Below are positions 1 to 64,000 of a stretch of DNA of 64,000 nt, one piece after another (the first letter of the stretch is position 1; each line of letters starts with the position of its first letter). The translations under genes were made by a program, and so were the position numbers. The notes beneath the pieces are model-generated. The model saw only the letters and a list, made by a program, of their open reading frames with translations, had not been told where the DNA came from and made no database searches. Source of the stretch: Acinetobacter sp. ANC 4910. Its GTDB lineage: Bacteria; Pseudomonadota; Gammaproteobacteria; Pseudomonadales; Moraxellaceae. The DNA lies in NCBI RefSeq assembly GCF_004331035.1, contig NZ_SJNT01000004.1, forward strand, positions 124,001-188,000. The letters are read 5' to 3'.

Positions 1-86
1 GAAACAGGCGGTTTACATGCCAGCAACATGCAACTAAGAGGTAATAAGATAGCTATAATTTTAATGCTTCGGTATTGAGGTTTCAT
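1..86 (-). CDS. Lipoprotein, N-terminal fragment (runs off left edge)
   Basis: Read leftwards from an ATG at 86, the frame gives a basic N-terminus (Lys-Pro-Gln-Tyr-Arg), a hydrophobic stretch rich in Ile and Leu, and a lipobox Leu-Leu-Ala-Cys, then Lys-Pro-Pro. It stays open to the window edge. This is a typical type II signal peptide, so the product is probably an envelope lipoprotein. Only 28 codons are visible, so the function cannot be told; periplasmic adaptors of efflux pumps often start like this, but that is a guess. The Shine-Dalgarno is weak. Confidence 0.6.
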   Translation of the reverse strand, partial: MKPQYRSIKIIAILLPLSCMLLACKPPV

Positions 87-466
87 TCTAATAATGTGAG
101 CTTTTTAAATTGACTTAATTCTAACCATGAGCCCTACAATTCCCAATAGTGTTTTGGTTATCTTGCAAAATCCTCTCAGCTTCAAAACAGAAAACAAAGC
201 AATTTCTTCATTAGACGAAACCGCAACCTCAATTCATGCGATATAATTTTTAAGCAAAAAAAAAAGCCTACAAATGAGTCATGTAGGCTTTAAAAAATTT
301 AAAACAAGTCAGGGAACTATCAGCTTTAAATCTTGTGCTAATACTGCCAAAACTGAGAACGATTTACAATACTTTGGTTAAAGATATATTTAAAATATTT
401 GTTAAAAGATGCTTTTTTTTAAATGAATTTTCATGTAGTGCCAATTTATATACATCCACTCCCACA
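87..466. other. Intergenic region with a hairpin and no gene
   Basis: No convincing gene is seen on either strand. The stretch holds an AT-rich leader, a terminator-like hairpin near 250-290, and at 309-324 the 16-base sequence TCAGGGAACTATCAGC. That sequence recurs exactly at 43639-43654 inside the candidate structured RNA. Confidence 0.6.
246..292 (-). terminator. Intrinsic terminator, probably for the hemerythrin gene
   Basis: The arms AAAGCCTACA and TGTAGGCTTT form a perfect 10-bp stem with a 9-base loop. On the minus strand it is followed by a run of ten T. The hemerythrin gene ends about 175 bases upstream on that strand. The plus strand also has T/A-rich flanks, so the hairpin could work in both directions. 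Confidence 0.7.
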
Positions 467-937
467 TCAACTGGTTAGACTATCTTTTTCCTTGCTCAGA
501 TATTTATTATATTCTTTCAAATATTGCTTAGCCAATTGCGTTTTTTGCTGTTCAGCTAAAATTTTTCCTGCTTGTTGGAAAAAACCATGTTCCTCTTCCT
601 TTAAATGATGGTGGACTTTTTCAGATAATTTTTTTGCAATCACCAACCAACTCGGATGGCTAAACTCAGTTTCGCTCAATTGCTCTAACAACTCATCCAT
701 CTCGTGATGTTCTGCCAATGCATGACGGGTGATGTTAAGACCTGAATCAGTCATCATAAGTGGAATATAAAGATATCTGTCTTCTGCGACTGAATGTGCA
801 AACAATTCATTTTTTAATTCATTGAACAATTCATGTCTTTCTTCAGTGTCTCCCGAAGTCTGAATTAATTGTTCAGATAACATTCTCTGCTTGTCGTGAC
901 TTTGTCTTAATGCTTCAAAAATTGTTGTATTTGTCAT
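467..937 (-). CDS. Hemerythrin domain-containing protein
   Basis: A 156-residue soluble protein with the four-helix hemerythrin HHE pattern: His in Gln-Ser-His-Asp near residue 14, His and Glu in the Ala-His-Ser-Val-Ala-Glu-Asp helix near 48-52, His-Glu in the Ala-Glu-His-His-Glu segment, and a C-terminal His-His-His-Leu-Lys-Glu-Glu-Glu-His helix. Such proteins bind a non-haem diiron centre and act in O2, NO or iron handling; which applies here is not visible. A TTG lies in frame at 952, but the ATG at 937 has GAGGA 8 bases upstream and was chosen. The gene stands alone, with a terminator-like hairpin downstream. Confidence 0.85.
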   Translation of the reverse strand: MTNTTIFEALRQSHDKQRMLSEQLIQTSGDTEERHELFNELKNELFAHSVAEDRYLYIPLMMTDSGLNITRHALAEHHEMDELLEQLSETEFSHPSWLVIAKKLSEKVHHHLKEEEHGFFQQAGKILAEQQKTQLAKQYLKEYNKYLSKEKDSLTS

Positions 938-1696
938 TGGGCTAATCCTCAAAAGTCATTTTATGGATATGCACTTACTATGAACATTTCACAAAATACG
1001 TTCTGTTCACAAACTGTTTTATTTTTAAGCGCAATGCATTACCATTTTTTTCAAATTGTGTTTTTACTACCATTCATTGTTAATGTAAAACAATTAAATA
1101 ATTACAGATGCAACCAAAGCTAAATTTGCTCAAGGTTCAGGCTCTATTCAAAAAAAAATACCCTCAAAAAGAAATAAGCTGCTCACAACATATTTAAAGT
1201 AATCATGCAAGAAGATGTCTTTACTCTCTCCTCTGAAAATGGACGGCATAACCCCTAGAACCATATTTCATAAAATACTAACCCATATTGGGCTAAATCA
1301 AGCAATGATCCATGACTTTAGCCCGTCAGCCTGAAATGAATTAAATCATCTTGGCAACCAGATTAAATTGATATTCTCGACAGTTGCAAAGCTCAGAAGC
1401 TTCTGGTTTGTAATACAAATTCCCATAAGCTAGACATTCATTTTTTCTCTCATGATCGCTCACTTTTATAATTTTTATCAATTGAGGGATATAAATATCA
1501 CCAAATAGCGTTCAGACTCTTATCAAATTTTCATCACTTTTTCGAAGAATCACAATTAAGATTTTCAATAGAAAGCCAGTAAATAAAAAAATGCCGCAGA
1601 GATTATCATTATTCGATATATTAAATAGGTCTGAATCATTTCACGTCATCTGGCTAAAAATTAAAAAAATTAAGCTTTAAAGCAAGGAGACAATCA
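938..1696. other. Long non-coding gap with possible gene remnant
   Basis: About 760 bases with no intact gene. The first 150 bases should hold the hemerythrin promoter on the minus strand, and the last 150 the catalase promoter on the plus strand. Between them, about 1180-1330, there are broken reading frames described separately as a possible integrase remnant. Confidence 0.5.
1150..1335 (+). pseudogene. Possible decayed tyrosine integrase C-terminus
   Basis: One frame reads through Glu-Asp-Val-Phe-Thr to Gly-Arg-His-Asn-Pro and then hits a stop near 1253. A +1 neighbouring frame continues with Pro-Arg-Thr-Ile-Phe-His-Lys-Ile-Leu, Ile-Gly-Leu and Ile-His-Asp-Phe before another stop. The order (Val-Phe box, a Gly-Arg-Pro loop, helix, then His-x-Phe) resembles the region before the catalytic His-x-x-Arg of P4-type integrases. 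At least one frameshift and one stop would be needed, and the catalytic Arg is not visible. This is a weak pattern match, not a firm call. Confidence 0.22.
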
Positions 1697-2833
1697 ATGC
1701 CCAACTTCAAAAGACCTCAGCTCTTAGGTTTACTTTTTCCCACTGTATTGTTCACAAGTGTTACCACTATTGCGTCTGCAAACACTCCACCTGTAGTGAT
1801 GAATACCCCTAAAGCACTTATTTACCCCAATATAGATCCCAGTTTAAGTGAAAGTCTTTATCCAAATGAGGCAGCCACGGCTCAGCAAATTGCAGACATC
1901 ATTGAGATGTCAATCCGAAAACAATATGCCACAGATATCGCGCTACGTGATGCACACCCTAAAGCCCATGGTTGCGTACGCGCAGAATTCAAAATAAATG
2001 AAACATTGCCTCAAAACCTGATTCAAGGTGCTTTTATTCCGGGCAAAACCTATCAAGCATGGATTCGCTTTTCCAATGGATCGAGTAATGCTAAACAGGC
2101 GGATATAAAAAAAGATGCACGTGGCATGGCAATCAAACTTTTAGCCGTGCCAGGGAAAAATATTTCAGATGAGGCCACTTCCACGCAAGATTTCATCATG
2201 ATCAATCATCCTGTCTTTTTTGCTAACGACCCCGCTCGCTATCTGTCATTCATGCAAGATATCAATAGTGACAAATTTCTAAAAAAACTGCATATTCCTT
2301 TTGCATTAGGAGCAAAAGGAACTTGGATTGCCCTAAATACTAGAAATAAAATTTCGAATCCACTGCAAACTAGATACTGGTCTATGGTGCCCTATCAATT
2401 AGGATTAGGTAGCAATCGTCAAGCGGTAAAATATTCTGCTCGAGCGTGTTCGACTGTTGTCAGCCCTATTCCAGCTAAACCTCAGCAGAACTTCTTAAGA
2501 GATGCGCTCCGTACGAGTTTGCAAGAAAGTGATGCATGCATGGAGTTTTTAGTCCAACCTCGAACATCCACCTCCATGTCCGTTGAAGACTCTATGACAG
2601 AATGGAAAGAAGACCAAGCCCCTTTTTACAAGGTGGCAACGATTCGTATTCCTCAGCAAGTATTTGATACCCCAGAGCAAAATAAATTTTGTGAAAACCT
2701 CTCCTTTACGCCATGGCATGCATTAGCTGAGCACAAACCTCTTGGCGCTATAAACCGAATGCGTAAAGTCATCTATGACCAGATTAGTCGTGTCCGACAT
2801 GAAATGAATTCGACTGAAAGATTCGAACCCTGA
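1697..2833 (+). CDS. Exported catalase-family haem protein
   Basis: A 378-residue protein with a Sec signal peptide (hydrophobic segment about 9-28, cleavage near Ala-Ser-Ala). Catalase-like motifs follow: Arg-Phe-Ser-Asn-Gly near residue 123, Asp-Ala-Arg-Gly-Met-Ala-Ile-Lys, then Gln-Asp-Phe-Ile-Met-Ile-Asn-His-Pro and Phe-Phe-Ala. It is shorter than monofunctional catalases and fits the small 'catalase-family' group related to SrpA/y4iL. The predicted role is periplasmic peroxide or organic hydroperoxide breakdown with haem b; actual activity is uncertain. An AAGGAG box lies just before the ATG. It is a single-gene unit. Confidence 0.82.
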   Translation: MPNFKRPQLLGLLFPTVLFTSVTTIASANTPPVVMNTPKALIYPNIDPSLSESLYPNEAATAQQIADIIEMSIRKQYATDIALRDAHPKAHGCVRAEFKINETLPQNLIQGAFIPGKTYQAWIRFSNGSSNAKQADIKKDARGMAIKLLAVPGKNISDEATSTQDFIMINHPVFFANDPARYLSFMQDINSDKFLKKLHIPFALGAKGTWIALNTRNKISNPLQTRYWSMVPYQLGLGSNRQAVKYSARACSTVVSPIPAKPQQNFLRDALRTSLQESDACMEFLVQPRTSTSMSVEDSMTEWKEDQAPFYKVATIRIPQQVFDTPEQNKFCENLSFTPWHALAEHKPLGAINRMRKVIYDQISRVRHEMNSTERFEP

Positions 2834-2975
2834 TAGCAATGAAAATAAATGAAGGAACCCAATGCTTTAACTCAATGATCCGTGAATATCTGTGTCTAAA
2901 GAAGAATTCCTTATAGGCATGAAACTTCTTCCACAACATATTGAATTACAACATTAAAAAATGTATTAAAGATGT

Positions 2976-3248
2976 ATGCTACTTAAGCATCCGCTGCATG
3001 TTGATCAGTGCAACGCAATCACCTACCCAGCACACATTACCATTGCAATGATGGAAGAAATCATCAACCCTGTCTTTGATGTGTATTGCACTGCATTTTC
3101 AACCATTGCTAGCTATGAAAATGGTTTGACTTTTGCAGGTGTCTATCTCCCTATCCATTCATATTTCAAAGGAGATGAATCTCACTCATTGAATACTCTT
3201 AAGAGCAATATTTCAGCATGCGACGAGCTTATTCAAGCTCAGACATAA
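2976..3248 (+). CDS. Hypothetical small protein
   Basis: A 90-residue open frame that I do not recognise. It contains Cys at several points, no signal peptide and no membrane segment. The ATG has no clear Shine-Dalgarno. The composition (Ser, Thr, His, Glu spread evenly) looks more protein-like than the surrounding AT-rich gaps, so it may be a real gene or the piece of a longer decayed one. The catalase-like gene ends 142 bases upstream. Confidence 0.3.
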   Translation: MLLKHPLHVDQCNAITYPAHITIAMMEEIINPVFDVYCTAFSTIASYENGLTFAGVYLPIHSYFKGDESHSLNTLKSNISACDELIQAQT

Positions 3249-3452
3249 ACGTTGTACTGAATTAGATCGTTTCTCTAATCTCCTGAAAGACACATAAAAT
3301 CAGATATTCGACGAATACTTGCAGGGTTCAAAGCAAAGAGAGTTACACATCAGATGTAAAGAATAAAATTGAGGAGCACAAGCCGAAATCTGATATAGTA
3401 GCCCCAATATCGTGGGCTTTTTCTTTACCCTTCCCGACCTACTCCCACTTAT

Positions 3453-3472
3453 ACGGGTAACCAAACGGGTAA
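3453..3472 (+). repeat. Direct repeat ACGGGTAA x2
   Basis: ACGGGTAA occurs at 3453-3460 and again at 3465-3472, a 12-base period, in the gap before rluE. The function is unknown; it could be a protein-binding site or the scar of an integration event. Confidence 0.4.
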
Positions 3473-3518
3473 TTCAAACAAGTCCAAACAAATTTTTTAA
3501 ATTTTCTAGTAGGTTAAA

Positions 3519-4310
3519 GTGAAAATAGTCATTCTTAACAAGCCTTATGATGTGCTGTCGCAGTTTCGTAAAGACGAAGCACACATGACGATGTCTGATT
3601 TTATAGACGATTCGACTTTGCGTTTAGCTGGTCGTCTTGATATGGACTCTGAAGGCTTAGTTTTTTTAACTGACCACGGTGGTTTAAATCAATACATTAC
3701 CAACCCTGCAAACAAAAAGTACAAAACTTATTTAGTACAGCTTGATGGTGATGTAACCGAAGAAGCATTAGAGCAACTTCGCAAAGGTGTTGAATTAAAA
3801 GATGGCATGACCTTACCTGCCAAAGCATCTAAGGTTGAACAACCTGAGTGGTTATGGGATCGTGATCCCCCTGTACGTTTCCGTGCATCTGTCCCTACAT
3901 CTTGGGCCGAAATTTCGATTTGTGAAGGTCGTAACCGTCAAGTCCGTCGTATGACTGCTGCTGTAGGTTTTCCAACTTTACGTTTAATTCGTACTCGAAT
4001 TGGTGCAATTGATTTGGTTCAAATGGGTTTACAACCAGGTGAAACTAAAGAAATTGAGCCACTTTTATACCCTGACTTTCAAAATATTCCTGCTGAAGAA
4101 CCTTACCGTTCACGCTCTTATGTGAAAAAACCGGGCGGTACTGGTGGTAAACCTATGGTTCGTAAGAACAAAGATGGTTCAGTGAAGAAGACTTCAGGTA
4201 CTAAACGTATCTGGCAAATGGATGAAAGTGAGAAACCAAAGCGTAAAACCAATGGTACAACACGCCCAAATACAAAAGCACCACGTGGTCGCGGACGTAA
4301 TGGTCGTTAA
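3519..4310 (+). CDS. rluE: 23S rRNA pseudouridine synthase, RluE-like
   Basis: A 263-residue RsuA/RluB/RluE-family enzyme that isomerises a uridine in 23S rRNA (U2457 in E. coli RluE). It starts directly with the catalytic fold (Leu-Asn-Lys-Pro-Tyr-Asp-Val-Leu-Ser-Gln-Phe) and has no S4 domain. The catalytic Asp is in Gly-Arg-Leu-Asp-Met-Asp-Ser-Glu-Gly-Leu near residue 40, and the family motif Glu-Gly-Arg-Asn-Arg-Gln-Val-Arg-Arg-Met lies near 145. The last 60 residues are a basic Lys/Arg/Gly/Thr-rich tail, probably RNA-binding and disordered. The start is GTG, with AGG 7 bases upstream. A strong terminator follows. Confidence 0.88.
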   Translation: MKIVILNKPYDVLSQFRKDEAHMTMSDFIDDSTLRLAGRLDMDSEGLVFLTDHGGLNQYITNPANKKYKTYLVQLDGDVTEEALEQLRKGVELKDGMTLPAKASKVEQPEWLWDRDPPVRFRASVPTSWAEISICEGRNRQVRRMTAAVGFPTLRLIRTRIGAIDLVQMGLQPGETKEIEPLLYPDFQNIPAEEPYRSRSYVKKPGGTGGKPMVRKNKDGSVKKTSGTKRIWQMDESEKPKRKTNGTTRPNTKAPRGRGRNGR

Positions 4311-4324
4311 AAGTTGATTGCTTT

Positions 4325-4348
4325 AAAGCCCACGTCAGTGGGCTTTTT
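4325..4348 (+). terminator. Terminator of rluE
   Basis: AAAGCCCAC and its complement around a short loop make a GC-rich stem followed by five T. Confidence 0.85.
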
Positions 4349-4349
4349 A

Positions 4350-5384
4350 TTATAAATTTATTTCTTTATATAGCTCATCAATTTGAGTCAAAGTCAAATA
4401 CCGCTTATTTGGCAATAAATCATTTCCCGACTTATAAAAGCCAACATAAATTATTGGCTCATTTCTACTTTTTGATTCACTTGACGAAATAAATATTGAG
4501 TCCAATTTTTCAAAATACGGATCACATCTAATAACCTCTGCTACTTTATCAAAATATTGCTTTTCTACACCCCACCCATAATCATTATAATCAATCAAAG
4601 ACTTATCTATAGATTTAATATTACTTTTATATTTAGGTGAATCTTTAAATAAATCTTCAATTTCAATATATTCAAACTGGTAACTATTTGGCTTTAATAG
4701 CATTTGATAATATTTAATGCCTCTACCTTTCAAAGTATGCATGACTTGATCTTGACTCACTTGAGATAAATGATCAGGTAGTTTTTCATTATCTTCATGC
4801 AAATCTTGCCATTTTTTCGGCATTCTTAATCCAAAGTAAATCGCCTTTACAGCTCTAAAGTTATATTCAACTTCTCCAAACTGATCCATAACAATTCGTA
4901 TTTCATCTTCATGTTGCCAAGCTTTCGATTTTGTTCCTGCTGTTAACTTAAGAGTTTCAACTATATTTTTAGCTCCAATAAACATATCAAATTGAATTTT
5001 AGGAATTGAGTCTTGATATGTCACATCAAAAGAGCCAGCAAATTTACTCAATTCACCCAATTTTTCTAAATCATATTCAATACAAAAACCTCTATGAGAA
5101 TCTGCATAATATGCCCAAAGAAGCTCATCTAAAACTGTCTTACTTAGAGAATAGATACCTACTTCTTTTAATTTCACAACTAAAGTAGAAAAACTCTCAG
5201 AAACTCCTTTTGTCGAAACTAAACTAATATCAGCCAATTTAGCTAAAATGTGCTCAATATCCCCTGTATCAAATAAATTTTCACATGGATCATTGAGTTT
5301 AGATGGATGTGGTGCATAGAAATAATCTTGTTTTAAAGATTCTAAATCACACTTTGAACCATACCTATATTTATAAACTTTCAT
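4350..5384 (-). CDS. DUF2971 domain-containing protein
   Basis: A 344-residue soluble protein. The N-terminal part reads Tyr-Lys-Tyr-Arg, Phe-Tyr-Ala-Pro-His-Pro-Ser-Lys-Leu-Asn-Asp-Pro-Cys-Glu, then Leu-Trp-Ala-Tyr-Tyr-Ala-Asp-Ser-His-Arg-Gly-Phe-Cys-Ile-Glu-Tyr, and later Trp-Gln-His-Glu-Asp-Glu-Ile-Arg. These are the hallmarks of DUF2971, whose biochemical role is not established. About 110 C-terminal residues do not match anything I know. The gene is visibly more AT-rich than rluE and icd on either side and uses many AAA, TTT and ATA codons, which suggests horizontal gain. It is convergent with rluE, and no strong Shine-Dalgarno is seen. Confidence 0.8.
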   Translation of the reverse strand: MKVYKYRYGSKCDLESLKQDYFYAPHPSKLNDPCENLFDTGDIEHILAKLADISLVSTKGVSESFSTLVVKLKEVGIYSLSKTVLDELLWAYYADSHRGFCIEYDLEKLGELSKFAGSFDVTYQDSIPKIQFDMFIGAKNIVETLKLTAGTKSKAWQHEDEIRIVMDQFGEVEYNFRAVKAIYFGLRMPKKWQDLHEDNEKLPDHLSQVSQDQVMHTLKGRGIKYYQMLLKPNSYQFEYIEIEDLFKDSPKYKSNIKSIDKSLIDYNDYGWGVEKQYFDKVAEVIRCDPYFEKLDSIFISSSESKSRNEPIIYVGFYKSGNDLLPNKRYLTLTQIDELYKEINL

Positions 5385-5450
5385 CTATTTTTCTAATTCA
5401 AATCTACACTTAAGACATTGTTACATCAATTGTATGTATATTACAAAATA

Positions 5451-5505
5451 AAAAAAGCCGATGCATTTGCATCGGCTTTTTTCACATCATCGGCTAAAAG
5501 CCGAT
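5451..5505 (-). terminator. Twin hairpins downstream of icd
   Basis: The inner hairpin 5489-5505 has arms ATCGGCT/AGCCGAT. It is followed on the minus strand by the outer hairpin 5451-5482, with arms AAAAAAGCCGATGCA and its complement. Both share the GCCGAT core. The outer one carries A-runs and T-runs on its two sides and should stop transcription on both strands. Confidence 0.8.
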
Positions 5506-5515
5506 TTTGCTAAAC

Positions 5516-7747
5516 TTAAACAGTTTCAAGTGCAGCATTCAACGTTGCACTTGGACGCATTACAGCAGTTACTTTCGCTGTATCTACAGCATAGTAACCA
5601 CCGATGTCCGCAGCTTTACCTTGAACAGCAGAAAGCTCCGCAATGATTTTGTCTTCATTTTCAGCAAGTACTTTTGCAAGTGGCGCAAACTTCGCTTTCA
5701 ACTCAGCATCTTCATCCTGAGCAGCCAAAGCTTCAGCCCAGAACTTCGCTAAATAGAAATGGCTACCACGGTTGTCCAACTCACCTGTACGGCGTGATGG
5801 AGACTTATCATTGTCCAATAACTGACCAGTTGCTTGATCTAAAGTCTTCGCAAGAAGTTTAGCCTGAGCGTTATTTTCTTTAATGCCCAACTCTTCAAGC
5901 GAGACTGCAAGCGCCAAGAACTCACCTAAAGAATCCCAACGTAAGTGGTTTTCTTCTACGAGTTGTTGTACGTGTTTAGGCGCTGAACCACCCGCACCAG
6001 TTTCGTACATACCACCGCCCGCCATTAACGGAACGATAGACAACATTTTCGCTGAAGTACCCAATTCCATAATTGGAAACAAATCAGTCAAGTAGTCACG
6101 TAAGATGTTACCCGTTACAGAAATCGTATCTAGGCCACGCGCTACACGTTCAAGTGTATAACGCATTGCACGTACTTGAGACATGATCAGAATGTCTAAA
6201 CCAGCAGTGTCATAATCTTTTAAATACGTTTGTACTTTCTTGATGAGTTCATTTTCATGTGGACGGTACGGGTCAAGCCAGAAAATCGCAGGCATGCCTG
6301 AGTTACGTGCACGGTTTACAGCAAGTTTTACCCAGTCACGAATCGGTGCGTCTTTCACCTGACACATACGCCAGATATCGCCTTCTTCCACATTCTGTGA
6401 CATCAACACTTCGCCAGTTTCTAGGTCAGTGATGTTTGCAACACCCGCCTCAGAAATTTCGAAAGTTTTGTCATGTGAACCGTATTCTTCAGCTTTTTGT
6501 GCCATCAAACCAACGTTAGGCACAGTACCCATCGTACGTGGGTCAAAGTTACCATTCCACTTACAGAAATTGATCATTTCTTGGTAGATACGCGCAAAAG
6601 TTGACTCAGGCATTACTGCTTTACAGTCATAAGGTTTGCCGTCAGCGCCCCACATTTTACCACCACCACGGATCATTGCAGGCATAGAAGCATCTACAAT
6701 CACGTCGTTTGGAGAGTGGAAGTTTGTGATGCCTTTCGCAGAATCAACCATTGCAAGTGCAGGACGGTGTTCTTGGCAAGCGTGTAAATCTTCGATGATT
6801 TCTTCACGTAAAGACGTCGGTAAAGTTGCGATCTTTTCGTAAAGACCAGCCATACCATTGTTTACGTTAATACCGAGCTCATCGAACAATTTGCCATGTT
6901 TTTCGAATGCATCTTTATAATAAATCTTAACGCAGTGACCAAATACGATTGGGTGCGATACTTTCATCATGGTTGCTTTAACGTGCAATGAGAACAAAAT
7001 ACCTGCTTCACGACAGTCTTCAAGTTGTTTCTCGTAGAAATCACACAGTGCTTTCTTGCTCATAAACATTGAGTCAATGATTTCGCCATCTAGAAGCGCA
7101 ACTTTTGGCTTAAGTACAATGGTTTCACCAGATTTAGTGATCAATTCCATTTTCACGTTACGCGCGCGATCAAGCGTCATCGATTTTTCACCATGATAGA
7201 AGTCACCTTCTTCCATGTGTGAAACGTGAGTTTGTGACCATTGCTTCCACTCGCTCATAGAGTGCGGGTGTTTTTTAGCGTAATTCTTTACTGCAGCAGG
7301 TGCACGGCGGTCAGAGTTACCTTCACGTAAAACAGGGTTTACAGCTGAACCTAAGCACTTACCATAACGTGCTTTAATCGCTTTCTCATCTTCAGTGGTT
7401 GGGTTTTCAGGATAGTCAGGAATCGCATAGCCTTTTGATTGAAGCTCTTTGATACATGCTATTAACTGAGCAACAGATGCACTGATATTTGGAAGTTTGA
7501 TGATGTTTGTGTCAGGATCTTGTGTAAGGCGACCTAGTTCTGCAAGATTGTCTGGCACTTTTTGCTCTTCTTTTAGGCATTCAGAGAATTCTGCAAGAAC
7601 ACGTGCGGCAACAGAGATATCCGTTTTAACGATCTCTACACCAGCAGATTTAGTAAAGGTCTCAATGATCGGCAGTAGCGAATAAGTCGCCAACAATGGC
7701 GCCTCATCAGTCAGTGTGTAAATGATGTTTGACTTTCCACCAGCCAT
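5516..7747 (-). CDS. icd: Isocitrate dehydrogenase, NADP-dependent, monomeric type
   Basis: A 743-residue monomeric IDH (IDH-II), which oxidatively decarboxylates isocitrate to 2-oxoglutarate with NADP+ in the TCA cycle. The length is that of the monomeric class (about 740), not the 416-residue dimeric class. Recognisable stretches are Tyr-Thr-Leu-Thr-Asp-Glu-Ala-Pro at the N-terminus, Asn-Ser-Asp-Arg-Arg-Ala-Pro near residue 144, Gly-Ala-Asp-Gly-Lys near 371, and the [11 protein letters not shown] loop near 585. It is a single-gene unit with a long upstream region. Acinetobacter often carries this form, which supports the taxonomic reading. Confidence 0.97.
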
Positions 7748-8212
7748 ATATAGCCCCTTGTGTTAAATTGAGTATTGAGAACTAGACTTTTGGCCCAGTC
7801 CTACGAACCGATTGCTTGAATAAACCCTGAGAGTATCGGCCTTCAACGCTTATCAGTCAACGATATATCTTGTGATAACGACATTTCGTGAGAAAATACC
7901 CAACAGTTTGTGTGGTTTTTTTAAACACTTTTTAAAGTCAATCATTTATATATAGAACAAAACATCCCCTGCACTATTTATTCTTATCGTTATTCTTTCA
8001 AATCGCTAATGTTCATATGTAATCCAATATATGGCGATACGATAATCAATTCATCTTAAATTACGATCTATTTCCTCCTGAGCCTTGAATATTTGTTGAA
8101 CTTTCAAATTTCTCATTTTTATGAAAACCACTTGATCAGGCTCTATGATAATGCTAATTATGATTCATAATTTAATAATATTTAGCATAAATGTATCAAA
8201 AAAGGATGAAAC
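7748..8212. other. Divergent promoter region icd / thioesterase
   Basis: About 465 AT-rich bases separate two divergent genes. It must hold both promoters. A Fur-like site sits near its right end; no gene was found in either strand. Confidence 0.6.
8147..8165 (+). promoter_or_regulatory. Fur-box-like site upstream of the thioesterase
   Basis: GATAATGCTAATTATGATT matches 15 of 19 positions of the classical GATAATGATAATCATTATC Fur box. It lies about 50 bases before the start codon. AT-rich DNA produces such matches by chance, so this is tentative. Confidence 0.35.
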
Positions 8213-8626
8213 ATGGACCCGGTAAAAGGACATACATTATTTAACAATGATCAGGTGATGCAAGACATTGGTGCCCGCTTAGTTGACTATAAAGACTGCT
8301 ATGCCAAAGTGCAGCTCTTGGTTGAAAAACGACATACTCAAGGACATGGTACTTGTCATGGCGGAATTATCTTCACTTTAGCAGATGGTGCTTTTGCCGT
8401 AGCTTGCAATACAGGTGATTCCCCTGCCGTGGGACAGCACTGTAATATCAGCTACATTAAACCTGGACAGATAGGCGATGTACTCACTGCAACTGCGGAG
8501 TTACGCTCCCAAGCAGGTCGTTCCGAATTTTACGACATTCAGGTGGTGAACCAAAAGCAAGAAACAATTGCAGAGTTTAGAGGTGTATCACGGATGTTGG
8601 TTCCAACTAAAAGAGAACAACCATAA
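8213..8626 (+). CDS. paaI: PaaI-type hotdog-fold acyl-CoA thioesterase
   Basis: A 137-residue hotdog protein. The family signature Gly-Thr-Cys-His-Gly-Gly-Ile-Ile-Phe-Thr-Leu-Ala-Asp-Gly-Ala-Phe lies near residues 46-61, with the catalytic Asp in Leu-Ala-Asp-Gly. The C-terminal half carries Gln-His-Cys-Asn-Ile-Ser-Tyr-Ile-Lys-Pro and Gly-Asp-Val-Leu. PaaI hydrolyses hydroxyphenylacetyl-CoA and related CoA esters in phenylacetate degradation. No other paa gene is near, so here it may act as a stand-alone CoA-ester salvage enzyme. AAAAGGA precedes the ATG. Confidence 0.82.
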   Translation: MDPVKGHTLFNNDQVMQDIGARLVDYKDCYAKVQLLVEKRHTQGHGTCHGGIIFTLADGAFAVACNTGDSPAVGQHCNISYIKPGQIGDVLTATAELRSQAGRSEFYDIQVVNQKQETIAEFRGVSRMLVPTKREQP

Positions 8627-8755
8627 CGCTGAGTTGGCTCTGCGTATCCATTGTTCATTAATGTTCTGTCGCTTCTGGTGACGGTTACATAATGAAATGT
8701 TGATCTCTGATTGATTGTTTAAAATCAATCTTTTTTAAGCTTTAGGAACAATCAG

Positions 8756-9154
8756 ATGGTTAAATATTTCTTGCCACTTGTTGGACTTGGCCTCTCTTCT
8801 TTCTGCTTTGCACAAAATCCCTTAAGTGTTCATGTACTCAATTTGGATAATGGTTTACCGTCTACAAATGTGAAAGTCGTGCTAGAAACGCAGCAAAACA
8901 ATCAATGGGTCGAGATCAATTCAGGTACAACCAATGAACAAGGTCGAATTACTGAGCTTTATCCCAAAGACACCGCTTTACAGAAAGGCATCTATAAAGT
9001 TACCTTCAAAACGGGTGACTGGTTCCGTCAAAAGAATCAACGTTCATTCTTTCCAGAGGTTCCAGTGGTATTTGTGATTGATGGCTCACTTGAGCATTAC
9101 CACATTCCACTGCTGATTAGCCCTTATGGTTATTCTACTTACCGTGGGAACTGA
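8756..9154 (+). CDS. uraH: Exported 5-hydroxyisourate hydrolase (transthyretin-like)
   Basis: A 132-residue protein with a Sec signal peptide (hydrophobic about 5-18, Cys-Phe-Ala-Gln at the cleavage site). Mature family signatures are Leu-Ser-Val-His-Val-Leu-Asn at the N-terminus, Arg-Ile-Thr-Glu-Leu, His-Tyr-His-Ile-Pro-Leu-Leu-Ile-Ser-Pro, and the C-terminal Tyr-Arg-Gly-Asn in place of the usual Tyr-Arg-Gly-Ser. The enzyme converts 5-hydroxyisourate to OHCU in urate breakdown. No urate oxidase or OHCU decarboxylase gene is nearby, and the periplasmic address is noteworthy. Confidence 0.88.
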   Translation: MVKYFLPLVGLGLSSFCFAQNPLSVHVLNLDNGLPSTNVKVVLETQQNNQWVEINSGTTNEQGRITELYPKDTALQKGIYKVTFKTGDWFRQKNQRSFFPEVPVVFVIDGSLEHYHIPLLISPYGYSTYRGN

Positions 9155-9183
9155 TGCTTCAAAACTGGTTTTGAATTCAATAT

Positions 9184-9214
9184 AAAAAACGATGCTAAAA
9201 AGCATCGTTTTTTT
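9184..9214 (+). terminator. Terminator between uraH and the M61 peptidase gene
   Basis: The AAAAAACGATGCT arm and its complement AGCATCGTTTTTTT make a strong stem with runs on both sides, suitable for the two convergent genes. Confidence 0.85.
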
Positions 9215-9236
9215 AACTCTATTTAAGCCCGACAGC

Positions 9237-10940
9237 TTAAGCTTTTAACCAAGCATCTGCCTTCGCCTGATCTTCCACTTTTAATTCCACAGTGGTTAAG
9301 CCAATTTCGCCAGCTTGAATTTCAAATTGCATCAGCTCATCACGACGGAAGGCAAATACGGTAAATGTACTCTCACGCTTCGCATATTGAGCTAATAATT
9401 TCTCACTGGCTTTTAAGCCATCAATCGCAAGGATAACGTCATTAGCTGAAAGACCTGCTTGTGCAGCAGCACCATCACGGCGAGTTTGCTGAATCAATAC
9501 GCCCTCTGGCTTGTCTACAACTTTCATGCCAAATGGCAATGATTTGTCATTTTTTAAACTGTAGCTTAAGCCAAATTCTGGGAATAATTGATCGAGCGGT
9601 AATTCATCGACTGTATTGATTAAATGGTTAATTTGTTCAATCCAATTATCACCAGTCAACTCATTGCATAGCTCAACAATCGTACGCTCGTGTACCTGCA
9701 CACCCTTTTGTGCATTTTCATATAGTTTTCGCATTAAGGCATCCAAGCTTGAACCACGTAAACGCAGACCTAAATCCAGACACAATGCGACTAAACAACC
9801 TTTGTTGTAATAGCTGGTACCTGCGTTATTCGAGTTTTCATCCTGACGATAGAACTTGACCCACGCATCAAAACTGGATTCCGCTACGCTTTGCACATTA
9901 CGACCAGGGTTCTGTAGATAACGATCAATCTGGGTTTTTAATAACTTTAAGTAAGATTCTTGTGATACCACGCCACTGCGTAGCAAAATCAAATCATCAT
10001 AATATGAAGTAAAGCCTTCAAACACCCAAAGCAAGGTGGTGTAACTTTCTTTATTTAAATCGTAATTGACCAAATTTTCAGGACGAATAAACTTCACTAA
10101 CCACGAATGGAAATATTCATGGCTGCACAAGCCTAAAAAGCGCTGATAATCTTCCGACGGTTCTTCAGGTTCGTCTACTTTTGGCAAATCACTTCGTGGT
10201 GTAATTAAACTGGTGCTGTTCGGATGCTCTAAACCACCATAGCTATTGCCCGTTGCCATGGTCATAAAGGTATAGTTGGCAAACGGTACCGAACCAAATA
10301 TTTTAATTTCAGTGGCACAGATTTTTTCGATGTCTTGCTGCATACGCTCGGCATTCATGGCATGTTGCCCTGAAACCACAAATTCATGCGCTATGCCTTC
10401 AGCATTGAAGCTAAAACGAGTTTGTTCAGCCAACTCAAACGGTGCATCAATCAGTTCTGCATAGTTTTTGGCTTTTAAGGTATAACGACCTTTGACCAAA
10501 CTTTTAGATGCTAAGCCTGTTGCCAATTGGAAATGTTTTAATTCATCAGGCAAGAACAGTTCAACTTCAATTTCTTTTTCTTCCTGACCATCCAAACCTA
10601 AACAGGCGCATGCAGGATTGACATATAAACGGTTCTGATCGACATAGGCACCACGTACAGATAAGTCATAGGCATAGACATCATATTCAACTGTAATAAA
10701 TTCATGATCTGTATTGAACAAGCGCCATTTATTCTTTTCAAATTTCTGAATTTTTAGAATGCGTCCCGATTCATCATAAGCACGTACCGACTCAATATGC
10801 TTGGAAAACTCACGAATTAGATAACTACCTGGAATCCAAGTTGGGAGAGAAAGGATTTGGGTTGGGTTTGCCAAAAAGCGCACTGTGACATGTACAAGAT
10901 GCTGGCGATAATCGTCAAATTCGATTTGATAATGCAACAT
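9237..10940 (-). CDS. M61-family metallopeptidase with C-terminal PDZ domain
   Basis: A 567-residue protein. The N-terminal beta domain contains Leu-Pro-Thr-Trp-Ile-Pro-Gly-Ser-Tyr-Leu-Ile-Arg-Glu-Phe, a signature of glycyl-aminopeptidase-like M61 enzymes. The zinc motif His-Glu-Tyr-Phe-His sits near residue 276, preceded by Gly-Gly-Leu-Glu-His and followed by Phe-Glu-Gly-Phe-Thr-Ser-Tyr-Tyr-Asp. A PDZ domain covers about residues 470-530 (Gly-Leu-Ser-Ala-Asn-Asp-Val-Ile-Leu-Ala-Ile-Asp-Gly). There is no signal peptide, so it is probably cytoplasmic. The substrate is unknown. It is a single gene, convergent with uraH. Confidence 0.9.
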   Translation of the reverse strand: MLHYQIEFDDYRQHLVHVTVRFLANPTQILSLPTWIPGSYLIREFSKHIESVRAYDESGRILKIQKFEKNKWRLFNTDHEFITVEYDVYAYDLSVRGAYVDQNRLYVNPACACLGLDGQEEKEIEVELFLPDELKHFQLATGLASKSLVKGRYTLKAKNYAELIDAPFELAEQTRFSFNAEGIAHEFVVSGQHAMNAERMQQDIEKICATEIKIFGSVPFANYTFMTMATGNSYGGLEHPNSTSLITPRSDLPKVDEPEEPSEDYQRFLGLCSHEYFHSWLVKFIRPENLVNYDLNKESYTTLLWVFEGFTSYYDDLILLRSGVVSQESYLKLLKTQIDRYLQNPGRNVQSVAESSFDAWVKFYRQDENSNNAGTSYYNKGCLVALCLDLGLRLRGSSLDALMRKLYENAQKGVQVHERTIVELCNELTGDNWIEQINHLINTVDELPLDQLFPEFGLSYSLKNDKSLPFGMKVVDKPEGVLIQQTRRDGAAAQAGLSANDVILAIDGLKASEKLLAQYAKRESTFTVFAFRRDELMQFEIQAGEIGLTTVELKVEDQAKADAWLKA

Positions 10941-11119
10941 AATAGGCAGTTCAAAATAAAATAATTAATCTTGGCAACTAGCTTAGCATTTTTTTCTAAA
11001 CCGATGCAGAACTGTGTTATTTGTCTGCAACTCGGACTAGCCATCAGGTTAAAAAAGGCATAGCATTCCCCTAGTTTTTGTCAGTTTCTTGCTGATGGAT
11101 TAGCTTGATAGGAATACCT

Positions 11120-12430
11120 TTGAAACGTTTCACTTACCTCCTCGCTCTATTTGCTTTGCTCTGTTCTTCTTTTGCAAATGCAACGCTCCTGAACTTAGTT
11201 CCCGAAAGTGTCCAAGCCGAATCATGGACGATCTTAGACACACAATCTGGGCAAGTCATTGCTGAACATAATAGCCATGCACAGCGTGCACCTGCCTCAT
11301 TAACAAAAATGATGGTTGGTTATATTACGCTAAAAGAAATTCAAGCAGGACATTTACGTAAAGATGAGGTACTCACAGCCACACCTGTTGTAAAAACGGT
11401 CATGTGGGATGAATCACAAATGTACCTAAAGGAAGGCGAAAAAATTTCGGTAGATCAACTTCTGTCGGGTTTAATTGTGATGTCGGCAAATGATGCAGCC
11501 GTGACACTTGCCGAGCGTATTTCAGGTAGTATCCCAAAGTTTGTAGAGCGTATGAATCAGGAAGCAAAAGCGCTCGGCATGAAAGACACTCACTTTCAAA
11601 ACCCAGCAGGAATTACCATGCCTGAGCATTATTCCTCTGCAAATGATTTAGCCCAGTTGGGGCAAGCCATCACCAAACAAACGCCAGGCTATTTGTATTA
11701 TTCCAAGCAACAAAGCTTTAGCTATAATCAACGCTATCACCATGCGACTAATTTAGTCTTGAAAATAGACCCTACCGTTGATGGCTTAAAGACAGGCTAC
11801 ACCAAAGCCGCAGGTTATAATCTGGCCCTTACAGCAAATCGTCCAAGCATGAATCCTGATGCGCCAAATCGTCGTCTAGTGGTTGTGGTCATGGGAACTA
11901 AGAGTGCTGCAAAACGTGCAGAAGTGGCTCATGACCTGATGAATTTGGCATATACCTACACACGCAATGAAATTGCCATTAAAAACAAGCAACTGATTGC
12001 AGAACTGCCCGTGGTGAAATCCACACTGAAAATGTTCAAAGTCCAAACTCAAGCACCTGAACTGATTACAACATCTTTGTACGACCAACCTTATGCAATT
12101 GACTTAAGCACTTACGACAAGATTAATCAGCGTATTATGCTCAATACAGGTGATGGCAGCTTACATCCTGTTGACCCTTTGGCAGAAACAAAAACACATT
12201 TAAATATTGAAATGAATGAGCATGCTTTGACTGCTCCACTAGCAAAAGTCATGCAGTTGGCGACCGTGCATGTTTATCAGAACAATCGACTGATTCGTAC
12301 GATTGCAATTGAAGATGATGTTCAAATTGAAGAAGCAAATGTATTCGAGCGTTTTCTGCTCTGGATCAAACACATTCTTCCCTTTTTTGGTTCAGATGAT
12401 TTTAAAGTGAAAATTTATCCACTCCATTAA
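11120..12430 (+). CDS. D-alanyl-D-alanine carboxypeptidase, PBP5/6 family
   Basis: An exported penicillin-binding protein that trims the terminal D-Ala from peptidoglycan pentapeptides. The signal peptide is hydrophobic at about 5-18 with Ala-Asn-Ala at the cleavage site. The serine-peptidase triad is visible: Ser-Leu-Thr-Lys near residue 59, Ser-Ala-Asn near 122 and Lys-Thr-Gly near 224. A beta-rich C-terminal domain and an amphipathic tail (Phe-Glu-Arg-Phe-Leu-Leu-Trp-Ile) follow, as in membrane-anchored PBP5. At about 437 residues it is longer than PBP5/6 (about 380) and fits the longer PBP6b-like paralogue of Acinetobacter; from memory, so no symbol is given. The TTG at 11120 has AGGA 6-7 bases upstream and was preferred to the TTG at 11105. 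Confidence 0.9.
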   Translation: MKRFTYLLALFALLCSSFANATLLNLVPESVQAESWTILDTQSGQVIAEHNSHAQRAPASLTKMMVGYITLKEIQAGHLRKDEVLTATPVVKTVMWDESQMYLKEGEKISVDQLLSGLIVMSANDAAVTLAERISGSIPKFVERMNQEAKALGMKDTHFQNPAGITMPEHYSSANDLAQLGQAITKQTPGYLYYSKQQSFSYNQRYHHATNLVLKIDPTVDGLKTGYTKAAGYNLALTANRPSMNPDAPNRRLVVVVMGTKSAAKRAEVAHDLMNLAYTYTRNEIAIKNKQLIAELPVVKSTLKMFKVQTQAPELITTSLYDQPYAIDLSTYDKINQRIMLNTGDGSLHPVDPLAETKTHLNIEMNEHALTAPLAKVMQLATVHVYQNNRLIRTIAIEDDVQIEEANVFERFLLWIKHILPFFGSDDFKVKIYPLH

Positions 12431-12500
12431 AGTTAAATGCTTTAGTTTGGTTTATGTAAGTTGTTGTAACTTGTAAAACAATTTCAACACACTGAATAAA

Positions 12501-12534
12501 AGAAGATGGCATGTTAAGCCATCTTCTTTTTTTT
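12501..12534 (+). terminator. Terminator after the carboxypeptidase gene
   Basis: AGAAGATGGC and GCCATCTTCT pair around a short loop and are followed by eight T. Confidence 0.88.
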
Positions 12535-12557
12535 AATAATAAAATAGGTCCGTCAAA

Positions 12558-13841
12558 ATGAACGAACTACATAAAATTGTGATTGTGGGTGGTGGTGCTG
12601 GAGGATTAGAACTTGCCACTTTATTAGGAGAACATTTCGGCAAACATGCAAAAGCTCAAATTACTTTGGTCGACCAAAACCTAACGCATATCTGGAAACC
12701 GCTTTTACATGAAATTGCAGTTGGCGCACTGAATGCCCACACTGAAGAACTGAATTATTATGCTCATGCAGCACAACATAACTATGAATTTGTTTTAGGT
12801 CGCTTTACTGAATTAGATCGTGGACATAAAAGTATTTTATTAGAACAGCCACTTTCTGGTGCGAACGAAGATCGGCAGCACTATTCTCTTCGCTATGACA
12901 CGCTTATTTTTGCCCTCGGCTCTACATCGAACGACTTCAACACAGAAGGCGTACGTGAACATTGCCATTTTCTAGACAGTCGCGTACAAGCCGAACAATT
13001 TCAGCAACAACTTTTGCACTTATATGTGGCCGCGCAAACCCAATCTTCGCCCACGGATTTGAATATTGCCATTATTGGTGCAGGTGCAACGGGTGTTGAA
13101 TTGGCAGCCGAACTGGTGCAAAGCACACAAAGTTTCCATCAATATGGACTCAATAAAATAGATCCTAAGCGGGTAAAAATCGCACTCATTGAAGCTGCAG
13201 ACCGCATTTTACCTGCACTGTCAGAGAAAATATCACAACATACTTTACGCGAGCTCCATCATGCCAATATTCAAGTTTTGACTCATAAGCGGGTCAGCAA
13301 AATTGATAAAAAACACATTTATTTCGCTCATGGTGCCAGCATTCCCGCAGACCTAAAAGTTTGGTGTGCAGGGATTCAAGCCCCTAAAGTATTTCAACAA
13401 CTGACAGAATTTGAAAAAGATCATTTAAACCGTTTAAAAGTCTACGCGACCCTACAAACGAAAACAGACCCGAATATTTTTGCTTTTGGTGATTGTGCAC
13501 ATTGCCAACCGATTGCCGATGAACCTGTACTTGGGCCACGTGCACAAGTGGCTAGTCAACAAGCCCATTTCTTGGTCAGTGCAATGTCCGCACGAATTAA
13601 AAACAAAGCACAACCGATGTTTAAATTTGCAGATAAGGGCTCTCTGGTGTCATTAAGTCATCATAAAGCTGTAGGAGAATTACTCGGGCAAGTGAATGTG
13701 CAAGGTTGGGTGGCGAAATCGCTCTATATCTCGTTATATCGTATGCATCAAGCAACTTTACATGGATATACCCGCACCGCTTATTTTATGGCAAAAGATG
13801 CAATGAACAAAAAACTGGCACCTAATATTAAATTGCATTGA
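12558..13841 (+). CDS. ndh: Type II NADH dehydrogenase (NDH-2)
   Basis: A 427-residue flavoprotein that passes electrons from NADH to quinone without proton pumping. The FAD-binding motif Gly-Gly-Gly-Ala-Gly-Gly-Leu-Glu lies near residue 11, followed by the NDH-2 hallmark His-Ile-Trp-Lys-Pro-Leu-Leu-His-Glu. A second dinucleotide motif Gly-Ala-Gly-Ala-Thr-Gly-Val-Glu-Leu-Ala is near 174, and the FAD motif Phe-Ala-Phe-Gly-Asp-Cys-Ala near 312. The C-terminus is short with an amphipathic look and should bind the inner membrane surface. It is transcribed alone. Confidence 0.93.
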   Translation: MNELHKIVIVGGGAGGLELATLLGEHFGKHAKAQITLVDQNLTHIWKPLLHEIAVGALNAHTEELNYYAHAAQHNYEFVLGRFTELDRGHKSILLEQPLSGANEDRQHYSLRYDTLIFALGSTSNDFNTEGVREHCHFLDSRVQAEQFQQQLLHLYVAAQTQSSPTDLNIAIIGAGATGVELAAELVQSTQSFHQYGLNKIDPKRVKIALIEAADRILPALSEKISQHTLRELHHANIQVLTHKRVSKIDKKHIYFAHGASIPADLKVWCAGIQAPKVFQQLTEFEKDHLNRLKVYATLQTKTDPNIFAFGDCAHCQPIADEPVLGPRAQVASQQAHFLVSAMSARIKNKAQPMFKFADKGSLVSLSHHKAVGELLGQVNVQGWVAKSLYISLYRMHQATLHGYTRTAYFMAKDAMNKKLAPNIKLH

Positions 13842-13976
13842 ATTTTTTTAAACTGCCCTTATTAACTTTAAAATGTCGTAAAAAAGTACAAATTGCAGAA
13901 TTTTTGATGAAATACAGTCAACAAATTCTGCTTTTCACTTTATGATGTACCCTTAAAAATTGAATGGATCAATAAC

Positions 13977-14459
13977 ATGACTGCTATTGCAAATAACCAC
14001 GTGGTTTCTTTCCACTACACATTGACTAACGCAGAGGGTGAAACTCTCGACCAATCTCAAGGTGAACCACTTGCATATTTGCACGGTGCGGGCAACATTA
14101 TCCCTGGTTTAGAAAAAGCGCTTGAAGGCAAAACAGTAGGCGAAAAATTCACTGTTAACGTTCCTGCTGCTGAAGGCTATGGCGAATACAACCCAGACCT
14201 AGTACAAGAAGTTCCAGCGCAAATGTTCCAAGGCGTTGACAACATTCAAGCAGGTATGCAATTCCAAGCTCAAACTGATGACGGCGTTCAAATCGTTACT
14301 GTTAAAGCAGTTGAAGGCGAAAACGTAATCGTTGATGCAAACTTCCCACTTGCTGGTCAAGACTTAACTTTCGCAGTTGAAATCGTAGAAATCCGTGAAG
14401 CTTCTCAAGAAGAATTAGATCACGGTCACGTACACGGTGCGGGCGGTCATCACCACTAA
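13977..14459 (+). CDS. slyD: FKBP-type peptidyl-prolyl isomerase, SlyD-like
   Basis: A 160-residue cytoplasmic PPIase. The FKBP halves (Phe-His-Tyr-Thr-Leu, Leu-His-Gly-Ala-Gly-Asn-Ile-Ile-Pro-Gly-Leu-Glu-Lys-Ala-Leu-Glu-Gly) flank an inserted chaperone flap of about 60 residues, as in SlyD. A His-rich tail (His-Gly-His-Val-His-Gly-Ala-Gly-Gly-His-His-His) should bind nickel or other metals; it is shorter than the E. coli tail. Codon use is strongly biased, which suggests high expression. It is followed by its own terminator. Confidence 0.92.
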   Translation: MTAIANNHVVSFHYTLTNAEGETLDQSQGEPLAYLHGAGNIIPGLEKALEGKTVGEKFTVNVPAAEGYGEYNPDLVQEVPAQMFQGVDNIQAGMQFQAQTDDGVQIVTVKAVEGENVIVDANFPLAGQDLTFAVEIVEIREASQEELDHGHVHGAGGHHH

Positions 14460-14471
14460 GATCGACCGATC

Positions 14472-14504
14472 AAAAAAGGGCAAATTTAACTTTGCCCTTT
14501 TTTT
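14472..14504 (+). terminator. Terminator of slyD
   Basis: AAAAAAGGGCAAA and TTTGCCCTTTTTTT form a stem with a four-base or slightly larger AT loop and a T-run. Confidence 0.9.
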
Positions 14505-14598
14505 ACATCTAGTGTTTTATTTTTATACATCTCATCCTACTGAATTTTAGCAAATCGTTTTAGAATCAAGATAAGTTGTTTATTCAAGTACTAAGCTC

Positions 14599-16014
14599 AT
14601 GCAATTGATTTGGTTCCGACAAGATTTACGTATACAAGACCATGCTGCTCTTTGGTATGCCACGCAAACTGACTCCTGTATTGCTGTGGTTGTCTTGTCT
14701 CCCGAACAGTGGGCTATTCACCATGATGCGCCTGTTAAAATAGATTTTTACTTACGTCAATTACATTCATTAAAAGAACAACTCCAGCAACTGAATATTC
14801 CTCTCATCATTCAACAAGTGCCTTTGTGGAAGGATATTCCTCAAGCACTACTAAATTTAAGCACAGCACATGCAGTGCAAACGATTCATGCCAATATTGA
14901 GTTGGGTGTAAATGAATTAAAGCGTGATAGCGAAGTTCAAAATTTACTCCAGCAACATGAGAAATCATTAAAACTTTATCAAGATCGTACGCTTTTCCCA
15001 ATTGGTTCCATTCGGAATAAATCACAGCATCCCTATCAAGTCTTTGGTGCCTTTAAAAAAGCCTGTTACGAAGCACTCGGGATTAGTCTACCCCAGTGCT
15101 ACCCAAGACCCATCGCTCAAGCACCTATCAATCTCATGATAGATAGCAAGGTTCCTAAACTCGCTGAATTATGGAGCAATACACTTGATGCTGATTTTGA
15201 AACTCAATGGCCTGTCGGTGAAGACTATGCCTTACAACGCTTAGATGATTTCATTAAAAATAAAGTTAGCTACTATCATAATGAAAGAGACTTTCCTCAT
15301 TCACAGGGTACTAGTCAAATATCGGCTTATTTGAACATTGGTATGCTTTCCATTCGCCAATGTATTCAAGCCCTATTCAGCGCGCAACAAGGACATTTCC
15401 TCCCTGAAAATTTAGGACAGCAAACATGGTTAGATGAACTGCTTTGGCGTGAGTTTTATCAACATATCTTGTATGACTTTCCGCAGGTATCTAAGCACCT
15501 ACCTTTCAAAGCAAGTACCCAATATATTCAATGGCGTGATGCACCTGAAGATTTAGCGGCATGGCAACAAGGACGGACTGGCATCCCGATTGTTGATGCA
15601 GGAATGCGACAACTGCTTGCCACGGGCTGGATGCACAATCGTGTCCGTATGATCACTGCAATGTTCTTATGTAAAAACTTACTGATTGACTGGCGGCTTG
15701 GTGAACAATGGTTTATGCAACATTTAATTGATGGCGACTTAGCGGCAAATAATGGCGGTTGGCAATGGTGTGCATCTACAGGTACAGATGCTGTACCCTA
15801 TTTCCGTATCTTTAACCCGATTAGCCAATCACAAAAGTTTGATGCTAATGGCGACTATATTCGCAAATGGGTTCCTGAATTAGCCCATCTCGATGCCAAA
15901 AGTATTCATGAACCATTTGCCAAGAACGCAAACTTAAAACTGAACTACCCCCACCCGATTGTAGATTTAAAATCCAGTCGTCAGCGGGCAATTGAAGCCT
16001 TTAAAGGTATTTAA
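14599..16014 (+). CDS. phrB: Deoxyribodipyrimidine photolyase (CPD photolyase)
   Basis: A 471-residue blue-light DNA repair flavoprotein that splits cyclobutane pyrimidine dimers. The N-terminal antenna domain starts Leu-Ile-Trp-Phe-Arg-Gln-Asp-Leu-Arg. The C-terminal FAD domain has Tyr-His-Asn-Glu-Arg-Asp-Phe-Pro, Thr-Ser-Gln-Ile-Ser-Ala-Tyr-Leu, Trp-Arg-Glu-Phe-Tyr, and the classic Thr-Gly-x-Pro-Ile-Val-Asp-Ala-Gly-Met-Arg-Gln-Leu followed by Trp-Met-His-Asn-Arg-Val-Arg-Met and Gly-Asp-Leu-Ala-Ala-Asn-Asn-Gly-Gly-Trp-Gln-Trp. All key blocks are intact. It is transcribed alone. Confidence 0.95.
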   Translation: MQLIWFRQDLRIQDHAALWYATQTDSCIAVVVLSPEQWAIHHDAPVKIDFYLRQLHSLKEQLQQLNIPLIIQQVPLWKDIPQALLNLSTAHAVQTIHANIELGVNELKRDSEVQNLLQQHEKSLKLYQDRTLFPIGSIRNKSQHPYQVFGAFKKACYEALGISLPQCYPRPIAQAPINLMIDSKVPKLAELWSNTLDADFETQWPVGEDYALQRLDDFIKNKVSYYHNERDFPHSQGTSQISAYLNIGMLSIRQCIQALFSAQQGHFLPENLGQQTWLDELLWREFYQHILYDFPQVSKHLPFKASTQYIQWRDAPEDLAAWQQGRTGIPIVDAGMRQLLATGWMHNRVRMITAMFLCKNLLIDWRLGEQWFMQHLIDGDLAANNGGWQWCASTGTDAVPYFRIFNPISQSQKFDANGDYIRKWVPELAHLDAKSIHEPFAKNANLKLNYPHPIVDLKSSRQRAIEAFKGI

Positions 16015-16052
16015 TGCAATTGAACCTCTACAACAGTTAAAATTTCTTTATC

Positions 16053-16101
16053 AGCACTTTCAATATGTTGCCAATCAGAGGCAGAAGAATATGAAAGTGC
16101 T
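16053..16101 (+). terminator. Long-loop inverted repeat after phrB
   Basis: AGCACTTTCA and TGAAAGTGCT are perfect 10-base arms separated by 29 bases, 40 bases past the phrB stop, then TTTAATAATAA. The loop is long for a terminator. On the minus strand the same stretch has a 34-codon open frame without a start, possibly a decayed gene end. Confidence 0.4.
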
Positions 16102-16621
16102 TTAATAATAAACGATTAATACGTGAATTTTCATGTTATACTTCATTTATTAATCTACCCAGCTACATTCTTTTCGAATCTGGTCTTTCTATAACCAGTT
16201 TCTTGCTGACTTAATTCCTAGATTAAATAACTTGATATCTCCTCGGACACTAAAACGCTGTCCTGATCAAGTTTGCTTTACTTACATTGAGCAAATCTAT
16301 CTCTAAAGTATGATCTTGCCCAAAGATTCTGATTGGCGATATTCCGCTACTCTAAAAAGTCAGATCTTCACATGAAGAATGCTGTTTTGTTGACTTGCGC
16401 TATGCTTGTATACAACAACATGAAATGTGCTCAGCTTTGATGAATTTGAGTGAGTTATAAGTCATTCATCAGATCTTATTTGACTGAATCATGAGTCTAA
16501 TATGCACTTAACAATGCATAGACAGCTTCGTCAATTGGTTCAACTGTATATAAAGCATCTAGCGAACAAGGCAATCCAGAGGGTAGATGAAATCTATTTT
16601 GTTTCGTTAAATGAGGTGCTT
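16102..16621. other. Gap between phrB and the small lipoprotein gene
   Basis: About 520 bases with no gene that I can support on either strand. No repeat, tRNA or mobile element was recognised. The promoter for the small lipoprotein should lie at its right end. Confidence 0.5.
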
Positions 16622-16747
16622 ATGCGTACGTTTCTAGTGATCTTACTTACATCATACTACTTGGTTGGCTGCCAAGGAGCTGTAACACCTCCTCCACCAT
16701 CTACACAACCGCTTATTCAAGATACGCCAAGTGGTTGGGTTGGCTAA
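16622..16747 (+). CDS. Very small putative lipoprotein (41 residues)
   Basis: The frame starts at an ATG preceded by GAGGT at about 6 bases. It encodes Met-Arg-Thr, a hydrophobic segment, the lipobox Leu-Val-Gly-Cys, and then only about 23 residues rich in Pro, Thr and Gln (Pro-Pro-Pro-Pro-Ser-Thr-Gln-Pro). The frame remains open upstream to 16502, but that extension would hide the signal peptide, so the internal ATG is preferred. A strong terminator follows at once. It resembles the short Pro-rich lipoproteins of gamma-proteobacteria such as those near dapF/lysA (LptM), but it is not in that context. Function unknown. Confidence 0.6.
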   Translation: MRTFLVILLTSYYLVGCQGAVTPPPPSTQPLIQDTPSGWVG

Positions 16748-16750
16748 ATT

Positions 16751-16782
16751 AAAAAGCCCCTTTGTTTAAGGGGCTTATTTTT
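16751..16782 (+). terminator. Bidirectional terminator, small lipoprotein / yaaA
   Basis: AAGCCCCTTT and AAGGGGCTT form the stem, with an A-run before and a T-rich run after; it serves both convergent genes. Confidence 0.85.
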
Positions 16783-17560
16783 AAGCTACTTGTTCATCAC
16801 GCTTAAAGACCAGCTCGCCTTGAATTGAACTGGTCGCATCAAAATAATAACCATCGGTGTTGAAATATTTTAAATCCTCTACGCGATTCAATCGATTTTC
16901 AATCATATAACGAGCCATTAAGCCACGTGCTTTCTTCGCATAAAAACTAATGACCTTGTATTTACCATTTTTCTGATCTAAGAATACTGGTTTAATAATT
17001 TCCGCTTGTATTTTGCTTTGTTTTACAGACTTATAATATTCATCTGAAGCCAAATTCACCAATAAATCGGAATTCGCCTGCGCCAAGTCCGCATTGATCA
17101 ATTGCGTAATCTTGTCACCCCAAAACTCATATAAGTTATGACCACGCGCATTGGCTAATTTGGTGCCCATTTCTAAGCGGTACGGCATCATCAAGTCCAA
17201 AGGACGTAATAAACCATAAAGCCCCGACAACATGCGTAAATGGGTTTGTGCGAATTCCAAATCTTGCAAAGTTAAATCATAAGCATCTAACCCCGTGTAG
17301 ACATCGCCTTTAAAAGCAAAAATGGCCTGACGAGCGTTGGAAAAATTAAACTCAGGTTGCCAGTCATTAAAGCGTGCTACATTTAATTGTGCAATTTTTT
17401 CACTGACACTCATTAAATTGGCGATTTCTGAAGCAGATAGTTTACGACTTACGTCTATAAGTTGTTGTGAATGCTCTAGCAGTCTTGGTAAAGTGTATTG
17501 GTCAGTTGGAAGTGCAGATTCATAATCTAAAGTCTTAGCAGGAGAAATTAAGGCGAGCAT
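16781..17560 (-). CDS. yaaA: Peroxide stress protein YaaA (DUF328)
   Basis: A 259-residue protein that lowers intracellular free iron under H2O2 stress in E. coli and binds DNA. Signatures are Leu-Ile-Ser-Pro-Ala-Lys-Thr-Leu-Asp at the N-terminus, [10 protein letters not shown], [12 protein letters not shown], and Asn-Leu-Ala-Ser-Asp-Glu-Tyr. The TTG at 17566 in the same frame was rejected in favour of the ATG that starts the conserved Met-Leu-Ala-Leu-Ile-Ser. It is a single gene divergent from the alpha/beta hydrolase. Confidence 0.95.
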
Positions 17561-17685
17561 ATACAATTTGATTAAAAAATAATTAAACAGACTATAACAG
17601 TAGACTTATTTTTTTTCCAATCTGTGTTTTTACTGATCATAATCGGTAAAATAGCGGATTCTCCTGCTATTAATCCATTTATCTT

Positions 17686-18315
17686 ATGTCCGAGCAAATT
17701 TTCATTCCCGGTCCAGTGGGTCAAATTGAAGTTTTCGTTGATTATCCACAAGGCGAAGTGAAAGGATTCGCGGTAATTTGCCACCCTCACCCATTGCAAG
17801 GCGGCACGCCACAACATAAAGTTCCAGCACTTTTGGCTCAAATTTTAGCTGAAAATGGCTGTGTGGTTTATCGTCCAAGCTTCCGTGGCTCAGGTCAGAG
17901 TGAAGGTGTTCATGATGAAGGGCATGGTGAAACTGACGATGTATTAAAAGTTATTCATCATGCGCGTTTACAGCATGTTGGCTTACCTTTTTATGCGGGC
18001 GGCTTTAGCTTTGGTGCACATGTCATGGCAAAATGCTACGATGCTTTACCAAGTGAACTCAGATCTATTCAAACTATCTTGTGTGGTTTGCCGACTGCGA
18101 CTGTTGCAGGTGTTCGTCACTATCAAACTCCTGATCTTAAAGGCGATATTCTGTTTATTCACGGTGAAGCAGACGAAGTCACTTTACTTTCAGATATGAT
18201 TGCTTGGGCAAAGCCTCAGCGTCATTTGGTTACAGTTTTACCGGGTGCGAATCACTTCTTTACTGGGTATTTAAAACAGTTACGTATTGCGATTTCACGC
18301 TTCTTACTGGTTTAA
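17686..18315 (+). CDS. Alpha/beta hydrolase
   Basis: A 209-residue small serine hydrolase. Visible features are the oxyanion segment Cys-His-Pro-His-Pro-Leu-Gln-Gly-Gly, Arg-Gly-Ser-Gly-x-Ser-Glu-Gly, the nucleophile elbow Gly-Gly-Phe-Ser-Phe-Gly near residue 105, Asp in His-Gly-Glu-Ala-Asp-Glu near 158-160 and the catalytic His in Gly-Ala-Asn-His-Phe-Phe near 186. No signal peptide is present. The substrate is unknown; similar proteins are annotated as CocE/NonD-like hydrolases. Confidence 0.9.
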   Translation: MSEQIFIPGPVGQIEVFVDYPQGEVKGFAVICHPHPLQGGTPQHKVPALLAQILAENGCVVYRPSFRGSGQSEGVHDEGHGETDDVLKVIHHARLQHVGLPFYAGGFSFGAHVMAKCYDALPSELRSIQTILCGLPTATVAGVRHYQTPDLKGDILFIHGEADEVTLLSDMIAWAKPQRHLVTVLPGANHFFTGYLKQLRIAISRFLLV

Positions 18316-18326
18316 TCTGCAAATAT

Positions 18327-18369
18327 CAAGAAAGAAATCATTCCCTGTTGTCATGTGATTTCTTTCTTG
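18327..18369 (+). terminator. Hairpin after the alpha/beta hydrolase
   Basis: CAAGAAAGAAATCA and TGATTTCTTTCTTG form a perfect 14-bp stem with a 15-base loop. There is no T-run after it, so it may act as a 3'-end stabiliser rather than a classic terminator. Confidence 0.6.
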
Positions 18370-18554
18370 AACACCCCCACTTTGAATAAATAATTTTGAG
18401 CTCACACCAATAAATTCTTGGCGAGAACTTATATAAAATATTTATTTCGGTGGAGGGTTTGGCATTTTATGCACATCATTATTTAAATAATTAATTATAC
18501 AATCAATACTTTAGCTTTCCACTTTTAAATTTCAAAACTGCGGTCAACGATTCT

Positions 18555-18995
18555 ATGAAAACATTTTTTGGGGCAATTTTACTTGCTTTAGCCACTACAT
18601 CAAGCTTTGCACAGGATATTACTGGTACTTGGCACTTTATTGATGACAAAACGGGTGAGCCCAAAGCTCTGGTAAAAATTGAAAAGCAATCAAATAACAC
18701 TTACGCAGGAAAAGTCATCAAACTCACACCTAGAGCAGGTTATTCACCGAAAGAATTCTGTACCAATTGCCCACCACCGTTTACCAACAAACCTATTGTT
18801 GGCATGCAGGTAATCTCTGGTTTAAAAACTACAGATGAAATCAATTACAGCAACGGTAAAATTCTTGATCCTGTTTCTGGAAAGATGTATAGCTTAAAAG
18901 GCAAGGTGAGTGCGAATAGTAAAAAACTCTTTTTACGTGGCTATTTCGGTGTTTCCGCTGTAGGCCGTAGTCAAACTTGGTTACGTGTGGAATAA
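18555..18995 (+). CDS. DUF2147 domain-containing exported protein
   Basis: A 146-residue protein with a signal peptide (hydrophobic 4-18, Ser-Phe-Ala-Gln). The mature part starts Asp-Ile-Thr-Gly-Thr-Trp and ends Gly-Arg-Ser-Gln-Thr-Trp-Leu-Arg-Val, typical of DUF2147, a lipocalin-like beta-barrel family of unknown role. A Cys-Thr-Asn-Cys pair near residue 75 could form a disulphide or bind metal. It is transcribed alone. Confidence 0.87.
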   Translation: MKTFFGAILLALATTSSFAQDITGTWHFIDDKTGEPKALVKIEKQSNNTYAGKVIKLTPRAGYSPKEFCTNCPPPFTNKPIVGMQVISGLKTTDEINYSNGKILDPVSGKMYSLKGKVSANSKKLFLRGYFGVSAVGRSQTWLRVE

Positions 18996-19047
18996 AATCT
19001 ACATTCTTATTTTAATAATTTTTCCTTTTAATTCTTTTTTAAGCTCT

Positions 19048-19081
19048 ATCATTCATTCAGCGTATCTACTGAATGAATGAT
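19048..19081 (+). repeat. Perfect inverted repeat after the DUF2147 gene
   Basis: ATCATTCATTCAG and CTGAATGAATGAT form 13-base arms with an 8-base loop. A second weaker hairpin (AGCAGAG/CTCTGCT) follows at about 19091-19124. They lie between the convergent DUF2147 gene and the GNAT pseudogene and may act as a transcription barrier. Confidence 0.6.
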
Positions 19082-19140
19082 GATACATTTAGCAGAGCTT
19101 TTAAGTACTGAATGAAACTCTGCTTTCATCAACAAAATCT

Positions 19141-19600
19141 TTAAGCAACGTGCTGACTGATTTCATAAATCACAGCCATATATTTTCTTTGGGCCAAGTG
19201 CTTTATGATCTTACCAACCAAAGCTTCGGCAATTTTTCGACTCGCCCAGTTTTCTTCGGCTACAGGATAATATAGCTATCGTAACTCTAACTCTTCAAAC
19301 GCGAATTTAATCAAAGTTTCAACAGCCTCTCTTCCAAATTTATGTCCATGCTGCTGCTCTTTTACCCAAATTCCAACAGTCGGCGCTTCACTCTTTAGAC
19401 GATGTAGACCACATAACCTAATAAACTCGCGAGTGTTTTGATCTCTTATAACAAAAACCAATTCGTCCTGAGACTGCATCTTTTGTAACCATGACATCCA
19501 CACTTCGCGGAACTGTTCATCAGACTCTGGTACATCCCATGTCATAGCGAGCTAAACTGCGTGTGATTGCGGTATAACATCAAAAACATCTTGGATTGAA
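19141..19600 (-). pseudogene. GNAT acetyltransferase pseudogene
   Basis: The reading frame is a GNAT family N-acetyltransferase (RimJ/RimL-like): Met-Thr-Trp-Asp-Val-Pro, Glu-Phe-Ile-Arg-Leu-Cys-Gly-Leu, then the acetyl-CoA loop region Gly-His-Lys-Phe-Gly-Arg-Glu-Ala, and after a TAG at about 19275 the C-terminal Tyr-Pro-Val-Ala-Glu-Glu-Asn-Trp-Ala-Ser-Arg-Lys-Ile-Ala-Glu. A second in-frame TAG lies just before Met-Thr-Trp-Asp. The frame is otherwise maintained, so the decay is recent. The acetyl-CoA loop is imperfect (Gln-His-Gly-His-Lys-Phe-Gly). The intact middle part spans 19276-19545. Confidence 0.72.
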
Positions 19601-19691
19601 ACAGCAAAGTACTACCTTTTACAACTTAATTGGGTAAGCCGTATATGAGTTAAGCCGATCTATGATTGAGTTTGAGTGCTACTTTGTTCTC

Positions 19692-20066
19692 TCACTGCCA
19701 CTCAAACTCACTAAAGGTAGTGTCTTGCTTCAAGGTATTTTCAACAGCTTGTGCCAATTGATTCAATAAGCTTTGTTCCGTAATACGATCCAACCAATCC
19801 TGATCCTCGGTTGGATATGAGGTAATCTCACAAACCAAATGCCCTTCTTGATCTGAACTTTGACAGGTAATGGATAAAGGTAAAGCGTGATTATCTACAC
19901 TTACAGCAACATGATCACCACTTTGCGGCAAGGTATGAAATCCATATTGATTCAGCTTACCTACCAATAAATCTGCCACATATTCTTGGGTAATATGGCA
20001 TTGGTTATTTGCTTCCACGATATGTTGATGCTGCTCGTAATTGGCCGTGAATTGTAATTTTCGCAT
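19692..20066 (-). CDS. Hypothetical protein, 124 residues
   Basis: I do not recognise the family. The product is acidic, has no signal peptide or membrane segment, and contains two Cys. It starts Met-Arg-Lys-Leu-Gln-Phe-Thr-Ala-Asn-Tyr-Glu; an ATG six codons earlier (20084) is possible, but the inner ATG has an AGGTAG-like box at good distance. Codon use is like the neighbouring core genes, which argues for a real gene. It lies downstream of tyrA-aroA in reverse order, 116 bases before that gene's end. Confidence 0.6.
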   Translation of the reverse strand: MRKLQFTANYEQHQHIVEANNQCHITQEYVADLLVGKLNQYGFHTLPQSGDHVAVSVDNHALPLSITCQSSDQEGHLVCEITSYPTEDQDWLDRITEQSLLNQLAQAVENTLKQDTTFSEFEWQ

Positions 20067-20182
20067 AGCTCTACCTAAAGGCATTTTTGTTTTATGGTTT
20101 TAGCATAAGCAATAAAAACAAAACAGCCAAGCATTTGCTTGGCTGTTAAATCATAAATAACTGACTTGTTGAGTCATAACGC

Positions 20183-22429
20183 TTATTCAGTGACCTGAAT
20201 CGCTAAACCTGCTTGATTGCTTAGTTCAGTAAATGTCGGAAAACTAGTTGCAACAGTTTCTGTACCCATAATTTTAATCTCACCTGAACTACGTAAGCCA
20301 GCCATACTAAAGCTCATCGCAATACGGTGGTCATGATGGGATTCAATCTCACCGCCAGTGAAAATCGCTGACCAGTCACCAGATTTCCCTTTACCTTCAA
20401 TGATGATGCCATCTTCTGTCGGAGTACAGTCAATGCCCATAGTTTTTAAACCATCTGCCATGACTTGAATACGGTCAGATTCTTTCACACGCAATTCTGC
20501 TGCACCTGTAAGTACAGTTTGCCCTTCAGCACAAGCTGCAGCAATAAACAACGCTGGGAACTCATCAATCGCTAGTGGTACTTGGTCTTCAGGCATATGA
20601 ATACCTTTTAAAGTACGACTGCCACGAATACGAATATCTGCAATGGGTTCGCCACCTGCAATACGTTCATTTTCAACAGTGAGGTCAGCACCCATTTGCT
20701 TCAAAATTTCAATCACACCTGTACGCGTTGGGTTAATGCCTACAGCTTCTAGTATCACATCTGAACCTTCAGTAATTGCAGCACCAACCATAAAGAATGC
20801 AGCAGAAGAAATATCAGATGGCACCTGAATATCTGTACCAACCAACTTACCACCACCTTGCAGCAAAATATGATTACCTTCAGTTTTCACTTCATAACCA
20901 AAAGCACGCAACATACGCTCAGTATGGTCACGTGTTGGCTCTGGCTCAGTCACAGAAGTTTCACCTGCTGCCCATAAACCTGCCAATAGAATGCCTGATT
21001 TCACCTGAGCAGAAGCCATTGGTAAATCATAGTGAATGCCTTTTAAAGGCTGGCTACCAGTAATCGATACTGGCGGTGTACCACGCTCACCTGTGGTTTG
21101 AATTTGTGCCCCCATTTCACGTAACGGTTTCGCAATACGCTCCATTGGGCGTTTTGACAAAGAGGCATCACCCGTCATGACTGAATCAAATTTTTGTGCA
21201 GACAGCATCCCTGATAAAAGACGCATAGATGTGCCTGAGTTGCCCATATACAAGGCGCCCGCAGGTGCTTTTAGACCATGCATGCCAACGCCATGAATGG
21301 TCACTTCACCATTTTTAGGACCTTCAATACTCACACCCATATCTCGGAAGGCTTGTAACGTCGCTAAAGCATCTTCACCCTCAAGAAAACCTGTTACATG
21401 GGTCGTGCCTTCTGCAATCGCACCAAACATGATAGAGCGGTGAGACACAGACTTGTCTCCAGGCACGGTAAATTTACCTTGGAACGTCTTAGGGCCTGGC
21501 AAAATGGTAAATTGTTGTGTCACCTTATTTTTCTCCATCAGGGGTTTCTTGGCTAACATATGATTAAAATGTTGTCGCGCAGCTTGAGCATTGCCAAGCA
21601 AGCCCATTAAGGCTGGCGAATCTTCATCTTCAATCAGTTTTCTGAGTACAGCAAGTTGTTGTTCAAATCCATCTACAGCATTTAAAATGGCTTTTTTATT
21701 GGCAAAGAAAATGTCATGCCACATTTGTGGATCACTGGCCGCAATACGTGAGAAATCACGAAAACCACCCGCAGCATAACGGAATATATCCAAATTATCT
21801 GCTCGATTGGCCAATTGTTCGACCAAGTTAAAAGCCATCAAATGCGGTAAATGACTGGTATGCGCCAACACTTCATCGTGTTTTTCCACATCCATGCAAA
21901 TGACTTCTGCTTTTGCCGCTTGCCAAAGCATCATCAGTTTTTCAACCGCCCAAGGCGCACTGCTTGGAAGAGGCGTCAGAATGACTTTATGATGTGCAAA
22001 TAAATCGACTTTACCTGCATGTACGCCCGTATGTTCAGCCCCCGCAATTGGATGGCCTGGTACAAAACCAGCAGGCAGCGTTTCGCCAAAGACAGCTTTG
22101 GCTGCATCGACAACATTACCTTTGGTGCTTCCCACATCGGTAATGATGCAATTATCAGATAAATAAGGCTTAATCGTCGCTAAAGCTTTTTCAGTTGCTC
22201 GTACAGGCAAAGCAAGTACCACCAAATCAGCACCCTGAACAGCATTGACTGGATTACTAAAGCCCTCGGTAATTAAGCCTAAAGCTTTTGCATCTTCCAA
22301 GGTTTTGCTTGAACGCGTTGATGCGACAATTTGTTTCGCCAATTTTTCAGCAACTATTACACGAGCCAGACTTGAACCAATCAGGCCAAGTCCAATAAAT
22401 GCAACTTTTTCAAATAATGGCTGTGTCAT
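20183..22429 (-). CDS. tyrA-aroA: Fused prephenate dehydrogenase / EPSP synthase
   Basis: A 748-residue bifunctional enzyme. Residues 1 to about 295 form prephenate dehydrogenase (Gly-Leu-Gly-Leu-Ile-Gly-Ser-Ser NAD loop, Asp-Val-Gly-Ser-Thr-Lys, Gly-His-Pro-Ile-Ala-Gly), making 4-hydroxyphenylpyruvate for tyrosine. Residues about 310 to 748 form 3-phosphoshikimate 1-carboxyvinyltransferase (Pro-Gly-Asp-Lys-Ser-Val-Ser-His-Arg, Gly-Asn-Ser-Gly-Thr-Ser-Met-Arg-Leu, Leu-Arg-Val-Lys-Glu-Ser-Asp-Arg). This fusion is typical of Acinetobacter and Pseudomonas. pheA lies 178 bases upstream on the same strand, so the two probably share control. Both domains look intact. Confidence 0.96.
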   Translation of the reverse strand: MTQPLFEKVAFIGLGLIGSSLARVIVAEKLAKQIVASTRSSKTLEDAKALGLITEGFSNPVNAVQGADLVVLALPVRATEKALATIKPYLSDNCIITDVGSTKGNVVDAAKAVFGETLPAGFVPGHPIAGAEHTGVHAGKVDLFAHHKVILTPLPSSAPWAVEKLMMLWQAAKAEVICMDVEKHDEVLAHTSHLPHLMAFNLVEQLANRADNLDIFRYAAGGFRDFSRIAASDPQMWHDIFFANKKAILNAVDGFEQQLAVLRKLIEDEDSPALMGLLGNAQAARQHFNHMLAKKPLMEKNKVTQQFTILPGPKTFQGKFTVPGDKSVSHRSIMFGAIAEGTTHVTGFLEGEDALATLQAFRDMGVSIEGPKNGEVTIHGVGMHGLKAPAGALYMGNSGTSMRLLSGMLSAQKFDSVMTGDASLSKRPMERIAKPLREMGAQIQTTGERGTPPVSITGSQPLKGIHYDLPMASAQVKSGILLAGLWAAGETSVTEPEPTRDHTERMLRAFGYEVKTEGNHILLQGGGKLVGTDIQVPSDISSAAFFMVGAAITEGSDVILEAVGINPTRTGVIEILKQMGADLTVENERIAGGEPIADIRIRGSRTLKGIHMPEDQVPLAIDEFPALFIAAACAEGQTVLTGAAELRVKESDRIQVMADGLKTMGIDCTPTEDGIIIEGKGKSGDWSAIFTGGEIESHHDHRIAMSFSMAGLRSSGEIKIMGTETVATSFPTFTELSNQAGLAIQVTE

Positions 22430-22607
22430 CTTTTATGCTTTCGCCTCTAAACCCAACACTTTGGCAAGTGCATTTCAACGATATTGTCATGTCTAAGTTT
22501 GTTTAACTTAAAGATTTTTGCAAGCAGTCTCAACATATCAATACCTATTCCAAATTTTAGGTTAGATTCAATATGCGAGACAGCAACACCATCTTTTATG
22601 GCGAATG

Positions 22608-23717
22608 TTATAGCACAGCGATTGGATAAGAACCCAATACACGCACTTCTTTGACTAAAGGACGAATTTCTTCAATTGCCGCTTTCACATTTTCTTGTTC
22701 GATATGCCCTTCAAGGTCAATGAAGAACACATACGCCCATTTTTCTGGTAAAGCAGGACGTGTTTCAATACTGGTCAAACTAATTTGGTGTTTTGCAAAA
22801 GGTGCTAAGATTTCAAGTAATGCACCCGCGCGGTCATGTGCCGAAATCAATAAAGAGGTTTTGTCATTACCACTTTGTGGCACTTTTTCACGACCAATCA
22901 CCAAGAAACGTGTCGTATTTTCAGGATTATCTTCAATGTTACTGTGCAGAATTTCTAAATCATAAATACTTGCAGCAACATCAGATGCAATCGCAGCCGA
23001 ATGCCATTCATTACGAATACGGCGCGCCGCTTCTGCATTTGAATTGAGTGCAACACGTTCTACACCTGGATAATGTGCATCTAACCATTTACGGCACTGT
23101 GCCAAGGTTTGTTGATGTGCATAAATCTGCTTAATACTATCTTTGCGAGTATTTTCAGAAATTAAGAATTGATGATGAATACGCAGTTCCACTTCACCAA
23201 TCACATTGAGAGTAGATGATTTAAAACAGTCTAAAGTATGGTTTACGACCCCTTCAGATGAGTTTTCAACTGGCACCAAACCATAGTGGGCACTGCCTGC
23301 TTCAACTTCGCGGAATACTTCATCAATCGTTGGCAACGGGCGAACTACAGCATCCTGACCAAAATGTTTAAGTACAGCAGAATGTGTAAATGTTCCTACT
23401 GGCCCCAAGAAAGCAATACTTTGTGGAGCTTCTAAGGCTAAGCACGCTGACATAATTTCACGGAATAAACGCGCCATTGTTACATCGGACAAAGGACCTT
23501 CATTACGCTCCATCACATTACGCAGAACCTGTGCTTCACGTTCAGGACGGTAAAACATTGGATTCTCTTCAGAGGCAAACTTTGCTTTTGCTACTGCTTC
23601 GGCCAAGCGCGCGCGACGATTAATCAGTTGTTGAATCTGTTGATCGACAGAATCAATATCTTCGCGAATCTTGGTCAAGTCCAGAGAAGTCGTAGTGTTT
23701 TGATCGTCGTTGATCAT
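22608..23717 (-). CDS. pheA: Chorismate mutase / prephenate dehydratase (P-protein)
   Basis: A 369-residue bifunctional enzyme of phenylalanine synthesis. The N-terminal AroQ chorismate mutase has Ile-Arg-Glu-Asp-Ile-Asp-Ser-Val-Asp and Arg-Arg-Ala-Arg-Leu-Ala. Prephenate dehydratase begins near residue 98 with Ile-Ala-Phe-Leu-Gly-Pro-x-Gly-Thr-Phe-Thr and has Gly-Leu-Val-Pro-Val-Glu-Asn-Ser and Asn-Thr-Thr-Arg-Phe-Leu-Val. The C-terminal ACT domain carries Leu-Thr-Ser-Ile-Glu-Thr-Arg-Pro, which binds phenylalanine for feedback control. No leader peptide or attenuator was seen upstream. Confidence 0.95.
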   Translation of the reverse strand: MINDDQNTTTSLDLTKIREDIDSVDQQIQQLINRRARLAEAVAKAKFASEENPMFYRPEREAQVLRNVMERNEGPLSDVTMARLFREIMSACLALEAPQSIAFLGPVGTFTHSAVLKHFGQDAVVRPLPTIDEVFREVEAGSAHYGLVPVENSSEGVVNHTLDCFKSSTLNVIGEVELRIHHQFLISENTRKDSIKQIYAHQQTLAQCRKWLDAHYPGVERVALNSNAEAARRIRNEWHSAAIASDVAASIYDLEILHSNIEDNPENTTRFLVIGREKVPQSGNDKTSLLISAHDRAGALLEILAPFAKHQISLTSIETRPALPEKWAYVFFIDLEGHIEQENVKAAIEEIRPLVKEVRVLGSYPIAVL

Positions 23718-24142
23718 TGTTATTTCGCCCTTCGAAAACGTGAATGCCGACAGTATATCAAGACTTCAATTAAATGGTATGCAATAAACTTTGGATTTAC
23801 CTTGTTTTCAAGCCACTAGCCCGAAATATTTAAATGCTGAGTATAAAAGTGATGGACTAAATTTAAGATTTCAAGCTGAGCTACAAGATAATCAATATCT
23901 GGTTGATTCTGATGATGCGATTCTTAAACACTCTTCTTGATATTCTTGTAATTACAATCAATACACAAAATATTTGTTTGATATTTAAAACTGAATACCT
24001 CTAATTTTGAATCAAACTTATAAATAAAAACAAATTGTCTAGCACCTACCTCAATTGATCACAATTTAACCACAAATTAATATGATGTATTTCACAATTT
24101 GTCTGTTATTTTAATTTTAAAAATGCTATTCGGAGAATAACA
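23718..24142. other. Divergent gap pheA / DJ-1 gene
   Basis: About 425 AT-rich bases. A plus-strand frame stays open from about 23795 to a TGA at 23940 and ends with a protein-like stretch containing Asp-Gly-Leu-Asn-Leu-Arg-Phe-Gln-Ala-Glu-Leu, but it has no good start. It might be the remnant of a lost gene. Otherwise only promoters are expected here. Confidence 0.4.
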
Positions 24143-24661
24143 ATGCCAAAAAGAATTGCAGTTTTAGTCACACATGACTTTGAAGACATGGAATATGTCG
24201 AACCCGTTGAAGCCTTTCGTGCCGCGAGCCATAGTGTAATTAATATTGAAAACAAAGCAGGCAATATTGTTTATGGAAAAAAACGCCGATATTCCGTCAC
24301 TATTGATTTAAGCATTGATGATGTGACAGTCCATGAATTTGATGCCTTGCTTATTCCTGGTGGCTATTCACCAGATAATTTAAGGGCAGATGAACGCTAT
24401 GTCGATTTTGTCCGCCGCTTTGCCAATGCACAAAAACCGATCATGAGTATTTGTCATGGTCCACAATTACTGATTAACGCAGGCGTGGTAAAAGGTCGAC
24501 GTATGACCACCATGAAATCTGTTATTGTTGATTTGCTTAATGCAGGTGCGGTGTTTTATGACGAAGCTGTGGTAAATGACAATAATTTGTATATTTCTTC
24601 GCGTTCCCCAGAAGATCTACCCGCCTTTATTCGCGAAAGTTTGACTGTACTTAAACTTTAA
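24143..24661 (+). CDS. DJ-1/PfpI family protein
   Basis: A 172-residue protein of the YhbO/PfpI group. The nucleophile Cys is in Ser-Ile-Cys-His-Gly-Pro-Gln near residue 104, with the conserved Glu in Asp-Met-Glu-Tyr-Val-Glu-Pro near 13-18 and Pro-Gly-Gly-Tyr-Ser-Pro-Asp near 74. Members are stress proteins with reported deglycase or protease activity; the physiological role is debated. GGAGAA precedes the ATG. A terminator follows. Confidence 0.88.
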   Translation: MPKRIAVLVTHDFEDMEYVEPVEAFRAASHSVINIENKAGNIVYGKKRRYSVTIDLSIDDVTVHEFDALLIPGGYSPDNLRADERYVDFVRRFANAQKPIMSICHGPQLLINAGVVKGRRMTTMKSVIVDLLNAGAVFYDEAVVNDNNLYISSRSPEDLPAFIRESLTVLKL

Positions 24662-24664
24662 GTC

Positions 24665-24687
24665 AAAAAGAGCCTTTCGGCTCTTTT
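24665..24687 (+). terminator. Bidirectional terminator, DJ-1 gene / acyl-CoA dehydrogenase
   Basis: AAAAAGAGCC-TTTC-GGCTCTTTT forms a short strong stem between convergent genes. Confidence 0.88.
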
Positions 24688-24693
24688 ATATTA

Positions 24694-25839
24694 TTAGCGG
24701 CCAAGCATTCCACGCGCGACAATTTCTTTCATAATTTCATTGGTTCCGCCATAAATCCGCTGAATTCGAGCATCGACATAGAAGCGGGAAATTGGATATT
24801 CCGTCATATAACCATAGCCACCAAATAATTGTAGTAATTGATCTGCAACTTTCATTTGCATGTCGGTTGAAAAACTTTTTAATGCTGCGGCTGTTTCTAC
24901 ATCAAGTTTACCTTGCATATAAAGTTCTAAATTTTGGTTATAAAAGGCTGCTGTTGCCAGTTCATCAATTTTTGCCTGTGCCAGTACAAAACGCGTGTTT
25001 TGAAATTGACCAATCTTTTGTCCAAAGGCCTGACGTTCTTGTACATATTGCGTGGTCACATCCAGTGCCCCACGAATAGCACCTAAAGCCGTCGCGGCAA
25101 TCGCTGTTCTTTCACGCGGTAACTCTTGCATCAGATAGTTAAATCCATGTCCAGCCTGACCCAATAACTGATCCTTAGGTACTTGCACATTATCAAAAAA
25201 TAATTCTGAGGTATCTTGAGAATGCAACCCGATCTTGTCTAAATTGGTTCCTTTCTTAAATCCATCTAAATGGGTATCTAATAAAAGCAATGACACCCCT
25301 TTAGCACGTGCTTGCGGATCCGTTTTCACTGCAAGGACCACGAGGTCAGCATGTTGTCCATTTGAAATAAAAGTTTTCGAACCATTCAGCACATAATGAT
25401 TGTCTTGCAAAATTGCAGTGCTACGAATTGCTTGTAAATCTGATCCAGCACCGGGCTCAGTCATCCCAATCGCACCCACGACTTCGCCAGTAACCATTTT
25501 CGGCAACCAATATTGTTTTTGCTGTTCTGTTCCAATATGCAAAATATAAGGTGCAGCAATTTCAGAATGACATGAAATTGCGGTAGAAAGTGCCCCATAT
25601 CCTGCACGAGCAGACTCTTCCACCAACATTAAAGAATAATGGGTAGACACACCATAGCCACCATATTGCTCAGGCACATCTACACACAAAAAGCCATTTT
25701 CACCCAATTTATTCCATACTGTGCGCGGCATAATGCCTTCACGTTCCCATTGGTCATAATCTGGGGCAACATGCTCTTGCATAAAGCGCTTAAAATTATC
25801 TTTAAAAAGTTCTAAATCTGCATCGTGAGCTAACATCAT
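24694..25839 (-). CDS. Acyl-CoA dehydrogenase
   Basis: A 381-residue FAD enzyme that oxidises acyl-CoA to enoyl-CoA. Visible blocks are Gly-Ala-Ile-Gly-Met-Thr-Glu-Pro-Gly-Ala-Gly-Ser-Asp, Ile-Ser-Asn-Gly, Arg-Glu-Arg-Thr-Ala-Ile-Ala, Arg-Gln-Ala-Phe-Gly, Gln-Leu-Phe-Gly-Gly-Tyr-Gly-Tyr and the C-terminal catalytic-Glu segment Gly-Gly-Thr-Asn-Glu-Ile-Met-Lys-Glu. It looks like a long- or medium-chain or branched-chain type; the substrate cannot be told. Two consecutive ATG codons start the frame after AAGGAAGA; the second fits the ribosome-binding distance better. No electron-transfer or enoyl-CoA genes are adjacent. Confidence 0.92.
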   Translation of the reverse strand: MMLAHDADLELFKDNFKRFMQEHVAPDYDQWEREGIMPRTVWNKLGENGFLCVDVPEQYGGYGVSTHYSLMLVEESARAGYGALSTAISCHSEIAAPYILHIGTEQQKQYWLPKMVTGEVVGAIGMTEPGAGSDLQAIRSTAILQDNHYVLNGSKTFISNGQHADLVVLAVKTDPQARAKGVSLLLLDTHLDGFKKGTNLDKIGLHSQDTSELFFDNVQVPKDQLLGQAGHGFNYLMQELPRERTAIAATALGAIRGALDVTTQYVQERQAFGQKIGQFQNTRFVLAQAKIDELATAAFYNQNLELYMQGKLDVETAAALKSFSTDMQMKVADQLLQLFGGYGYMTEYPISRFYVDARIQRIYGGTNEIMKEIVARGMLGR

Positions 25840-25950
25840 TCTTCCTTTGTTGTTTTAAATTTTACGTGTTGCCATGCTAGGCAATTTACTTGTTGTCGTC
25901 ATGTACATGTTATGTCTTATTTACAGCAATCAGGTCAACGCTATAGCCAT

Positions 25951-25977
25951 AAAAAAAAGGAAGCCGCAGCTTCCTTT
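25951..25977 (-). terminator. Terminator of dctA
   Basis: GGAAGC and GCTTCC around a 4-base loop, followed on the minus strand by eight T. Confidence 0.85.
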
Positions 25978-25990
25978 AAATGATTCACAA

Positions 25991-27337
25991 TTAAGCGTGA
26001 GATGGATTATTTTCTTCTAGCATAAGCTTATCCACTTCTTCAGGATTCGCTAAAGCAAAGTCTAGTCGGTCTTTGTCTAATTGACCCACCCATTTTGCAA
26101 CCACAATTGTTGCCAATGAGTTACCCACCAAGTTGGTCAATGCACGTGCTTCAGACATGAAACGGTCAATACCTAAAATTAAGGCCAAACCAGCAACAGG
26201 AATATGACCTACCGCAGACAAAGTTGCCGCCATCACAATAAAGCCTGAACCCGTTACACCCGCAGCACCTTTAGAAGAAATCAACAACACCAATAACAAA
26301 GTAATTTGATGTGAAATATCTAATTGAGTATTGGTTGCTTGAGCAATAAAGACCGCAGCCATGGTTAAGTAAATTGAAGTACCATCTAAGTTAAATGAAT
26401 AACCTGTTGGAATCACGAGACCCACTACAGATTTTTCACAACCTGCAATTTCAAGTTTCTTCAACATACGTGGCAATACAGATTCTGACGATGATGTTCC
26501 TAAAACAATCAATAATTCTTCACGAATCATACGAATCATTTTAAGGATACTGAAACCACAAAAACGGCTGATTGAACCCAGTACAATAAAGATGAACAAT
26601 AAACAGGTAATATAGAAGCAGATAATTAACTGAGCCAATTGCGCTAAGCTACCAATACCATATTTACCAATGGTAAATGCCATTGCACCAAAAGCACCAA
26701 TAGGCGCAAGCTTCATAATCATATTTACAATATTGAAGAAGACATGCGAAATTTGGTCAATCAGCTTAAGAACTGGCTTACCAGAATCACCTAATTTATG
26801 TAGTGCGAATCCAAATAAAATAGCGAATAACAATACTTGAAGAATTTCACCTTCAGCAAAGGCACCCACCACAGTATGTGGGATGATATTCATTAAGAAA
26901 TCGACAGTGCTTTGTGACTGACCTGATTCTACATATTTAGAAATACCCGATACATCTAAAGATGCAGGGTCAATATTCATGCCTACACCTGGTTTGGCAA
27001 TGTTAATTACCAATAAACCAATGAGTAAGGCAATAGTAGAAACGATTTCAAAATAAAGGAGAGCAATACCACCCGTTTTACCCACTGATTTCATGCTTTC
27101 CATGCCAGCAATACCGCTAACAACTGTACAGAAAATCACTGGGGCGATGATCATTTTAATCAATCGGATAAATGCATCACCTAAAGGTTTCAGCTGTTCG
27201 CCTAAACCTGGGACATATTGTTCAGCACCATTTACAATCTGGGTTCCACTTGGAGAGAAATGACCAACCAGAATACCTGCAATGATGGCAACAATCACTT
27301 GGAAATACAGTGATTTATAGATGGGTTTTTTAGCCAT
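25991..27337 (-). CDS. dctA: C4-dicarboxylate/H+ symporter DctA
   Basis: A 448-residue inner-membrane transporter of the DAACS family, which imports succinate, fumarate and malate with cations. It is closely similar to E. coli DctA as I remember it: Ser-Leu-Tyr-Phe-Gln-Val near the start, Lys-Met-Ile-Ile-Ala-Pro-Val-Ile-Phe, the serine-rich Leu-Gly-Thr-Ser-Ser-Ser-Glu-Ser, [10 protein letters not shown] and [10 protein letters not shown]. About eight membrane segments and two re-entrant loops are expected. The frame is open 14 codons further up, but the ATG at 27337 gives the conserved N-terminus. Two inverted repeats sit upstream. Confidence 0.92.
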
Positions 27338-27445
27338 AGCGTTACTTCTAAACATATTTCTAGAACTAGAAACATCCAATATTTGTCTATTCCTAAGAAT
27401 ACACAGCCCTTAAAAATTCCTTTTATAATCACTACAAAAGGCTAG

Positions 27446-27470
27446 AGGTATTAAGTCAATCTTAATACCT
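27446..27470. repeat. Inverted repeat upstream of dctA
   Basis: AGGTATTAAG and CTTAATACCT are perfect 10-base arms with a 5-base loop, about 110 bases before the dctA start. No T-run of note follows. It could be an operator or an RNA hairpin in the dctA leader. Confidence 0.55.
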
Positions 27471-27518
27471 TCTCATTAAACTAAATAATAATATCCGCGA
27501 TTCCGTCGCAGTTAGACT

Positions 27519-27540
27519 ATTGAAAATGAGTATTTTCAAT
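27519..27540. promoter_or_regulatory. Palindrome, candidate operator for dctA or ybiB
   Basis: ATTGAAAAT-GAGT-ATTTTCAAT is a perfect 9-base inverted repeat with a 4-base spacer. Size and spacing fit a dimeric regulator site. Confidence 0.4.
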
Positions 27541-27781
27541 ATGATAGAAAAAACAACTCATAAGAAAAACTTAACAGTCATCCTTATTTGTTGGGATTCT
27601 ACCGAATTTTTGAACAGTAAATCTACATATATTTTCAAATTCGATTAAATTATGTTCGTTTTTTATTAGACATTGGTCGTATATCCAAGCCATCATTTTT
27701 CTTTCTTTTACATCAAAATCTTTCTATTATCAATTTAAACTTTTCTCCCCAAAACACGAAATTACACAGTGATCTGAGCGA

Positions 27782-28777
27782 ATGACAACCAAAAGAAATT
27801 TATACAAAGATTTTGAGCATCCTTTTGCCCAATTTGTCCGTATTGTCGGTAAAGGCAAGAATGGTGCACGTTCATTAACTTATGATGAAGCCTATCAAGC
27901 ATTCAAAATGATTTTGAATGGTGAAGTACTGGATGTGCAATTGGGTGCTTTTTTGATGCTGTTGCGTGTGAAAGAAGAATCTGTTGATGAATTGGCTGGT
28001 TTTGTACAAGCAACACGTGACTCGTTAAATTTTAAAACTCTTAACGTAGATTTAGACTGGTCTTCCTATGCAGGGAAACGCAAGCATTATCCTTGGTTCT
28101 TATTGGCTGCATTAACTTTGGCGCATCATGGCTATAAAATTGTCATGCATGGTGCGGCTGGGCACACCTTAAATCGTGTGTATACTGAACAAGTGCTTGA
28201 ATATTTAGGTTTCCCCATCTGCCAAAACCAAGATGATGTTGAACAGCAACTACAACAACGTAATTTTGCCTATTTACCCTTAGAGGTTATTTCACCTATC
28301 CTGAGTGAACTGATTGCATTACGCAACGTCATGGGATTGCGCTCGCCAATTCATACCCTAGCGCGACTGATTAATCCGTTTAATGCCAAAGCCTCTTTAC
28401 AAGCCATTTTCCATCCTGCATATCGTAGCTCTCACCAACAGGCTGCCTTTAAACTCGGTTATCAAAACAGTGCTGTTATTAAAGGTGAAGGTGGTGAGTT
28501 CGAACGCAATCCTGATGCCAAAACCTTAATTTGTGGCATTAAAAATGGGGAACTTTATGAACACGAGCTTCCTAAACTGACAGACAACCGAAGTCCCGTC
28601 GAAGAAGAACTCGATTTGGCTGTGTTTAAATCTGTCTGGCAAGGTCAGCAACAGCATGAATATGGTGAAACTGCGGTTATAGAAACTATGGGCATAGCTT
28701 TGTATACCATGGGAGTATGCGAAAGTTACCCTGACGCGATGCTGAAAGCGAAAGCACTTTGGTTAAATCGTTTTTAA
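27782..28777 (+). CDS. ybiB: YbiB/TrpD2-like glycosyltransferase family protein
   Basis: A 331-residue protein related to anthranilate phosphoribosyltransferase: N-terminal helical domain (Leu-Thr-Tyr-Asp-Glu-Ala-Tyr-Gln-Ala-Phe, Leu-Gly-Ala-Phe-Leu-Met-Leu-Leu-Arg) and a phosphoribosyltransferase-like core with His-Gly-Ala-Ala-Gly-His. The TrpD glycine loop is altered, as in YbiB, which binds nucleic acid and does not make tryptophan. It is annotated in many genomes as 'glycosyl transferase family protein'; the physiological role is open, with LexA-linked DNA-damage expression known for E. coli ybiB. It is a single gene. Confidence 0.85.
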   Translation: MTTKRNLYKDFEHPFAQFVRIVGKGKNGARSLTYDEAYQAFKMILNGEVLDVQLGAFLMLLRVKEESVDELAGFVQATRDSLNFKTLNVDLDWSSYAGKRKHYPWFLLAALTLAHHGYKIVMHGAAGHTLNRVYTEQVLEYLGFPICQNQDDVEQQLQQRNFAYLPLEVISPILSELIALRNVMGLRSPIHTLARLINPFNAKASLQAIFHPAYRSSHQQAAFKLGYQNSAVIKGEGGEFERNPDAKTLICGIKNGELYEHELPKLTDNRSPVEEELDLAVFKSVWQGQQQHEYGETAVIETMGIALYTMGVCESYPDAMLKAKALWLNRF

Positions 28778-28818
28778 TTCTGCCATTCCAGTGTAATGAC
28801 AAAAATACCTGTATTAAC

Positions 28819-28847
28819 AAAAAGGACTCTATTTAGAGTCCTTTTTT
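28819..28847 (+). terminator. Terminator of ybiB
   Basis: AAAGGACTCT-ATTT-AGAGTCCTTTTTT; strong stem and T-run. Confidence 0.9.
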
Positions 28848-28878
28848 ATATCTCAGATATTAGCAAAGCTTTTTTGGC

Positions 28879-29151
28879 TTAAACAAAACGAATGGGCTTA
28901 AATTCAAGTTCATTTTTGTGATGATCATCATCGCACTCTTCGCCCTCTTCTTTTGTGCCACGGTCAATATAACCGCTACGCTCAGTTTCTGGTAAATGCT
29001 TCATTTCCCACGCATACACAGCTTGCATACAAATTTCACGTTGCTCTTTGGTTAATGCAACACCATTTGGCCATTTCCCAATTTCAATCGCAGTCTTTAA
29101 ACGACCAACAATATCAGGATCGAGTACAGCCAGCATTTGTTCAATATTCAT
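28879..29151 (-). CDS. YeaC-like DUF1315 protein
   Basis: A 90-residue cytoplasmic protein. The core Gly-Lys-Trp-x-Asn-Gly-x-x-Leu-Thr-x-Glu-Gln, Cys-Met-Gln-Ala-Val and Tyr-Ala-Trp-Glu is the DUF1315 signature; function unknown. The tail is acidic then His-rich (Glu-Cys-Asp-Asp-Asp-His-His). Its start is 3 bases after the nadK stop on the same strand, so the two form an operon. Confidence 0.88.
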   Translation of the reverse strand: MNIEQMLAVLDPDIVGRLKTAIEIGKWPNGVALTKEQREICMQAVYAWEMKHLPETERSGYIDRGTKEEGEECDDDHHKNELEFKPIRFV

Positions 29152-29153
29152 AT

Positions 29154-30059
29154 TTAATCCTGTTGTTGCAATGAATCAAAATCACGATTCCAACCTAGTT
29201 TAGTACGACAAGCCATATAAAAATCATACCCAGGCGGATGCAAGAGGTTTAATTTAAATGGATGTTTGCGAATATGCAAACTATCTCCCACATTGAGTGA
29301 AACACTATGTTGCCCGTCGGCACTGACCATTGGCAATACACGATTTTCACGAATGAGTATTTTAATTTCACTATGTCCGCCCACAACAATGGGACGTGAT
29401 GACAAGGTATGTGGGTGCATTGGGACTAAGGAAATCGCATCCATACTTGGATGCACAATAGGTCCGCCACCCGATAATGCGTAGGCGGTTGAACCCGTTG
29501 GTGTAGAAACAATCAACCCATCACTGTGCTGACGGTACACATATTGCCCATCGATGTTTAATTCAAAGTCAATCATGTGTACAGATTTACCCGAATGCAG
29601 CACAACATCATTTAAGGCAATTGCATCATGAATCGTTTCACCTTTGGAGCGAACTTCCATTTCCAACAAAAAACGACGGTCTTGCTGAAACTCACCTTGT
29701 AAGACTTGATCTAACTTATAGATAACTTCAGTCGGTTTAATATCGGTAAGAAAACCTAAGCGTCCACGGTTTACACCCATAACAGGCGTATTATATTTCA
29801 CCAAAGAACGTGCAGCATGTAATAAGGAACCATCACCCCCAACCACAATAACCAAATCTACAACTTCACCCAATAAGGCTCGGCTGACCGTTTGTGTATT
29901 TTTATAAGGGACAAGCTCGGCGGTTTCTGCATCAAAAACAGGATGTAAACCCAAGCTCATAAGATGATCGTGAATGAGGCTTAAAGTTTCAACAACAGAA
30001 GATTTGTCTGGTCGACCAATTAATCCAATATTCCGAAAAGACTTGTGTGAAAGTTGCAC
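29154..30059 (-). CDS. nadK: NAD kinase
   Basis: A 301-residue enzyme that phosphorylates NAD+ to NADP+ using ATP or polyphosphate. Signatures are Gly-Gly-Asp-Gly-Ser-Leu-Leu-His-Ala-Ala near residue 73, Asn-Arg-Gly-Arg-Leu-Gly-Phe-Leu-Thr-Asp, Asn-Asp-Val-Val-Leu-His and Thr-Pro-Thr-Gly-Ser-Thr-Ala-Tyr-Ala-Leu-Ser-Gly-Gly-Gly-Pro. It is the first gene of a two-gene unit with the DUF1315 gene and diverges from mrcB. Confidence 0.96.
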   Translation of the reverse strand: MQLSHKSFRNIGLIGRPDKSSVVETLSLIHDHLMSLGLHPVFDAETAELVPYKNTQTVSRALLGEVVDLVIVVGGDGSLLHAARSLVKYNTPVMGVNRGRLGFLTDIKPTEVIYKLDQVLQGEFQQDRRFLLEMEVRSKGETIHDAIALNDVVLHSGKSVHMIDFELNIDGQYVYRQHSDGLIVSTPTGSTAYALSGGGPIVHPSMDAISLVPMHPHTLSSRPIVVGGHSEIKILIRENRVLPMVSADGQHSVSLNVGDSLHIRKHPFKLNLLHPPGYDFYMACRTKLGWNRDFDSLQQQD

Positions 30060-30248
30060 CTATGTGATCGCTCCGTTAGGATTCTGGCTTATCATATCAT
30101 TAAACCCGAATGAAATAAAAAACCATATAAATAGCCTGATTAGCCCATTTATTGGTATGGCTTTTCGCATCTGTGACAGATTTATTATTGCAAAATGGGA
30201 AAAAGCTTCGCATGATTAGCAAAATTTATCAGGATCTTATCACCTTTT

Positions 30249-32648
30249 ATGAAGTTTGAACGTGGCATAGGATTATTCGCACTTATTTTCTCCATATTGG
30301 TCATTGGTACTTTTCTAGCATTTAGTTTTTACCTGATCCGTCTAGATAATATTGTGAGAGAAAAATTTGAAGGTAAGCGCTGGGATATTCCTGCGAAGGT
30401 TTTTGCTCGCCCGCTAGAAATTTACACCAACGCCCCTATTAGCCAAAAAGATTTCGATCAAGAATTGAAACTATTGGGCTATAAAAATGTGGATAGTTAT
30501 GCCAAATCGGGCAATTATGTCAGCACTGGGGATACCTTATTTGTTCATACCCGCGGTTTTGACTTCGGTGATAGCATTGAACCTGAACAAGTCTTAAAAG
30601 TCAGCTTTGCAAATGACCAGATTAGTGAAGTGAGTGCAACCAAGCCATCTTCTACAGGGATTGCGCGTTTAGAACCGCTTTTAATTGGCGGTATTTATCC
30701 GCAGCACAATGAAGATCGGGTCCTGATTAAATTATCCAATGTGCCAAAACCTTTAATTGAAGCCTTAATCGCGACTGAAGACCGTAACTTCTATAAGCAT
30801 CATGGTATTTCTGTTCGAGGGACTGCACGTGCTTTGGTCAGTAATGTGACTGGAGGAAAACGCCAAGGTGGTTCGACGCTTACGCAACAGTTGGTTAAAA
30901 ACTTTTATTTAAGCCCAGAACGTACCTTAAAGCGTAAAGTCAATGAAGCATTAATGGCGCTCTTGGTTGAGCTACATTACAACAAAGATGAAATTCTTGA
31001 AGCATATTTAAATGAAGTGAATTTGGGACAAAATGGTAACTATTCTATTAATGGTTACGGTTTGGCATCACAATTCTATTTCGGTTTACCTCTACGTGAA
31101 CTCAATATCTCGCAACAAGCCTATTTGGTTGGTTTAGTACAAGGACCCTCTTTATTCAATCCTTGGCGTAACCCTGAAGGTGCTAAAAAGCGCCGGGATA
31201 TCGTGTTAAATAATATGTTGGTCATGGGTTATTTATCGCAAGAACAATATGAGCGTGAAATTGCACGCCCATTGAATGTTTTAGCAAAACCCACTTTAGG
31301 ACCTGCACGCTTCCCAGATTTTCTAGATATTGTGCGTCGTCAATTACGGACTGAATATCAAGAGTCTGATTTAACCAACCAAGGTTTAAAAATCTTCACC
31401 ACACTTGATCCAATTGCACAAACCAATATCCAAACTGCATTTAAGAATTCTGTTGCACGTTTAAGCAATAATAATCCAAAACGCTTAAAAGACTTACAAG
31501 GTGCAGTATTAGTTTCTCATCCTGAAAATGGTGAACTGGTTGCTGCAGTGGGTTCGACCCAAGATTTTACTGGTTTTAACCGCGCACTTGATGCAAAACG
31601 CCAAGTCGGTTCATTACTCAAACCTGTGATTTATCTTAATGCAATTGAGTCTGGACGTTACAACTGGGCCAGCCCAATTGAAGACAGCTACATTAGCATT
31701 CCAAGTGAAGGTAAATCTTGGACACCTAAAAACTATAGTGGTGGTGAACATGGTGTAGTCCCAATGGTACAAGCCCTGTCCAATTCTTATAACTTGTCTG
31801 CTGTTCGTCTTGGACAAGAATTTGGGGTTGCCAGCTTTACTAATCATTTGAAAAAATTTGGGGTGACTTCCAACGTTCCAACCTACCCTTCGATTTTCTT
31901 GGGTGCGGTAGATATGTCTCCGATGGAAGTCATGAGCATCTATGGAAACTTTGCTACAGGCGGTTTCAAATATCCGATTAAATCAATCCGCTCGGTGGTC
32001 GATTCTAATGGTCGTGTTTTAGAGCGTTATAGTTTAACTGTGCAACAAACCATAGATCCTGCGGCTGCCTATATTGTGAATTACGGCCTACAACAGGTAA
32101 TGAATTCAGGTACAGGTCGTTCTGCTTACAGTACTTTACCAAGCTCATTAAAGCTTGCTGGCAAATCAGGCACCACCAATGATACCCGTGACTCATGGTT
32201 TGCAGGATATTCAGGCAATTATCTCAGTGTGGTTTGGCTTGGTTTAGATGACAATAAAGTCACAGGACTGACAGGTTCTTCAGGTGCTTTACCTGTTTGG
32301 ACCAATGTCATGAGTCAATTACGTCAAAAACCAGTCAATTTACGTCAAACCGACGATGTGCAATGGCAATGGATCGATAGTGGCTCAGGCAACTTATCTG
32401 CTCAGGGTTGTGAAGGTGCATTGTATATACCGTTATTAAGGAGTGCTGTACCACGTCGTGCTACAGCATGCGGCTTTCCTCACTACCAAGTGGAACCAGT
32501 TTACACACCTGATACGGAAATGAACCAGAACCAACCAGCACAACCCGATAGTATGGACAACTATATCCGCGAGAGTGAAAGTGACATGCAAAATGACTTG
32601 GATCAAAATTCAGGTCGTGTCATTTCGAGCGGAACTTATGCCAACTAA
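30249..32648 (+). CDS. mrcB: Penicillin-binding protein 1B
   Basis: A 799-residue bifunctional peptidoglycan synthase. There is one N-terminal membrane anchor (about 10-30), a UB2H-like region, and then the GT51 glycosyltransferase (Glu-Asp-Arg-Asn-Phe-Tyr-Lys-His-His-Gly near residue 176, Gly-Gly-Ser-Thr-Leu-Thr-Gln-Gln). The transpeptidase follows, with Ser-Leu-Leu-Lys near 454, Ser-Tyr-Asn near 511 and Lys-Ser-Gly-Thr-Thr near 638. The tail after 720 is hydrophilic and disordered. The TPR lipoprotein gene begins right after the stop; the pair may be co-transcribed, and an outer-membrane lipoprotein next to PBP1b recalls LpoB-type activators. Confidence 0.95.
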   Translation: MKFERGIGLFALIFSILVIGTFLAFSFYLIRLDNIVREKFEGKRWDIPAKVFARPLEIYTNAPISQKDFDQELKLLGYKNVDSYAKSGNYVSTGDTLFVHTRGFDFGDSIEPEQVLKVSFANDQISEVSATKPSSTGIARLEPLLIGGIYPQHNEDRVLIKLSNVPKPLIEALIATEDRNFYKHHGISVRGTARALVSNVTGGKRQGGSTLTQQLVKNFYLSPERTLKRKVNEALMALLVELHYNKDEILEAYLNEVNLGQNGNYSINGYGLASQFYFGLPLRELNISQQAYLVGLVQGPSLFNPWRNPEGAKKRRDIVLNNMLVMGYLSQEQYEREIARPLNVLAKPTLGPARFPDFLDIVRRQLRTEYQESDLTNQGLKIFTTLDPIAQTNIQTAFKNSVARLSNNNPKRLKDLQGAVLVSHPENGELVAAVGSTQDFTGFNRALDAKRQVGSLLKPVIYLNAIESGRYNWASPIEDSYISIPSEGKSWTPKNYSGGEHGVVPMVQALSNSYNLSAVRLGQEFGVASFTNHLKKFGVTSNVPTYPSIFLGAVDMSPMEVMSIYGNFATGGFKYPIKSIRSVVDSNGRVLERYSLTVQQTIDPAAAYIVNYGLQQVMNSGTGRSAYSTLPSSLKLAGKSGTTNDTRDSWFAGYSGNYLSVVWLGLDDNKVTGLTGSSGALPVWTNVMSQLRQKPVNLRQTDDVQWQWIDSGSGNLSAQGCEGALYIPLLRSAVPRRATACGFPHYQVEPVYTPDTEMNQNQPAQPDSMDNYIRESESDMQNDLDQNSGRVISSGTYAN

Positions 32649-32664
32649 GGAATTTTAATTGCAT

Positions 32665-33213
32665 ATGTTGAGATCCATTCTCCTTTCTGCTGCTGTTATG
32701 GCTTTAGTAGGCTGCCAAAGCCTACCAAAGCCAGAAAGTGCTAAACCTGCTGTTAACACCGAAAAGCCCAAAGCTGCACAACCAAAATCTTCTGGTGTGG
32801 TCATTACACCGTATGATCAACCAGAAATTAAACGGCAAAAAGTGCAAGTCGTGGTGCCTGAACAAAAATCTCAGCAGAAATTTGAAGATGGACGCTCACT
32901 TCCAGCCTTTAAACAATTAATGCAACAAACACAGCAAGCTTATAAACAAGGGCGTTGGAATGATGCTGAAGCGGCTGCCTTACGTGCACAACGTCTAGCA
33001 CCGCAGTCAGCGGAAACTTTCTTGTTTCTGGCTTTAGTTGCTAATCAAAAAAATCAGCCTGCCAACGCAGAAGCCTTAGCCCGTCGCGGTTTAAGCTATG
33101 CACAAACCCAAGCCATGAAAAAGCAACTTTGGGGAGCCGTAGCAAAAGCGGGGCAAAAGCAAAATAACCGTAAAACCGTACAGCAAGCTCAACAGGCATT
33201 AAAATCACTTTAA
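32665..33213 (+). CDS. TPR-containing lipoprotein next to PBP1b
   Basis: About 182 residues: a lipoprotein signal peptide with lipobox Leu-Val-Gly-Cys, a Pro/Lys/Ala-rich linker (about 20-75), and a TPR-like helical region (Tyr-Lys-Gln-Gly-Arg-Trp-Asn-Asp-Ala-Glu-Ala-Ala-Ala-Leu-Arg and a second repeat) to about 160. The AAGGA box overlaps the mrcB stop and sits 7 bases from a TTG at 32659 and 13 from the ATG used here; either could start translation. An outer-membrane anchored TPR protein tied to PBP1b suggests a regulator of peptidoglycan synthesis, by analogy with LpoA-type TPR lipoproteins. This is inference. Confidence 0.82.
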   Translation: MLRSILLSAAVMALVGCQSLPKPESAKPAVNTEKPKAAQPKSSGVVITPYDQPEIKRQKVQVVVPEQKSQQKFEDGRSLPAFKQLMQQTQQAYKQGRWNDAEAAALRAQRLAPQSAETFLFLALVANQKNQPANAEALARRGLSYAQTQAMKKQLWGAVAKAGQKQNNRKTVQQAQQALKSL

Positions 33214-33224
33214 TGCCTGTTTGT
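33193..33224 (+). terminator. Terminator of the mrcB unit
   Basis: CAGGCATTAAA and TTTAATGCCTG form a perfect 11-bp stem with a 5-base loop that contains the end of the coding region and the stop codon of the lipoprotein gene. Confidence 0.75.
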
Positions 33225-33256
33225 TCTGCATTTTATAAATAAGTTACCAAGTTTTT

Positions 33257-34156
33257 TTAAAGATATCGAATCCCTGCAATACCGTAAGCATGATGTAACT
33301 GCGCTTGTTGTAACAGTTCAACATGCATTCCCCCCAAAGCAAACACGGGAATATCCACTTGCTGAACATATTCTTGAAACCGTTCCCAGCCTAATGGTTC
33401 TACATCAGGATGGGTCGCTGTTGCCAAAACTGGACTCAAAATAATGGCATCACAACCAATATTTTGTGCATGTTGCATGGCCACGACATCATGACATGCC
33501 GCAATGAAACGGAAACCCACAGGTAGTTCTCCACGCTTAAATGCCATCAACTGATGCTGTTTAAGATGAATTGCAGCTACTTTTCTCTGCATTGGCAGCG
33601 TCAATTGTTGCCATGCTTGAATATTCACAATTAAATGACTAGCCTGCTGTTCAGACAATTGCTCTAAATCTTCCAAATCTGCTGCTTCATGTTCCACGCG
33701 CCAATACAGTAATTGCTGTGGTTTAAGCTGTTCCAAATCATTCAAATGCTCAGAAATTTTAATTTGGTTTGGCCAGTATAATCGCTGCAAAATGCTAAAA
33801 TTGGCTTTCGGAAAATTCAGACTCAGCAATTCTGTACGGCTATACCATGTCCATGGCTGTTGAATTTCATTTAATAATGCTGCGGGCACTATGGCATGAA
33901 ATAAATGCAAATTCACCACCACATCATCATATTCATGGCAAATCACATCAAATGCATGCCAGTCATTCAGTCCCACGCCAACTTCTTCAAAGACTTCACG
34001 GCGACAAGCATCCAATGGCGTTTCATTCGCTTCGACTTTTCCTCCAGGAAATTCATGCTTATTCCCTTGATGCTGTTCAGCACTGCGCCATCCGACTAAT
34101 ATTTTATTTTGATGTAGTAATAAGGCAATTGCGACATGAATATTCGGCTTGGACAT
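33257..34156 (-). CDS. Nudix hydrolase fused to thiamine-phosphate-synthase-like domain
   Basis: About 299 residues. The N-terminal MutT-type Nudix domain has the Nudix box Gly-Gly-Lys-Val-Glu-Ala-Asn-Glu-Thr and Arg-Arg-Glu-Val-Phe-Glu-Glu-Val-Gly near residues 36-58, preceded by Glu-Phe-Pro. The C-terminal half (about 150-299) is a TenI/ThiE-like TIM-barrel: Ala-Ile-His-Leu, Ala-Ala-Cys-His, Asp-Ala-Ile-Ile-Leu-Ser-Pro-Val, Pro-Val-Phe-Ala-Leu-Gly-Gly-Met and Gly-Ile-Ala-Gly-Ile-Arg. The Nudix part probably removes 8-oxo-dGTP; the barrel's role in these fusions is not known. The ATG at 34156 is chosen over GTG/ATG further up. Confidence 0.9.
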   Translation of the reverse strand: MSKPNIHVAIALLLHQNKILVGWRSAEQHQGNKHEFPGGKVEANETPLDACRREVFEEVGVGLNDWHAFDVICHEYDDVVVNLHLFHAIVPAALLNEIQQPWTWYSRTELLSLNFPKANFSILQRLYWPNQIKISEHLNDLEQLKPQQLLYWRVEHEAADLEDLEQLSEQQASHLIVNIQAWQQLTLPMQRKVAAIHLKQHQLMAFKRGELPVGFRFIAACHDVVAMQHAQNIGCDAIILSPVLATATHPDVEPLGWERFQEYVQQVDIPVFALGGMHVELLQQAQLHHAYGIAGIRYL

Positions 34157-34229
34157 AACAAGTTCCATCACAGTAAAGTAGTCTAAGTGTAAGTAAATTT
34201 AGTTTTTTTATAAATTGCTAAAATTCCCG

Positions 34230-34260
34230 TTGACAGGTCTATTCGATAATGATTATCATT
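34230..34260 (+). promoter_or_regulatory. Fur box and promoter of hemP
   Basis: A TTGACA -35 element at 34230-34235 is followed at 34245-34260 by GATAATGATTATCATT, a near-palindromic Fur box that would cover the -10 region. It predicts iron repression of hemP. Confidence 0.75.
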
Positions 34261-34298
34261 TAAATCACTCGAAAGTACACCACGGAGCAAACAAAAAA

Positions 34299-34469
34299 AT
34301 GAACGCACCTTTTAGCTTATTTACACGTCACACTGAATCTGCACATGCACTGCCAATGCTACATTCCAATAATCTTTTTGCCCTTGGACGTGAAATTCGC
34401 ATCATGCATGCAGGTGAAGAATATCGTCTACGTTTAACTCGGAATAATCGTCTTATTCTCACGAAATAA
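34299..34469 (+). CDS. hemP: Hemin uptake protein HemP
   Basis: A 56-residue cytoplasmic protein. The conserved HemP core is His-Ala-Leu-Pro-Met-Leu, Leu-Phe-Ala-Leu-Gly-Arg-Glu-Ile-Arg-Ile-Met-His-Ala-Gly-Glu-Glu-Tyr-Arg-Leu-Arg-Leu-Thr (in order) and Asn-Arg-Leu-Ile-Leu-Thr-Lys at the end. In other proteobacteria HemP (HmuP) helps activate haem uptake genes. The frame is open further 5', but the ATG at 34299 after GGAG and the Fur box upstream decide the start. No haem receptor gene is adjacent. Confidence 0.88.
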   Translation: MNAPFSLFTRHTESAHALPMLHSNNLFALGREIRIMHAGEEYRLRLTRNNRLILTK

Positions 34470-34505
34470 AAATAAAATAAATTGATAATAATAAACGTGG
34501 GAACT

Positions 34506-34535
34506 AGCAGTATGTCAGCGCGTACTGCTTTTTTA
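34506..34535 (+). terminator. Terminator of hemP
   Basis: AGCAGTA and TACTGCT form the stem around a 10-base loop, followed by six T. Confidence 0.8.
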
Positions 34536-34560
34536 TTTACAGGCTAAATAGCACAATAGC

Positions 34561-35916
34561 TCAAATTTCAGGTGTTTCAAATTTTCTAAAATACAACTCT
34601 ACTTTTAAGCCGCCATAAGAAGAGACCGAAAAATCTATGCTCGCATAATGCAGTTGCACAATTTTTTTACAGATCGAAAGCCCTAGCCCCGAACCTGTCG
34701 TTTTACTGCCCAAAGCCCGATAAAAACGCTCACCCAAACGCGAGATCGTATCACTGTCCACGCCTTCACCTTCATTTTCAATACAGAGGCACACCTGCTG
34801 TTGCTTGACCGTGACTTGAATAGAAACACATTTATGGGGTTGGCTATAACGTATGGCATTATCCAAAAGATTACGTAAGCAGACCGTCATTAACTCAGGA
34901 TTTACCTCAATCCAACTGGGATCCAAATTGGACACGAGTTGGATTTGTTTCTGCTGGCTAAATATCTCTAAACTGTTCCAGACGTCCATCACCAATTGGC
35001 TTAAATTAAGCGATGATAGCGGTAAATCTGCCGTTTCTGTCGGATCTAAACGCGCGAGAAGCAAGAGGTTTTCTAGCACTTGGGTACCACGACTGACATC
35101 TTGCTGAATTTGTTGTAATTCCTGCGTAAATTGTGGCTGATCTTGGTATTTCCGTTTGAGTACCTGCAAACGTAATTGAATCGCAGAAAGCGGGGAACGT
35201 AATTCATGCGATGCATCTGCAGTAAAGCGCTGCTCTGCTTGCAGTGACTGATCTAGACGTTGTAATAACTGATTTAATTGTAAAATAATGGGCTGAAGCT
35301 CATCAATGATGGGGGCATCCTGCGTAATTGGCGTTAAGTCCTGTGCACTTTTGTCCGCTATTTTTTTAGATAGCATTTGCATGACTTTGAACTGACGGGC
35401 AATCGCGAAATGTGCAAACAACCATTGCAACAACCACAAGACCATCAACAAAACCGCATATACAGCAAAACTACTCAAGACATTTTCAAAGCGAACTTGC
35501 ATGGGTTGATAAATCACCACCTGCATCTGGGTATCTGGATCGAAGGATTGGTAGCTTCGCCACAGTGCATGTTGAAACCAAAGGTAATCAAAATGCTCAT
35601 GCTGCATATCTGAAAAACTCACTACAGATGCCAATTCAAATGAATCGGATTGAAGCACGACTTTTTGCTGATGGATCAACTGATATTGTAAATCAAATTC
35701 ATCACTCAACTGTGCGATATGCGGTCCTTCATTTTGATTGGGTTGAACAAGAAGCAAAGCATCGGCAATTTCATCCATAATTTCGTCTTGCATGCTCATA
35801 CTTTGATACATTGAGATACCCACCAACAAAGCAAAAGCGACCACCCCTGCCGCGACTGAACTTAGCACAGAGGTCTTTACCAGTCTCTTTTGCAGCGAAA
35901 TATGTTGGGTAACCAT
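34561..35916 (-). CDS. Sensor histidine kinase, QseC/PmrB-like
   Basis: A 451-residue inner-membrane kinase. Membrane segments lie at about 17-34 and 145-168, with a periplasmic sensor domain of about 110 residues between them and a HAMP region after. The H-box Asp-Ala-Ser-His-Glu-Leu-Arg-Ser-Pro-Leu-Ser lies near residue 235, the N-box Leu-Leu-Asp-Asn-Ala-Ile-Arg-Tyr near 345 and the G-box Gly-Ser-Gly-Leu-Gly-Leu near 413. Its start abuts the response regulator stop. The order BOF protein - regulator - kinase matches E. coli ygiW-qseBC, so I read it as QseBC-like; the signal is unknown. Confidence 0.87.
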   Translation of the reverse strand: MVTQHISLQKRLVKTSVLSSVAAGVVAFALLVGISMYQSMSMQDEIMDEIADALLLVQPNQNEGPHIAQLSDEFDLQYQLIHQQKVVLQSDSFELASVVSFSDMQHEHFDYLWFQHALWRSYQSFDPDTQMQVVIYQPMQVRFENVLSSFAVYAVLLMVLWLLQWLFAHFAIARQFKVMQMLSKKIADKSAQDLTPITQDAPIIDELQPIILQLNQLLQRLDQSLQAEQRFTADASHELRSPLSAIQLRLQVLKRKYQDQPQFTQELQQIQQDVSRGTQVLENLLLLARLDPTETADLPLSSLNLSQLVMDVWNSLEIFSQQKQIQLVSNLDPSWIEVNPELMTVCLRNLLDNAIRYSQPHKCVSIQVTVKQQQVCLCIENEGEGVDSDTISRLGERFYRALGSKTTGSGLGLSICKKIVQLHYASIDFSVSSYGGLKVELYFRKFETPEI

Positions 35917-36582
35917 TTAACCTTCCTGATTCATTCGATAGCCTAGACCTCGAACTGTTTTAATCAAACTAGAGCCTATTTTCTTACGTAATTGATAAAT
36001 AAATACCTCTATGGCATTACTTTCAATTTCTTCGCCCCACGCATATAGCGACTCTTCGAGTTGTTCTCGGGTCACAATATGTTCAGGTTTTTGCATTAAT
36101 TTATATAAAATCTGAAATTCTTTCGCGGTGAGATGGATCACCTGCCCATTTTGCTGAACAACCTTGGCTTGTGGATCCAGTTGTAAATTGGCAAAAGATA
36201 CATACTGACCTGTAGATGATTGCTGCAAACGTAATTGAGCACGGACTCGCGCTGATAATTCTTCCAAGCTAAACGGTTTGACCAAATAGTCATTGGCCCC
36301 TAAATCTAAACCTTCAACACGGTCATGAATGCTGTCTCTTGCCGTAATAAAAATGACAGGAATACCTTGCTGCCGTGTTCTTATGGTTTTGAGAATGTCA
36401 TCTCCCGTGGCTTGCGGTAAACCTCGATCCAACAAAACACAGTCATATTGATGCTGTTGTATGGCATGAATCGCGTAATCCCCACGGTCAACCCAATCTA
36501 CACTATAACCGTCCATTTCTAACCAAGTTTTAATACTCTCGGCTTGGGAATAATCATCTTCAGCTAATAATATACGCATCAT
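35917..36582 (-). CDS. Response regulator, QseB/OmpR family
   Basis: A 221-residue regulator. The receiver domain has Asp-Asp near residues 9-10, the phospho-accepting Asp in Val-Leu-Leu-Asp-Arg-Gly-Leu-Pro near 52, and Lys in Leu-Val-Lys-Pro-Phe-Ser near 102. The C-terminal winged helix has Leu-Thr-Ala-Lys-Glu-Phe-Gln-Ile-Leu and Thr-Val-Arg-Gly-Leu-Gly-Tyr-Arg. It is transcribed with the kinase. Such regulators control envelope, motility or lipid A genes; the regulon here is not visible. Confidence 0.9.
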   Translation of the reverse strand: MMRILLAEDDYSQAESIKTWLEMDGYSVDWVDRGDYAIHAIQQHQYDCVLLDRGLPQATGDDILKTIRTRQQGIPVIFITARDSIHDRVEGLDLGANDYLVKPFSLEELSARVRAQLRLQQSSTGQYVSFANLQLDPQAKVVQQNGQVIHLTAKEFQILYKLMQKPEHIVTREQLEESLYAWGEEIESNAIEVFIYQLRKKIGSSLIKTVRGLGYRMNQEG

Positions 36583-36634
36583 GTACTCATATTAGGTGCT
36601 TAATCTCAGCATGCCTTGATCTGGTTTAAAATGC

Positions 36635-36663
36635 AAAAGCCACATGTTTTGCATGTGGCTTTT
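36635..36663 (-). terminator. Hairpin between the BOF gene and the two-component genes
   Basis: AAAAGCCACATG and CATGTGGCTTTT form a 12-bp stem with a 4- to 5-base loop between the BOF stop and the regulator start. On the minus strand it ends in four T, so it may be a leaky terminator that lowers kinase/regulator expression relative to the BOF gene. Confidence 0.7.
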
Positions 36664-36680
36664 GTTCAATGGATGTCTGA

Positions 36681-37046
36681 TTAAAAAGTTAAAGTATTAA
36701 CATCAATTTCAACACGTTTTGTTGGCAGATAATCAACATCGACCTCTCCCGTTAAGGTCACAGGTGTTTTTGCTGATACAGGCTGACCACGCCATAATTC
36801 ATCATCAATATCGACCGTAATACTGCCTGTCTGGTCTTGGAACTGATATTTCTCATCACCCAAAGCTTTGACAACATAGCCTTTTAGTTTTACGGGCGTG
36901 TCATCTTTTAATGTTAATGCCTGCTTGACGGTAATTTGTGTTGGAGCAATCGCCTGCTGATTCACTACTGCTGTATTGGCAAGCGCAAAACTACTCACTG
37001 TAACTACCAAAGCTGCACCTACTGCTATTTTAGAAATTACATTCAT
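36681..37046 (-). CDS. BOF-family exported stress protein (YgiW/YdeI-like)
   Basis: A 121-residue protein with a signal peptide (hydrophobic about 5-22, Ala-Leu-Ala-Asn). The mature domain has Thr-Val-Lys-Gln-Ala-Leu-Thr-Leu-Lys-Asp-Asp-Thr-Pro-Val-Lys-Leu-Lys-Gly-Tyr (in order), Tyr-Gln-Phe-Gln-Asp and Thr-Leu-Thr-Gly-Glu-Val-Asp, the bacterial OB-fold of the YgiW/YdeI/NirD group. E. coli YgiW and YdeI help tolerate stress such as peroxide and cations. It lies directly upstream of the qseBC-like genes, probably in one operon with a hairpin between. Confidence 0.87.
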   Translation of the reverse strand: MNVISKIAVGAALVVTVSSFALANTAVVNQQAIAPTQITVKQALTLKDDTPVKLKGYVVKALGDEKYQFQDQTGSITVDIDDELWRGQPVSAKTPVTLTGEVDVDYLPTKRVEIDVNTLTF

Positions 37047-37219
37047 TACTTCACCCTCACATATTCATGTCTTGATTTGGTTAATGCAATTAAAACAAAA
37101 TAACATGAGTTGAATCTTAAGATGGGCTCAATGCAGCATATTTCAACACAATGAGCAAAACCTAGACCGAATGGTCAAATATAGTGATTCATTTGAATCA
37201 AATAAATAACCAACAAGTC

Positions 37220-38977
37220 CTAATTCAATGGCACGACTCTTAACACTTCTTCTAAAGTGGTCATGCCCGCAATAACTTTACGCGCACCTGCAATACGTAA
37301 AGGTTCAATGCCTTCTTTTTTCGCCTGTTGACGTAACTCATTTAAATTTGCATTTGCACCAATCAATTGCTTGGTGGTTAAACTAAGCGGCATAAATTCG
37401 TAAATACCGACACGACCTTTATATCCTGTATGACGGCATGCTTCACAACCGACGGCGCTATAAACTTTTTCGGGCATTTCCATAATGTAATCAAACGTTA
37501 AATGTTCCCATTCATTTTCATTGATATGACTCTCTTTTTTACAATGTGGACAAAGTTGACGTACCAAGCGCTGTGCTAACACACCAAGAATTGTTGCAGC
37601 AGTCAAAAACGGTTGCACACCTAAATCATGTAAACGGGTCAAGCTCGATGGCGCATCATTGGTATGTAGTGTTGAAAGCACCAAGTGACCCGTTAATGCC
37701 GCCTGAATTGCCATATTGGCTGTATCGTGGTCACGGATTTCCCCCACCATAATAATATCGGGGTCTTGACGCATGAGTGCGCGCACGCCATCAGCAAAAC
37801 CCAGCTCAATGGCTGTGTTCACCTGCATTTGGTTAAAACTCGGTTCCAGCATTTCAATCGGATCTTCAATGGTACATACATTCACTTGATCCGTTGCTAA
37901 CTTCTTCATGGAAGAATATAAAGTCGTGGTTTTTCCCGAACCTGTTGGTCCTGTCACCAAAATAATGCCATGACTATGTGAGGTTAAACTTTGCCAATCG
38001 CTTAACAAGCCGCCTTCAAAACCTAATTGCTCAAAACTACGCACCAAAACTTCAGGATCAAAAATACGAATCACCAACTTTTCACCAAATGCTGTAGGTA
38101 AAGTGGATAAACGTAATTCAGTTTCTTGTCCTTTAGGGGTACGGGTTTTTAAACGTCCATCTTGTGGTTTACGCTTTTCCGCGACATTCATGCGACCCAA
38201 AATCTTAATTCGAGAAATCACAGCCGTCAGGGTATTGGCAGGCATGTTGTAAATGGTATGTAACACTCCATCAATACGAAAACGGACTTTACCCGTATCT
38301 TTACGCGGTTCCATGTGAATATCACTGGCACTTTGTTCAAATGCAAACTGCAAAATCCAATCGACCAATTTCACAATATGCTGATCATTCGCATCAGGGT
38401 TTTGCGTGTCGCCTAATTGCAATAAAGCTTCCACACCCTTATTTTCACGATCATAAGTACCAGACTTCTGCGAGTTCGATACCGCACGACTCACTTGATA
38501 ATATTCGACCAAATACCGCTGCAACTGATCTGGACTGAGCAGCACCCGTTGAATCTTTCTAGGCAACAAACTGCGCTCAAGATTACCGACCCATTCCGTT
38601 TTATAAGGTTGATCCGTCGCAATTAAGATTTCATCAGCTTTCACTTCTACTGCAAGAATTCTGTTACGCACAGCAAACTCTTGCGACATTACATTGGTCA
38701 GCGCACCCACATCCGCTTTGAGAGGATCAATCACATATAAAGGGAGATTAGACTTATCTGCCAACCATTGCATTAAACGATTCAGGGATAAAGTCGCTTG
38801 AGGATGAAGCTGATCTCTTAAATTAAAATTTGCAATCCACTGCAATGGATGCCATCTAAGCTGCTCACGTTGACGGTGCGTCGTTTGTACTAATATTTTT
38901 TCACGCTCATCAATGCGGCCATCTTTAAATAATTGCTCTAAACACCAAGTCGTATCAATTTCAAAATTAAAATTCAT
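37220..38977 (-). CDS. gspE: Type II secretion ATPase GspE
   Basis: A 585-residue GspE/PilB-family hexameric ATPase that powers pseudopilus assembly. An N-terminal MshEN-like domain (about 90-170) is followed by the ATPase: Ala-Ser-Asp-Ile-His-Met-Glu-Pro, Walker A Gly-Pro-Thr-Gly-Ser-Gly-Lys-Thr-Thr near 345, the Asp box Ile-Glu-Asp-Pro-Ile-Glu, Walker B Asp-Pro-Asp-Ile-Ile-Met-Val-Gly-Glu-Ile-Arg-Asp, the His box, and a tetracysteine zinc motif (Cys-Pro-His-Cys ... Cys-Glu-Ala-Cys) near 480-520. No other gsp gene is adjacent; dispersed T2SS genes are usual in Acinetobacter. The ATG after GAGG is preferred to the TTG at 38992. Confidence 0.88.
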   Translation of the reverse strand: MNFNFEIDTTWCLEQLFKDGRIDEREKILVQTTHRQREQLRWHPLQWIANFNLRDQLHPQATLSLNRLMQWLADKSNLPLYVIDPLKADVGALTNVMSQEFAVRNRILAVEVKADEILIATDQPYKTEWVGNLERSLLPRKIQRVLLSPDQLQRYLVEYYQVSRAVSNSQKSGTYDRENKGVEALLQLGDTQNPDANDQHIVKLVDWILQFAFEQSASDIHMEPRKDTGKVRFRIDGVLHTIYNMPANTLTAVISRIKILGRMNVAEKRKPQDGRLKTRTPKGQETELRLSTLPTAFGEKLVIRIFDPEVLVRSFEQLGFEGGLLSDWQSLTSHSHGIILVTGPTGSGKTTTLYSSMKKLATDQVNVCTIEDPIEMLEPSFNQMQVNTAIELGFADGVRALMRQDPDIIMVGEIRDHDTANMAIQAALTGHLVLSTLHTNDAPSSLTRLHDLGVQPFLTAATILGVLAQRLVRQLCPHCKKESHINENEWEHLTFDYIMEMPEKVYSAVGCEACRHTGYKGRVGIYEFMPLSLTTKQLIGANANLNELRQQAKKEGIEPLRIAGARKVIAGMTTLEEVLRVVPLN

Positions 38978-39231
38978 TATTCTAAGCCTCAATTTCTAGC
39001 GACACTATAACAGACTTTATTTCTGGGATGTTTATTGACTTAAATCGTTAAAACTACTGATTAATATATTGATATCTCCAAATTGATTTTTTTAATCTTG
39101 GTGAGGTAGTTCATAGTTTCTGTCTGAATTATGGTATAAAGAATAAAATACCTTCGGTTAGGGGGGAAAGCATAAAAAAATTCATTCTTCACATAAATAT
39201 AGATCAACAATAACAAGGTTTTAAATTACTC

Positions 39232-40491
39232 ATGTCCAATCTCCTCTTTAATCTGACCTTAGAACAGGCATCTTTTCAAGAACTGCTGACTATGATGGCG
39301 GTTGCTTTGGGCTGTGGCTTAGTGATTGGATTAGAACGAGAAAGAAGCAAACAACGTGAAAACCCCAACAGTTTTGCAGGTGTACGCTCTTTTGCTATCT
39401 GTGCCTTAATGGGGGCTCTGTGTTTTGCCTTGGGCCCGATCATTGGTATTGTGGGTGCCATAATTATTGGGGCAATAACAGTATTTTCACTTCGGAACCA
39501 AGTAGATGACCCAGGTGTAACAACTGAATTAGCCTTTGTGATGACTTATTTTATCGGGGCACTTTGTATCTGGCATGCGCCTTTCGCAGCAGGGTTATCA
39601 GTCATACTCACCATCATTTTAATGCTAAAACACCCAATTCATGGCTTTGCTAGTCAATGGATAACGGAACGAGAATTTCGAGATGGTCTATTCTTGCTGG
39701 CTCTGATTTTGGTTGCATTGCCGCTAACACCCAACACGCCACTTTGGGGGACGGTATTAAACCCCCACATTATTCTTAAACTACTGGCTTTAATTCTTGC
39801 TGTTCAAGCACTTGCTCACATTGCAAAACGCTTACTCTCTGCCCAGAATGCACTCATTTTGTCTGCATTAGCCTCTGGTTTTGTATCAAGTACCGCCACG
39901 ATTGCCAGCTTAGGTATGGAAGTGCGTGCAGGACGTGCTGAAGCCGTACCCAATGCAGGTGCTGCATTACTATCTTGCGTAGCTACCCTTTTACAACTCC
40001 TCCTCATCGTCGCAGGGATTAATTTAAATTGGTTCAAGCTAATTATTCTTCCAGCATTCGTAGCCATGAGTATTCTAATACTGTGGGGACTGTGGCTCAT
40101 GCGTAAAACTAAACCCTCTACTCCAATAGAACATCCAGATGGGCGCATGTTTAGCCTTAAAGAAGCTGCAATTATTGCAGCAACGCTCACAATTATTCAG
40201 GCAGGCGTTTATGGCTTAAGTTTACTCTTAGGCGATGTAGGCTTAATTATAGGGACGCTTTTAGCATCTTTATTTGAAATCCATGCCGCAATGGCTGCAA
40301 TTGTTGTACAAGGGGATCCCGCCAATCACACTCTTGTCTATGCCCTCATTTTAGGAATGGTGACCCATGCAGTCGCCAAATCTATCAATGCAAGCCTCAC
40401 AGGAGGAGGTAAATATGCCCTAGCCTTTGCACCTGCTCAAATTTTACATATGTTGGTTTTTATTTTGATTTTATGGTGGATGATTTCTTAA
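39232..40491 (+). CDS. MgtC/SapB-family membrane protein with DUF4010
   Basis: A 419-residue inner-membrane protein with about ten or more hydrophobic segments. The N-terminal MgtC/SapB part contains Gly-Leu-Val-Ile-Gly-Leu-Glu-Arg-Glu-Arg near residues 28-38 and Gly-Val-Arg-Ser-Phe-Ala. The C-terminal DUF4010 part contains Leu-Ala-Ser-Gly-Phe-Val-Ser-Ser-Thr-Ala-Thr and Leu-Thr-Gly-Gly-Gly-Lys. Function unknown; MgtC relatives act in Mg2+ or ATP-synthase homeostasis. It is a single gene. Confidence 0.88.
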   Translation: MSNLLFNLTLEQASFQELLTMMAVALGCGLVIGLERERSKQRENPNSFAGVRSFAICALMGALCFALGPIIGIVGAIIIGAITVFSLRNQVDDPGVTTELAFVMTYFIGALCIWHAPFAAGLSVILTIILMLKHPIHGFASQWITEREFRDGLFLLALILVALPLTPNTPLWGTVLNPHIILKLLALILAVQALAHIAKRLLSAQNALILSALASGFVSSTATIASLGMEVRAGRAEAVPNAGAALLSCVATLLQLLLIVAGINLNWFKLIILPAFVAMSILILWGLWLMRKTKPSTPIEHPDGRMFSLKEAAIIAATLTIIQAGVYGLSLLLGDVGLIIGTLLASLFEIHAAMAAIVVQGDPANHTLVYALILGMVTHAVAKSINASLTGGGKYALAFAPAQILHMLVFILILWWMIS

Positions 40492-40744
40492 ATAATTCTA
40501 TGTATATTATTGAGCCTATTCCATTAAAAGCAGGATTTAGACTCACATTTGGCAAAATCCTTTATTTTATAAAAATAGTAATAATTAAGATGGTACACAT
40601 TAATTATTTTAAACGAGACTTAACTCGCATTTTAAATCGATTCATTTTTGCATTATGGTGTGATACAACCAATTATTAATTAAGAATCATTTAAAATAAT
40701 ACCTGAACTTATTTCCTTATTTTCTGTTGTCAAAGGTTCGTGCA

Positions 40745-41677
40745 ATGAACGACATTGGTTTTAAAAGCTTTCATGATGCAGGACAAGCTGTTCTTAATTT
40801 TTTATATCAACGCTTTGGTTTTGGTCTTTGGATGATTACCCGTGTTGAAGGTGAAGACTGGATTATCTTACAAACAGAAGATCATGCTTATGATGTACAT
40901 GCGGGGCAAGTATTTAATTGGGCCGATTCATTTTGTTCTCAGATGGTCTTGGGCAATGGTCCTAAAATTGCCCCGCTATCCGATGATATCCCCGCTTATC
41001 GCCAAGCACCCATTGCACAACAACTCAAAATTAAAGCCTATATTGGTCAACCACTAACCAAAGAAGACGGCAGTCTATTTGGAACTTTATGCGCGATTGA
41101 TCCAGAACCAAAATCTGAAAGCCTTAAAGAAGAGCAAAATTTAATTGAGTTACTGGGAGATTTACTCAGTCAAATCTTACAAACTGAACTGAGAGAAATT
41201 GAGCAAACCCGTAAAAATGAACGCTTACAAGCAGAAGCTCTGCGTGATCCACTCACAGGTCTATATAACCGTCGGGCTTGGGATCAGTTTATCCTTGCAG
41301 AGGAAGAACGTTGCCAACTCTATGGGCATCATGCCACCGTCTTTATGCTAGATTTAAACGATCTCAAATTCATGAATGATGCACACGGACATGCTGCTGG
41401 TGATGAACTCATTCGTCAAACAGCAGTCGTCTTAACCAAAAGTTGCCGTAATACCGATATCATTGCACGTTTGGGTGGAGATGAGTTTGCAATATTGACC
41501 GTAGAAAATGACTTAGAATCTTCCCAAGCTCACCAAGAACGAATTATTCACAATCTCTACAGCAAACAAATTAGTGCAGCAATTGGCTTTGCACTCCGTG
41601 ACCCAAGTGATGGCATTCTGGCTGCCTGCTTACAAGCAGACAAAAATATGTACCAAGATAAACTCAAGCGCAACTAA
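40745..41677 (+). CDS. GAF-GGDEF diguanylate cyclase
   Basis: A 310-residue protein. An N-terminal GAF domain (about 10-150; Phe-Cys-Ser-Gln-Met-Val, Ala-Tyr-Ile-Gly-Gln-Pro-Leu, Gly-Thr-Leu-Cys-Ala-Ile-Asp) is followed by a short coiled coil and a GGDEF domain (Asp-Pro-Leu-Thr-Gly-Leu-Tyr-Asn-Arg-Arg, Asp-Leu-Asn-Asp-Leu-Lys-Phe-Met-Asn-Asp, Arg-Leu-Gly-Gly-Asp-Glu-Phe). The active-site signature is intact, so cyclic-di-GMP synthesis is expected. No Arg-x-x-Asp inhibitory site is evident. The ATG at 40745 with AAGG upstream is preferred over the TTG at 40727. It ends 5 bases from the convergent trmO. Confidence 0.92.
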   Translation: MNDIGFKSFHDAGQAVLNFLYQRFGFGLWMITRVEGEDWIILQTEDHAYDVHAGQVFNWADSFCSQMVLGNGPKIAPLSDDIPAYRQAPIAQQLKIKAYIGQPLTKEDGSLFGTLCAIDPEPKSESLKEEQNLIELLGDLLSQILQTELREIEQTRKNERLQAEALRDPLTGLYNRRAWDQFILAEEERCQLYGHHATVFMLDLNDLKFMNDAHGHAAGDELIRQTAVVLTKSCRNTDIIARLGGDEFAILTVENDLESSQAHQERIIHNLYSKQISAAIGFALRDPSDGILAACLQADKNMYQDKLKRN

Positions 41678-41682
41678 GCAGT

Positions 41683-42399
41683 TTAAATGGATTCTAAGGT
41701 AATCACCTCTAAGCTTTGACCCTGAATGACAAAACTTACATCTAGCTGAGCAAATTTCATTTTATAAATTCGCTCACTATCTTCTTGATAAGCGGGTCGT
41801 GGGTCTAATGACAATACCTGATCTAATTCTTCAAATCGTGCTTGAGTTGTAAACTGCTGTGCCAACAAGCGCTGCTTTTCTAATAAGGCTAACTTGGACC
41901 AATGTACCTTCATTCGCCTTGGTTCTTGTTGTGCATAACCGCTTTGTGCCTCAAATACAGCATCAGAATAATGAATATAGGGTTTAATATCTAGAATCGG
42001 GGTTCCATCTAACAAATCACTCCCTGTGAGATAAACTCTGACTGACTTCCCTTCTTTTTTTACGGCTTGTAACTGTACAACGGATAATCCTATCGGTGCA
42101 GGTCGATACATGCTGCGTGTCGCAAAAACCCCTATTTTCTTATTTCCACCTAAACGTGGTGGACGAACTTGTGCACGGAACTGGTCTTTTTTATGCTGAT
42201 TCTTATTGTCATGAAACTGCCAGACCAACCATAGATGACTAAATTCTTCAATCCCTTCAAATGCAGCCAGATCATTATAAGGCGCTTGCATCTCTATATA
42301 AGACTGCACTTGAACCAAATTGGGCTGTCGTGGAATTCCAAATTTTTCCTGATATGGTGAGTGCATAATTCCAATAATGGGTAGCTGAATTTCAGACAT
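41683..42399 (-). CDS. trmO: tRNA m6t6A37 methyltransferase TrmO
   Basis: A 238-residue SAM enzyme that methylates N6-threonylcarbamoyladenosine-37 in tRNA-Thr. The N-terminal beta-barrel TsaA/UPF0066 domain has Ile-Gly-Ile-Met-His-Ser-Pro-Tyr, Phe-Gly-Ile-Pro-Arg-Gln-Pro, Arg-Pro-Pro-Arg-Leu-Gly-Gly, Gly-Val-Phe-Ala-Thr-Arg-Ser-Met-Tyr-Arg-Pro-x-Pro-Ile-Gly-Leu-Ser and Asp-Gly-Thr-Pro-Ile-Leu-Asp-Ile-Lys-Pro-Tyr. The C-terminal half is the TrmO-specific extension with Asp-Pro-Arg-Pro-Ala-Tyr. The internal ATG is preferred to the TTG at 42423. Confidence 0.92.
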   Translation of the reverse strand: MSEIQLPIIGIMHSPYQEKFGIPRQPNLVQVQSYIEMQAPYNDLAAFEGIEEFSHLWLVWQFHDNKNQHKKDQFRAQVRPPRLGGNKKIGVFATRSMYRPAPIGLSVVQLQAVKKEGKSVRVYLTGSDLLDGTPILDIKPYIHYSDAVFEAQSGYAQQEPRRMKVHWSKLALLEKQRLLAQQFTTQARFEELDQVLSLDPRPAYQEDSERIYKMKFAQLDVSFVIQGQSLEVITLESI

Positions 42400-42504
42400 A
42401 ATCACTTTTTCTGATAAGTTCAATTAAATATATTCAGTTTATCGAGAATGATTTTAGATTAGAATAGCAAGCTGTTCTAATTTGATAATTTATTGAGACC
42501 TTTC

Positions 42505-43284
42505 ATGGCTGCTTTTAACGTCGAAAAGATTACTCACGTACACCACTGGAATGACACGCTCTTCAGTTTTAAGACGACACGTGACACCGCATTACGTTTT
42601 AAAAATGGTCAATTTGTGATGATTGGTCTTGAAGTCAATGGTAAGCCTCTTATGCGTGCTTACTCTATTGCAAGTGCAAATTATGAAGAAGAACTTGAGT
42701 TTTTCTCAATTAAAGTACCCGATGGCCCTTTAACTTCTATTTTACAACAAGTCAAAGTTGGCGATGAGATTTTAGTTTCTAAAAAGCCAACAGGTACCTT
42801 GGTTCTTGATGACTTAAACCCTGGTAAGAATTTATATCTTCTTTCTTCAGGTACAGGTCTTGCACCATTCTTGTCGACTATTCGTGACCCTGAAACGTAC
42901 GAACGCTTTGAAAAAGTCATTGTTGTACATGGTACACGCTTCATTTCTGAATTGGCTTACCAAGACCTTATTCTGAATGAGTTACCAAACAACGAATTTT
43001 TTGAAGAACTTGGCATTAAAGACAAGTTAGTGTACTACCCAACAGTTACCCGTGAAGAATATCCAAACCAAGGGCGTGTTACCACAGTCATTGAAACTGG
43101 CGAAATTTTTGAAAAAATTGGTTTACCCCGTTTCAACCCAGAAACTGACCGTGCAATGCTTTGTGGTAGCCCAGCATTCCTTGATGATGTCGTTGCACTT
43201 TTAGATCAACATGGTCTTAAAGAATCACCACGTATGGGTGTTCTTGGCGATTATGTGATTGAACGCGCATTTGTTGAGAAATAA
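42505..43284 (+). CDS. fpr: Ferredoxin-NADP+ reductase
   Basis: A 259-residue FAD enzyme that exchanges electrons between NADPH and ferredoxin or flavodoxin, part of oxidative-stress and Fe-S maintenance. FAD motif Arg-Ala-Tyr-Ser-Ile-Ala-Ser near residue 52, NADP site Gly-Thr-Gly-Leu-Ala-Pro-Phe near 117, Val-His-Gly-Thr-Arg, Met-Leu-Cys-Gly-Ser-Pro near 220, and a C-terminal Glu-Arg-Ala-Phe-Val-Glu-Lys tail typical of bacterial FPRs. The frame is open up to a TTG at 42493, but the ATG gives the conserved Met-Ala-Ala-Phe-Asn-Val. A strong terminator follows. Confidence 0.94.
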   Translation: MAAFNVEKITHVHHWNDTLFSFKTTRDTALRFKNGQFVMIGLEVNGKPLMRAYSIASANYEEELEFFSIKVPDGPLTSILQQVKVGDEILVSKKPTGTLVLDDLNPGKNLYLLSSGTGLAPFLSTIRDPETYERFEKVIVVHGTRFISELAYQDLILNELPNNEFFEELGIKDKLVYYPTVTREEYPNQGRVTTVIETGEIFEKIGLPRFNPETDRAMLCGSPAFLDDVVALLDQHGLKESPRMGVLGDYVIERAFVEK

Positions 43285-43300
43285 TCTTCTTTTTAAGTTA

Positions 43301-43329
43301 AAACCGAGGGAATCCCTCGGTTTTTTTTA
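43301..43329 (+). terminator. Terminator of fpr
   Basis: AAACCGAGGGA and TCCCTCGGTTT pair and are followed by more T. Confidence 0.92.
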
Positions 43330-43422
43330 TTTTTCAGTAAGTTAATTTTTACTTAAAATGTGTAATTTTTAACCTAAAGCGCAAAATTTCGTCATAAATT
43401 CCAATAAATCGACTAAAAAGTG

Positions 43423-43478
43423 TTGTCGAGATCAACAAAAGCACCTATAATTCGAATCAAGAACAGACAGGTCTGTCT
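43423..43478 (+). promoter_or_regulatory. Promoter with overlapping palindromic operator
   Basis: TTGTCG (43423-43428) and TATAAT (43446-43451) are 17 bases apart, a near-ideal sigma-70 promoter. Just past the expected start point lies AGACAG-GT-CTGTCT (43465-43478), a perfect 6-2-6 palindrome of the kind bound by TetR-family dimers. No coding gene follows within 250 bases on this strand; the promoter points into the structured RNA candidate. Confidence 0.7.
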
Positions 43479-43695
43479 ATTTCTGTATGTGACTTTGTTG
43501 AGCTGATGTAATTTATAATCAATCCAGAGGGTACTTTATAATAATTATAATAAACGATATAAGAAAGGAGATTTTAAGCTCCTCTAAAACATTAATATTT
43601 TAGACAGCTTCTGCTCGGGGCCGACTAAAATATTAATATCAGGGAACTATCAGCGAGGCGTGAATACCATTTATGGTATTCACGCTTTTTTATTT
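43458..43695 (+). ncRNA. Candidate structured small RNA
   Basis: Between fpr and the convergent TetR gene there is no open frame, but there is strong structure. A small hairpin (AGGAG/CTCCT near 43566-43583) comes first. A 13-bp perfect stem follows (ATTAATATTTTAG at 43591-43603 with CTAAAATATTAAT at 43625-43637) closing a 21-base loop that contains CTCGGGGCC. After it come the single-stranded TCAGGGAACTATCAGC and a strong intrinsic terminator. A good promoter lies at 43423-43451, and a second AT-rich TATAAT at about 43537-43555 could give a shorter transcript of about 140 bases. The exact 5' end is inferred. Confidence 0.6.
43658..43692 (+). terminator. Terminator of the small RNA
   Basis: GCGTGAATACCA and TGGTATTCACGC form a 12-bp stem with a 4- to 5-base loop, followed by six T on the plus strand. 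The minus strand has no T-run here, so it serves the plus-strand transcript. Confidence 0.88.
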
Positions 43696-43742
43696 GGATG
43701 CCAGCTCTAATTACTTCACTTATCCGTTAAATGAAAGTCTAT

Positions 43743-44309
43743 TTAGACTTCCATAAGCTCAAGCTGAATCAGCTTATAGACTCGTTTCCAATACTCATCA
43801 ATTTTAACTAAGTTCTTGTCCATTTGAGCTTGTATGGTCATACCATCCAAAATACTTGCCAATAGGCTAGCAAGCTGAAAAGACTGGGCGATCCCTAATT
43901 TTTCCAGTGCAACCCGGATACGTTCAGTCAACCACTCTTTGTATTCCATTGCAGGTTGCATGGTTGAAGGATAAACCTTGGAAACCTCCTCAACTGCTTT
44001 TTGAAACATACATCCATTAAAATCGTCCATCTGAAACCAAGCGTGGTACCAGTAAAAAATGGTTTTAATATGGTCTAAATATTCTTCAGCCCGACACTGA
44101 GCAATTGCTGCATCTAAAGATTCTTGTAAGTTCATATTTCTACGGTGTAAGCACTCTTCAATTAGTTTCGCTTTAGAAGGAAAATATTTATAGAATGTCA
44201 TTTTAGCGACACCCGATTCACTAATAATTCGATCAATCCCAATCGAGTTATAGCTATAAGAATTGAAAAGATGAAGCGCAGTACTAATAATGTCGTCTTT
44301 CTTGGACAT
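43743..44309 (-). CDS. TetR-family transcriptional regulator
   Basis: A 188-residue repressor. The N-terminal helix-turn-helix runs Lys-Asp-Asp-Ile-Ile-Ser-Thr-Ala-Leu-His-Leu-Phe, Ile-Gly-Ile-Asp-Arg-Ile-Ile, Ser-Gly-Val-Ala-Lys-Met-Thr-Phe-Tyr-Lys-Tyr-Phe-Pro-Ser-Lys. The rest is the helical ligand-binding domain, ending in an amphipathic helix. It is divergent from the diiron-protein gene, with an inverted repeat between (44436-44455), and convergent with the small RNA candidate, whose promoter carries a TetR-like palindrome. The ligand is unknown. Confidence 0.93.
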   Translation of the reverse strand: MSKKDDIISTALHLFNSYSYNSIGIDRIISESGVAKMTFYKYFPSKAKLIEECLHRRNMNLQESLDAAIAQCRAEEYLDHIKTIFYWYHAWFQMDDFNGCMFQKAVEEVSKVYPSTMQPAMEYKEWLTERIRVALEKLGIAQSFQLASLLASILDGMTIQAQMDKNLVKIDEYWKRVYKLIQLELMEV

Positions 44310-44435
44310 GCTATTTACCTACCAAACTTATCTTTAAGCAGAAGTGGGTCAAAATGAAATAAAAAAAGGGCATCTTTTTTAAATAAAAAACATATGAGTT
44401 ACATTATATCATTATTTAAATGTGATGACTGAGTT

Positions 44436-44470
44436 CATACGTAAAGTTTCGTATGTGTCTATTCTATAAT
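44436..44470 (+). promoter_or_regulatory. Inverted repeat and -10 box before the diiron-protein gene
   Basis: CATACG (44436-44441) and CGTATG (44450-44455) form a 6-8-6 inverted repeat. TATAAT follows at 44465-44470, so the repeat covers the expected -35 region. It is a likely site for the divergent TetR protein. Confidence 0.5.
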
Positions 44471-44568
44471 AATAAATCAATAAAAGTGAAGCATGCTGTA
44501 TAAATCTTTATAGCATATTTAACTTTTTTTTAATATGATTAAATCATTCAAAATCTGACATCTCGAAC

Positions 44569-45408
44569 ATGAGTACACTTGCTTTTACACAATCAGAAAA
44601 TGCGCGATTGGAAGCTTTAAATTTTATTCGGCATTCGGTGGAACCATCTCTATGGCATCGGCATATCGAGCAAGTGAACACACTCAAACAGTACAGTCTT
44701 CAACATCCATTATTTCAACAAAAAATTCTAGAACGCTTACATAACCAAGCGCTTTCACTTGAGCAGCTCAAGTTAATTCATATCAATTATTTCGCCGCAA
44801 TTGTCAAAGTCTTTACCGATGCATTAAGCATGCTCATTTACCAAGCATGCAAATTAGAACAGCACCCAAACATTCATAGGCAGCAGCGTGTTCATGCGAA
44901 AGCCTATGCACGTTACTTATTGTCATTGAATCTGATTGATGAGTTAGGTTTTAACACCTATCAATTACCACTTAGTTCTCCAAGTAAATCGCATTTGGTT
45001 TATTTCATGGAATTACTTCAAGCTTTAGAGATTGATCCATTTAATGAACAAGAAGTATGTAACGAAGCATGCGAACTTGATCAGTTTATTCAATCACATT
45101 TAGACTCATACGAGCACTTGTTATTAATTTTAGCCTGTGCAGAATTACAAGTGATTAAATATAGCGAAGCATTACGCATCAATTTAGAGAAATATGATTC
45201 GCGCTTAACCGAAGGTTATTATGATTGCCACGGTATTGTTGATCATACAAATAGATTAGCCAATGATGACAATCATGAAGATGACATTTGGTCACTCTTC
45301 ACCCAAAGTTACCAAGACATTCAAAGCAACGAATACCAGACTGTGGTACAGGAATATCTAGATCTTTGGGCAAAGTTTTGGAACAAAATGCATCTACTCA
45401 GTACATAA
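44569..45408 (+). CDS. Haem-oxygenase-like diiron (HDO) family protein
   Basis: A 279-residue all-helical protein resembling the 'iron-containing redox enzyme' group. The probable ligand pattern is His in Leu-Ile-His-Ile-Asn-Tyr near residue 75, Glu in Cys-Ala-Glu-Leu-Gln-Val-Ile-Lys-Tyr near 193, and the C-terminal Asp-His-Thr-Asn-Arg-Leu-Ala-Asn-Asp-Asp-Asn-His-Glu-Asp-Asp near 225-240. Such enzymes use O2 to hydroxylate, desaturate or cleave substrates. No substrate can be named. It is followed by the DUF2071 gene on the same strand (107 bases apart), and the TetR gene is divergent. Confidence 0.6.
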   Translation: MSTLAFTQSENARLEALNFIRHSVEPSLWHRHIEQVNTLKQYSLQHPLFQQKILERLHNQALSLEQLKLIHINYFAAIVKVFTDALSMLIYQACKLEQHPNIHRQQRVHAKAYARYLLSLNLIDELGFNTYQLPLSSPSKSHLVYFMELLQALEIDPFNEQEVCNEACELDQFIQSHLDSYEHLLLILACAELQVIKYSEALRINLEKYDSRLTEGYYDCHGIVDHTNRLANDDNHEDDIWSLFTQSYQDIQSNEYQTVVQEYLDLWAKFWNKMHLLST

Positions 45409-45515
45409 TTTTATCTTGCCATGTTCACATCGACATATCTTTGGTCGATGGCTTTACGGCATGAGCAACTTTACTTAGAATAACTACAATTACAATAAAC
45501 TTTCTAAAAAATTCA
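45409..45515. other. Short gap with a small hairpin
   Basis: Contains CATCGAC and GTCGATG as 7-base arms around 9 bases (near 45430-45453). There is no T-run; it may be a processing or partial terminator site between two co-oriented genes. Confidence 0.4.
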
Positions 45516-46304
45516 ATGACTTTTCAACAATTAAAATTTGAAGATTTTTTACATCCACGCCCGAAACCAACTGGCATTGATGTGCAATGTAAATTACAAC
45601 ATTTTTCAATCATTAGCTACGCTATCGAACCTGCACGCTTTAACGACATCATCCCGCCTCGATTTAAGCTCGATACCATCGAATATCAAGGTAAAGAGCA
45701 AGCACTCATGTCGGTTGTACCATTTATTGATGTGGATTTTAGCTCTGCTGTTTTTCCTTTTCCCAATTTCAGCATGGGACAAACCAATTACCGTGTCTAT
45801 GTCATCGATCAGCACACGCAAGAACGTTGTGTGTGGTTTTTAGGGACTACCTTAGATTCATGGACACTGATTGTCCCTCGCCATTTATGGCAACTTCCTT
45901 GGCATTCGGCTGTGTTCAATTTTGAATGTCATCAAGATGAGTACGGCTACTACAAGCAATATAAGATGCAAACCCAGTCGGCATGGGCAAATGCTGAATT
46001 ACAACTCGCACAATCAAAAGATGACCGATGGAATTATACAGGCTTCCCAGATCTAGAAAGTCATTTGGTTTATCTCACCCATCCTCTCGCAGGTTTTTAT
46101 CATCGTCGTGATGGTCAATTAGGAACCTATCGCGTTTGGCATGATCGTCTACGGTTAAAACCAGCTCAATTGCTTCATGCAAAATTTGACTTGCTTGATC
46201 GACTGAATTTGGTTTCCTTTGAAGACCAACTTAATCCCTATAGCGCTCTGATTGAACCAATCAATGAATTTACTATTTATCTACCACCACAAGTCATTCG
46301 TTGA
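45516..46304 (+). CDS. DUF2071 domain-containing protein
   Basis: A 262-residue protein. The N-terminal Phe-Ser-Ile-Ile-Ser-Tyr-Ala-Ile-Glu-Pro, Ile-Ile-Pro-Pro-Arg-Phe-Lys-Leu-Asp and the central Val-Trp-Phe-Leu-Gly-Thr-Thr-Leu and Val-Pro-Arg-His-Leu-Trp-Gln-Leu-Pro-Trp-His are DUF2071 (COG3361) features, a fold related to acetoacetate decarboxylase. Function unknown. It is the second gene after the TetR-linked diiron protein. Confidence 0.78.
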   Translation: MTFQQLKFEDFLHPRPKPTGIDVQCKLQHFSIISYAIEPARFNDIIPPRFKLDTIEYQGKEQALMSVVPFIDVDFSSAVFPFPNFSMGQTNYRVYVIDQHTQERCVWFLGTTLDSWTLIVPRHLWQLPWHSAVFNFECHQDEYGYYKQYKMQTQSAWANAELQLAQSKDDRWNYTGFPDLESHLVYLTHPLAGFYHRRDGQLGTYRVWHDRLRLKPAQLLHAKFDLLDRLNLVSFEDQLNPYSALIEPINEFTIYLPPQVIR

Positions 46305-46309
46305 AATAA

Positions 46310-46333
46310 AAAGAGAGTGTATTACTCTCTTTA
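46310..46333. terminator. Bidirectional terminator, DUF2071 / CDF gene
   Basis: AAGAGAGT and ACTCTCTT pair around GTATT, with A and T runs on the flanks. Confidence 0.8.
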
Positions 46334-46337
46334 ATTA

Positions 46338-46976
46338 TTAGCACTCTTCTAAGCTACTCACAGTTTCACTGCTATTACGCTCTGCCAATGCTTGCTTAAT
46401 AACACGATAACCGCCTGTTAAACCTAAGAATGACATGATTAAAGCTACAATCAAATCGGGAACCAAACTCCCTGTACCAAACACCCCAATCGCGGCAAAA
46501 ATCACGGCAATATTGCCAATGGCATCATTACGGCTACATAACCAAACCGATTGCATATTGGCATCGCCATCACGAAAAGCATATAAAATAAAAGCTGAAA
46601 TCACGTTAGCAATTAAAGCCAAAACGCCAATCATCCCCATCGTAATCGCTTCGGGTGGAATACCTTGAACATAGCTATAAGCTGTTTTTGCAATAACGAT
46701 TAGCCCAAAGCCAACCATTGACATCCCTTTGAGCAATGCAACCGTCGCGCGCCAGTATAAACTTGCCCCCAATACAACCAACGAAATGGCATAATTCACC
46801 GCATCACCAAAAAAATCGAGTGAATCTGCCCAGAGTGCTGAAGAGTGTGCATAAGTCCCACCGATCAGTTCAACAAAAAACATCATCAGGTTAATAATCA
46901 GTGCAATCCATAAAGCCGTTCTAAATTTACTGTTCGGTTTAATTGGTGCAGGTTCGTGACTACAACTACAAGCCAT
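46338..46976 (-). CDS. Cation diffusion facilitator, short CzcD-like
   Basis: A 212-residue inner-membrane transporter with six hydrophobic segments. The N-terminus has a Cys-Ser-Cys-Ser-His metal-binding look. TM2 carries Asp-Ser-Leu-Asp-Phe-Phe-Gly-Asp-Ala and TM5 carries Asp-x-x-x-Asp-like residues (Ser-Arg-Asn-Asp-Ala), the metal sites of CDF exporters. The usual C-terminal cytoplasmic domain is missing, as in short CDFs. The divergent CadR-like gene and the MerR-type promoter between them predict induction by Cd, Zn, Pb or Co. The ATG at 46976 is chosen because GAGGA is 8 bases upstream. Confidence 0.87.
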   Translation of the reverse strand: MACSCSHEPAPIKPNSKFRTALWIALIINLMMFFVELIGGTYAHSSALWADSLDFFGDAVNYAISLVVLGASLYWRATVALLKGMSMVGFGLIVIAKTAYSYVQGIPPEAITMGMIGVLALIANVISAFILYAFRDGDANMQSVWLCSRNDAIGNIAVIFAAIGVFGTGSLVPDLIVALIMSFLGLTGGYRVIKQALAERNSSETVSSLEEC

Positions 46977-47005
46977 TTCCATACTCCTCAATCTATATTA
47001 TGCTT

Positions 47006-47036
47006 ATTTAAAACTATGGACTCGCTCTAAGGTCAA
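47006..47036 (-). promoter_or_regulatory. MerR-type promoter of the CDF gene
   Basis: On the minus strand TTGACC (47031-47036) and TTAAAT (47006-47011) are separated by 19 bases, the over-long spacer typical of MerR-controlled promoters. The spacer is an imperfect dyad (TTAGAG...). The site ends 4 bases before the start codon of the divergent regulator gene. Confidence 0.7.
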
Positions 47037-47039
47037 GCC

Positions 47040-47444
47040 ATGCAGCATTATTTAATTCACCAACTCGCAAAAAAAACGCAATTGCCTGTTGATACAGTAC
47101 GTTTTTACGAAAAAAAGCATCTGATTATCCCTAGCTACCGGGCCGAAAATAATTATAAATATTATGATGAATCGACCTTAAAACGCCTGCAATTTATCAA
47201 ACAGTGTCGTGCCTTGGACATGTCACTTGCCGAAATTCAACAATTGATTGATCTTATTAAACAACCACAGCAAGGTTGCCAAGTTGTTGATCAAATGATC
47301 GAACAGCATATTTTACAAGTGGAAAAAAACATTGCCGAATTGATCTCATTTCAAAGCCAATTACAGGAACTACGTCTATCCTGTTCCAGCAATACCACCA
47401 TTGATCACTGTCAAATTTTGAAAAATCTAGGTTTATCAGAATAA
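47040..47444 (+). CDS. cadR: CadR-like MerR-family metal regulator
   Basis: A 134-residue MerR-type activator. HTH: Ile-His-Gln-Leu-Ala-Lys-Lys-Thr, Val-Asp-Thr-Val-Arg-Phe-Tyr-Glu-Lys. A dimerisation coiled coil follows, and Cys residues fall at about 80, 116 and 124 (Gln-Gly-Cys-Gln, Leu-Ser-Cys-Ser, Asp-His-Cys-Gln), spaced as in Cd(II)/Pb(II) regulators. It should bind the 19-bp-spacer promoter at 47006-47036 and activate the divergent CDF gene on metal binding. The first codon lies almost inside that operator, so it is probably autoregulated. Confidence 0.85.
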   Translation: MQHYLIHQLAKKTQLPVDTVRFYEKKHLIIPSYRAENNYKYYDESTLKRLQFIKQCRALDMSLAEIQQLIDLIKQPQQGCQVVDQMIEQHILQVEKNIAELISFQSQLQELRLSCSSNTTIDHCQILKNLGLSE

Positions 47445-47524
47445 AACCGACTAATTTACTGGGTTGAATCCTTTTTTTATATCCATACAATAAAGACATA
47501 TTATTTGTATGCCTTTATTTTGTC

Positions 47525-48919
47525 ATGAGCATTCACCACGTTACCGAACTTCTCTCTCCTGCTGGATCTTTAAAAAACATGCGTTACGCATTTGCTTATG
47601 GTGCCGATGCGGTCTATGCAGGACAACCACGTTATAGCTTACGTGTTCGTAATAATGAGTTTGATCATGATAATCTCGCCATCGGGATTCAGGAAGCACA
47701 TGATTTAGGTAAAAAATTTTATGTTGTAGTGAATATTCAACCGCACAACAGCAAGCTCAAAAACTTCATTCGTGATTTAGCACCTGTGATTGCCATGCAG
47801 CCAGATGCATTAATTATGTCGGACCCTGGCTTAATTATGATGGTACGCGAGCAATTTCCAGACATACCTGTGCATCTTTCAGTCCAAGCCAATGCCGTGA
47901 ATTGGGCAACTGTGAAATTCTGGAAAAATATGGGGCTCACTCGCGTGATTTTGTCGCGTGAACTGTCACTGGAAGAAATTGAAGAAATTAAAAATCATGT
48001 TCCAGACATGGAAATTGAAGTATTTGTGCATGGCGCATTGTGCATGGCCTATTCTGGACGTTGCCTTCTTTCAGGCTATATGAATAAACGTGATGCGAAC
48101 CAAGGTGCTTGCACCAATGCCTGCCGTTGGGATTACAAACTGCACCAAGCGCAAGAAGACGAAACAGGTGATGTGATTCCTGTGCATCAAGTACAAGAAA
48201 ACCAGTGTTGCAATAGTGATGTAGATGAACAACATGCCATCGCCCAGAACCAATGCGCGGAACCTGTCCTGCTACAACGTAATGAAGAAGACATGTTTGC
48301 CGCAGAAGAAGATGAACACGGCACATATTTCATGAACTCTAAAGACTTGCGCGCAGTACAACATGTTGAGCGTTTGACCCAAATGGGTATTCACTCCCTC
48401 AAAATTGAAGGTCGAACCAAATCTTATTTCTACTGTGCGCGTACTGCACAAATTTATCGTAAAGCCATTGATGATGCATTGGCAGGCAAACCCTTCGATC
48501 CTTCACTAATGTTACAACTGGAAGGCTTGGCAAACCGTGGTTATACCGAAGGTTTTTTACGTCGCCATGTCCACAGTGAATACCAAAATTATGAAACAGG
48601 TTCTTCACGTTTTGACCATCAACAATTCTGTGGTGAGGTGTTAGAACGTCACGGGAACTACATTAAAATTGATGTAAAGAACCGCTTTGTGGTGGGTGAC
48701 TCTTTGGAACTCATGACCCCGCAAGGCAATATTCAGTTTGTACTGACCAAAATTTTGGATAAAAAGGCGAACTCAATTCCTGATGCCAAAGGCTCAGGTC
48801 ATATTGTCGATATTCCGATTCCTGCTGATGTCGATATGCAATATGCCCTGCTGATTCGTAATCTGCCTAATTCAGAAATTGATATTTCAGCTTCGTCATT
48901 GGCTTACGTGGCAGGTTAA
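47525..48919 (+). CDS. trhP: tRNA 5-hydroxyuridine synthase TrhP (U32 peptidase family)
   Basis: A 464-residue protein of the U32 family (YegQ). It makes 5-hydroxyuridine at position 34 of tRNAs using prephenate. Signatures are Glu-Leu-Leu-Ser-Pro-Ala-Gly, Gly-Ala-Asp-Ala-Val-Tyr-Ala-Gly, the Val-Phe-Val-His-Gly-Ala-Leu-Cys-Met-Ala-Tyr-Ser-Gly-Arg-Cys-Leu-Leu-Ser block near residue 167, and the Cys-Thr-Asn-Ala-Cys-Arg-Trp pair, which fits a proposed Fe-S site. YfhL follows 3 bases after the stop. Confidence 0.93.
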   Translation: MSIHHVTELLSPAGSLKNMRYAFAYGADAVYAGQPRYSLRVRNNEFDHDNLAIGIQEAHDLGKKFYVVVNIQPHNSKLKNFIRDLAPVIAMQPDALIMSDPGLIMMVREQFPDIPVHLSVQANAVNWATVKFWKNMGLTRVILSRELSLEEIEEIKNHVPDMEIEVFVHGALCMAYSGRCLLSGYMNKRDANQGACTNACRWDYKLHQAQEDETGDVIPVHQVQENQCCNSDVDEQHAIAQNQCAEPVLLQRNEEDMFAAEEDEHGTYFMNSKDLRAVQHVERLTQMGIHSLKIEGRTKSYFYCARTAQIYRKAIDDALAGKPFDPSLMLQLEGLANRGYTEGFLRRHVHSEYQNYETGSSRFDHQQFCGEVLERHGNYIKIDVKNRFVVGDSLELMTPQGNIQFVLTKILDKKANSIPDAKGSGHIVDIPIPADVDMQYALLIRNLPNSEIDISASSLAYVAG

Positions 48920-48922
48920 GTC

Positions 48923-49171
48923 ATGGCTTTAAGAATCACGGATGCTTGTATCAATTGTGATATGTGCTTACCAGAATGTCCCAATGATGCGATTTTTGAA
49001 GGGCAAAAAGTTTATGAGATTGATGTAGCACGTTGTACTGAATGTGTCGGTTTTTATGAGCATCAAACCTGTATGGCGGTCTGCCCGATCGATTGTATTG
49101 AAGTTCATCCTGAACATATTGAAAGCAAAGCAGCATTGGAGGAAAAATTTAAAGCGCTCAATATTATTTAA
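48923..49171 (+). CDS. yfhL: YfhL-family 4Fe-4S ferredoxin
   Basis: An 82-residue dicluster ferredoxin. Cluster motifs Cys-x-x-Cys-x-x-Cys-x-x-x-Cys-Pro occur as Cys-Ile-Asn-Cys-Asp-Met-Cys-Leu-Pro-Glu-Cys near the N-terminus and as Cys-Thr-Glu-Cys with a longer loop and Cys-Met-Ala-Val-Cys-Pro-Ile-Asp-Cys in the second half. The spacing trhP-yfhL is 3 bases, so translation is coupled; YfhL probably supplies electrons to, or is needed for, TrhP hydroxylation. The pair is separated in E. coli. Confidence 0.92.
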   Translation: MALRITDACINCDMCLPECPNDAIFEGQKVYEIDVARCTECVGFYEHQTCMAVCPIDCIEVHPEHIESKAALEEKFKALNII

Positions 49172-49219
49172 AAATAAAAATTTTTTGATCAAGTTATCGG
49201 GGGAAAAATAATAAACAAT

Positions 49220-49256
49220 AAAAAAAGGAACATCGGTGTTAGCGTCCTCAGTTCCT
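49220..49256 (-). terminator. Probable terminator of ahpF
   Basis: On the minus strand AGGAAC and GTTCCT pair across a 19-base loop and are followed by a run of T. The stem is short, so efficiency is uncertain. Confidence 0.5.
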
Positions 49257-49281
49257 ATAAAAAGTAAAAAGTTTAATAGCA

Positions 49282-49316
49282 AGCCAACATAACTCAGTGT
49301 ATGTTGGCTCTTTTTT
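49282..49316 (+). terminator. Terminator of the trhP-yfhL operon
   Basis: AGCCAACAT and ATGTTGGCT form the stem around a 10-base loop, followed by six T. Confidence 0.88.
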
Positions 49317-49317
49317 A

Positions 49318-50883
49318 TTATTGACCAGAACGGATCATGTAATCAAAAGCAGATAGAGACGCTTTTGCACCTTCACCCGTCGCAATAATAATTTGCTTAT
49401 ACGGTACAGTGGTACAGTCACCCGCAGCAAATACGCCTTTCACATTGGTTTCATTGCGTTCATTAATCACAATTTCACCACGTGGAGTGAGTTCAACTGC
49501 ACTCTCTTTTAAGAAGTCCGTATTTGGCAATAAACCAATTTGTACAAAAATCCCAGATAACTCAACAGTATGTTCAACATCGGTTGCACGGTCTTTATAT
49601 TTCAGGCCTGTCACTTGAGCACCATCACCAATAACTTCCGTAGATAATGCATTCATGATCACAGTGGCATTTGGCAAGCTATTTAACTTGTCTTGCAACA
49701 CTTGGTCAGCACGCAGTTTAGTATCAAACTCAACCAAAGTCACGTGCTCAACAATACCTGCCAAGTCAATTGCCGCTTCTACACCAGAGTTACCACCACC
49801 AATCACGGCAACACGTTTACCTTTGAACAATGGACCATCACAGTGCGGGCAGTATGCAACACCACGAGTACGATATTCTGCTTCGCCGGGTACATTCATT
49901 TCTCTCCAACGCGCACCTGTCGAAAGAATCACTGTTTTCGATTCAAGTTTTGCCCCATTTTCAAGTTCAACTTCAACCAAACCATTCACTGTTTGATCTG
50001 CACCAGTAATTTTATTCACACGTTGCAAATTCATGATGTCTACACCGTATTCACGAACGTGTGCTTCCATATCCTGTGCGAATTTCGGACCTACCGTTTT
50101 CTGTACAGTAGTAAAGTTTTCAATATCCATGGTATCCATCACCTGACCACCAAAGCGTTCAGCCACAATACCTGTTTTAATCCCTTTACGTGCTGCATAA
50201 ATTGCCGCTGTACCACCCGCAGGTCCACCACCAATTACCAACACATCAAAAGCATCTTTAGCATTTAACTTGGCTGCTTCTTTATCAGCAGAATTGGTGT
50301 CTAATTTGGCAATAATTTCTTCCAACGTCATACGACCTTGACCAATATGCTGGTCATCTTGGAACACCATTGGTACAGCCATGATTTTGCGTTGTTCCAC
50401 TTCTTCTTGGAAGAATGCACCATCAATCATGGTAGCCGTCGAACCTGGATTATAGATGGCAATCAGGTTCAAAGCTTGCACGACATCTGGACAGTTATGG
50501 CAGCTTAACGATACAAATACATCAAAGTTCGATTGAATATTTAAACCTTTAACCTGATTTAACACTTCTTCAGAAACTTTTGGTGCATAGCCCGATACTT
50601 GTAACAATGCCAAAATTAATGAGGTAAACTCATGCCCCATTGGCAAACCCGCGAAGTGTACACGGGGTTGCTCTCCTGCTTTGGCAATTGCAAAGCTTGG
50701 ACGACGTGTATGTTCACCATCAAAGCGCGCAGTCACTTGGTCCGATAACACCGCAATTTCATTCACCAGTTCTTTAATTTTTTCAGATTTTTCTGAAGCA
50801 TCTAAAGACGCGATAATTTCTATTGGGCTTTCAAGACGCTCTAAAAGTGTTTTTAATTGAGCAGAAGTATTTTGATCTAACAT
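49318..50883 (-). CDS. ahpF: Alkyl hydroperoxide reductase subunit F
   Basis: A 521-residue flavoprotein that reduces AhpC with NADH. The N-terminal twin thioredoxin-like domain has Ser-Cys-His-Asn-Cys-Pro near residue 128. The thioredoxin-reductase part has the FAD motif Gly-Gly-Gly-Pro-Ala-Gly near 217, the redox Cys-Pro-His-Cys near 346 and [10 protein letters not shown] near 365. ahpC is 11 kb away on the other strand, so the subunits are not in one operon here. A perfect palindrome lies 75 bases upstream of the start. Confidence 0.97.
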
Positions 50884-50957
50884 TGCTAACGACTCCAGTG
50901 GAGAGAATTAAGTTGATGAAGACATCATAGTGAAAAATATTAAATTGGTAAAACAGT

Positions 50958-50975
50958 TTGTATTTATAAATACAA
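50958..50975. promoter_or_regulatory. Perfect 18-base palindrome upstream of ahpF
   Basis: TTGTATTTATAAATACAA is its own reverse complement. It lies in the ahpF promoter region, 75-92 bases before the start codon. It could be an operator or an AT-rich -10 region by coincidence. Confidence 0.4.
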
Positions 50976-51021
50976 TCGATTTATTAGATAATTAATTAAA
51001 ATCTTAAATAACATGAAATAC

Positions 51022-51951
51022 TTATCTGACATTTTTTAAATTTTGCTCAATTCTACGTGTTCTTGCATGGAAATACCCCGAAAATGTATACAGAATTAAG
51101 CTCAAAATAACGTTTACAATAAATGCTGAAATAATCACAACTTGTAAAATATTCCCCCACTTATGAGCTTGTTCAATTTGTGGAGAAATAGATTTTGCTA
51201 AGGGCGTAATCGCTTTACCATAAAGTTGCTGCTGCATCGCCCATAATTGTGAAGGGCTAAAACCATATTGAATAAAATCGGGATCGTTTTGCTCGGCTTC
51301 AACCAAAGTCAACACATAAGGAATCGCCGCATTTTCATCGACAGGCGAGTGCAATAAGGCAATCTGTGCCAAAATATACGCTTTTACTGGTGCGGCAAAC
51401 TGGGTTTGATTTAACTCTTGCGCCAATTCACTCTCATGTAAGCTGGTTTTATACTCAATTGCTGCTGCATAAGGATCATCTGCTTCATCTTTCCAATCAT
51501 ACTGAACATAGGTCAACGCTGACCAAATACACACAAATGCAATTATCCAACCAACAAGTTTCAGTACAAAAGATTGAAAGCGTATGGCAAAGAAGCGGAT
51601 TTTTTTGAGAAAGTGAATCACAAAAAATGCGCCAATAAAGGCACTGATCATTTTTAACAACAACCAGCCAAACCAAGACAATAGATTAAAAAAGTAATTT
51701 GGTGCTTGCCCAAATTGGGTTAACTCAGCATCAGCCGAAACAGGAATATGCAGTTGTTTGACTTCAGGACTAATGCCAAACCAACTATACAAAATATCCT
51801 GTTGTAAAAAATAACTGACCAAAGCCACAAGTGCCAAACTGGTTGTGAATATACACCACCCCATCAGATGTGTTTGCCGACGCTTTAAAGTCTGCACACC
51901 TTGCTGAATATTGGCGGTATTAACTGCATATTCATCTTCTAATTTGGACAA
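51022..51951 (-). CDS. Membrane protein of the TelA operon
   Basis: A 309-residue protein I do not recognise. Hydrophobic segments fall at about 29-50, 85-112 (perhaps two), 128-148 and a last pair near 268-293, so four or five membrane passes with a soluble middle (about 150-260) rich in Gln, Ala and Leu. Both ends are polar and rich in Lys and Arg. The start is 28 bases after the telA stop; it is the last of three co-oriented genes. Confidence 0.75.
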   Translation of the reverse strand: MSKLEDEYAVNTANIQQGVQTLKRRQTHLMGWCIFTTSLALVALVSYFLQQDILYSWFGISPEVKQLHIPVSADAELTQFGQAPNYFFNLLSWFGWLLLKMISAFIGAFFVIHFLKKIRFFAIRFQSFVLKLVGWIIAFVCIWSALTYVQYDWKDEADDPYAAAIEYKTSLHESELAQELNQTQFAAPVKAYILAQIALLHSPVDENAAIPYVLTLVEAEQNDPDFIQYGFSPSQLWAMQQQLYGKAITPLAKSISPQIEQAHKWGNILQVVIISAFIVNVILSLILYTFSGYFHARTRRIEQNLKNVR

Positions 51952-51979
51952 GTGACCTCCTACAACAGACTAAAAGGAT

Positions 51980-53098
51980 TTAGCGTTGATTTGACTCTAA
52001 TACCAACTGACTCAAATTACTTTGTAAATTACGTAAGCGCTGTGCTGCCTCTTCTCGCTTCTGCATCCCTTCTTTTTGCACTTGAAGTACGTCATTCACC
52101 GTTTGAATTAAAGTATTTTGGACATGCTCAAGGGTATCGATATCAATCACAGACCGCTGATTGGCACGTGCTGTATCGACTGAATTTTGGTGGAGTAAAT
52201 CTGCATTACGGCGCAATAAATCATTGGTCGCATCATCAATGGTATTTGCCAACTGCACACTATTTTTTTGCTCTTGTAAGGAAATGGCCAAACTAATTTG
52301 GTTTTTCCAAGCGGGTAAAGTAATGTTTTTGATGGCATAAAACTTATCCACCAACATTAAATTATTGGACTGAATAATCCGAATCATGGGTAGAGTCTGC
52401 ATTGCAGATTGCTGCAACACCTGCAAATCACTGACTCGTTTCTCCAAATTATTCGATAAATGGTTCAGATCGTAAATTTTCTGGGTAAGGGTTTGATCTT
52501 GTTCTTGTGTAGTGAGTTGAGCAATTTGCTGTTGCACTTCATGCTGCTTAATCTTGCCTGCAGCCACATAAACGCCTAACTGTTTATATTCATCTTGGAC
52601 TGAATTAAACATATGTTCGAGGGTTTTAACTCGATCTTTTAAGCCCGATTGCGACGCTTCAATTTCTTTAACCAAAGCATCAATTTGCTCCTTGGTGGTA
52701 TTAAAGTGCTGATCAAAACTCTGCTTCGCCCCTTTGAATTTACTCAAAATACTGCCCAAAAAGCCCGAACTTTTAGACTGATTTAGAATACTGCTACTGT
52801 TTAATTGCTGTGCCACTTGTACAACTTGATTCAACTTTTGTCCCGTTGCATCTAAATCTTTGTTTTGTACCAAACCTAACAATTCATCCGTATAAGTAGA
52901 CGTTTGCGTGGCAATATGCTTACCATATTCAGCAACACTCTGATGGCTCATCTCTTCCAATTCTTTGGTTGCAGTCATCACCTCAGCCAAATCTGAGGCT
53001 TGCAAGCCTAGCTCTTTTAAATTGAGTTGCTGAAACTGTTGTTCCACCATCTCTGGTGTCATGATTACAGTTAAATTATTTTGCTCAGAATTGGTCAT
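51980..53098 (-). CDS. telA: Toxic anion resistance protein, TelA/KlaA family
   Basis: A 372-residue, all-helical cytoplasmic protein. It carries TelA features: Met-Thr-Pro-Glu-Met-Val near the N-terminus, Ser-Lys-Ser-Ser-Gly-Phe-Leu-Gly-Ser-Ile-Leu-Ser-Lys-Phe, a long coiled coil, Leu-Met-Leu-Val-Asp-Lys-Phe, Ile-Thr-Leu-Pro-Ala-Trp-Lys-Asn-Gln-Ile and a final amphipathic region. Family members are linked to tellurite and other toxic-anion resistance and often accompany XpaC-type or ter genes. It lies between two unknown genes in a tight operon; tellurite resistance is only an inference. Confidence 0.87.
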   Translation of the reverse strand: MTNSEQNNLTVIMTPEMVEQQFQQLNLKELGLQASDLAEVMTATKELEEMSHQSVAEYGKHIATQTSTYTDELLGLVQNKDLDATGQKLNQVVQVAQQLNSSSILNQSKSSGFLGSILSKFKGAKQSFDQHFNTTKEQIDALVKEIEASQSGLKDRVKTLEHMFNSVQDEYKQLGVYVAAGKIKQHEVQQQIAQLTTQEQDQTLTQKIYDLNHLSNNLEKRVSDLQVLQQSAMQTLPMIRIIQSNNLMLVDKFYAIKNITLPAWKNQISLAISLQEQKNSVQLANTIDDATNDLLRRNADLLHQNSVDTARANQRSVIDIDTLEHVQNTLIQTVNDVLQVQKEGMQKREEAAQRLRNLQSNLSQLVLESNQR

Positions 53099-53111
53099 AA
53101 TTCACCTAATT

Positions 53112-53906
53112 TTATGAAGAGTTTCCCGAAGGTTTCTCTAATGATTTTCTTAAAGTTTTAATCAATTTTTCACGGCTATTATCTAGCTTTAATAGCTCGG
53201 AAGTCGAGTCTGTCTGTTGACTTTGTTTGACATGATATTGCCAAGCAGGAATTAGCACTTGCTGCGCTTCGGTAAAACGGTCAAGTAAGCCTAAAGACAA
53301 TTGCTGAGAAAGTTGTATTTGCTGCATGGCAATATCATTACTGGCTTGTACGGTTTGCAAACTGTGAATTTTCTTCAACAACCGTTCAGAAAATTGATCT
53401 AAAGGATGCTGAGTACGTAGCATTTTAGGATACTCATGTACAAACTCTTGTGCCGCAACCACATAATTTGCCATTCTTAACCGTAAACCCAGTAATTGCT
53501 GAAATCTCGATTGTGACTTTTGTATTTCTAAGCGTAATTTTTGGCTTAAATGTTGGCAACGATCCAAAAGTACATCAAGGTTTTTATAATAGTCAATTTG
53601 TCCCGAACCATGTTCAATGTCTATGCCAAGCCACTTTTGCAACGCATTAAATCTGCGCTTTTTTAGGTATTTATTCGATTGCGTCAAGGCTTGAATAAGC
53701 TCTTCAATACTTTGTCTAAACTGCTGAGTCATCAATGGATCGACGCCTTGTAACAAGACGGACTGAGCTTGAACAAGCTGCTCAGCGTAGCCAGACAACA
53801 ACGCCGCATTATTAAAAATAGGGACCAATTCATTCCGTTGAATAGCCAAAACTTCCTGTCGATTCACCTCTATTTCAAATAAAGGAACCAGTTCAGTAAC
53901 TTGCAT
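53112..53906 (-). CDS. Helical protein, first gene of the TelA operon
   Basis: A 264-residue protein I do not recognise. It is rich in Gln, Leu, Glu and Lys with long predicted helices and likely coiled coils (for example about 40-90 and 120-200), no signal peptide and no membrane segment. The tail is Lys/Ser-rich. The telA start is 13 bases after its stop. The composition resembles TelA itself, so the two may form a complex with the membrane protein that follows. Confidence 0.75.
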   Translation of the reverse strand: MQVTELVPLFEIEVNRQEVLAIQRNELVPIFNNAALLSGYAEQLVQAQSVLLQGVDPLMTQQFRQSIEELIQALTQSNKYLKKRRFNALQKWLGIDIEHGSGQIDYYKNLDVLLDRCQHLSQKLRLEIQKSQSRFQQLLGLRLRMANYVVAAQEFVHEYPKMLRTQHPLDQFSERLLKKIHSLQTVQASNDIAMQQIQLSQQLSLGLLDRFTEAQQVLIPAWQYHVKQSQQTDSTSELLKLDNSREKLIKTLRKSLEKPSGNSS

Positions 53907-54184
53907 AGCAATTTAAATCATGACCAACACTTCTCTGTTGTATCATAGCCATTAAAATAAGCAACTCTGCCTTCTTATCTTGTCTGCTCACTCATCACCT
54001 TATTCATCATCAAAATAAATCATACATAAACAACCATACGATAAAAGCTAAGTCATCAAAAAATAATAAAAAATTGGCTGTATTGTTTGGATTTATCCCA
54101 AATAGGATGAAATCTACACTTCCACAATCTTTCTACACAATTTTAGTTTAATCTTACGCGAAATTACATTTGGAAACATTGTTC
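53907..54184. other. Divergent promoter region, TelA operon / TonB receptor
   Basis: About 280 AT-rich bases. No gene, and no clear Fur box, was found upstream of the receptor. Confidence 0.5.
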
Positions 54185-56239
54185 ATGGATGCTTTATCGT
54201 CTGCATGGAAACAGAGTGCCTTAACTGTTGCCTTACTCAGCTTATATTCAGTGAGCTGGGCGGCTGATTCAACCCCCAAAGTGACCGAAGAACCTATACA
54301 AACTCTAAAAACATTAAAGCTCCAAGCCAACGCACCTACAAATAAAAATAATGATATTAGTGCAATTGCAAAAACCATTATCAATCGTGAAGAAATGCTG
54401 AAATATGGCGATCAATCTGTCAGCGATGCCTTAAGACGTGCAACAGGTTTTCAAATGCCATCTGCTACTGGTCCGCGTGGTCCAGGTGGAGCATCAGGTA
54501 TGCGCTTCCGTGGTGGCGGTGCACCTATTTTCATGATCAACGGTGAACCTGTACAAGGCGGACCTCGTGGGGGTATGTCCATTATTGATACCCTTACGCC
54601 AGACATGATTGAGCGTATTGAAATTACCAAGCAGCCGAGTGTCACTCAAGCTTCTGTTGCCGCCTCTGCCGTCATTAATATTATTTTAAAAGAACCATTA
54701 CAAAGTTCACGTCTTGGTGGAACAGCTCGAGTTGGCTATGGATTTAACCACTCTGGAGCTTCAGAAGAAGAGCGCAAGAATGTCACGCTACAAATGGATG
54801 GTCGTGATAGCCCTTGGTTATATAGCCTATCTGCCAATCAAAATTGGGACGACACCACTTCAATAACACAAACTCAAACGGCAAACCAAACTCGTGTACA
54901 AAAGAATGTTTCTGAGCGTAAAGCATCCATGATTAGTCCACGCCTGGAATATGAAATTGATGATGAAAAGAAGGTTGTGGCGGAACTGTTTTATCGTAAC
55001 CATGAACGGGATGGATCACGTTCCGATCAAGTTCAACAAGACAAAAATGACAGTATGCGCCTGAACACGCGCTTCGAACGTCAGGTGAATAAGAACTCGG
55101 ACAAAGTCCGTCTGTCTTATGAAAAACAAAATGAAACTGAACTGACCCGATCTCCACTTTCCTCCCAGTATATAGATCAGCAGATTGAAGAACTGGGTTT
55201 GGCATATGATGGTGTCCGCCAATTTGATGAACATCGTCAAATTAAGTTTGGCTTAGATACACGTTCAAGCAGCTTAGAAAGCAATACAGCCGATACCTTA
55301 GATGAACAACGTTATGCCCTATATAGCGAAGGCAGTTGGCGTTTTACTGATCAACAAACTTTGACTCTTGGTTTACGTCAAGAATGGATACATCGTACGG
55401 GCTTAGTCGATTATGATGACCAAAACCTTAGCCCAGTCGTTGCACATCGTTATAATTTTAATGATCATTGGTCACTTCAAACCAATATCAGTCAGGCATT
55501 TCGTAACCCCAAAGCTGACGACTTATTACCCACGGTGTCTGTTTCGACTGACAGTGATGCAGGCAGCCTAAATAACCCAGACCGCGGCGGCAATCCATTT
55601 TTACGTCCTGAAAAAATTACCGCTTATGAGTCCACTTTAGGTTTTAATATGCCTGCGGGTGGCGTAAACATCACAGGATTCTACCGTCAAATTGATGATT
55701 ATATTGAATCTGTAATTCAACAAGAAAATGGACGTTATGTAAAACGCCCTCAAAACCAAGATCACGCAACCACCTATGGTGTCGAGCTCTCTGGACGTTA
55801 TGCATTAAAACAAACTGCTCAAGGGCATTCATGGATGCTCAATAGTCAACTCTCGACCATTCGCGCCAAAGTCGAAGATGATATAACGCATCAAGATCGT
55901 TTAGTCAGTGATGTTGCACCCTATTCAGCCAGTATGGGGCTTTCTTATAACTATCAGCCGTGGCAAATTTCGACCAGTGCCAATCTCAGCTATACCCCAG
56001 AGTTTACCCGTGCTTTAGAAAATCAGCCCTATGATCGAACCAGTAACGAACGAGTCAATTTGGACATCAGTGCAACCAAACGCTTTAAACAGGGTTGGGC
56101 GACCACATTAAGCGCGCGTAACCTGTTAAGTACTGACTACAAAGAACGTCTGAGTGATCAATCTGATGGCAGCCTCTATCAAGCACGTACAAGTCAAGCC
56201 ATTCCTAGCATATTGTTCAGCGTAGAGAAGAAATTTTAA
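54185..56239 (+). CDS. TonB-dependent outer-membrane receptor
   Basis: About 684 residues: signal peptide (hydrophobic about 10-27, Trp-Ala-Ala-Asp), a plug domain (Ala-Lys-Thr-Ile-Ile-Asn-Arg-Glu-Glu-Met, Val-Ser-Asp-Ala-Leu-Arg-Arg-Ala-Thr-Gly, Ile-Glu-Arg-Ile-Glu-Ile) and a 22-strand barrel (Gln-Ala-Phe-Arg-Asn-Pro-Lys-Ala-Asp, Asn-Pro-Phe-Leu-Arg-Pro-Glu-Lys) ending in Phe. The plug is unusual for a Gly/Pro/Arg-rich stretch near 95-130 (Gly-Pro-Arg-Gly-Pro-Gly-Gly-Ala-Ser-Gly-Met-Arg-Phe-Arg-Gly-Gly-Gly). The substrate is unknown, perhaps a siderophore or another metal chelate. The ATG is preferred over the TTG at 54170. Confidence 0.9.
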   Translation: MDALSSAWKQSALTVALLSLYSVSWAADSTPKVTEEPIQTLKTLKLQANAPTNKNNDISAIAKTIINREEMLKYGDQSVSDALRRATGFQMPSATGPRGPGGASGMRFRGGGAPIFMINGEPVQGGPRGGMSIIDTLTPDMIERIEITKQPSVTQASVAASAVINIILKEPLQSSRLGGTARVGYGFNHSGASEEERKNVTLQMDGRDSPWLYSLSANQNWDDTTSITQTQTANQTRVQKNVSERKASMISPRLEYEIDDEKKVVAELFYRNHERDGSRSDQVQQDKNDSMRLNTRFERQVNKNSDKVRLSYEKQNETELTRSPLSSQYIDQQIEELGLAYDGVRQFDEHRQIKFGLDTRSSSLESNTADTLDEQRYALYSEGSWRFTDQQTLTLGLRQEWIHRTGLVDYDDQNLSPVVAHRYNFNDHWSLQTNISQAFRNPKADDLLPTVSVSTDSDAGSLNNPDRGGNPFLRPEKITAYESTLGFNMPAGGVNITGFYRQIDDYIESVIQQENGRYVKRPQNQDHATTYGVELSGRYALKQTAQGHSWMLNSQLSTIRAKVEDDITHQDRLVSDVAPYSASMGLSYNYQPWQISTSANLSYTPEFTRALENQPYDRTSNERVNLDISATKRFKQGWATTLSARNLLSTDYKERLSDQSDGSLYQARTSQAIPSILFSVEKKF

Positions 56240-56262
56240 TCTTTGATGCTCATGTGAAACTT

Positions 56263-56302
56263 AAAACCATCAAGTGACTCAAGCGGCCTGATGGTTTTAA
56301 TT
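56263..56302 (+). terminator. Terminator of the TonB receptor gene
   Basis: AAAACCATCA and TGATGGTTTT are perfect 10-base arms, followed by a T-rich stretch. Confidence 0.8.
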
Positions 56303-56363
56303 TTTAATCTTATGTTATTCATTTAAAATAGAAATTACTGCTTTCTATGTTAATTCAACATAA

Positions 56364-56416
56364 AAAACATCCCCTCATCATTCAAGCCCATAACCCTGAA
56401 TATGAGAGGATGTTTT
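56364..56416 (-). terminator. Terminator of the KAS III-like gene
   Basis: The arms AAAACATCCCCTCAT and ATGAGAGGATGTTTT pair with one mismatch around a 23-base loop; a T-run follows on the minus strand. Confidence 0.65.
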
Positions 56417-56463
56417 CGAGTCTATAACGCTAAGCCAAAAATACAGGCTTCAACGCTATAAGC

Positions 56464-57579
56464 TTAAGCGACGTGCTTTTGAACCAAAATTGATCCTACA
56501 GAATAACCCGCACCGAACGAACACAGTACACCATATTCACCATCATTCACTTCGTGCGCAGAACGATGTAATGCAATCATGACACCTGCAGAAGAGGTAT
56601 TGGCAAACTCATCGAGAATAATAGGAACTAAACTTGGATCCGCTTCAGCTGCTTCTTTACCCACAACTAATTTCAAAATCAGTTCATTCATGTTGACATT
56701 GGCTTGGTGTAACCAAAAACGCTTCACTTGACTCGGCAAGATGTTGTTCTTTTCCAACTGAGCCGTAATCATTTTTGCCACTAAAGGACAAACTTCTTTA
56801 AACACTTTACGACCATCTTGACGGAATTGCTTGTCATCACGTGAAGTGAGTTCAGAACCGTTTAAGAAGCCAAAGTTATTACGAATGTTGTTGGAAAACT
56901 GCGTAAATAAATTGGTATCTAAAATTTCAAAACCAGATTTAGTTTCAGTATTTTCAATAATTGAAGCCGTCGCAACATCACCAAAAATAAAGTGGCAATC
57001 GCGTGAACGGTAGTCGGTATGACCTGAAGTTAACTCAACGTTTACTAACAACACACGACGCGCACCCGACTTAATGGCATCATAGGCTTGTTTTAAACCA
57101 AAGGTTGCCGCAGAACATGCCACATTCATGTCATAGGCATAACCTTGAATACCCAGTGCCGTCTGAATTTCAATCGCAACCGCTGGATAGGCACGTTGTA
57201 AATTTGAACATGCCAAAATCACAACATCGATGTCTTCTGCAGTCACACCTGCATTTTCCATAGCTTGCTTTGCAGCAATCACGCCCCACTCAGCCTGAAT
57301 GGATAGCTCATCATCGCTACGCTCAGCTAAACGTGGGCGTAAACGGTTTGGATCTAATACACCTGCTTTTTCAGCAACATAACGGCGCTTTACACCAGAG
57401 GCCTTTTCAATAAATTCGGCACTAGAACCACGACGTTCTTCTAACTCGCCTGCTGCAATTTGCTCAGCATGGTCAAGGTTATACTGTTCCACATAAGCAT
57501 TTAGACTTTCAACTAGCTCTTCATTGGTAATGACGTGTTCTGGGTGGAACAAGCCTGTACCTGTAATACGAATGCCCAT
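56464..57579 (-). CDS. Beta-ketoacyl-ACP synthase III-like protein
   Basis: A 371-residue thiolase-fold condensing enzyme. Catalytic residues: Cys in Asn-Val-Ala-Cys-Ser-Ala-Ala near residue 154, His in Phe-Trp-Leu-His-Gln-Ala-Asn near 288 and Asn in Phe-Ala-Asn-Thr-Ser-Ser-Ala-Gly near 321, the Cys-His-Asn triad of FabH. It is longer than FabH (about 320) because of an insertion between about 25 and 95 (Tyr-Val-Glu-Gln-Tyr, Glu-Leu-Glu-Glu-Arg-Arg-Gly). It either starts fatty-acid synthesis or condenses acyl groups for another product. It stands alone, 31 bases from hrpA on the same strand. Confidence 0.87.
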
Positions 57580-57609
57580 GTAAAACTCCTTCTCTAAATT
57601 CGCTCAATT

Positions 57610-60600
57610 TTAACCGATACTAAGACGTTCCCATAGCTTTTGTAGCCGTGTCGCAGAAATAGGCATCTTGGTTTTCATCGGCTGAGAAAACAACGAAATA
57701 CGTAACTCTTCGATCATGAAATACAATTCTTTCAAACGAACGTCATTTTTATATTGAAATAATTTATCCATCCACGGATCAATCTGTCCAATGGCAGCAA
57801 TATCTCGTTGGAGATTATTGGGCAAGCGGTCCAAACGCAATAGCAAAGCTGCTAAATATCGTGAATACTCAGTCCACACATCGACGGGTTTGCTATAGAC
57901 AAAATTCGCCAATTGCATTAGGTCCAATTGGTCTTCAATATCATCCATACTACGTCCAAATATATCGCCATCTAGCATTAATAATTTCTGGCGGATGCTT
58001 TGCCACTGAATAAAAATTTCACTCATCATTTTTAACGCCTGTTGACCGTGCGTTAAAAAGTTTTGTTTAACCTTGAGCAGTAATTGCTGAAATTCCGCCT
58101 GATTAATTGGCAGTTCAGTAATGGCTAATTGTAGCGTGGCATAAACCAACATCTGTTCCAGTTTTGCCTTGTCACCTAGTGGCGAATATGCCAGCGCCAT
58201 TGGCTTGGAAATTTGCTTTTTCAATTGACGAACCAAGTCGCCCAATTGTAAATGCATCAGATGAATAATCCCTTCACGATGCTGCTTAATCGCTTCATTC
58301 TGGTCATTAAAGGTCTGTATCACAATGCCTGAAGTATCTTTAGCATCTAAATTTGCAAAAACTTTAACAGGAACAAGTGCTTGATATTGTTTGACCACAA
58401 CCCCTGTAACTTTATGCGAAGCTTCAAACACAAAATCTTCAGGGAAAGTTTGGAATTGTCCTTTGGCTTGCTTGACGGGACTATGGGTTTCGGTACGGCA
58501 ACGTGCTTTTAATTCAGCTAAATTACGCCCCTTCTCAATTACACGCCCTTTTTCATCAATCACTTTAATGAAAGGCAGCAAATATTGATCTATTCTTTCA
58601 AAAGAAAAATCTTTTTCAGTAATCTGTTCGCCACGGAGTTGAAATGCCAAGAAGCTAAATAAATGCTCACGTAGATGTACCGCATCTATCCGCTGCATGA
58701 TTTTTTTTGCAGTATCAGGAATCGGAACTAAATTACGACGCTTATCTTTTGGCAACGCTTTTAATAAGGCTTCAATTAAATCTTGTCGCCAACCTGGAAT
58801 TCCCCAAGACCAAATGTTTTCATCCACTTGTGGTAAAGCCTGCACAGGAATTTTAACCGTAGCCCCATCTTCATCATGGCTTGGGTCAAAACGATAACTT
58901 GCAGCTAAACGTAGCTCACCATTATGCAAATAATCAGGGAACTGTTGTGTGGTCGGACGATCATTCAACCACAATGAATCATCTTCTACGTACAAGAAAC
59001 GAGGTTGCGTAGGCTCAATGGTGGCACGCCAATCTTCAAAACTACGACGACTGGCAATTTCAACGGGGATTTTAGCCGCATAGAACTGATAAATCGTTTC
59101 TTCATCTACCACGAGGTCACGTCGACGCAATTTGTCTTCGACCCGTTCCACTTCTTCTAGTTTTAATAAATTATGCTTTAAAAATGGCGGAAGTATGCCC
59201 AAATTACCTGTGGTTAAGGCATCTCTTAGAAAAATTTCATGCGCTGCAAGATGATCAACCTTTTCATAATTAATCATTCGTTTTGGCTCAATAATCAAAC
59301 CAAACAATGAAATTTGTGCATAGGCATTTACAATACCGGCTTTTTTCGACCAATGCGGTTCAAAATAATGGTATTTCAATAAATCACGAGCAGCCAAAAG
59401 AATCCATTCAGGTTCAATTTTGGCTAAGGTCCGCAAATAAACCTGTGAGGTTTCCACCATTTCAAACGCCATAATCCACGGCGTATTGCTCTTATGTAAA
59501 GTTGAAGCCGGAAATACACGTGCTTTCTGTTGGCGGACTGCCATAAAGACATTACGTTCATCGGTTTTATTGGCAATAAACGATAAGAGTCCTGTTAATA
59601 AAGCACGATGTAAGTTTTCATAACTGGCTTTTTTATCATTAAAGGAAAGGTTTAAGCCTTTGGCCAGATCCAACAATTGTTCATGCGTTTTCTTCCACTC
59701 ACGTAGGCGCAACCAACTTAAAAAATGTTGATGTGCGAAAGTACGACGCTTGTTCTCACTCATGGACTCAACAGGATCATGTATCGCTTCCCATAACTTC
59801 AAATAAAACAGGAAGTCTGAATCGGCTTCACGGAATAAGGCATGTTTTTGATCTGCCTGCATTTGTTTATCCGCAGGGCGCTCGCGAGGATCTTGTACTG
59901 CCAAAGCCGCGACAATAATCAGGACTTCATTTAAAACACCAAAATGCGCCCCACCCAAAATCATACGGGCTAAACGTGGATCAATTGGCATTTTTGCCAT
60001 TTGTTGACCAATTTTGGTGAGAGAGTCTCCCCCAACCCCTTTATTAGAAAGAGGCGTTTTTTCAAGTCCTTCTTTATCCAAAGAAGGCTTAGAAGGATTT
60101 TTCTCAGTCATTGCACCCAGTTCAACCAAGAGTTTACGACCATCATTCACAAGCCTGTGATCTGGTGGCTCAATAAAATCGAAGGCTTCAAGCGAAACCA
60201 AATTCAGACTTTGCATTTGCAAAATAACAGAAGCCAAATTGGTGCGTTTAATTTCAGGTTCCGTAAATTCAGGACGACTTTGAAAATCTTCTTCACTGTA
60301 TAAACGAATACATACACCCGGTGCGATACGTCCACAACGCCCTTTACGTTGATTAGCTGCCGCTTGAGAAATTGCTTCAATGGGTAAACGTTGCACACGT
60401 GAACGATAGTTATAGCGTGAAATACGGGCAAAACCACTATCAATCACATAGCGAATATTCGGTACAGTCAAAGCGGTTTCGGCAACGTTAGTCGCAATAA
60501 TAATGCGTCGACCACCACCTGAGGAATTAAAAATCTTTTGTTGATCTGCCAAAGCCAACCGCGCATAAAGCGGTAAAATTTCAGTATGACGTGGACCATA

Positions 60601-61569
60601 TTTCTGCAAGGTTTCTTGTAATTCTCGAATTTCCTGCTCGGTACTGGCAAAAATTAGAATATCAGCATGTTCAGGATGACCTTTTTCCTGTGCATCTTGA
60701 AAACATTCTTCTACCGCTTGTACTACCGCACGTGGCAGATTCTCTTCAAAATCATCAAATTCGTCATCATCACTCCCACCGATGCTTAACTCGGAAATTG
60801 GACGATAACGCACTTCGACAGGAAAGCTTCGACCCTCCACTTCAAAAATGGGCGCACCGTAAAAATATTGACTAAAGCGCTGCACATCTAAAGTTGCAGA
60901 AGTCACAATGACTTTTAAATCAGGACGTTTTGGCAGTAACTGCTTCAAATAACCCATAATAAAATCAATATTCAACGAGCGCTCATGCGCTTCATCAATA
61001 ATGATCGTATCGTATTTACTTAAATAGCGGTCATGCGAAAGCTCAGCCAGCAAAATACCATCTGTCATTAAGCGCACAATCGAGTCTTGCGAGCCTTGTT
61101 CATTAAAACGAACTTTGAAGCTGATGGATTCTCCGAGTTTTTCGCCCACTTCTTCAGCAATACGCTGTGAAACGCTACGTGCGGCCAAACGACGTGGCTG
61201 AGTATGGCCAATCATGCCTGTTAAGCCACGCCCTGCTAACATGGCAATTTGCGGTAACTGTGTGGTTTTACCTGAACCTGTTTCACCTGCCACAATAATG
61301 ACTTGGTGCTGTTGAATCGCAGCCATCAATTGTTCAGCCGACTGCGTAACAGGCAGGTCTTGATTCAGTTTAATTTGTGGCAGACGGGCAAAACGCGCAC
61401 GAACTTTAAGATTAGACTGTTCAAACAGCTCTTGATATTGCTGTGGATCACCATCTTTGCTACGGCGTAGTCGATTTAAACGATGACGGTCGCGGGCCAT
61501 AACCCATTGATCGATATTTAAATGACTTTGCACAGATGAGTTATCCCAGTAAAAATTTGAATCGATCAT
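57610..61569 (-). CDS. hrpA: ATP-dependent RNA helicase HrpA
   Basis: A 1319-residue DEAH-box helicase that rescues stalled ribosomes in E. coli. Walker A Gly-Glu-Thr-Gly-Ser-Gly-Lys-Thr-Thr lies near residue 96, DEAH near 193, Ser-Ala-Thr near 225 and Gln-Arg-Lys-Gly-Arg-Cys-Gly-Arg near 407. HA2/OB-like and the long HrpA C-terminal domains follow. Between Met-Thr-Glu-Lys and Ser-Leu-Thr-Lys-Ile-Gly (residues about 491-515) there are 25 extra residues encoded by a palindromic DNA element, described separately. The length otherwise matches HrpA. Confidence 0.95.
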   Translation of the reverse strand: MIDSNFYWDNSSVQSHLNIDQWVMARDRHRLNRLRRSKDGDPQQYQELFEQSNLKVRARFARLPQIKLNQDLPVTQSAEQLMAAIQQHQVIIVAGETGSGKTTQLPQIAMLAGRGLTGMIGHTQPRRLAARSVSQRIAEEVGEKLGESISFKVRFNEQGSQDSIVRLMTDGILLAELSHDRYLSKYDTIIIDEAHERSLNIDFIMGYLKQLLPKRPDLKVIVTSATLDVQRFSQYFYGAPIFEVEGRSFPVEVRYRPISELSIGGSDDDEFDDFEENLPRAVVQAVEECFQDAQEKGHPEHADILIFASTEQEIRELQETLQKYGPRHTEILPLYARLALADQQKIFNSSGGGRRIIIATNVAETALTVPNIRYVIDSGFARISRYNYRSRVQRLPIEAISQAAANQRKGRCGRIAPGVCIRLYSEEDFQSRPEFTEPEIKRTNLASVILQMQSLNLVSLEAFDFIEPPDHRLVNDGRKLLVELGAMTEKNPSKPSLDKEGLEKTPLSNKGVGGDSLTKIGQQMAKMPIDPRLARMILGGAHFGVLNEVLIIVAALAVQDPRERPADKQMQADQKHALFREADSDFLFYLKLWEAIHDPVESMSENKRRTFAHQHFLSWLRLREWKKTHEQLLDLAKGLNLSFNDKKASYENLHRALLTGLLSFIANKTDERNVFMAVRQQKARVFPASTLHKSNTPWIMAFEMVETSQVYLRTLAKIEPEWILLAARDLLKYHYFEPHWSKKAGIVNAYAQISLFGLIIEPKRMINYEKVDHLAAHEIFLRDALTTGNLGILPPFLKHNLLKLEEVERVEDKLRRRDLVVDEETIYQFYAAKIPVEIASRRSFEDWRATIEPTQPRFLYVEDDSLWLNDRPTTQQFPDYLHNGELRLAASYRFDPSHDEDGATVKIPVQALPQVDENIWSWGIPGWRQDLIEALLKALPKDKRRNLVPIPDTAKKIMQRIDAVHLREHLFSFLAFQLRGEQITEKDFSFERIDQYLLPFIKVIDEKGRVIEKGRNLAELKARCRTETHSPVKQAKGQFQTFPEDFVFEASHKVTGVVVKQYQALVPVKVFANLDAKDTSGIVIQTFNDQNEAIKQHREGIIHLMHLQLGDLVRQLKKQISKPMALAYSPLGDKAKLEQMLVYATLQLAITELPINQAEFQQLLLKVKQNFLTHGQQALKMMSEIFIQWQSIRQKLLMLDGDIFGRSMDDIEDQLDLMQLANFVYSKPVDVWTEYSRYLAALLLRLDRLPNNLQRDIAAIGQIDPWMDKLFQYKNDVRLKELYFMIEELRISLFSQPMKTKMPISATRLQKLWERLSIG
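60025..60099. repeat. In-frame palindromic element inside hrpA
   Basis: Seventy-five bases (25 codons) that look inserted within the helicase coding region. The element holds two opposed hairpins. One has arms CCTTCTTT/AAAGAAGG with a 4-base loop (60068-60087). The other has arms CCCCTTT/AAAGAGG with a 5-base loop and one mismatch (60036-60054). Each is flanked by a pyrimidine-rich side, so the two halves read as inverted copies of one unit of about 38 bases. The length is a multiple of three and no stop occurs in the hrpA frame. Confidence 0.65.
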
Positions 61570-62036
61570 TTTACGCCTTAAGCTGCCATAGAGAAAGCAT
61601 CTTCAACGCGATAGCGAATCTGCTCATGAAATATGGTTATATTTCACTCCATTTAATCATTTCATAGCTAAAATTAAAGGCTTAATACTAAAGCAGAGAG
61701 AAAGCGTCTTACCGCATTTCGTACTTGAATTTGTCAGAAAAATAGACAACTACACCAACATAAAATATCTTTTTTCAATTTTAGCCTTGAAATTCTAGAC
61801 AGATGACTGCATGTTGAATAACGATCTAAATACGACAATTTGATTGTGACGTATTGTCATTTTTTCATCATCAAATTCATTTGTAATGAACGATGATGCT
61901 ATTGAGTGGAATGGTGTTTAAATTACTTATTCGGTTTTTCCGATGCTTGTGATGTAAAAATACTGTTTCAGCAATAATAAAAAATTCGATATTCTACTTC
62001 CAAATTCAAAAACTAACCTCAATCATGGAGACAATG
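61570..62036. other. Divergent gap hrpA / ahpC
   Basis: About 465 bases. A nested inverted repeat (61866-61898) lies about 140 bases before ahpC. On the minus strand a short frame without a start ends near 61580 (Arg-Tyr-Arg-Val-Glu-Asp-Ala-Phe-Ser-Met-Ala-Ala), perhaps the tail of a lost gene. No whole gene was seen. Confidence 0.45.
61866..61898. promoter_or_regulatory. Nested inverted repeat upstream of ahpC
   Basis: CATCATC/GATGATG enclose TTCATT/AATGAA around TGT. It may be a regulator site or a hairpin in the ahpC leader. I could not fit it to the OxyR four-box consensus. Confidence 0.4.
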
Positions 62037-62600
62037 ATGAGCTTAATTAATACCGAAGTTAAACCATTCAAAGCACAAGCTTACTTGAACGGCCAGTTCA
62101 TTGAAGTTACAGAAGCTGATCTTAAAGGCAAATGGTCTGTAGTATTCTTCTATCCAGCAGACTTCACTTTTGTATGCCCAACTGAGCTTGGTGACCTTGC
62201 TGACAACTACGCTGAATTCAAAAAATTAGGCGTTGAAATCTATGCAGTTTCTACTGACACGCATTTCACACACAAAGCTTGGCACGATTCTTCTGCTGAA
62301 ATTAAAAAAATTGAATACCCAATGGTTGGCGACCCAACTTGGACGCTTGCTAAAAACTTCGAAGTATTAATCGAAGCTGCTGGTCTTGCTGACCGTGGTA
62401 CTTTCGTTATTGATCCTGAAGGCAAAATCCAAATCGTTGAAATCAACGCTGGTGGTATTGGCCGTGATGCTCAAGAACTTCTTCGTAAAGTTAAAGCTGC
62501 TCAATACGTTCACTCTCACCCAGGTGAAGTGTGCCCTGCTAAATGGAAAGAAGGCGATGCAACTCTTGCTCCGTCTATCGACCTAGTAGGTAAAATCTAA
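62037..62600 (+). CDS. ahpC: Alkyl hydroperoxide reductase subunit C (peroxiredoxin)
   Basis: A 187-residue typical 2-Cys peroxiredoxin, the same length as E. coli AhpC. Peroxidatic Cys in Phe-Val-Cys-Pro-Thr-Glu-Leu-Gly near residue 47; resolving Cys in Gly-Glu-Val-Cys-Pro-Ala-Lys-Trp near 166. It reduces H2O2 and organic hydroperoxides and is recycled by AhpF. Codon use is very biased, suggesting high expression. The ATG at 62037 (GGAGA 5 bases upstream) gives the family N-terminus Met-Ser-Leu-Ile-Asn-Thr; an ATG 12 bases upstream is in frame. Confidence 0.97.
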
Positions 62601-62621
62601 TTTTTTAAATTAGATTGAATC

Positions 62622-62651
62622 AAAAAACCACGCCTTATGCGTGGTTTTTTT
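62622..62651 (+). terminator. Terminator of ahpC
   Basis: AAAAAACCACGC and GCGTGGTTTTTT; strong stem with T-run. Confidence 0.92.
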
Positions 62652-62797
62652 ACAACTAAATTTCATGTAATTTTATTTAGAATATATTTGAAGTCCCTGT
62701 AATTTCTGCTATACATTGAAGTAAGCCTTTTGTTTTATTTATGTTGAATCAAACAGAAGGGTTCATTGAGTTTATTCACAAATTCAAGGAGGTATGT

Positions 62798-63004
62798 ATG
62801 GGAATAATGCTTGCCGTGACTTCTTGGAAATACAATGCGACTTCAAGATACTTAAAAATTTTTTATAATAATGGTTCTGGAGAACTCTACCATCCTGTGC
62901 CCCAATTTGTTTACGCCAACATGCTACGTTGTAGTGATAAAGCCGCTTTTGTACACAAATATCTAGAATACGACTTGCACTTCACACGCATTACCATCCA
63001 ATAA
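62798..63004 (+). CDS. KTSC-domain-like small protein
   Basis: A 68-residue protein. The strand pattern Val-Thr-Ser-Trp-Lys-Tyr-Asn, Leu-Lys-Ile-Phe-Tyr, Gly-Glu-Leu-Tyr-His-Pro-Val-Pro, Val-Tyr-Ala-Asn-Met-Leu and Phe-Val-His-Lys-Tyr-Leu fits the KTSC fold (lysyl-tRNA synthetase/RNA-binding-linked small domain); function unknown. AAGGAGG 4-5 bases before the ATG decides the start; the frame open further upstream is probably not translated. A terminator follows. Confidence 0.75.
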   Translation: MGIMLAVTSWKYNATSRYLKIFYNNGSGELYHPVPQFVYANMLRCSDKAAFVHKYLEYDLHFTRITIQ

Positions 63005-63012
63005 ATAACAAT

Positions 63013-63040
63013 AAAAAAATCAGGGTAAACCCTGATTTTT
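63013..63040. terminator. Bidirectional terminator, KTSC / O-methyltransferase
   Basis: AAATCAGGGT and ACCCTGATTT pair, with A and T runs on the flanks. Confidence 0.88.
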
Positions 63041-63062
63041 CACATCAATGGTTTGCATCACA

Positions 63063-63665
63063 TCAAAAATCATAATCTTTAGCAGTAATCAACAATAAGC
63101 CTGCACCCAATGACAAAGTCGATACCAAATAATTGCCCTCTTCTTTCACTAATTGTGTGAAAGTCTTGACTTCTTCTGCATGTGAAATCACATTATCAAC
63201 AATTAAAACTCCACCTTGTTTAGACAATAAGCGTTTTAAATCTGACCAATAGTCCACATAGGCATCGCGTTCCGCATCAAGTAGAATCAAATCGTATTTT
63301 TCGGTACATTCAGCTAAATAATTTTTAGCATCTCCCACCCAAAACTGTATTAATGAGTCCAAGCCAAATTCTTGCGCGAACTGCTGTGCCTGCTGACTGC
63401 GTGCAGCATCAATTTCTAAGGTGGTGAGCTGTCCTTGCGTGACTTGTAAGGCATCTGCCAACCACAAGGTCGAATAACCTGTCGATGTTCCAATTTCTAG
63501 AACTTTCTTGGATTTCTGGATCCGAATTTGCATCGCTAAAAACTGGGCAGAATCTGGTTCAATATTGCGGTAACGTCGTAATCGGTCTTTTTGAGTGACA
63601 TCATGCTTTTTAAAAGAAACATATAAATCATTTATTCTTGCTTTAAATTGTTGACTCATACTCAT
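63063..63665 (-). CDS. Class I SAM-dependent O-methyltransferase
   Basis: A 200-residue methyltransferase of the caffeoyl-CoA/catechol O-methyltransferase group. SAM motif I Val-Leu-Glu-Ile-Gly-Thr-Ser-Thr-Gly-Tyr-Ser near residue 56, the acidic end of motif II in Leu-Glu-Ile-Asp near 79, the metal-binding Leu-Leu-Asp-Ala-Glu-Arg near 126 and Val-Asn-type Asp-Asn-Val near 153. The substrate is unknown. Two in-frame ATG (63665, 63659) could start it. Confidence 0.88.
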   Translation of the reverse strand: MSMSQQFKARINDLYVSFKKHDVTQKDRLRRYRNIEPDSAQFLAMQIRIQKSKKVLEIGTSTGYSTLWLADALQVTQGQLTTLEIDAARSQQAQQFAQEFGLDSLIQFWVGDAKNYLAECTEKYDLILLDAERDAYVDYWSDLKRLLSKQGGVLIVDNVISHAEEVKTFTQLVKEEGNYLVSTLSLGAGLLLITAKDYDF

Positions 63666-63728
63666 CGAGACATTCCACTTTTAAATTGGCTATACGTTAA
63701 ATTTCATTTTTTATTTCATGTTGTCTAT

Positions 63729-63950
63729 TCATATAGCAGTTTTTTGTATCAAGTTAAAGCGAGGAACCGTTTTCCCATCGTCTAAAGTGACTTGCTCGGT
63801 AAACATACTTAAAGGACGCACCCATAAAGAATAATCGCCATATAAGCATTGATAGACCACCAACTTTTCTTCAGTTTCACTATGCGTTGCGACAGAAAAT
63901 ACCTGATACAACTGACCTTTATAGTGCTGATAAATACCGCGTTCTAACAT
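63729..63950 (-). CDS. DUF1653 domain-containing protein
   Basis: A 73-residue protein. The DUF1653 pattern is clear: Gly-Ile-Tyr-Gln-His-Tyr-Lys-Gly, Val-Ala-Thr-His-Ser-Glu-Thr, Leu-Val-Val-Tyr-Gln-Cys-Leu-Tyr, Leu-Trp-Val-Arg-Pro-Leu-Ser-Met-Phe and Arg-Phe at the end. Function unknown. It is upstream of the methyltransferase on the same strand (63 bases), perhaps co-transcribed. Confidence 0.9.
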   Translation of the reverse strand: MLERGIYQHYKGQLYQVFSVATHSETEEKLVVYQCLYGDYSLWVRPLSMFTEQVTLDDGKTVPRFNLIQKTAI

Positions 63951-64000
63951 CGTTGGACTCTACAATAATCTGTGATGTCTCATGCTAAATCATTCAAGCC

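Follow-up and report, generated by a model that had tools for sequence, protein, structure and literature searches.

A TetR-family gene and a convergent structured RNA recur together in Acinetobacter and may form a one-component switch

Downstream of a ferredoxin-NADP reductase-like gene in Acinetobacter sp. ANC 4910 (G000; genome size, 3.48 Mb), a palindrome at the putative start of a structured RNA lies near a tetR gene in the opposite orientation, which raises the question of whether the TetR protein controls a gene whose product is an RNA. We analyzed the locus within a 64,000-nucleotide stretch of DNA (the window) and in related genomes. Read 5′ to 3′, it consists of the fpr-like gene (positions 42493 to 43284) with its own terminator, a promoter, the palindrome, the structured RNA, the RNA's terminator, and the convergent tetR. 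On the plus strand, a −35 box (TTGTCG, 43423 to 43428) and a −10 box (TATAAT, 43446 to 43451) are separated by 17 nucleotides, the spacing given in the original prediction, and make up a sigma-70-type promoter (43423 to 43451). Because promoter-like matches in the window were no more frequent than expected by chance (2 versus 2.1), the promoter call rests on conservation: the −10 box reads TATAAT in 58 of the 70 related loci described below and differs from it at a single position in the remaining 12.

The candidate noncoding RNA of about 237 nucleotides (43458 to 43694, plus strand), delimited from its fold and its relatives, would start about 7 nucleotides past the −10 box. The textbook intrinsic terminator anticipated at its end is predicted at 43655 to 43688 on the plus strand, followed by a T-run to 43694, and a terminator ends the RNA in all 70 related loci; the window contains two terminator-like sites, the second belonging to the upstream gene, versus 0.2 expected. 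The RNA had been thought to lack a coding frame, and the window's list of open reading frames (ORFs) includes none of at least 40 amino acids overlapping it on either strand. ORFs within the related RNAs are shorter than 50 codons and vary in length among loci, with no conserved reading frame. Comparison with Rfam, a check proposed with the prediction, placed the RNA in no known family: the window gave no match at the gathering score (E ≤ 5 yielded only four matches, all far below gathering scores), and six related loci gave none above it.

The predicted fold of the RNA has a free energy of −62.7 kcal/mol (z = −4.55), and none of 200 shuffled sequences reached a value as low. It includes a 5′ hairpin, the terminator, and the 13-bp stem with a 21-nucleotide loop that had been picked out from the sequence, a central helix at 43591 to 43637 (plus strand; arms 43591 to 43603 and 43625 to 43637). 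Predicted folds also contain a small hairpin, GGAG...CTCC (43567 to 43582, plus strand), after a purine-rich AAGAAA stretch. Part of the 16-base motif described as unpaired is base-paired in the predicted fold.

To place the locus among its relatives, we compared searches at the DNA and protein levels. A DNA search gave matches in 17 of 175 genomes of the genus, several of them confined to the −10 box and the palindrome, and a pattern combining the palindrome with CAGAGGG matched 24 of 175. Presence or absence scored by BLAST-type searches thus misses RNAs that evolve this fast. A search with the TetR protein (E ≤ 1e-30) found matches in 82 of 175 Acinetobacter genomes; in 79 of them the identity reached 58% or more. 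We assembled 150 loci from 30 initial loci, 40 chosen stretches, and the best 80 of 187 relatives in a named species-genome collection, all 80 of which were Acinetobacter. Removal of copies left 107 loci, 72 with a TetR at least 58% identical and 35 with a lower identity. The hosts of orthologous TetRs include A. tandoii, A. kyonggiensis, A. bouvetii, A. baylyi, A. ursingii, A. junii, A. haemolyticus, A. venetianus, A. nosocomialis, A. seifertii, A. pittii, and A. calcoaceticus.

We scored the RNA as linked to tetR when the 900 nucleotides beyond the tetR 3′ end held a −10-like box and, after it, an ACAG/CTGT palindrome. By this rule, 70 of the 72 nonredundant loci with a TetR at least 58% identical carried the unit, as did none of the 35 loci with a more distant TetR and 55 of 1,440 dinucleotide-shuffled flanks of the 72 loci. 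The two exceptions were L147, at a contig end with a 177-nucleotide flank, and L075, in which the operator has been lost; among the 35 negatives, L121 and L122 do have an ACAG/CTGT palindrome on that side of tetR, preceding a neighboring gene, but the rule does not count it. The RNA is convergent with tetR in 70 of 70 loci. The association proposed earlier of an RNA, an operator, and a neighboring TetR is supported by the 70-of-72 versus 0-of-35 linkage, by the terminators, and by the covariation presented below. The linkage is kept across gene neighborhoods: the unit is on the fpr side in the window, whereas in A. nosocomialis and A. baylyi the genes on that side resemble, by eye, those for ArsR and SstT. 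Separately, in other species, paralogous tetR genes (49 to 53% identity) occur downstream of an fpr-like gene without the RNA and operator (L105 to L108, among other loci).

Conservation of the stem in relatives had been proposed as a further check, and covariation was found. In an alignment of 11 diverged relatives (A3), RNAalifold predicted 42 pairs, 22 of them with two-sided changes. The central helix, at the equivalent place, had two-sided changes at 13 of 13 pairs, and the helix equivalent to the 43567-to-43582 hairpin had them at 5 of 6. In this alignment 93.1% of cells were paired, versus a column-shuffle mean of 82.4% (0 of 500 shuffles as high) and 31 to 45% in slid controls, for a structure derived from the same alignment, which favors it. 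Two-sided changes were found at 4 of 31 pairs in clade C (25 of 26 RNAs) and at just 2 of 40 pairs in the window's own subgroup (11 RNAs), where the helix sequence is nearly fixed. The RNA sets omit L076, whose terminator the search expression missed, and alignments A2/A4, A5, and A6 omit the near-copies L054, L085, and L177. L117, which stands alone, and four ursingii-type RNAs lie outside the alignments; A4 and A6 were aligned without folding.

The relatives share the 5′ palindrome, AGAGGG, and a CAG...GCGYG element that continues into the terminator. AGAGGG, present in 54 of 70 relatives, corresponds in the window to the conserved motif CCAGAGGGTA (43524 to 43533, plus strand) and is missing in 15 of 15 members of the clade with A. 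nosocomialis, A. pittii, A. calcoaceticus, and A. baylyi. It is the best seed candidate, and its accessibility is doubtful because the consensus fold of the window subgroup pairs part of it with a downstream CUCC-type stretch. The CAG...GCGYG element was found in 60 of 70 relatives by a search expression; the remaining 10 have the form TCAGCA(A/C)AGCGCG before the terminator (by eye). In the window, the TCAGCGAGGCGTGA element leads into the intrinsic terminator (43650 to 43694, plus strand).

The proposed TetR operator (43463 to 43478, unstranded), identified with the help of the relatives, comprises two overlapping palindromes and would form the 5′ hairpin of the RNA if transcribed. The palindrome named in the original prediction, AGACAG-GT-CTGTCT (43465 to 43478), is indeed perfect, lies at the putative start site, and is the sole exact match in the genome and the window, but the better-conserved register, ACAGAC-AG-GTCTGT (43463 to 43476), is shifted by 2 nucleotides. 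The shifted register is kept in more relatives; L060 to L064, for example, read ...GTCTGTATA, which breaks the outer arms of AGACAG-GT-CTGTCT. An ACAGA-N4-TCTGT palindrome is found in 65 of 70 loci, with variants in 5, and the operator starts 8 to 12 nucleotides after the −10 box in 69 of 70. Operators are of type ACAGACARGTCTGT in 39 loci (24 in clade A and 15 in clade B), GACAGAANNATCTGTC in 26 (clade C), CATACAGACCTGTATG-like in 4, and AGACAGATCTGTCT in 1, and types ACAGACARGTCTGT and GACAGAANNATCTGTC share the ACAGA-N4-TCTGT core.

In 15 window-clade genomes chosen from the 24 matched by the palindrome-plus-CAGAGGG pattern, the perfect operator ACAGACNNGTCTGT occurs once per genome in 14, where it sits at the sRNA promoter, and twice in one (G018). 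The second copy in G018 is intergenic and runs into a T-run, and it is therefore probably a terminator. Places with one mismatch numbered 38 versus 84 matches of a reversed control, summed over the 15 genomes, and in each genome did not exceed the control matches. Many TetR-family repressors, though not all, regulate their own genes through the same operator. Here such autoregulation appears to be absent because the upstream regions of tetR lack the site: a credible operator was found in 1 of 72 Acinetobacter loci (L075), and two further upstream matches (L074 and L162) lack the operator core. L075 has an orthologous tetR and an RNA-like region, has lost the start-site palindrome, and carries a ATACAGGTCTGT site upstream of tetR; a rewiring to autoregulation is possible in this case.

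More distant TetR relatives (39 to 44% identity) provided a second view of the palindrome. It occurs upstream of tetR itself in L121 (by eye), L122, L224, L225, and L227 and beside tetR, before another gene, in L218, L219, L221, and L223; L218, L219, L221, L223, L224, and L227 belong to other Moraxellaceae genera. By a 6-of-7 rule, it was found in 7 of 10 distant stretches and not in L220, L222, or L226. Because distant TetRs carry it at their own or neighboring promoters, the palindrome is tied to this TetR family and, judging from these sequences, is probably a DNA operator and not only an RNA hairpin. From these sites and the one perfect copy per genome, the operator can most likely be assigned to this TetR family, with the RNA as its visible regulon. 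Apart from L220, which is ambiguous, no clear terminated RNA was seen in the distant-TetR flanks inspected (those other than L226 and L227). L220, from another Moraxellaceae genus, has an imperfect palindrome (by eye) beside tetR and a terminator-like hairpin about 300 nucleotides on, and may be an RNA locus outside Acinetobacter. In L121, L122, and L225, the distant tetR (40 to 43%), with an ACAG/CTGT palindrome near it, adjoins a gene that we take to resemble YqcI/YcgG.

The convergent TetR gene described in the original prediction corresponds to an ORF at 43743 to 44309 on the minus strand, encoding the proposed repressor of 188 amino acids. Its product matches PF00440 (TetR_N, the N-terminal helix-turn-helix [HTH]) with 43.9 bits versus a cutoff of 24 (2e-11). 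The AlphaFold model (pLDDT 91.9) has as its nearest folds TetR1 (8z6d), TetR2-DNA (9llq), SCO4454 (3g7r), and QacR (1jt0), and this fold suggests that a ligand controls the protein. In many loci a 279-amino-acid gene (44569 to 45408 in the window) is divergent from tetR; it gave no Pfam, NCBIfam, or PADLOC match, and similar ORFs were seen by eye in L141, L224, and L225, other genera included.

From sequence comparisons, we consider it likely that the locus works as a one-component switch, with TetR repressing a dedicated sRNA that probably acts in trans. The module would pair a TetR-family repressor with a convergent, dedicated noncoding sRNA. A TetR dimer, or a pair of dimers, would bind the palindrome over the RNA start and block the sRNA promoter; a small-molecule ligand would release TetR, and the RNA would be made up to its intrinsic terminator. 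It would then act, most likely in trans on mRNAs and probably with Hfq. Repression of the sRNA by the adjoining TetR is suggested by the linkage, and we infer that the RNA is transcribed in the window species and base-pairs with targets. The repressor probably acts via the RNA and not an enzyme or pump because the repressor-RNA pair recurs in many Acinetobacter species.

Alternatively, the palindrome might serve solely as a protective hairpin at the 5′ end of the RNA, with TetR a bystander. It falls inside the stretch predicted to be transcribed, where it could fold into a hairpin of 5 to 7 bp, but its presence at the promoters of distant tetR or neighboring genes, whose inspected flanks hold no clear RNA, argues otherwise, as does the presence of the RNA-operator unit beside the TetR ortholog (70 of 72 loci) and not beside paralogs (0 of 35); we regard a hairpin-only role as unlikely. 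The operator could also be that of another regulator, linked to this TetR by hitchhiking. This is quite improbable, given that the linkage persists when the gene neighborhood differs and that the motif also occurs at the promoters of related tetR genes themselves.

Other explanations concern what the RNA does. It might work in cis, with tetR itself being tuned by convergent transcription or by read-through into its 3′ end. The invariant convergence and the closeness of tetR downstream would suit such an arrangement. On the other hand, the RNA ends in a terminator in every linked locus, L068 keeps the RNA despite about 240 nucleotides of extra sequence between it and tetR, and the conserved internal stems and motifs would be unneeded for read-through. 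A cis role is therefore also unlikely. Sequestration of CsrA/RsmA has in its favor the GGA motifs of the window RNA and the two or three in each clade C RNA. Across 69 RNAs (L076 omitted), though, GGA counts range from 0 to 3; 10 of the 23 RNAs in clade A, 9 of the 15 in clade B, and 2 of the 4 ursingii-type RNAs have no GGA at all. These counts are too low for a CsrB/RsmZ-type RNA, a class with numerous GGA motifs in its loops that we rejected, and sequestration is very improbable.

An inducible sRNA, probably acting in trans, is the reading that the promoter, the repressor site at the start, the terminated structured RNA, and the purine-rich stretches fit. The pattern TACCCTCTG-N(0-30)-ATG returned 51 rows in 10 genomes versus 15 for the reversed pattern (3.4-fold), with some rows overlapping one another and two (G018 and G107) being the RNA genes themselves. 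No convincing conserved target gene was seen by eye among these matches in the 10 genomes; a TACCCTCTGGACCCATG string recurs among them in 4 genomes. As a possible target we considered 16571 to 16584 in the window, a 14-nucleotide match to RNA segment CAATCCAGAGGGTA upstream of a small lipoprotein-like ORF. Of 10 relatives searched, six have a matching stretch and not one of these preserves the complement, which was therefore rejected as a coincidence.

The TetR-sRNA module is, on the comparative evidence, real and conserved, and it is undescribed as far as our literature searches reach: the search listings contained no description of it. Most TetR repressors are known from a pump or enzyme encoded next to them; here the sole visible target is a neighboring noncoding RNA. 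It thus seems that RNA-level regulation serves as the readout of a small molecule in a genus with important opportunists. The body of the RNA changes from clade to clade and the repressor and operator stay recognizable, so the module may serve as a rewirable ligand-to-RNA switch. We give about even chances to the broader view of a widespread Acinetobacter one-component module with the RNA as its sole visible output, combining a single-operator TetR sensor, a fast-diverging sRNA, and a 5′ hairpin that is the transcribed operator.

A published list of sRNAs of A. baumannii AB5075 gives coordinates for them, including ABUWs040 (art37), a 153-nucleotide transcript seen by RNA-seq (PMC5320573). We used RNase P RNA (rnpB), tmRNA, and signal recognition particle RNA (ffs) as map anchors for comparison with AB5075. 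In G060, the homologue of our RNA is about 502 kb away from ffs and 852 kb away from rnpB; the corresponding distances are 488 and 1,027 kb in G006. In G150 it is 535 kb from ffs, and the rearranged rnpB side does not fit. From the coordinates in that list, ABUWs040 (153 nucleotides, fitting strand) lies 516 kb from ffs and 848 kb from rnpB; ABUWs039 (90 nucleotides), at 385 and 979 kb, was also considered and fits less well. By map position, strand, and size, ABUWs040 may thus be the AB5075 homologue, and the module predicts a regulator for a transcript that is perhaps ABUWs040. PMC5320573, relying on BLAST, scores ABUWs040 as missing from A. baylyi, yet this species carries a diverged unit next to the orthologous tetR (L077/L141). 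The main texts of PMC11472050 and PMC12802169 make no mention of ABUWs054, 060, 063, 064, or 070. PMC9802203 deals with the sRNA SrvS and with switching regulators of the TetR type, which in the passages concerned are not tied to the present pair. A literature search for the name ABUWs040 gave, among the matches listed, only the paper that reports the list.

QacR/NemR-type TetR repressors act at palindromic operators located at the start site. The present locus resembles them in the HTH family, in the predicted fold of the regulator, and in the overlapping palindromes just past the −10 box. It differs in its apparent target, which is an RNA gene convergent with tetR, and in the lack of an operator at the tetR promoter. 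As for the RNA, it shares with Aar-like trans-acting sRNAs, as described in parts of PMC11472050 and PMC12802169, its own promoter, a terminator with a U-tail, a purine-rich AAGAA stretch, and a noncoding character. Unlike the Aar-like sRNAs as presented there, the tetR-linked Acinetobacter RNA is without an Rfam match and has what appears to be a dedicated repressor encoded next to it.
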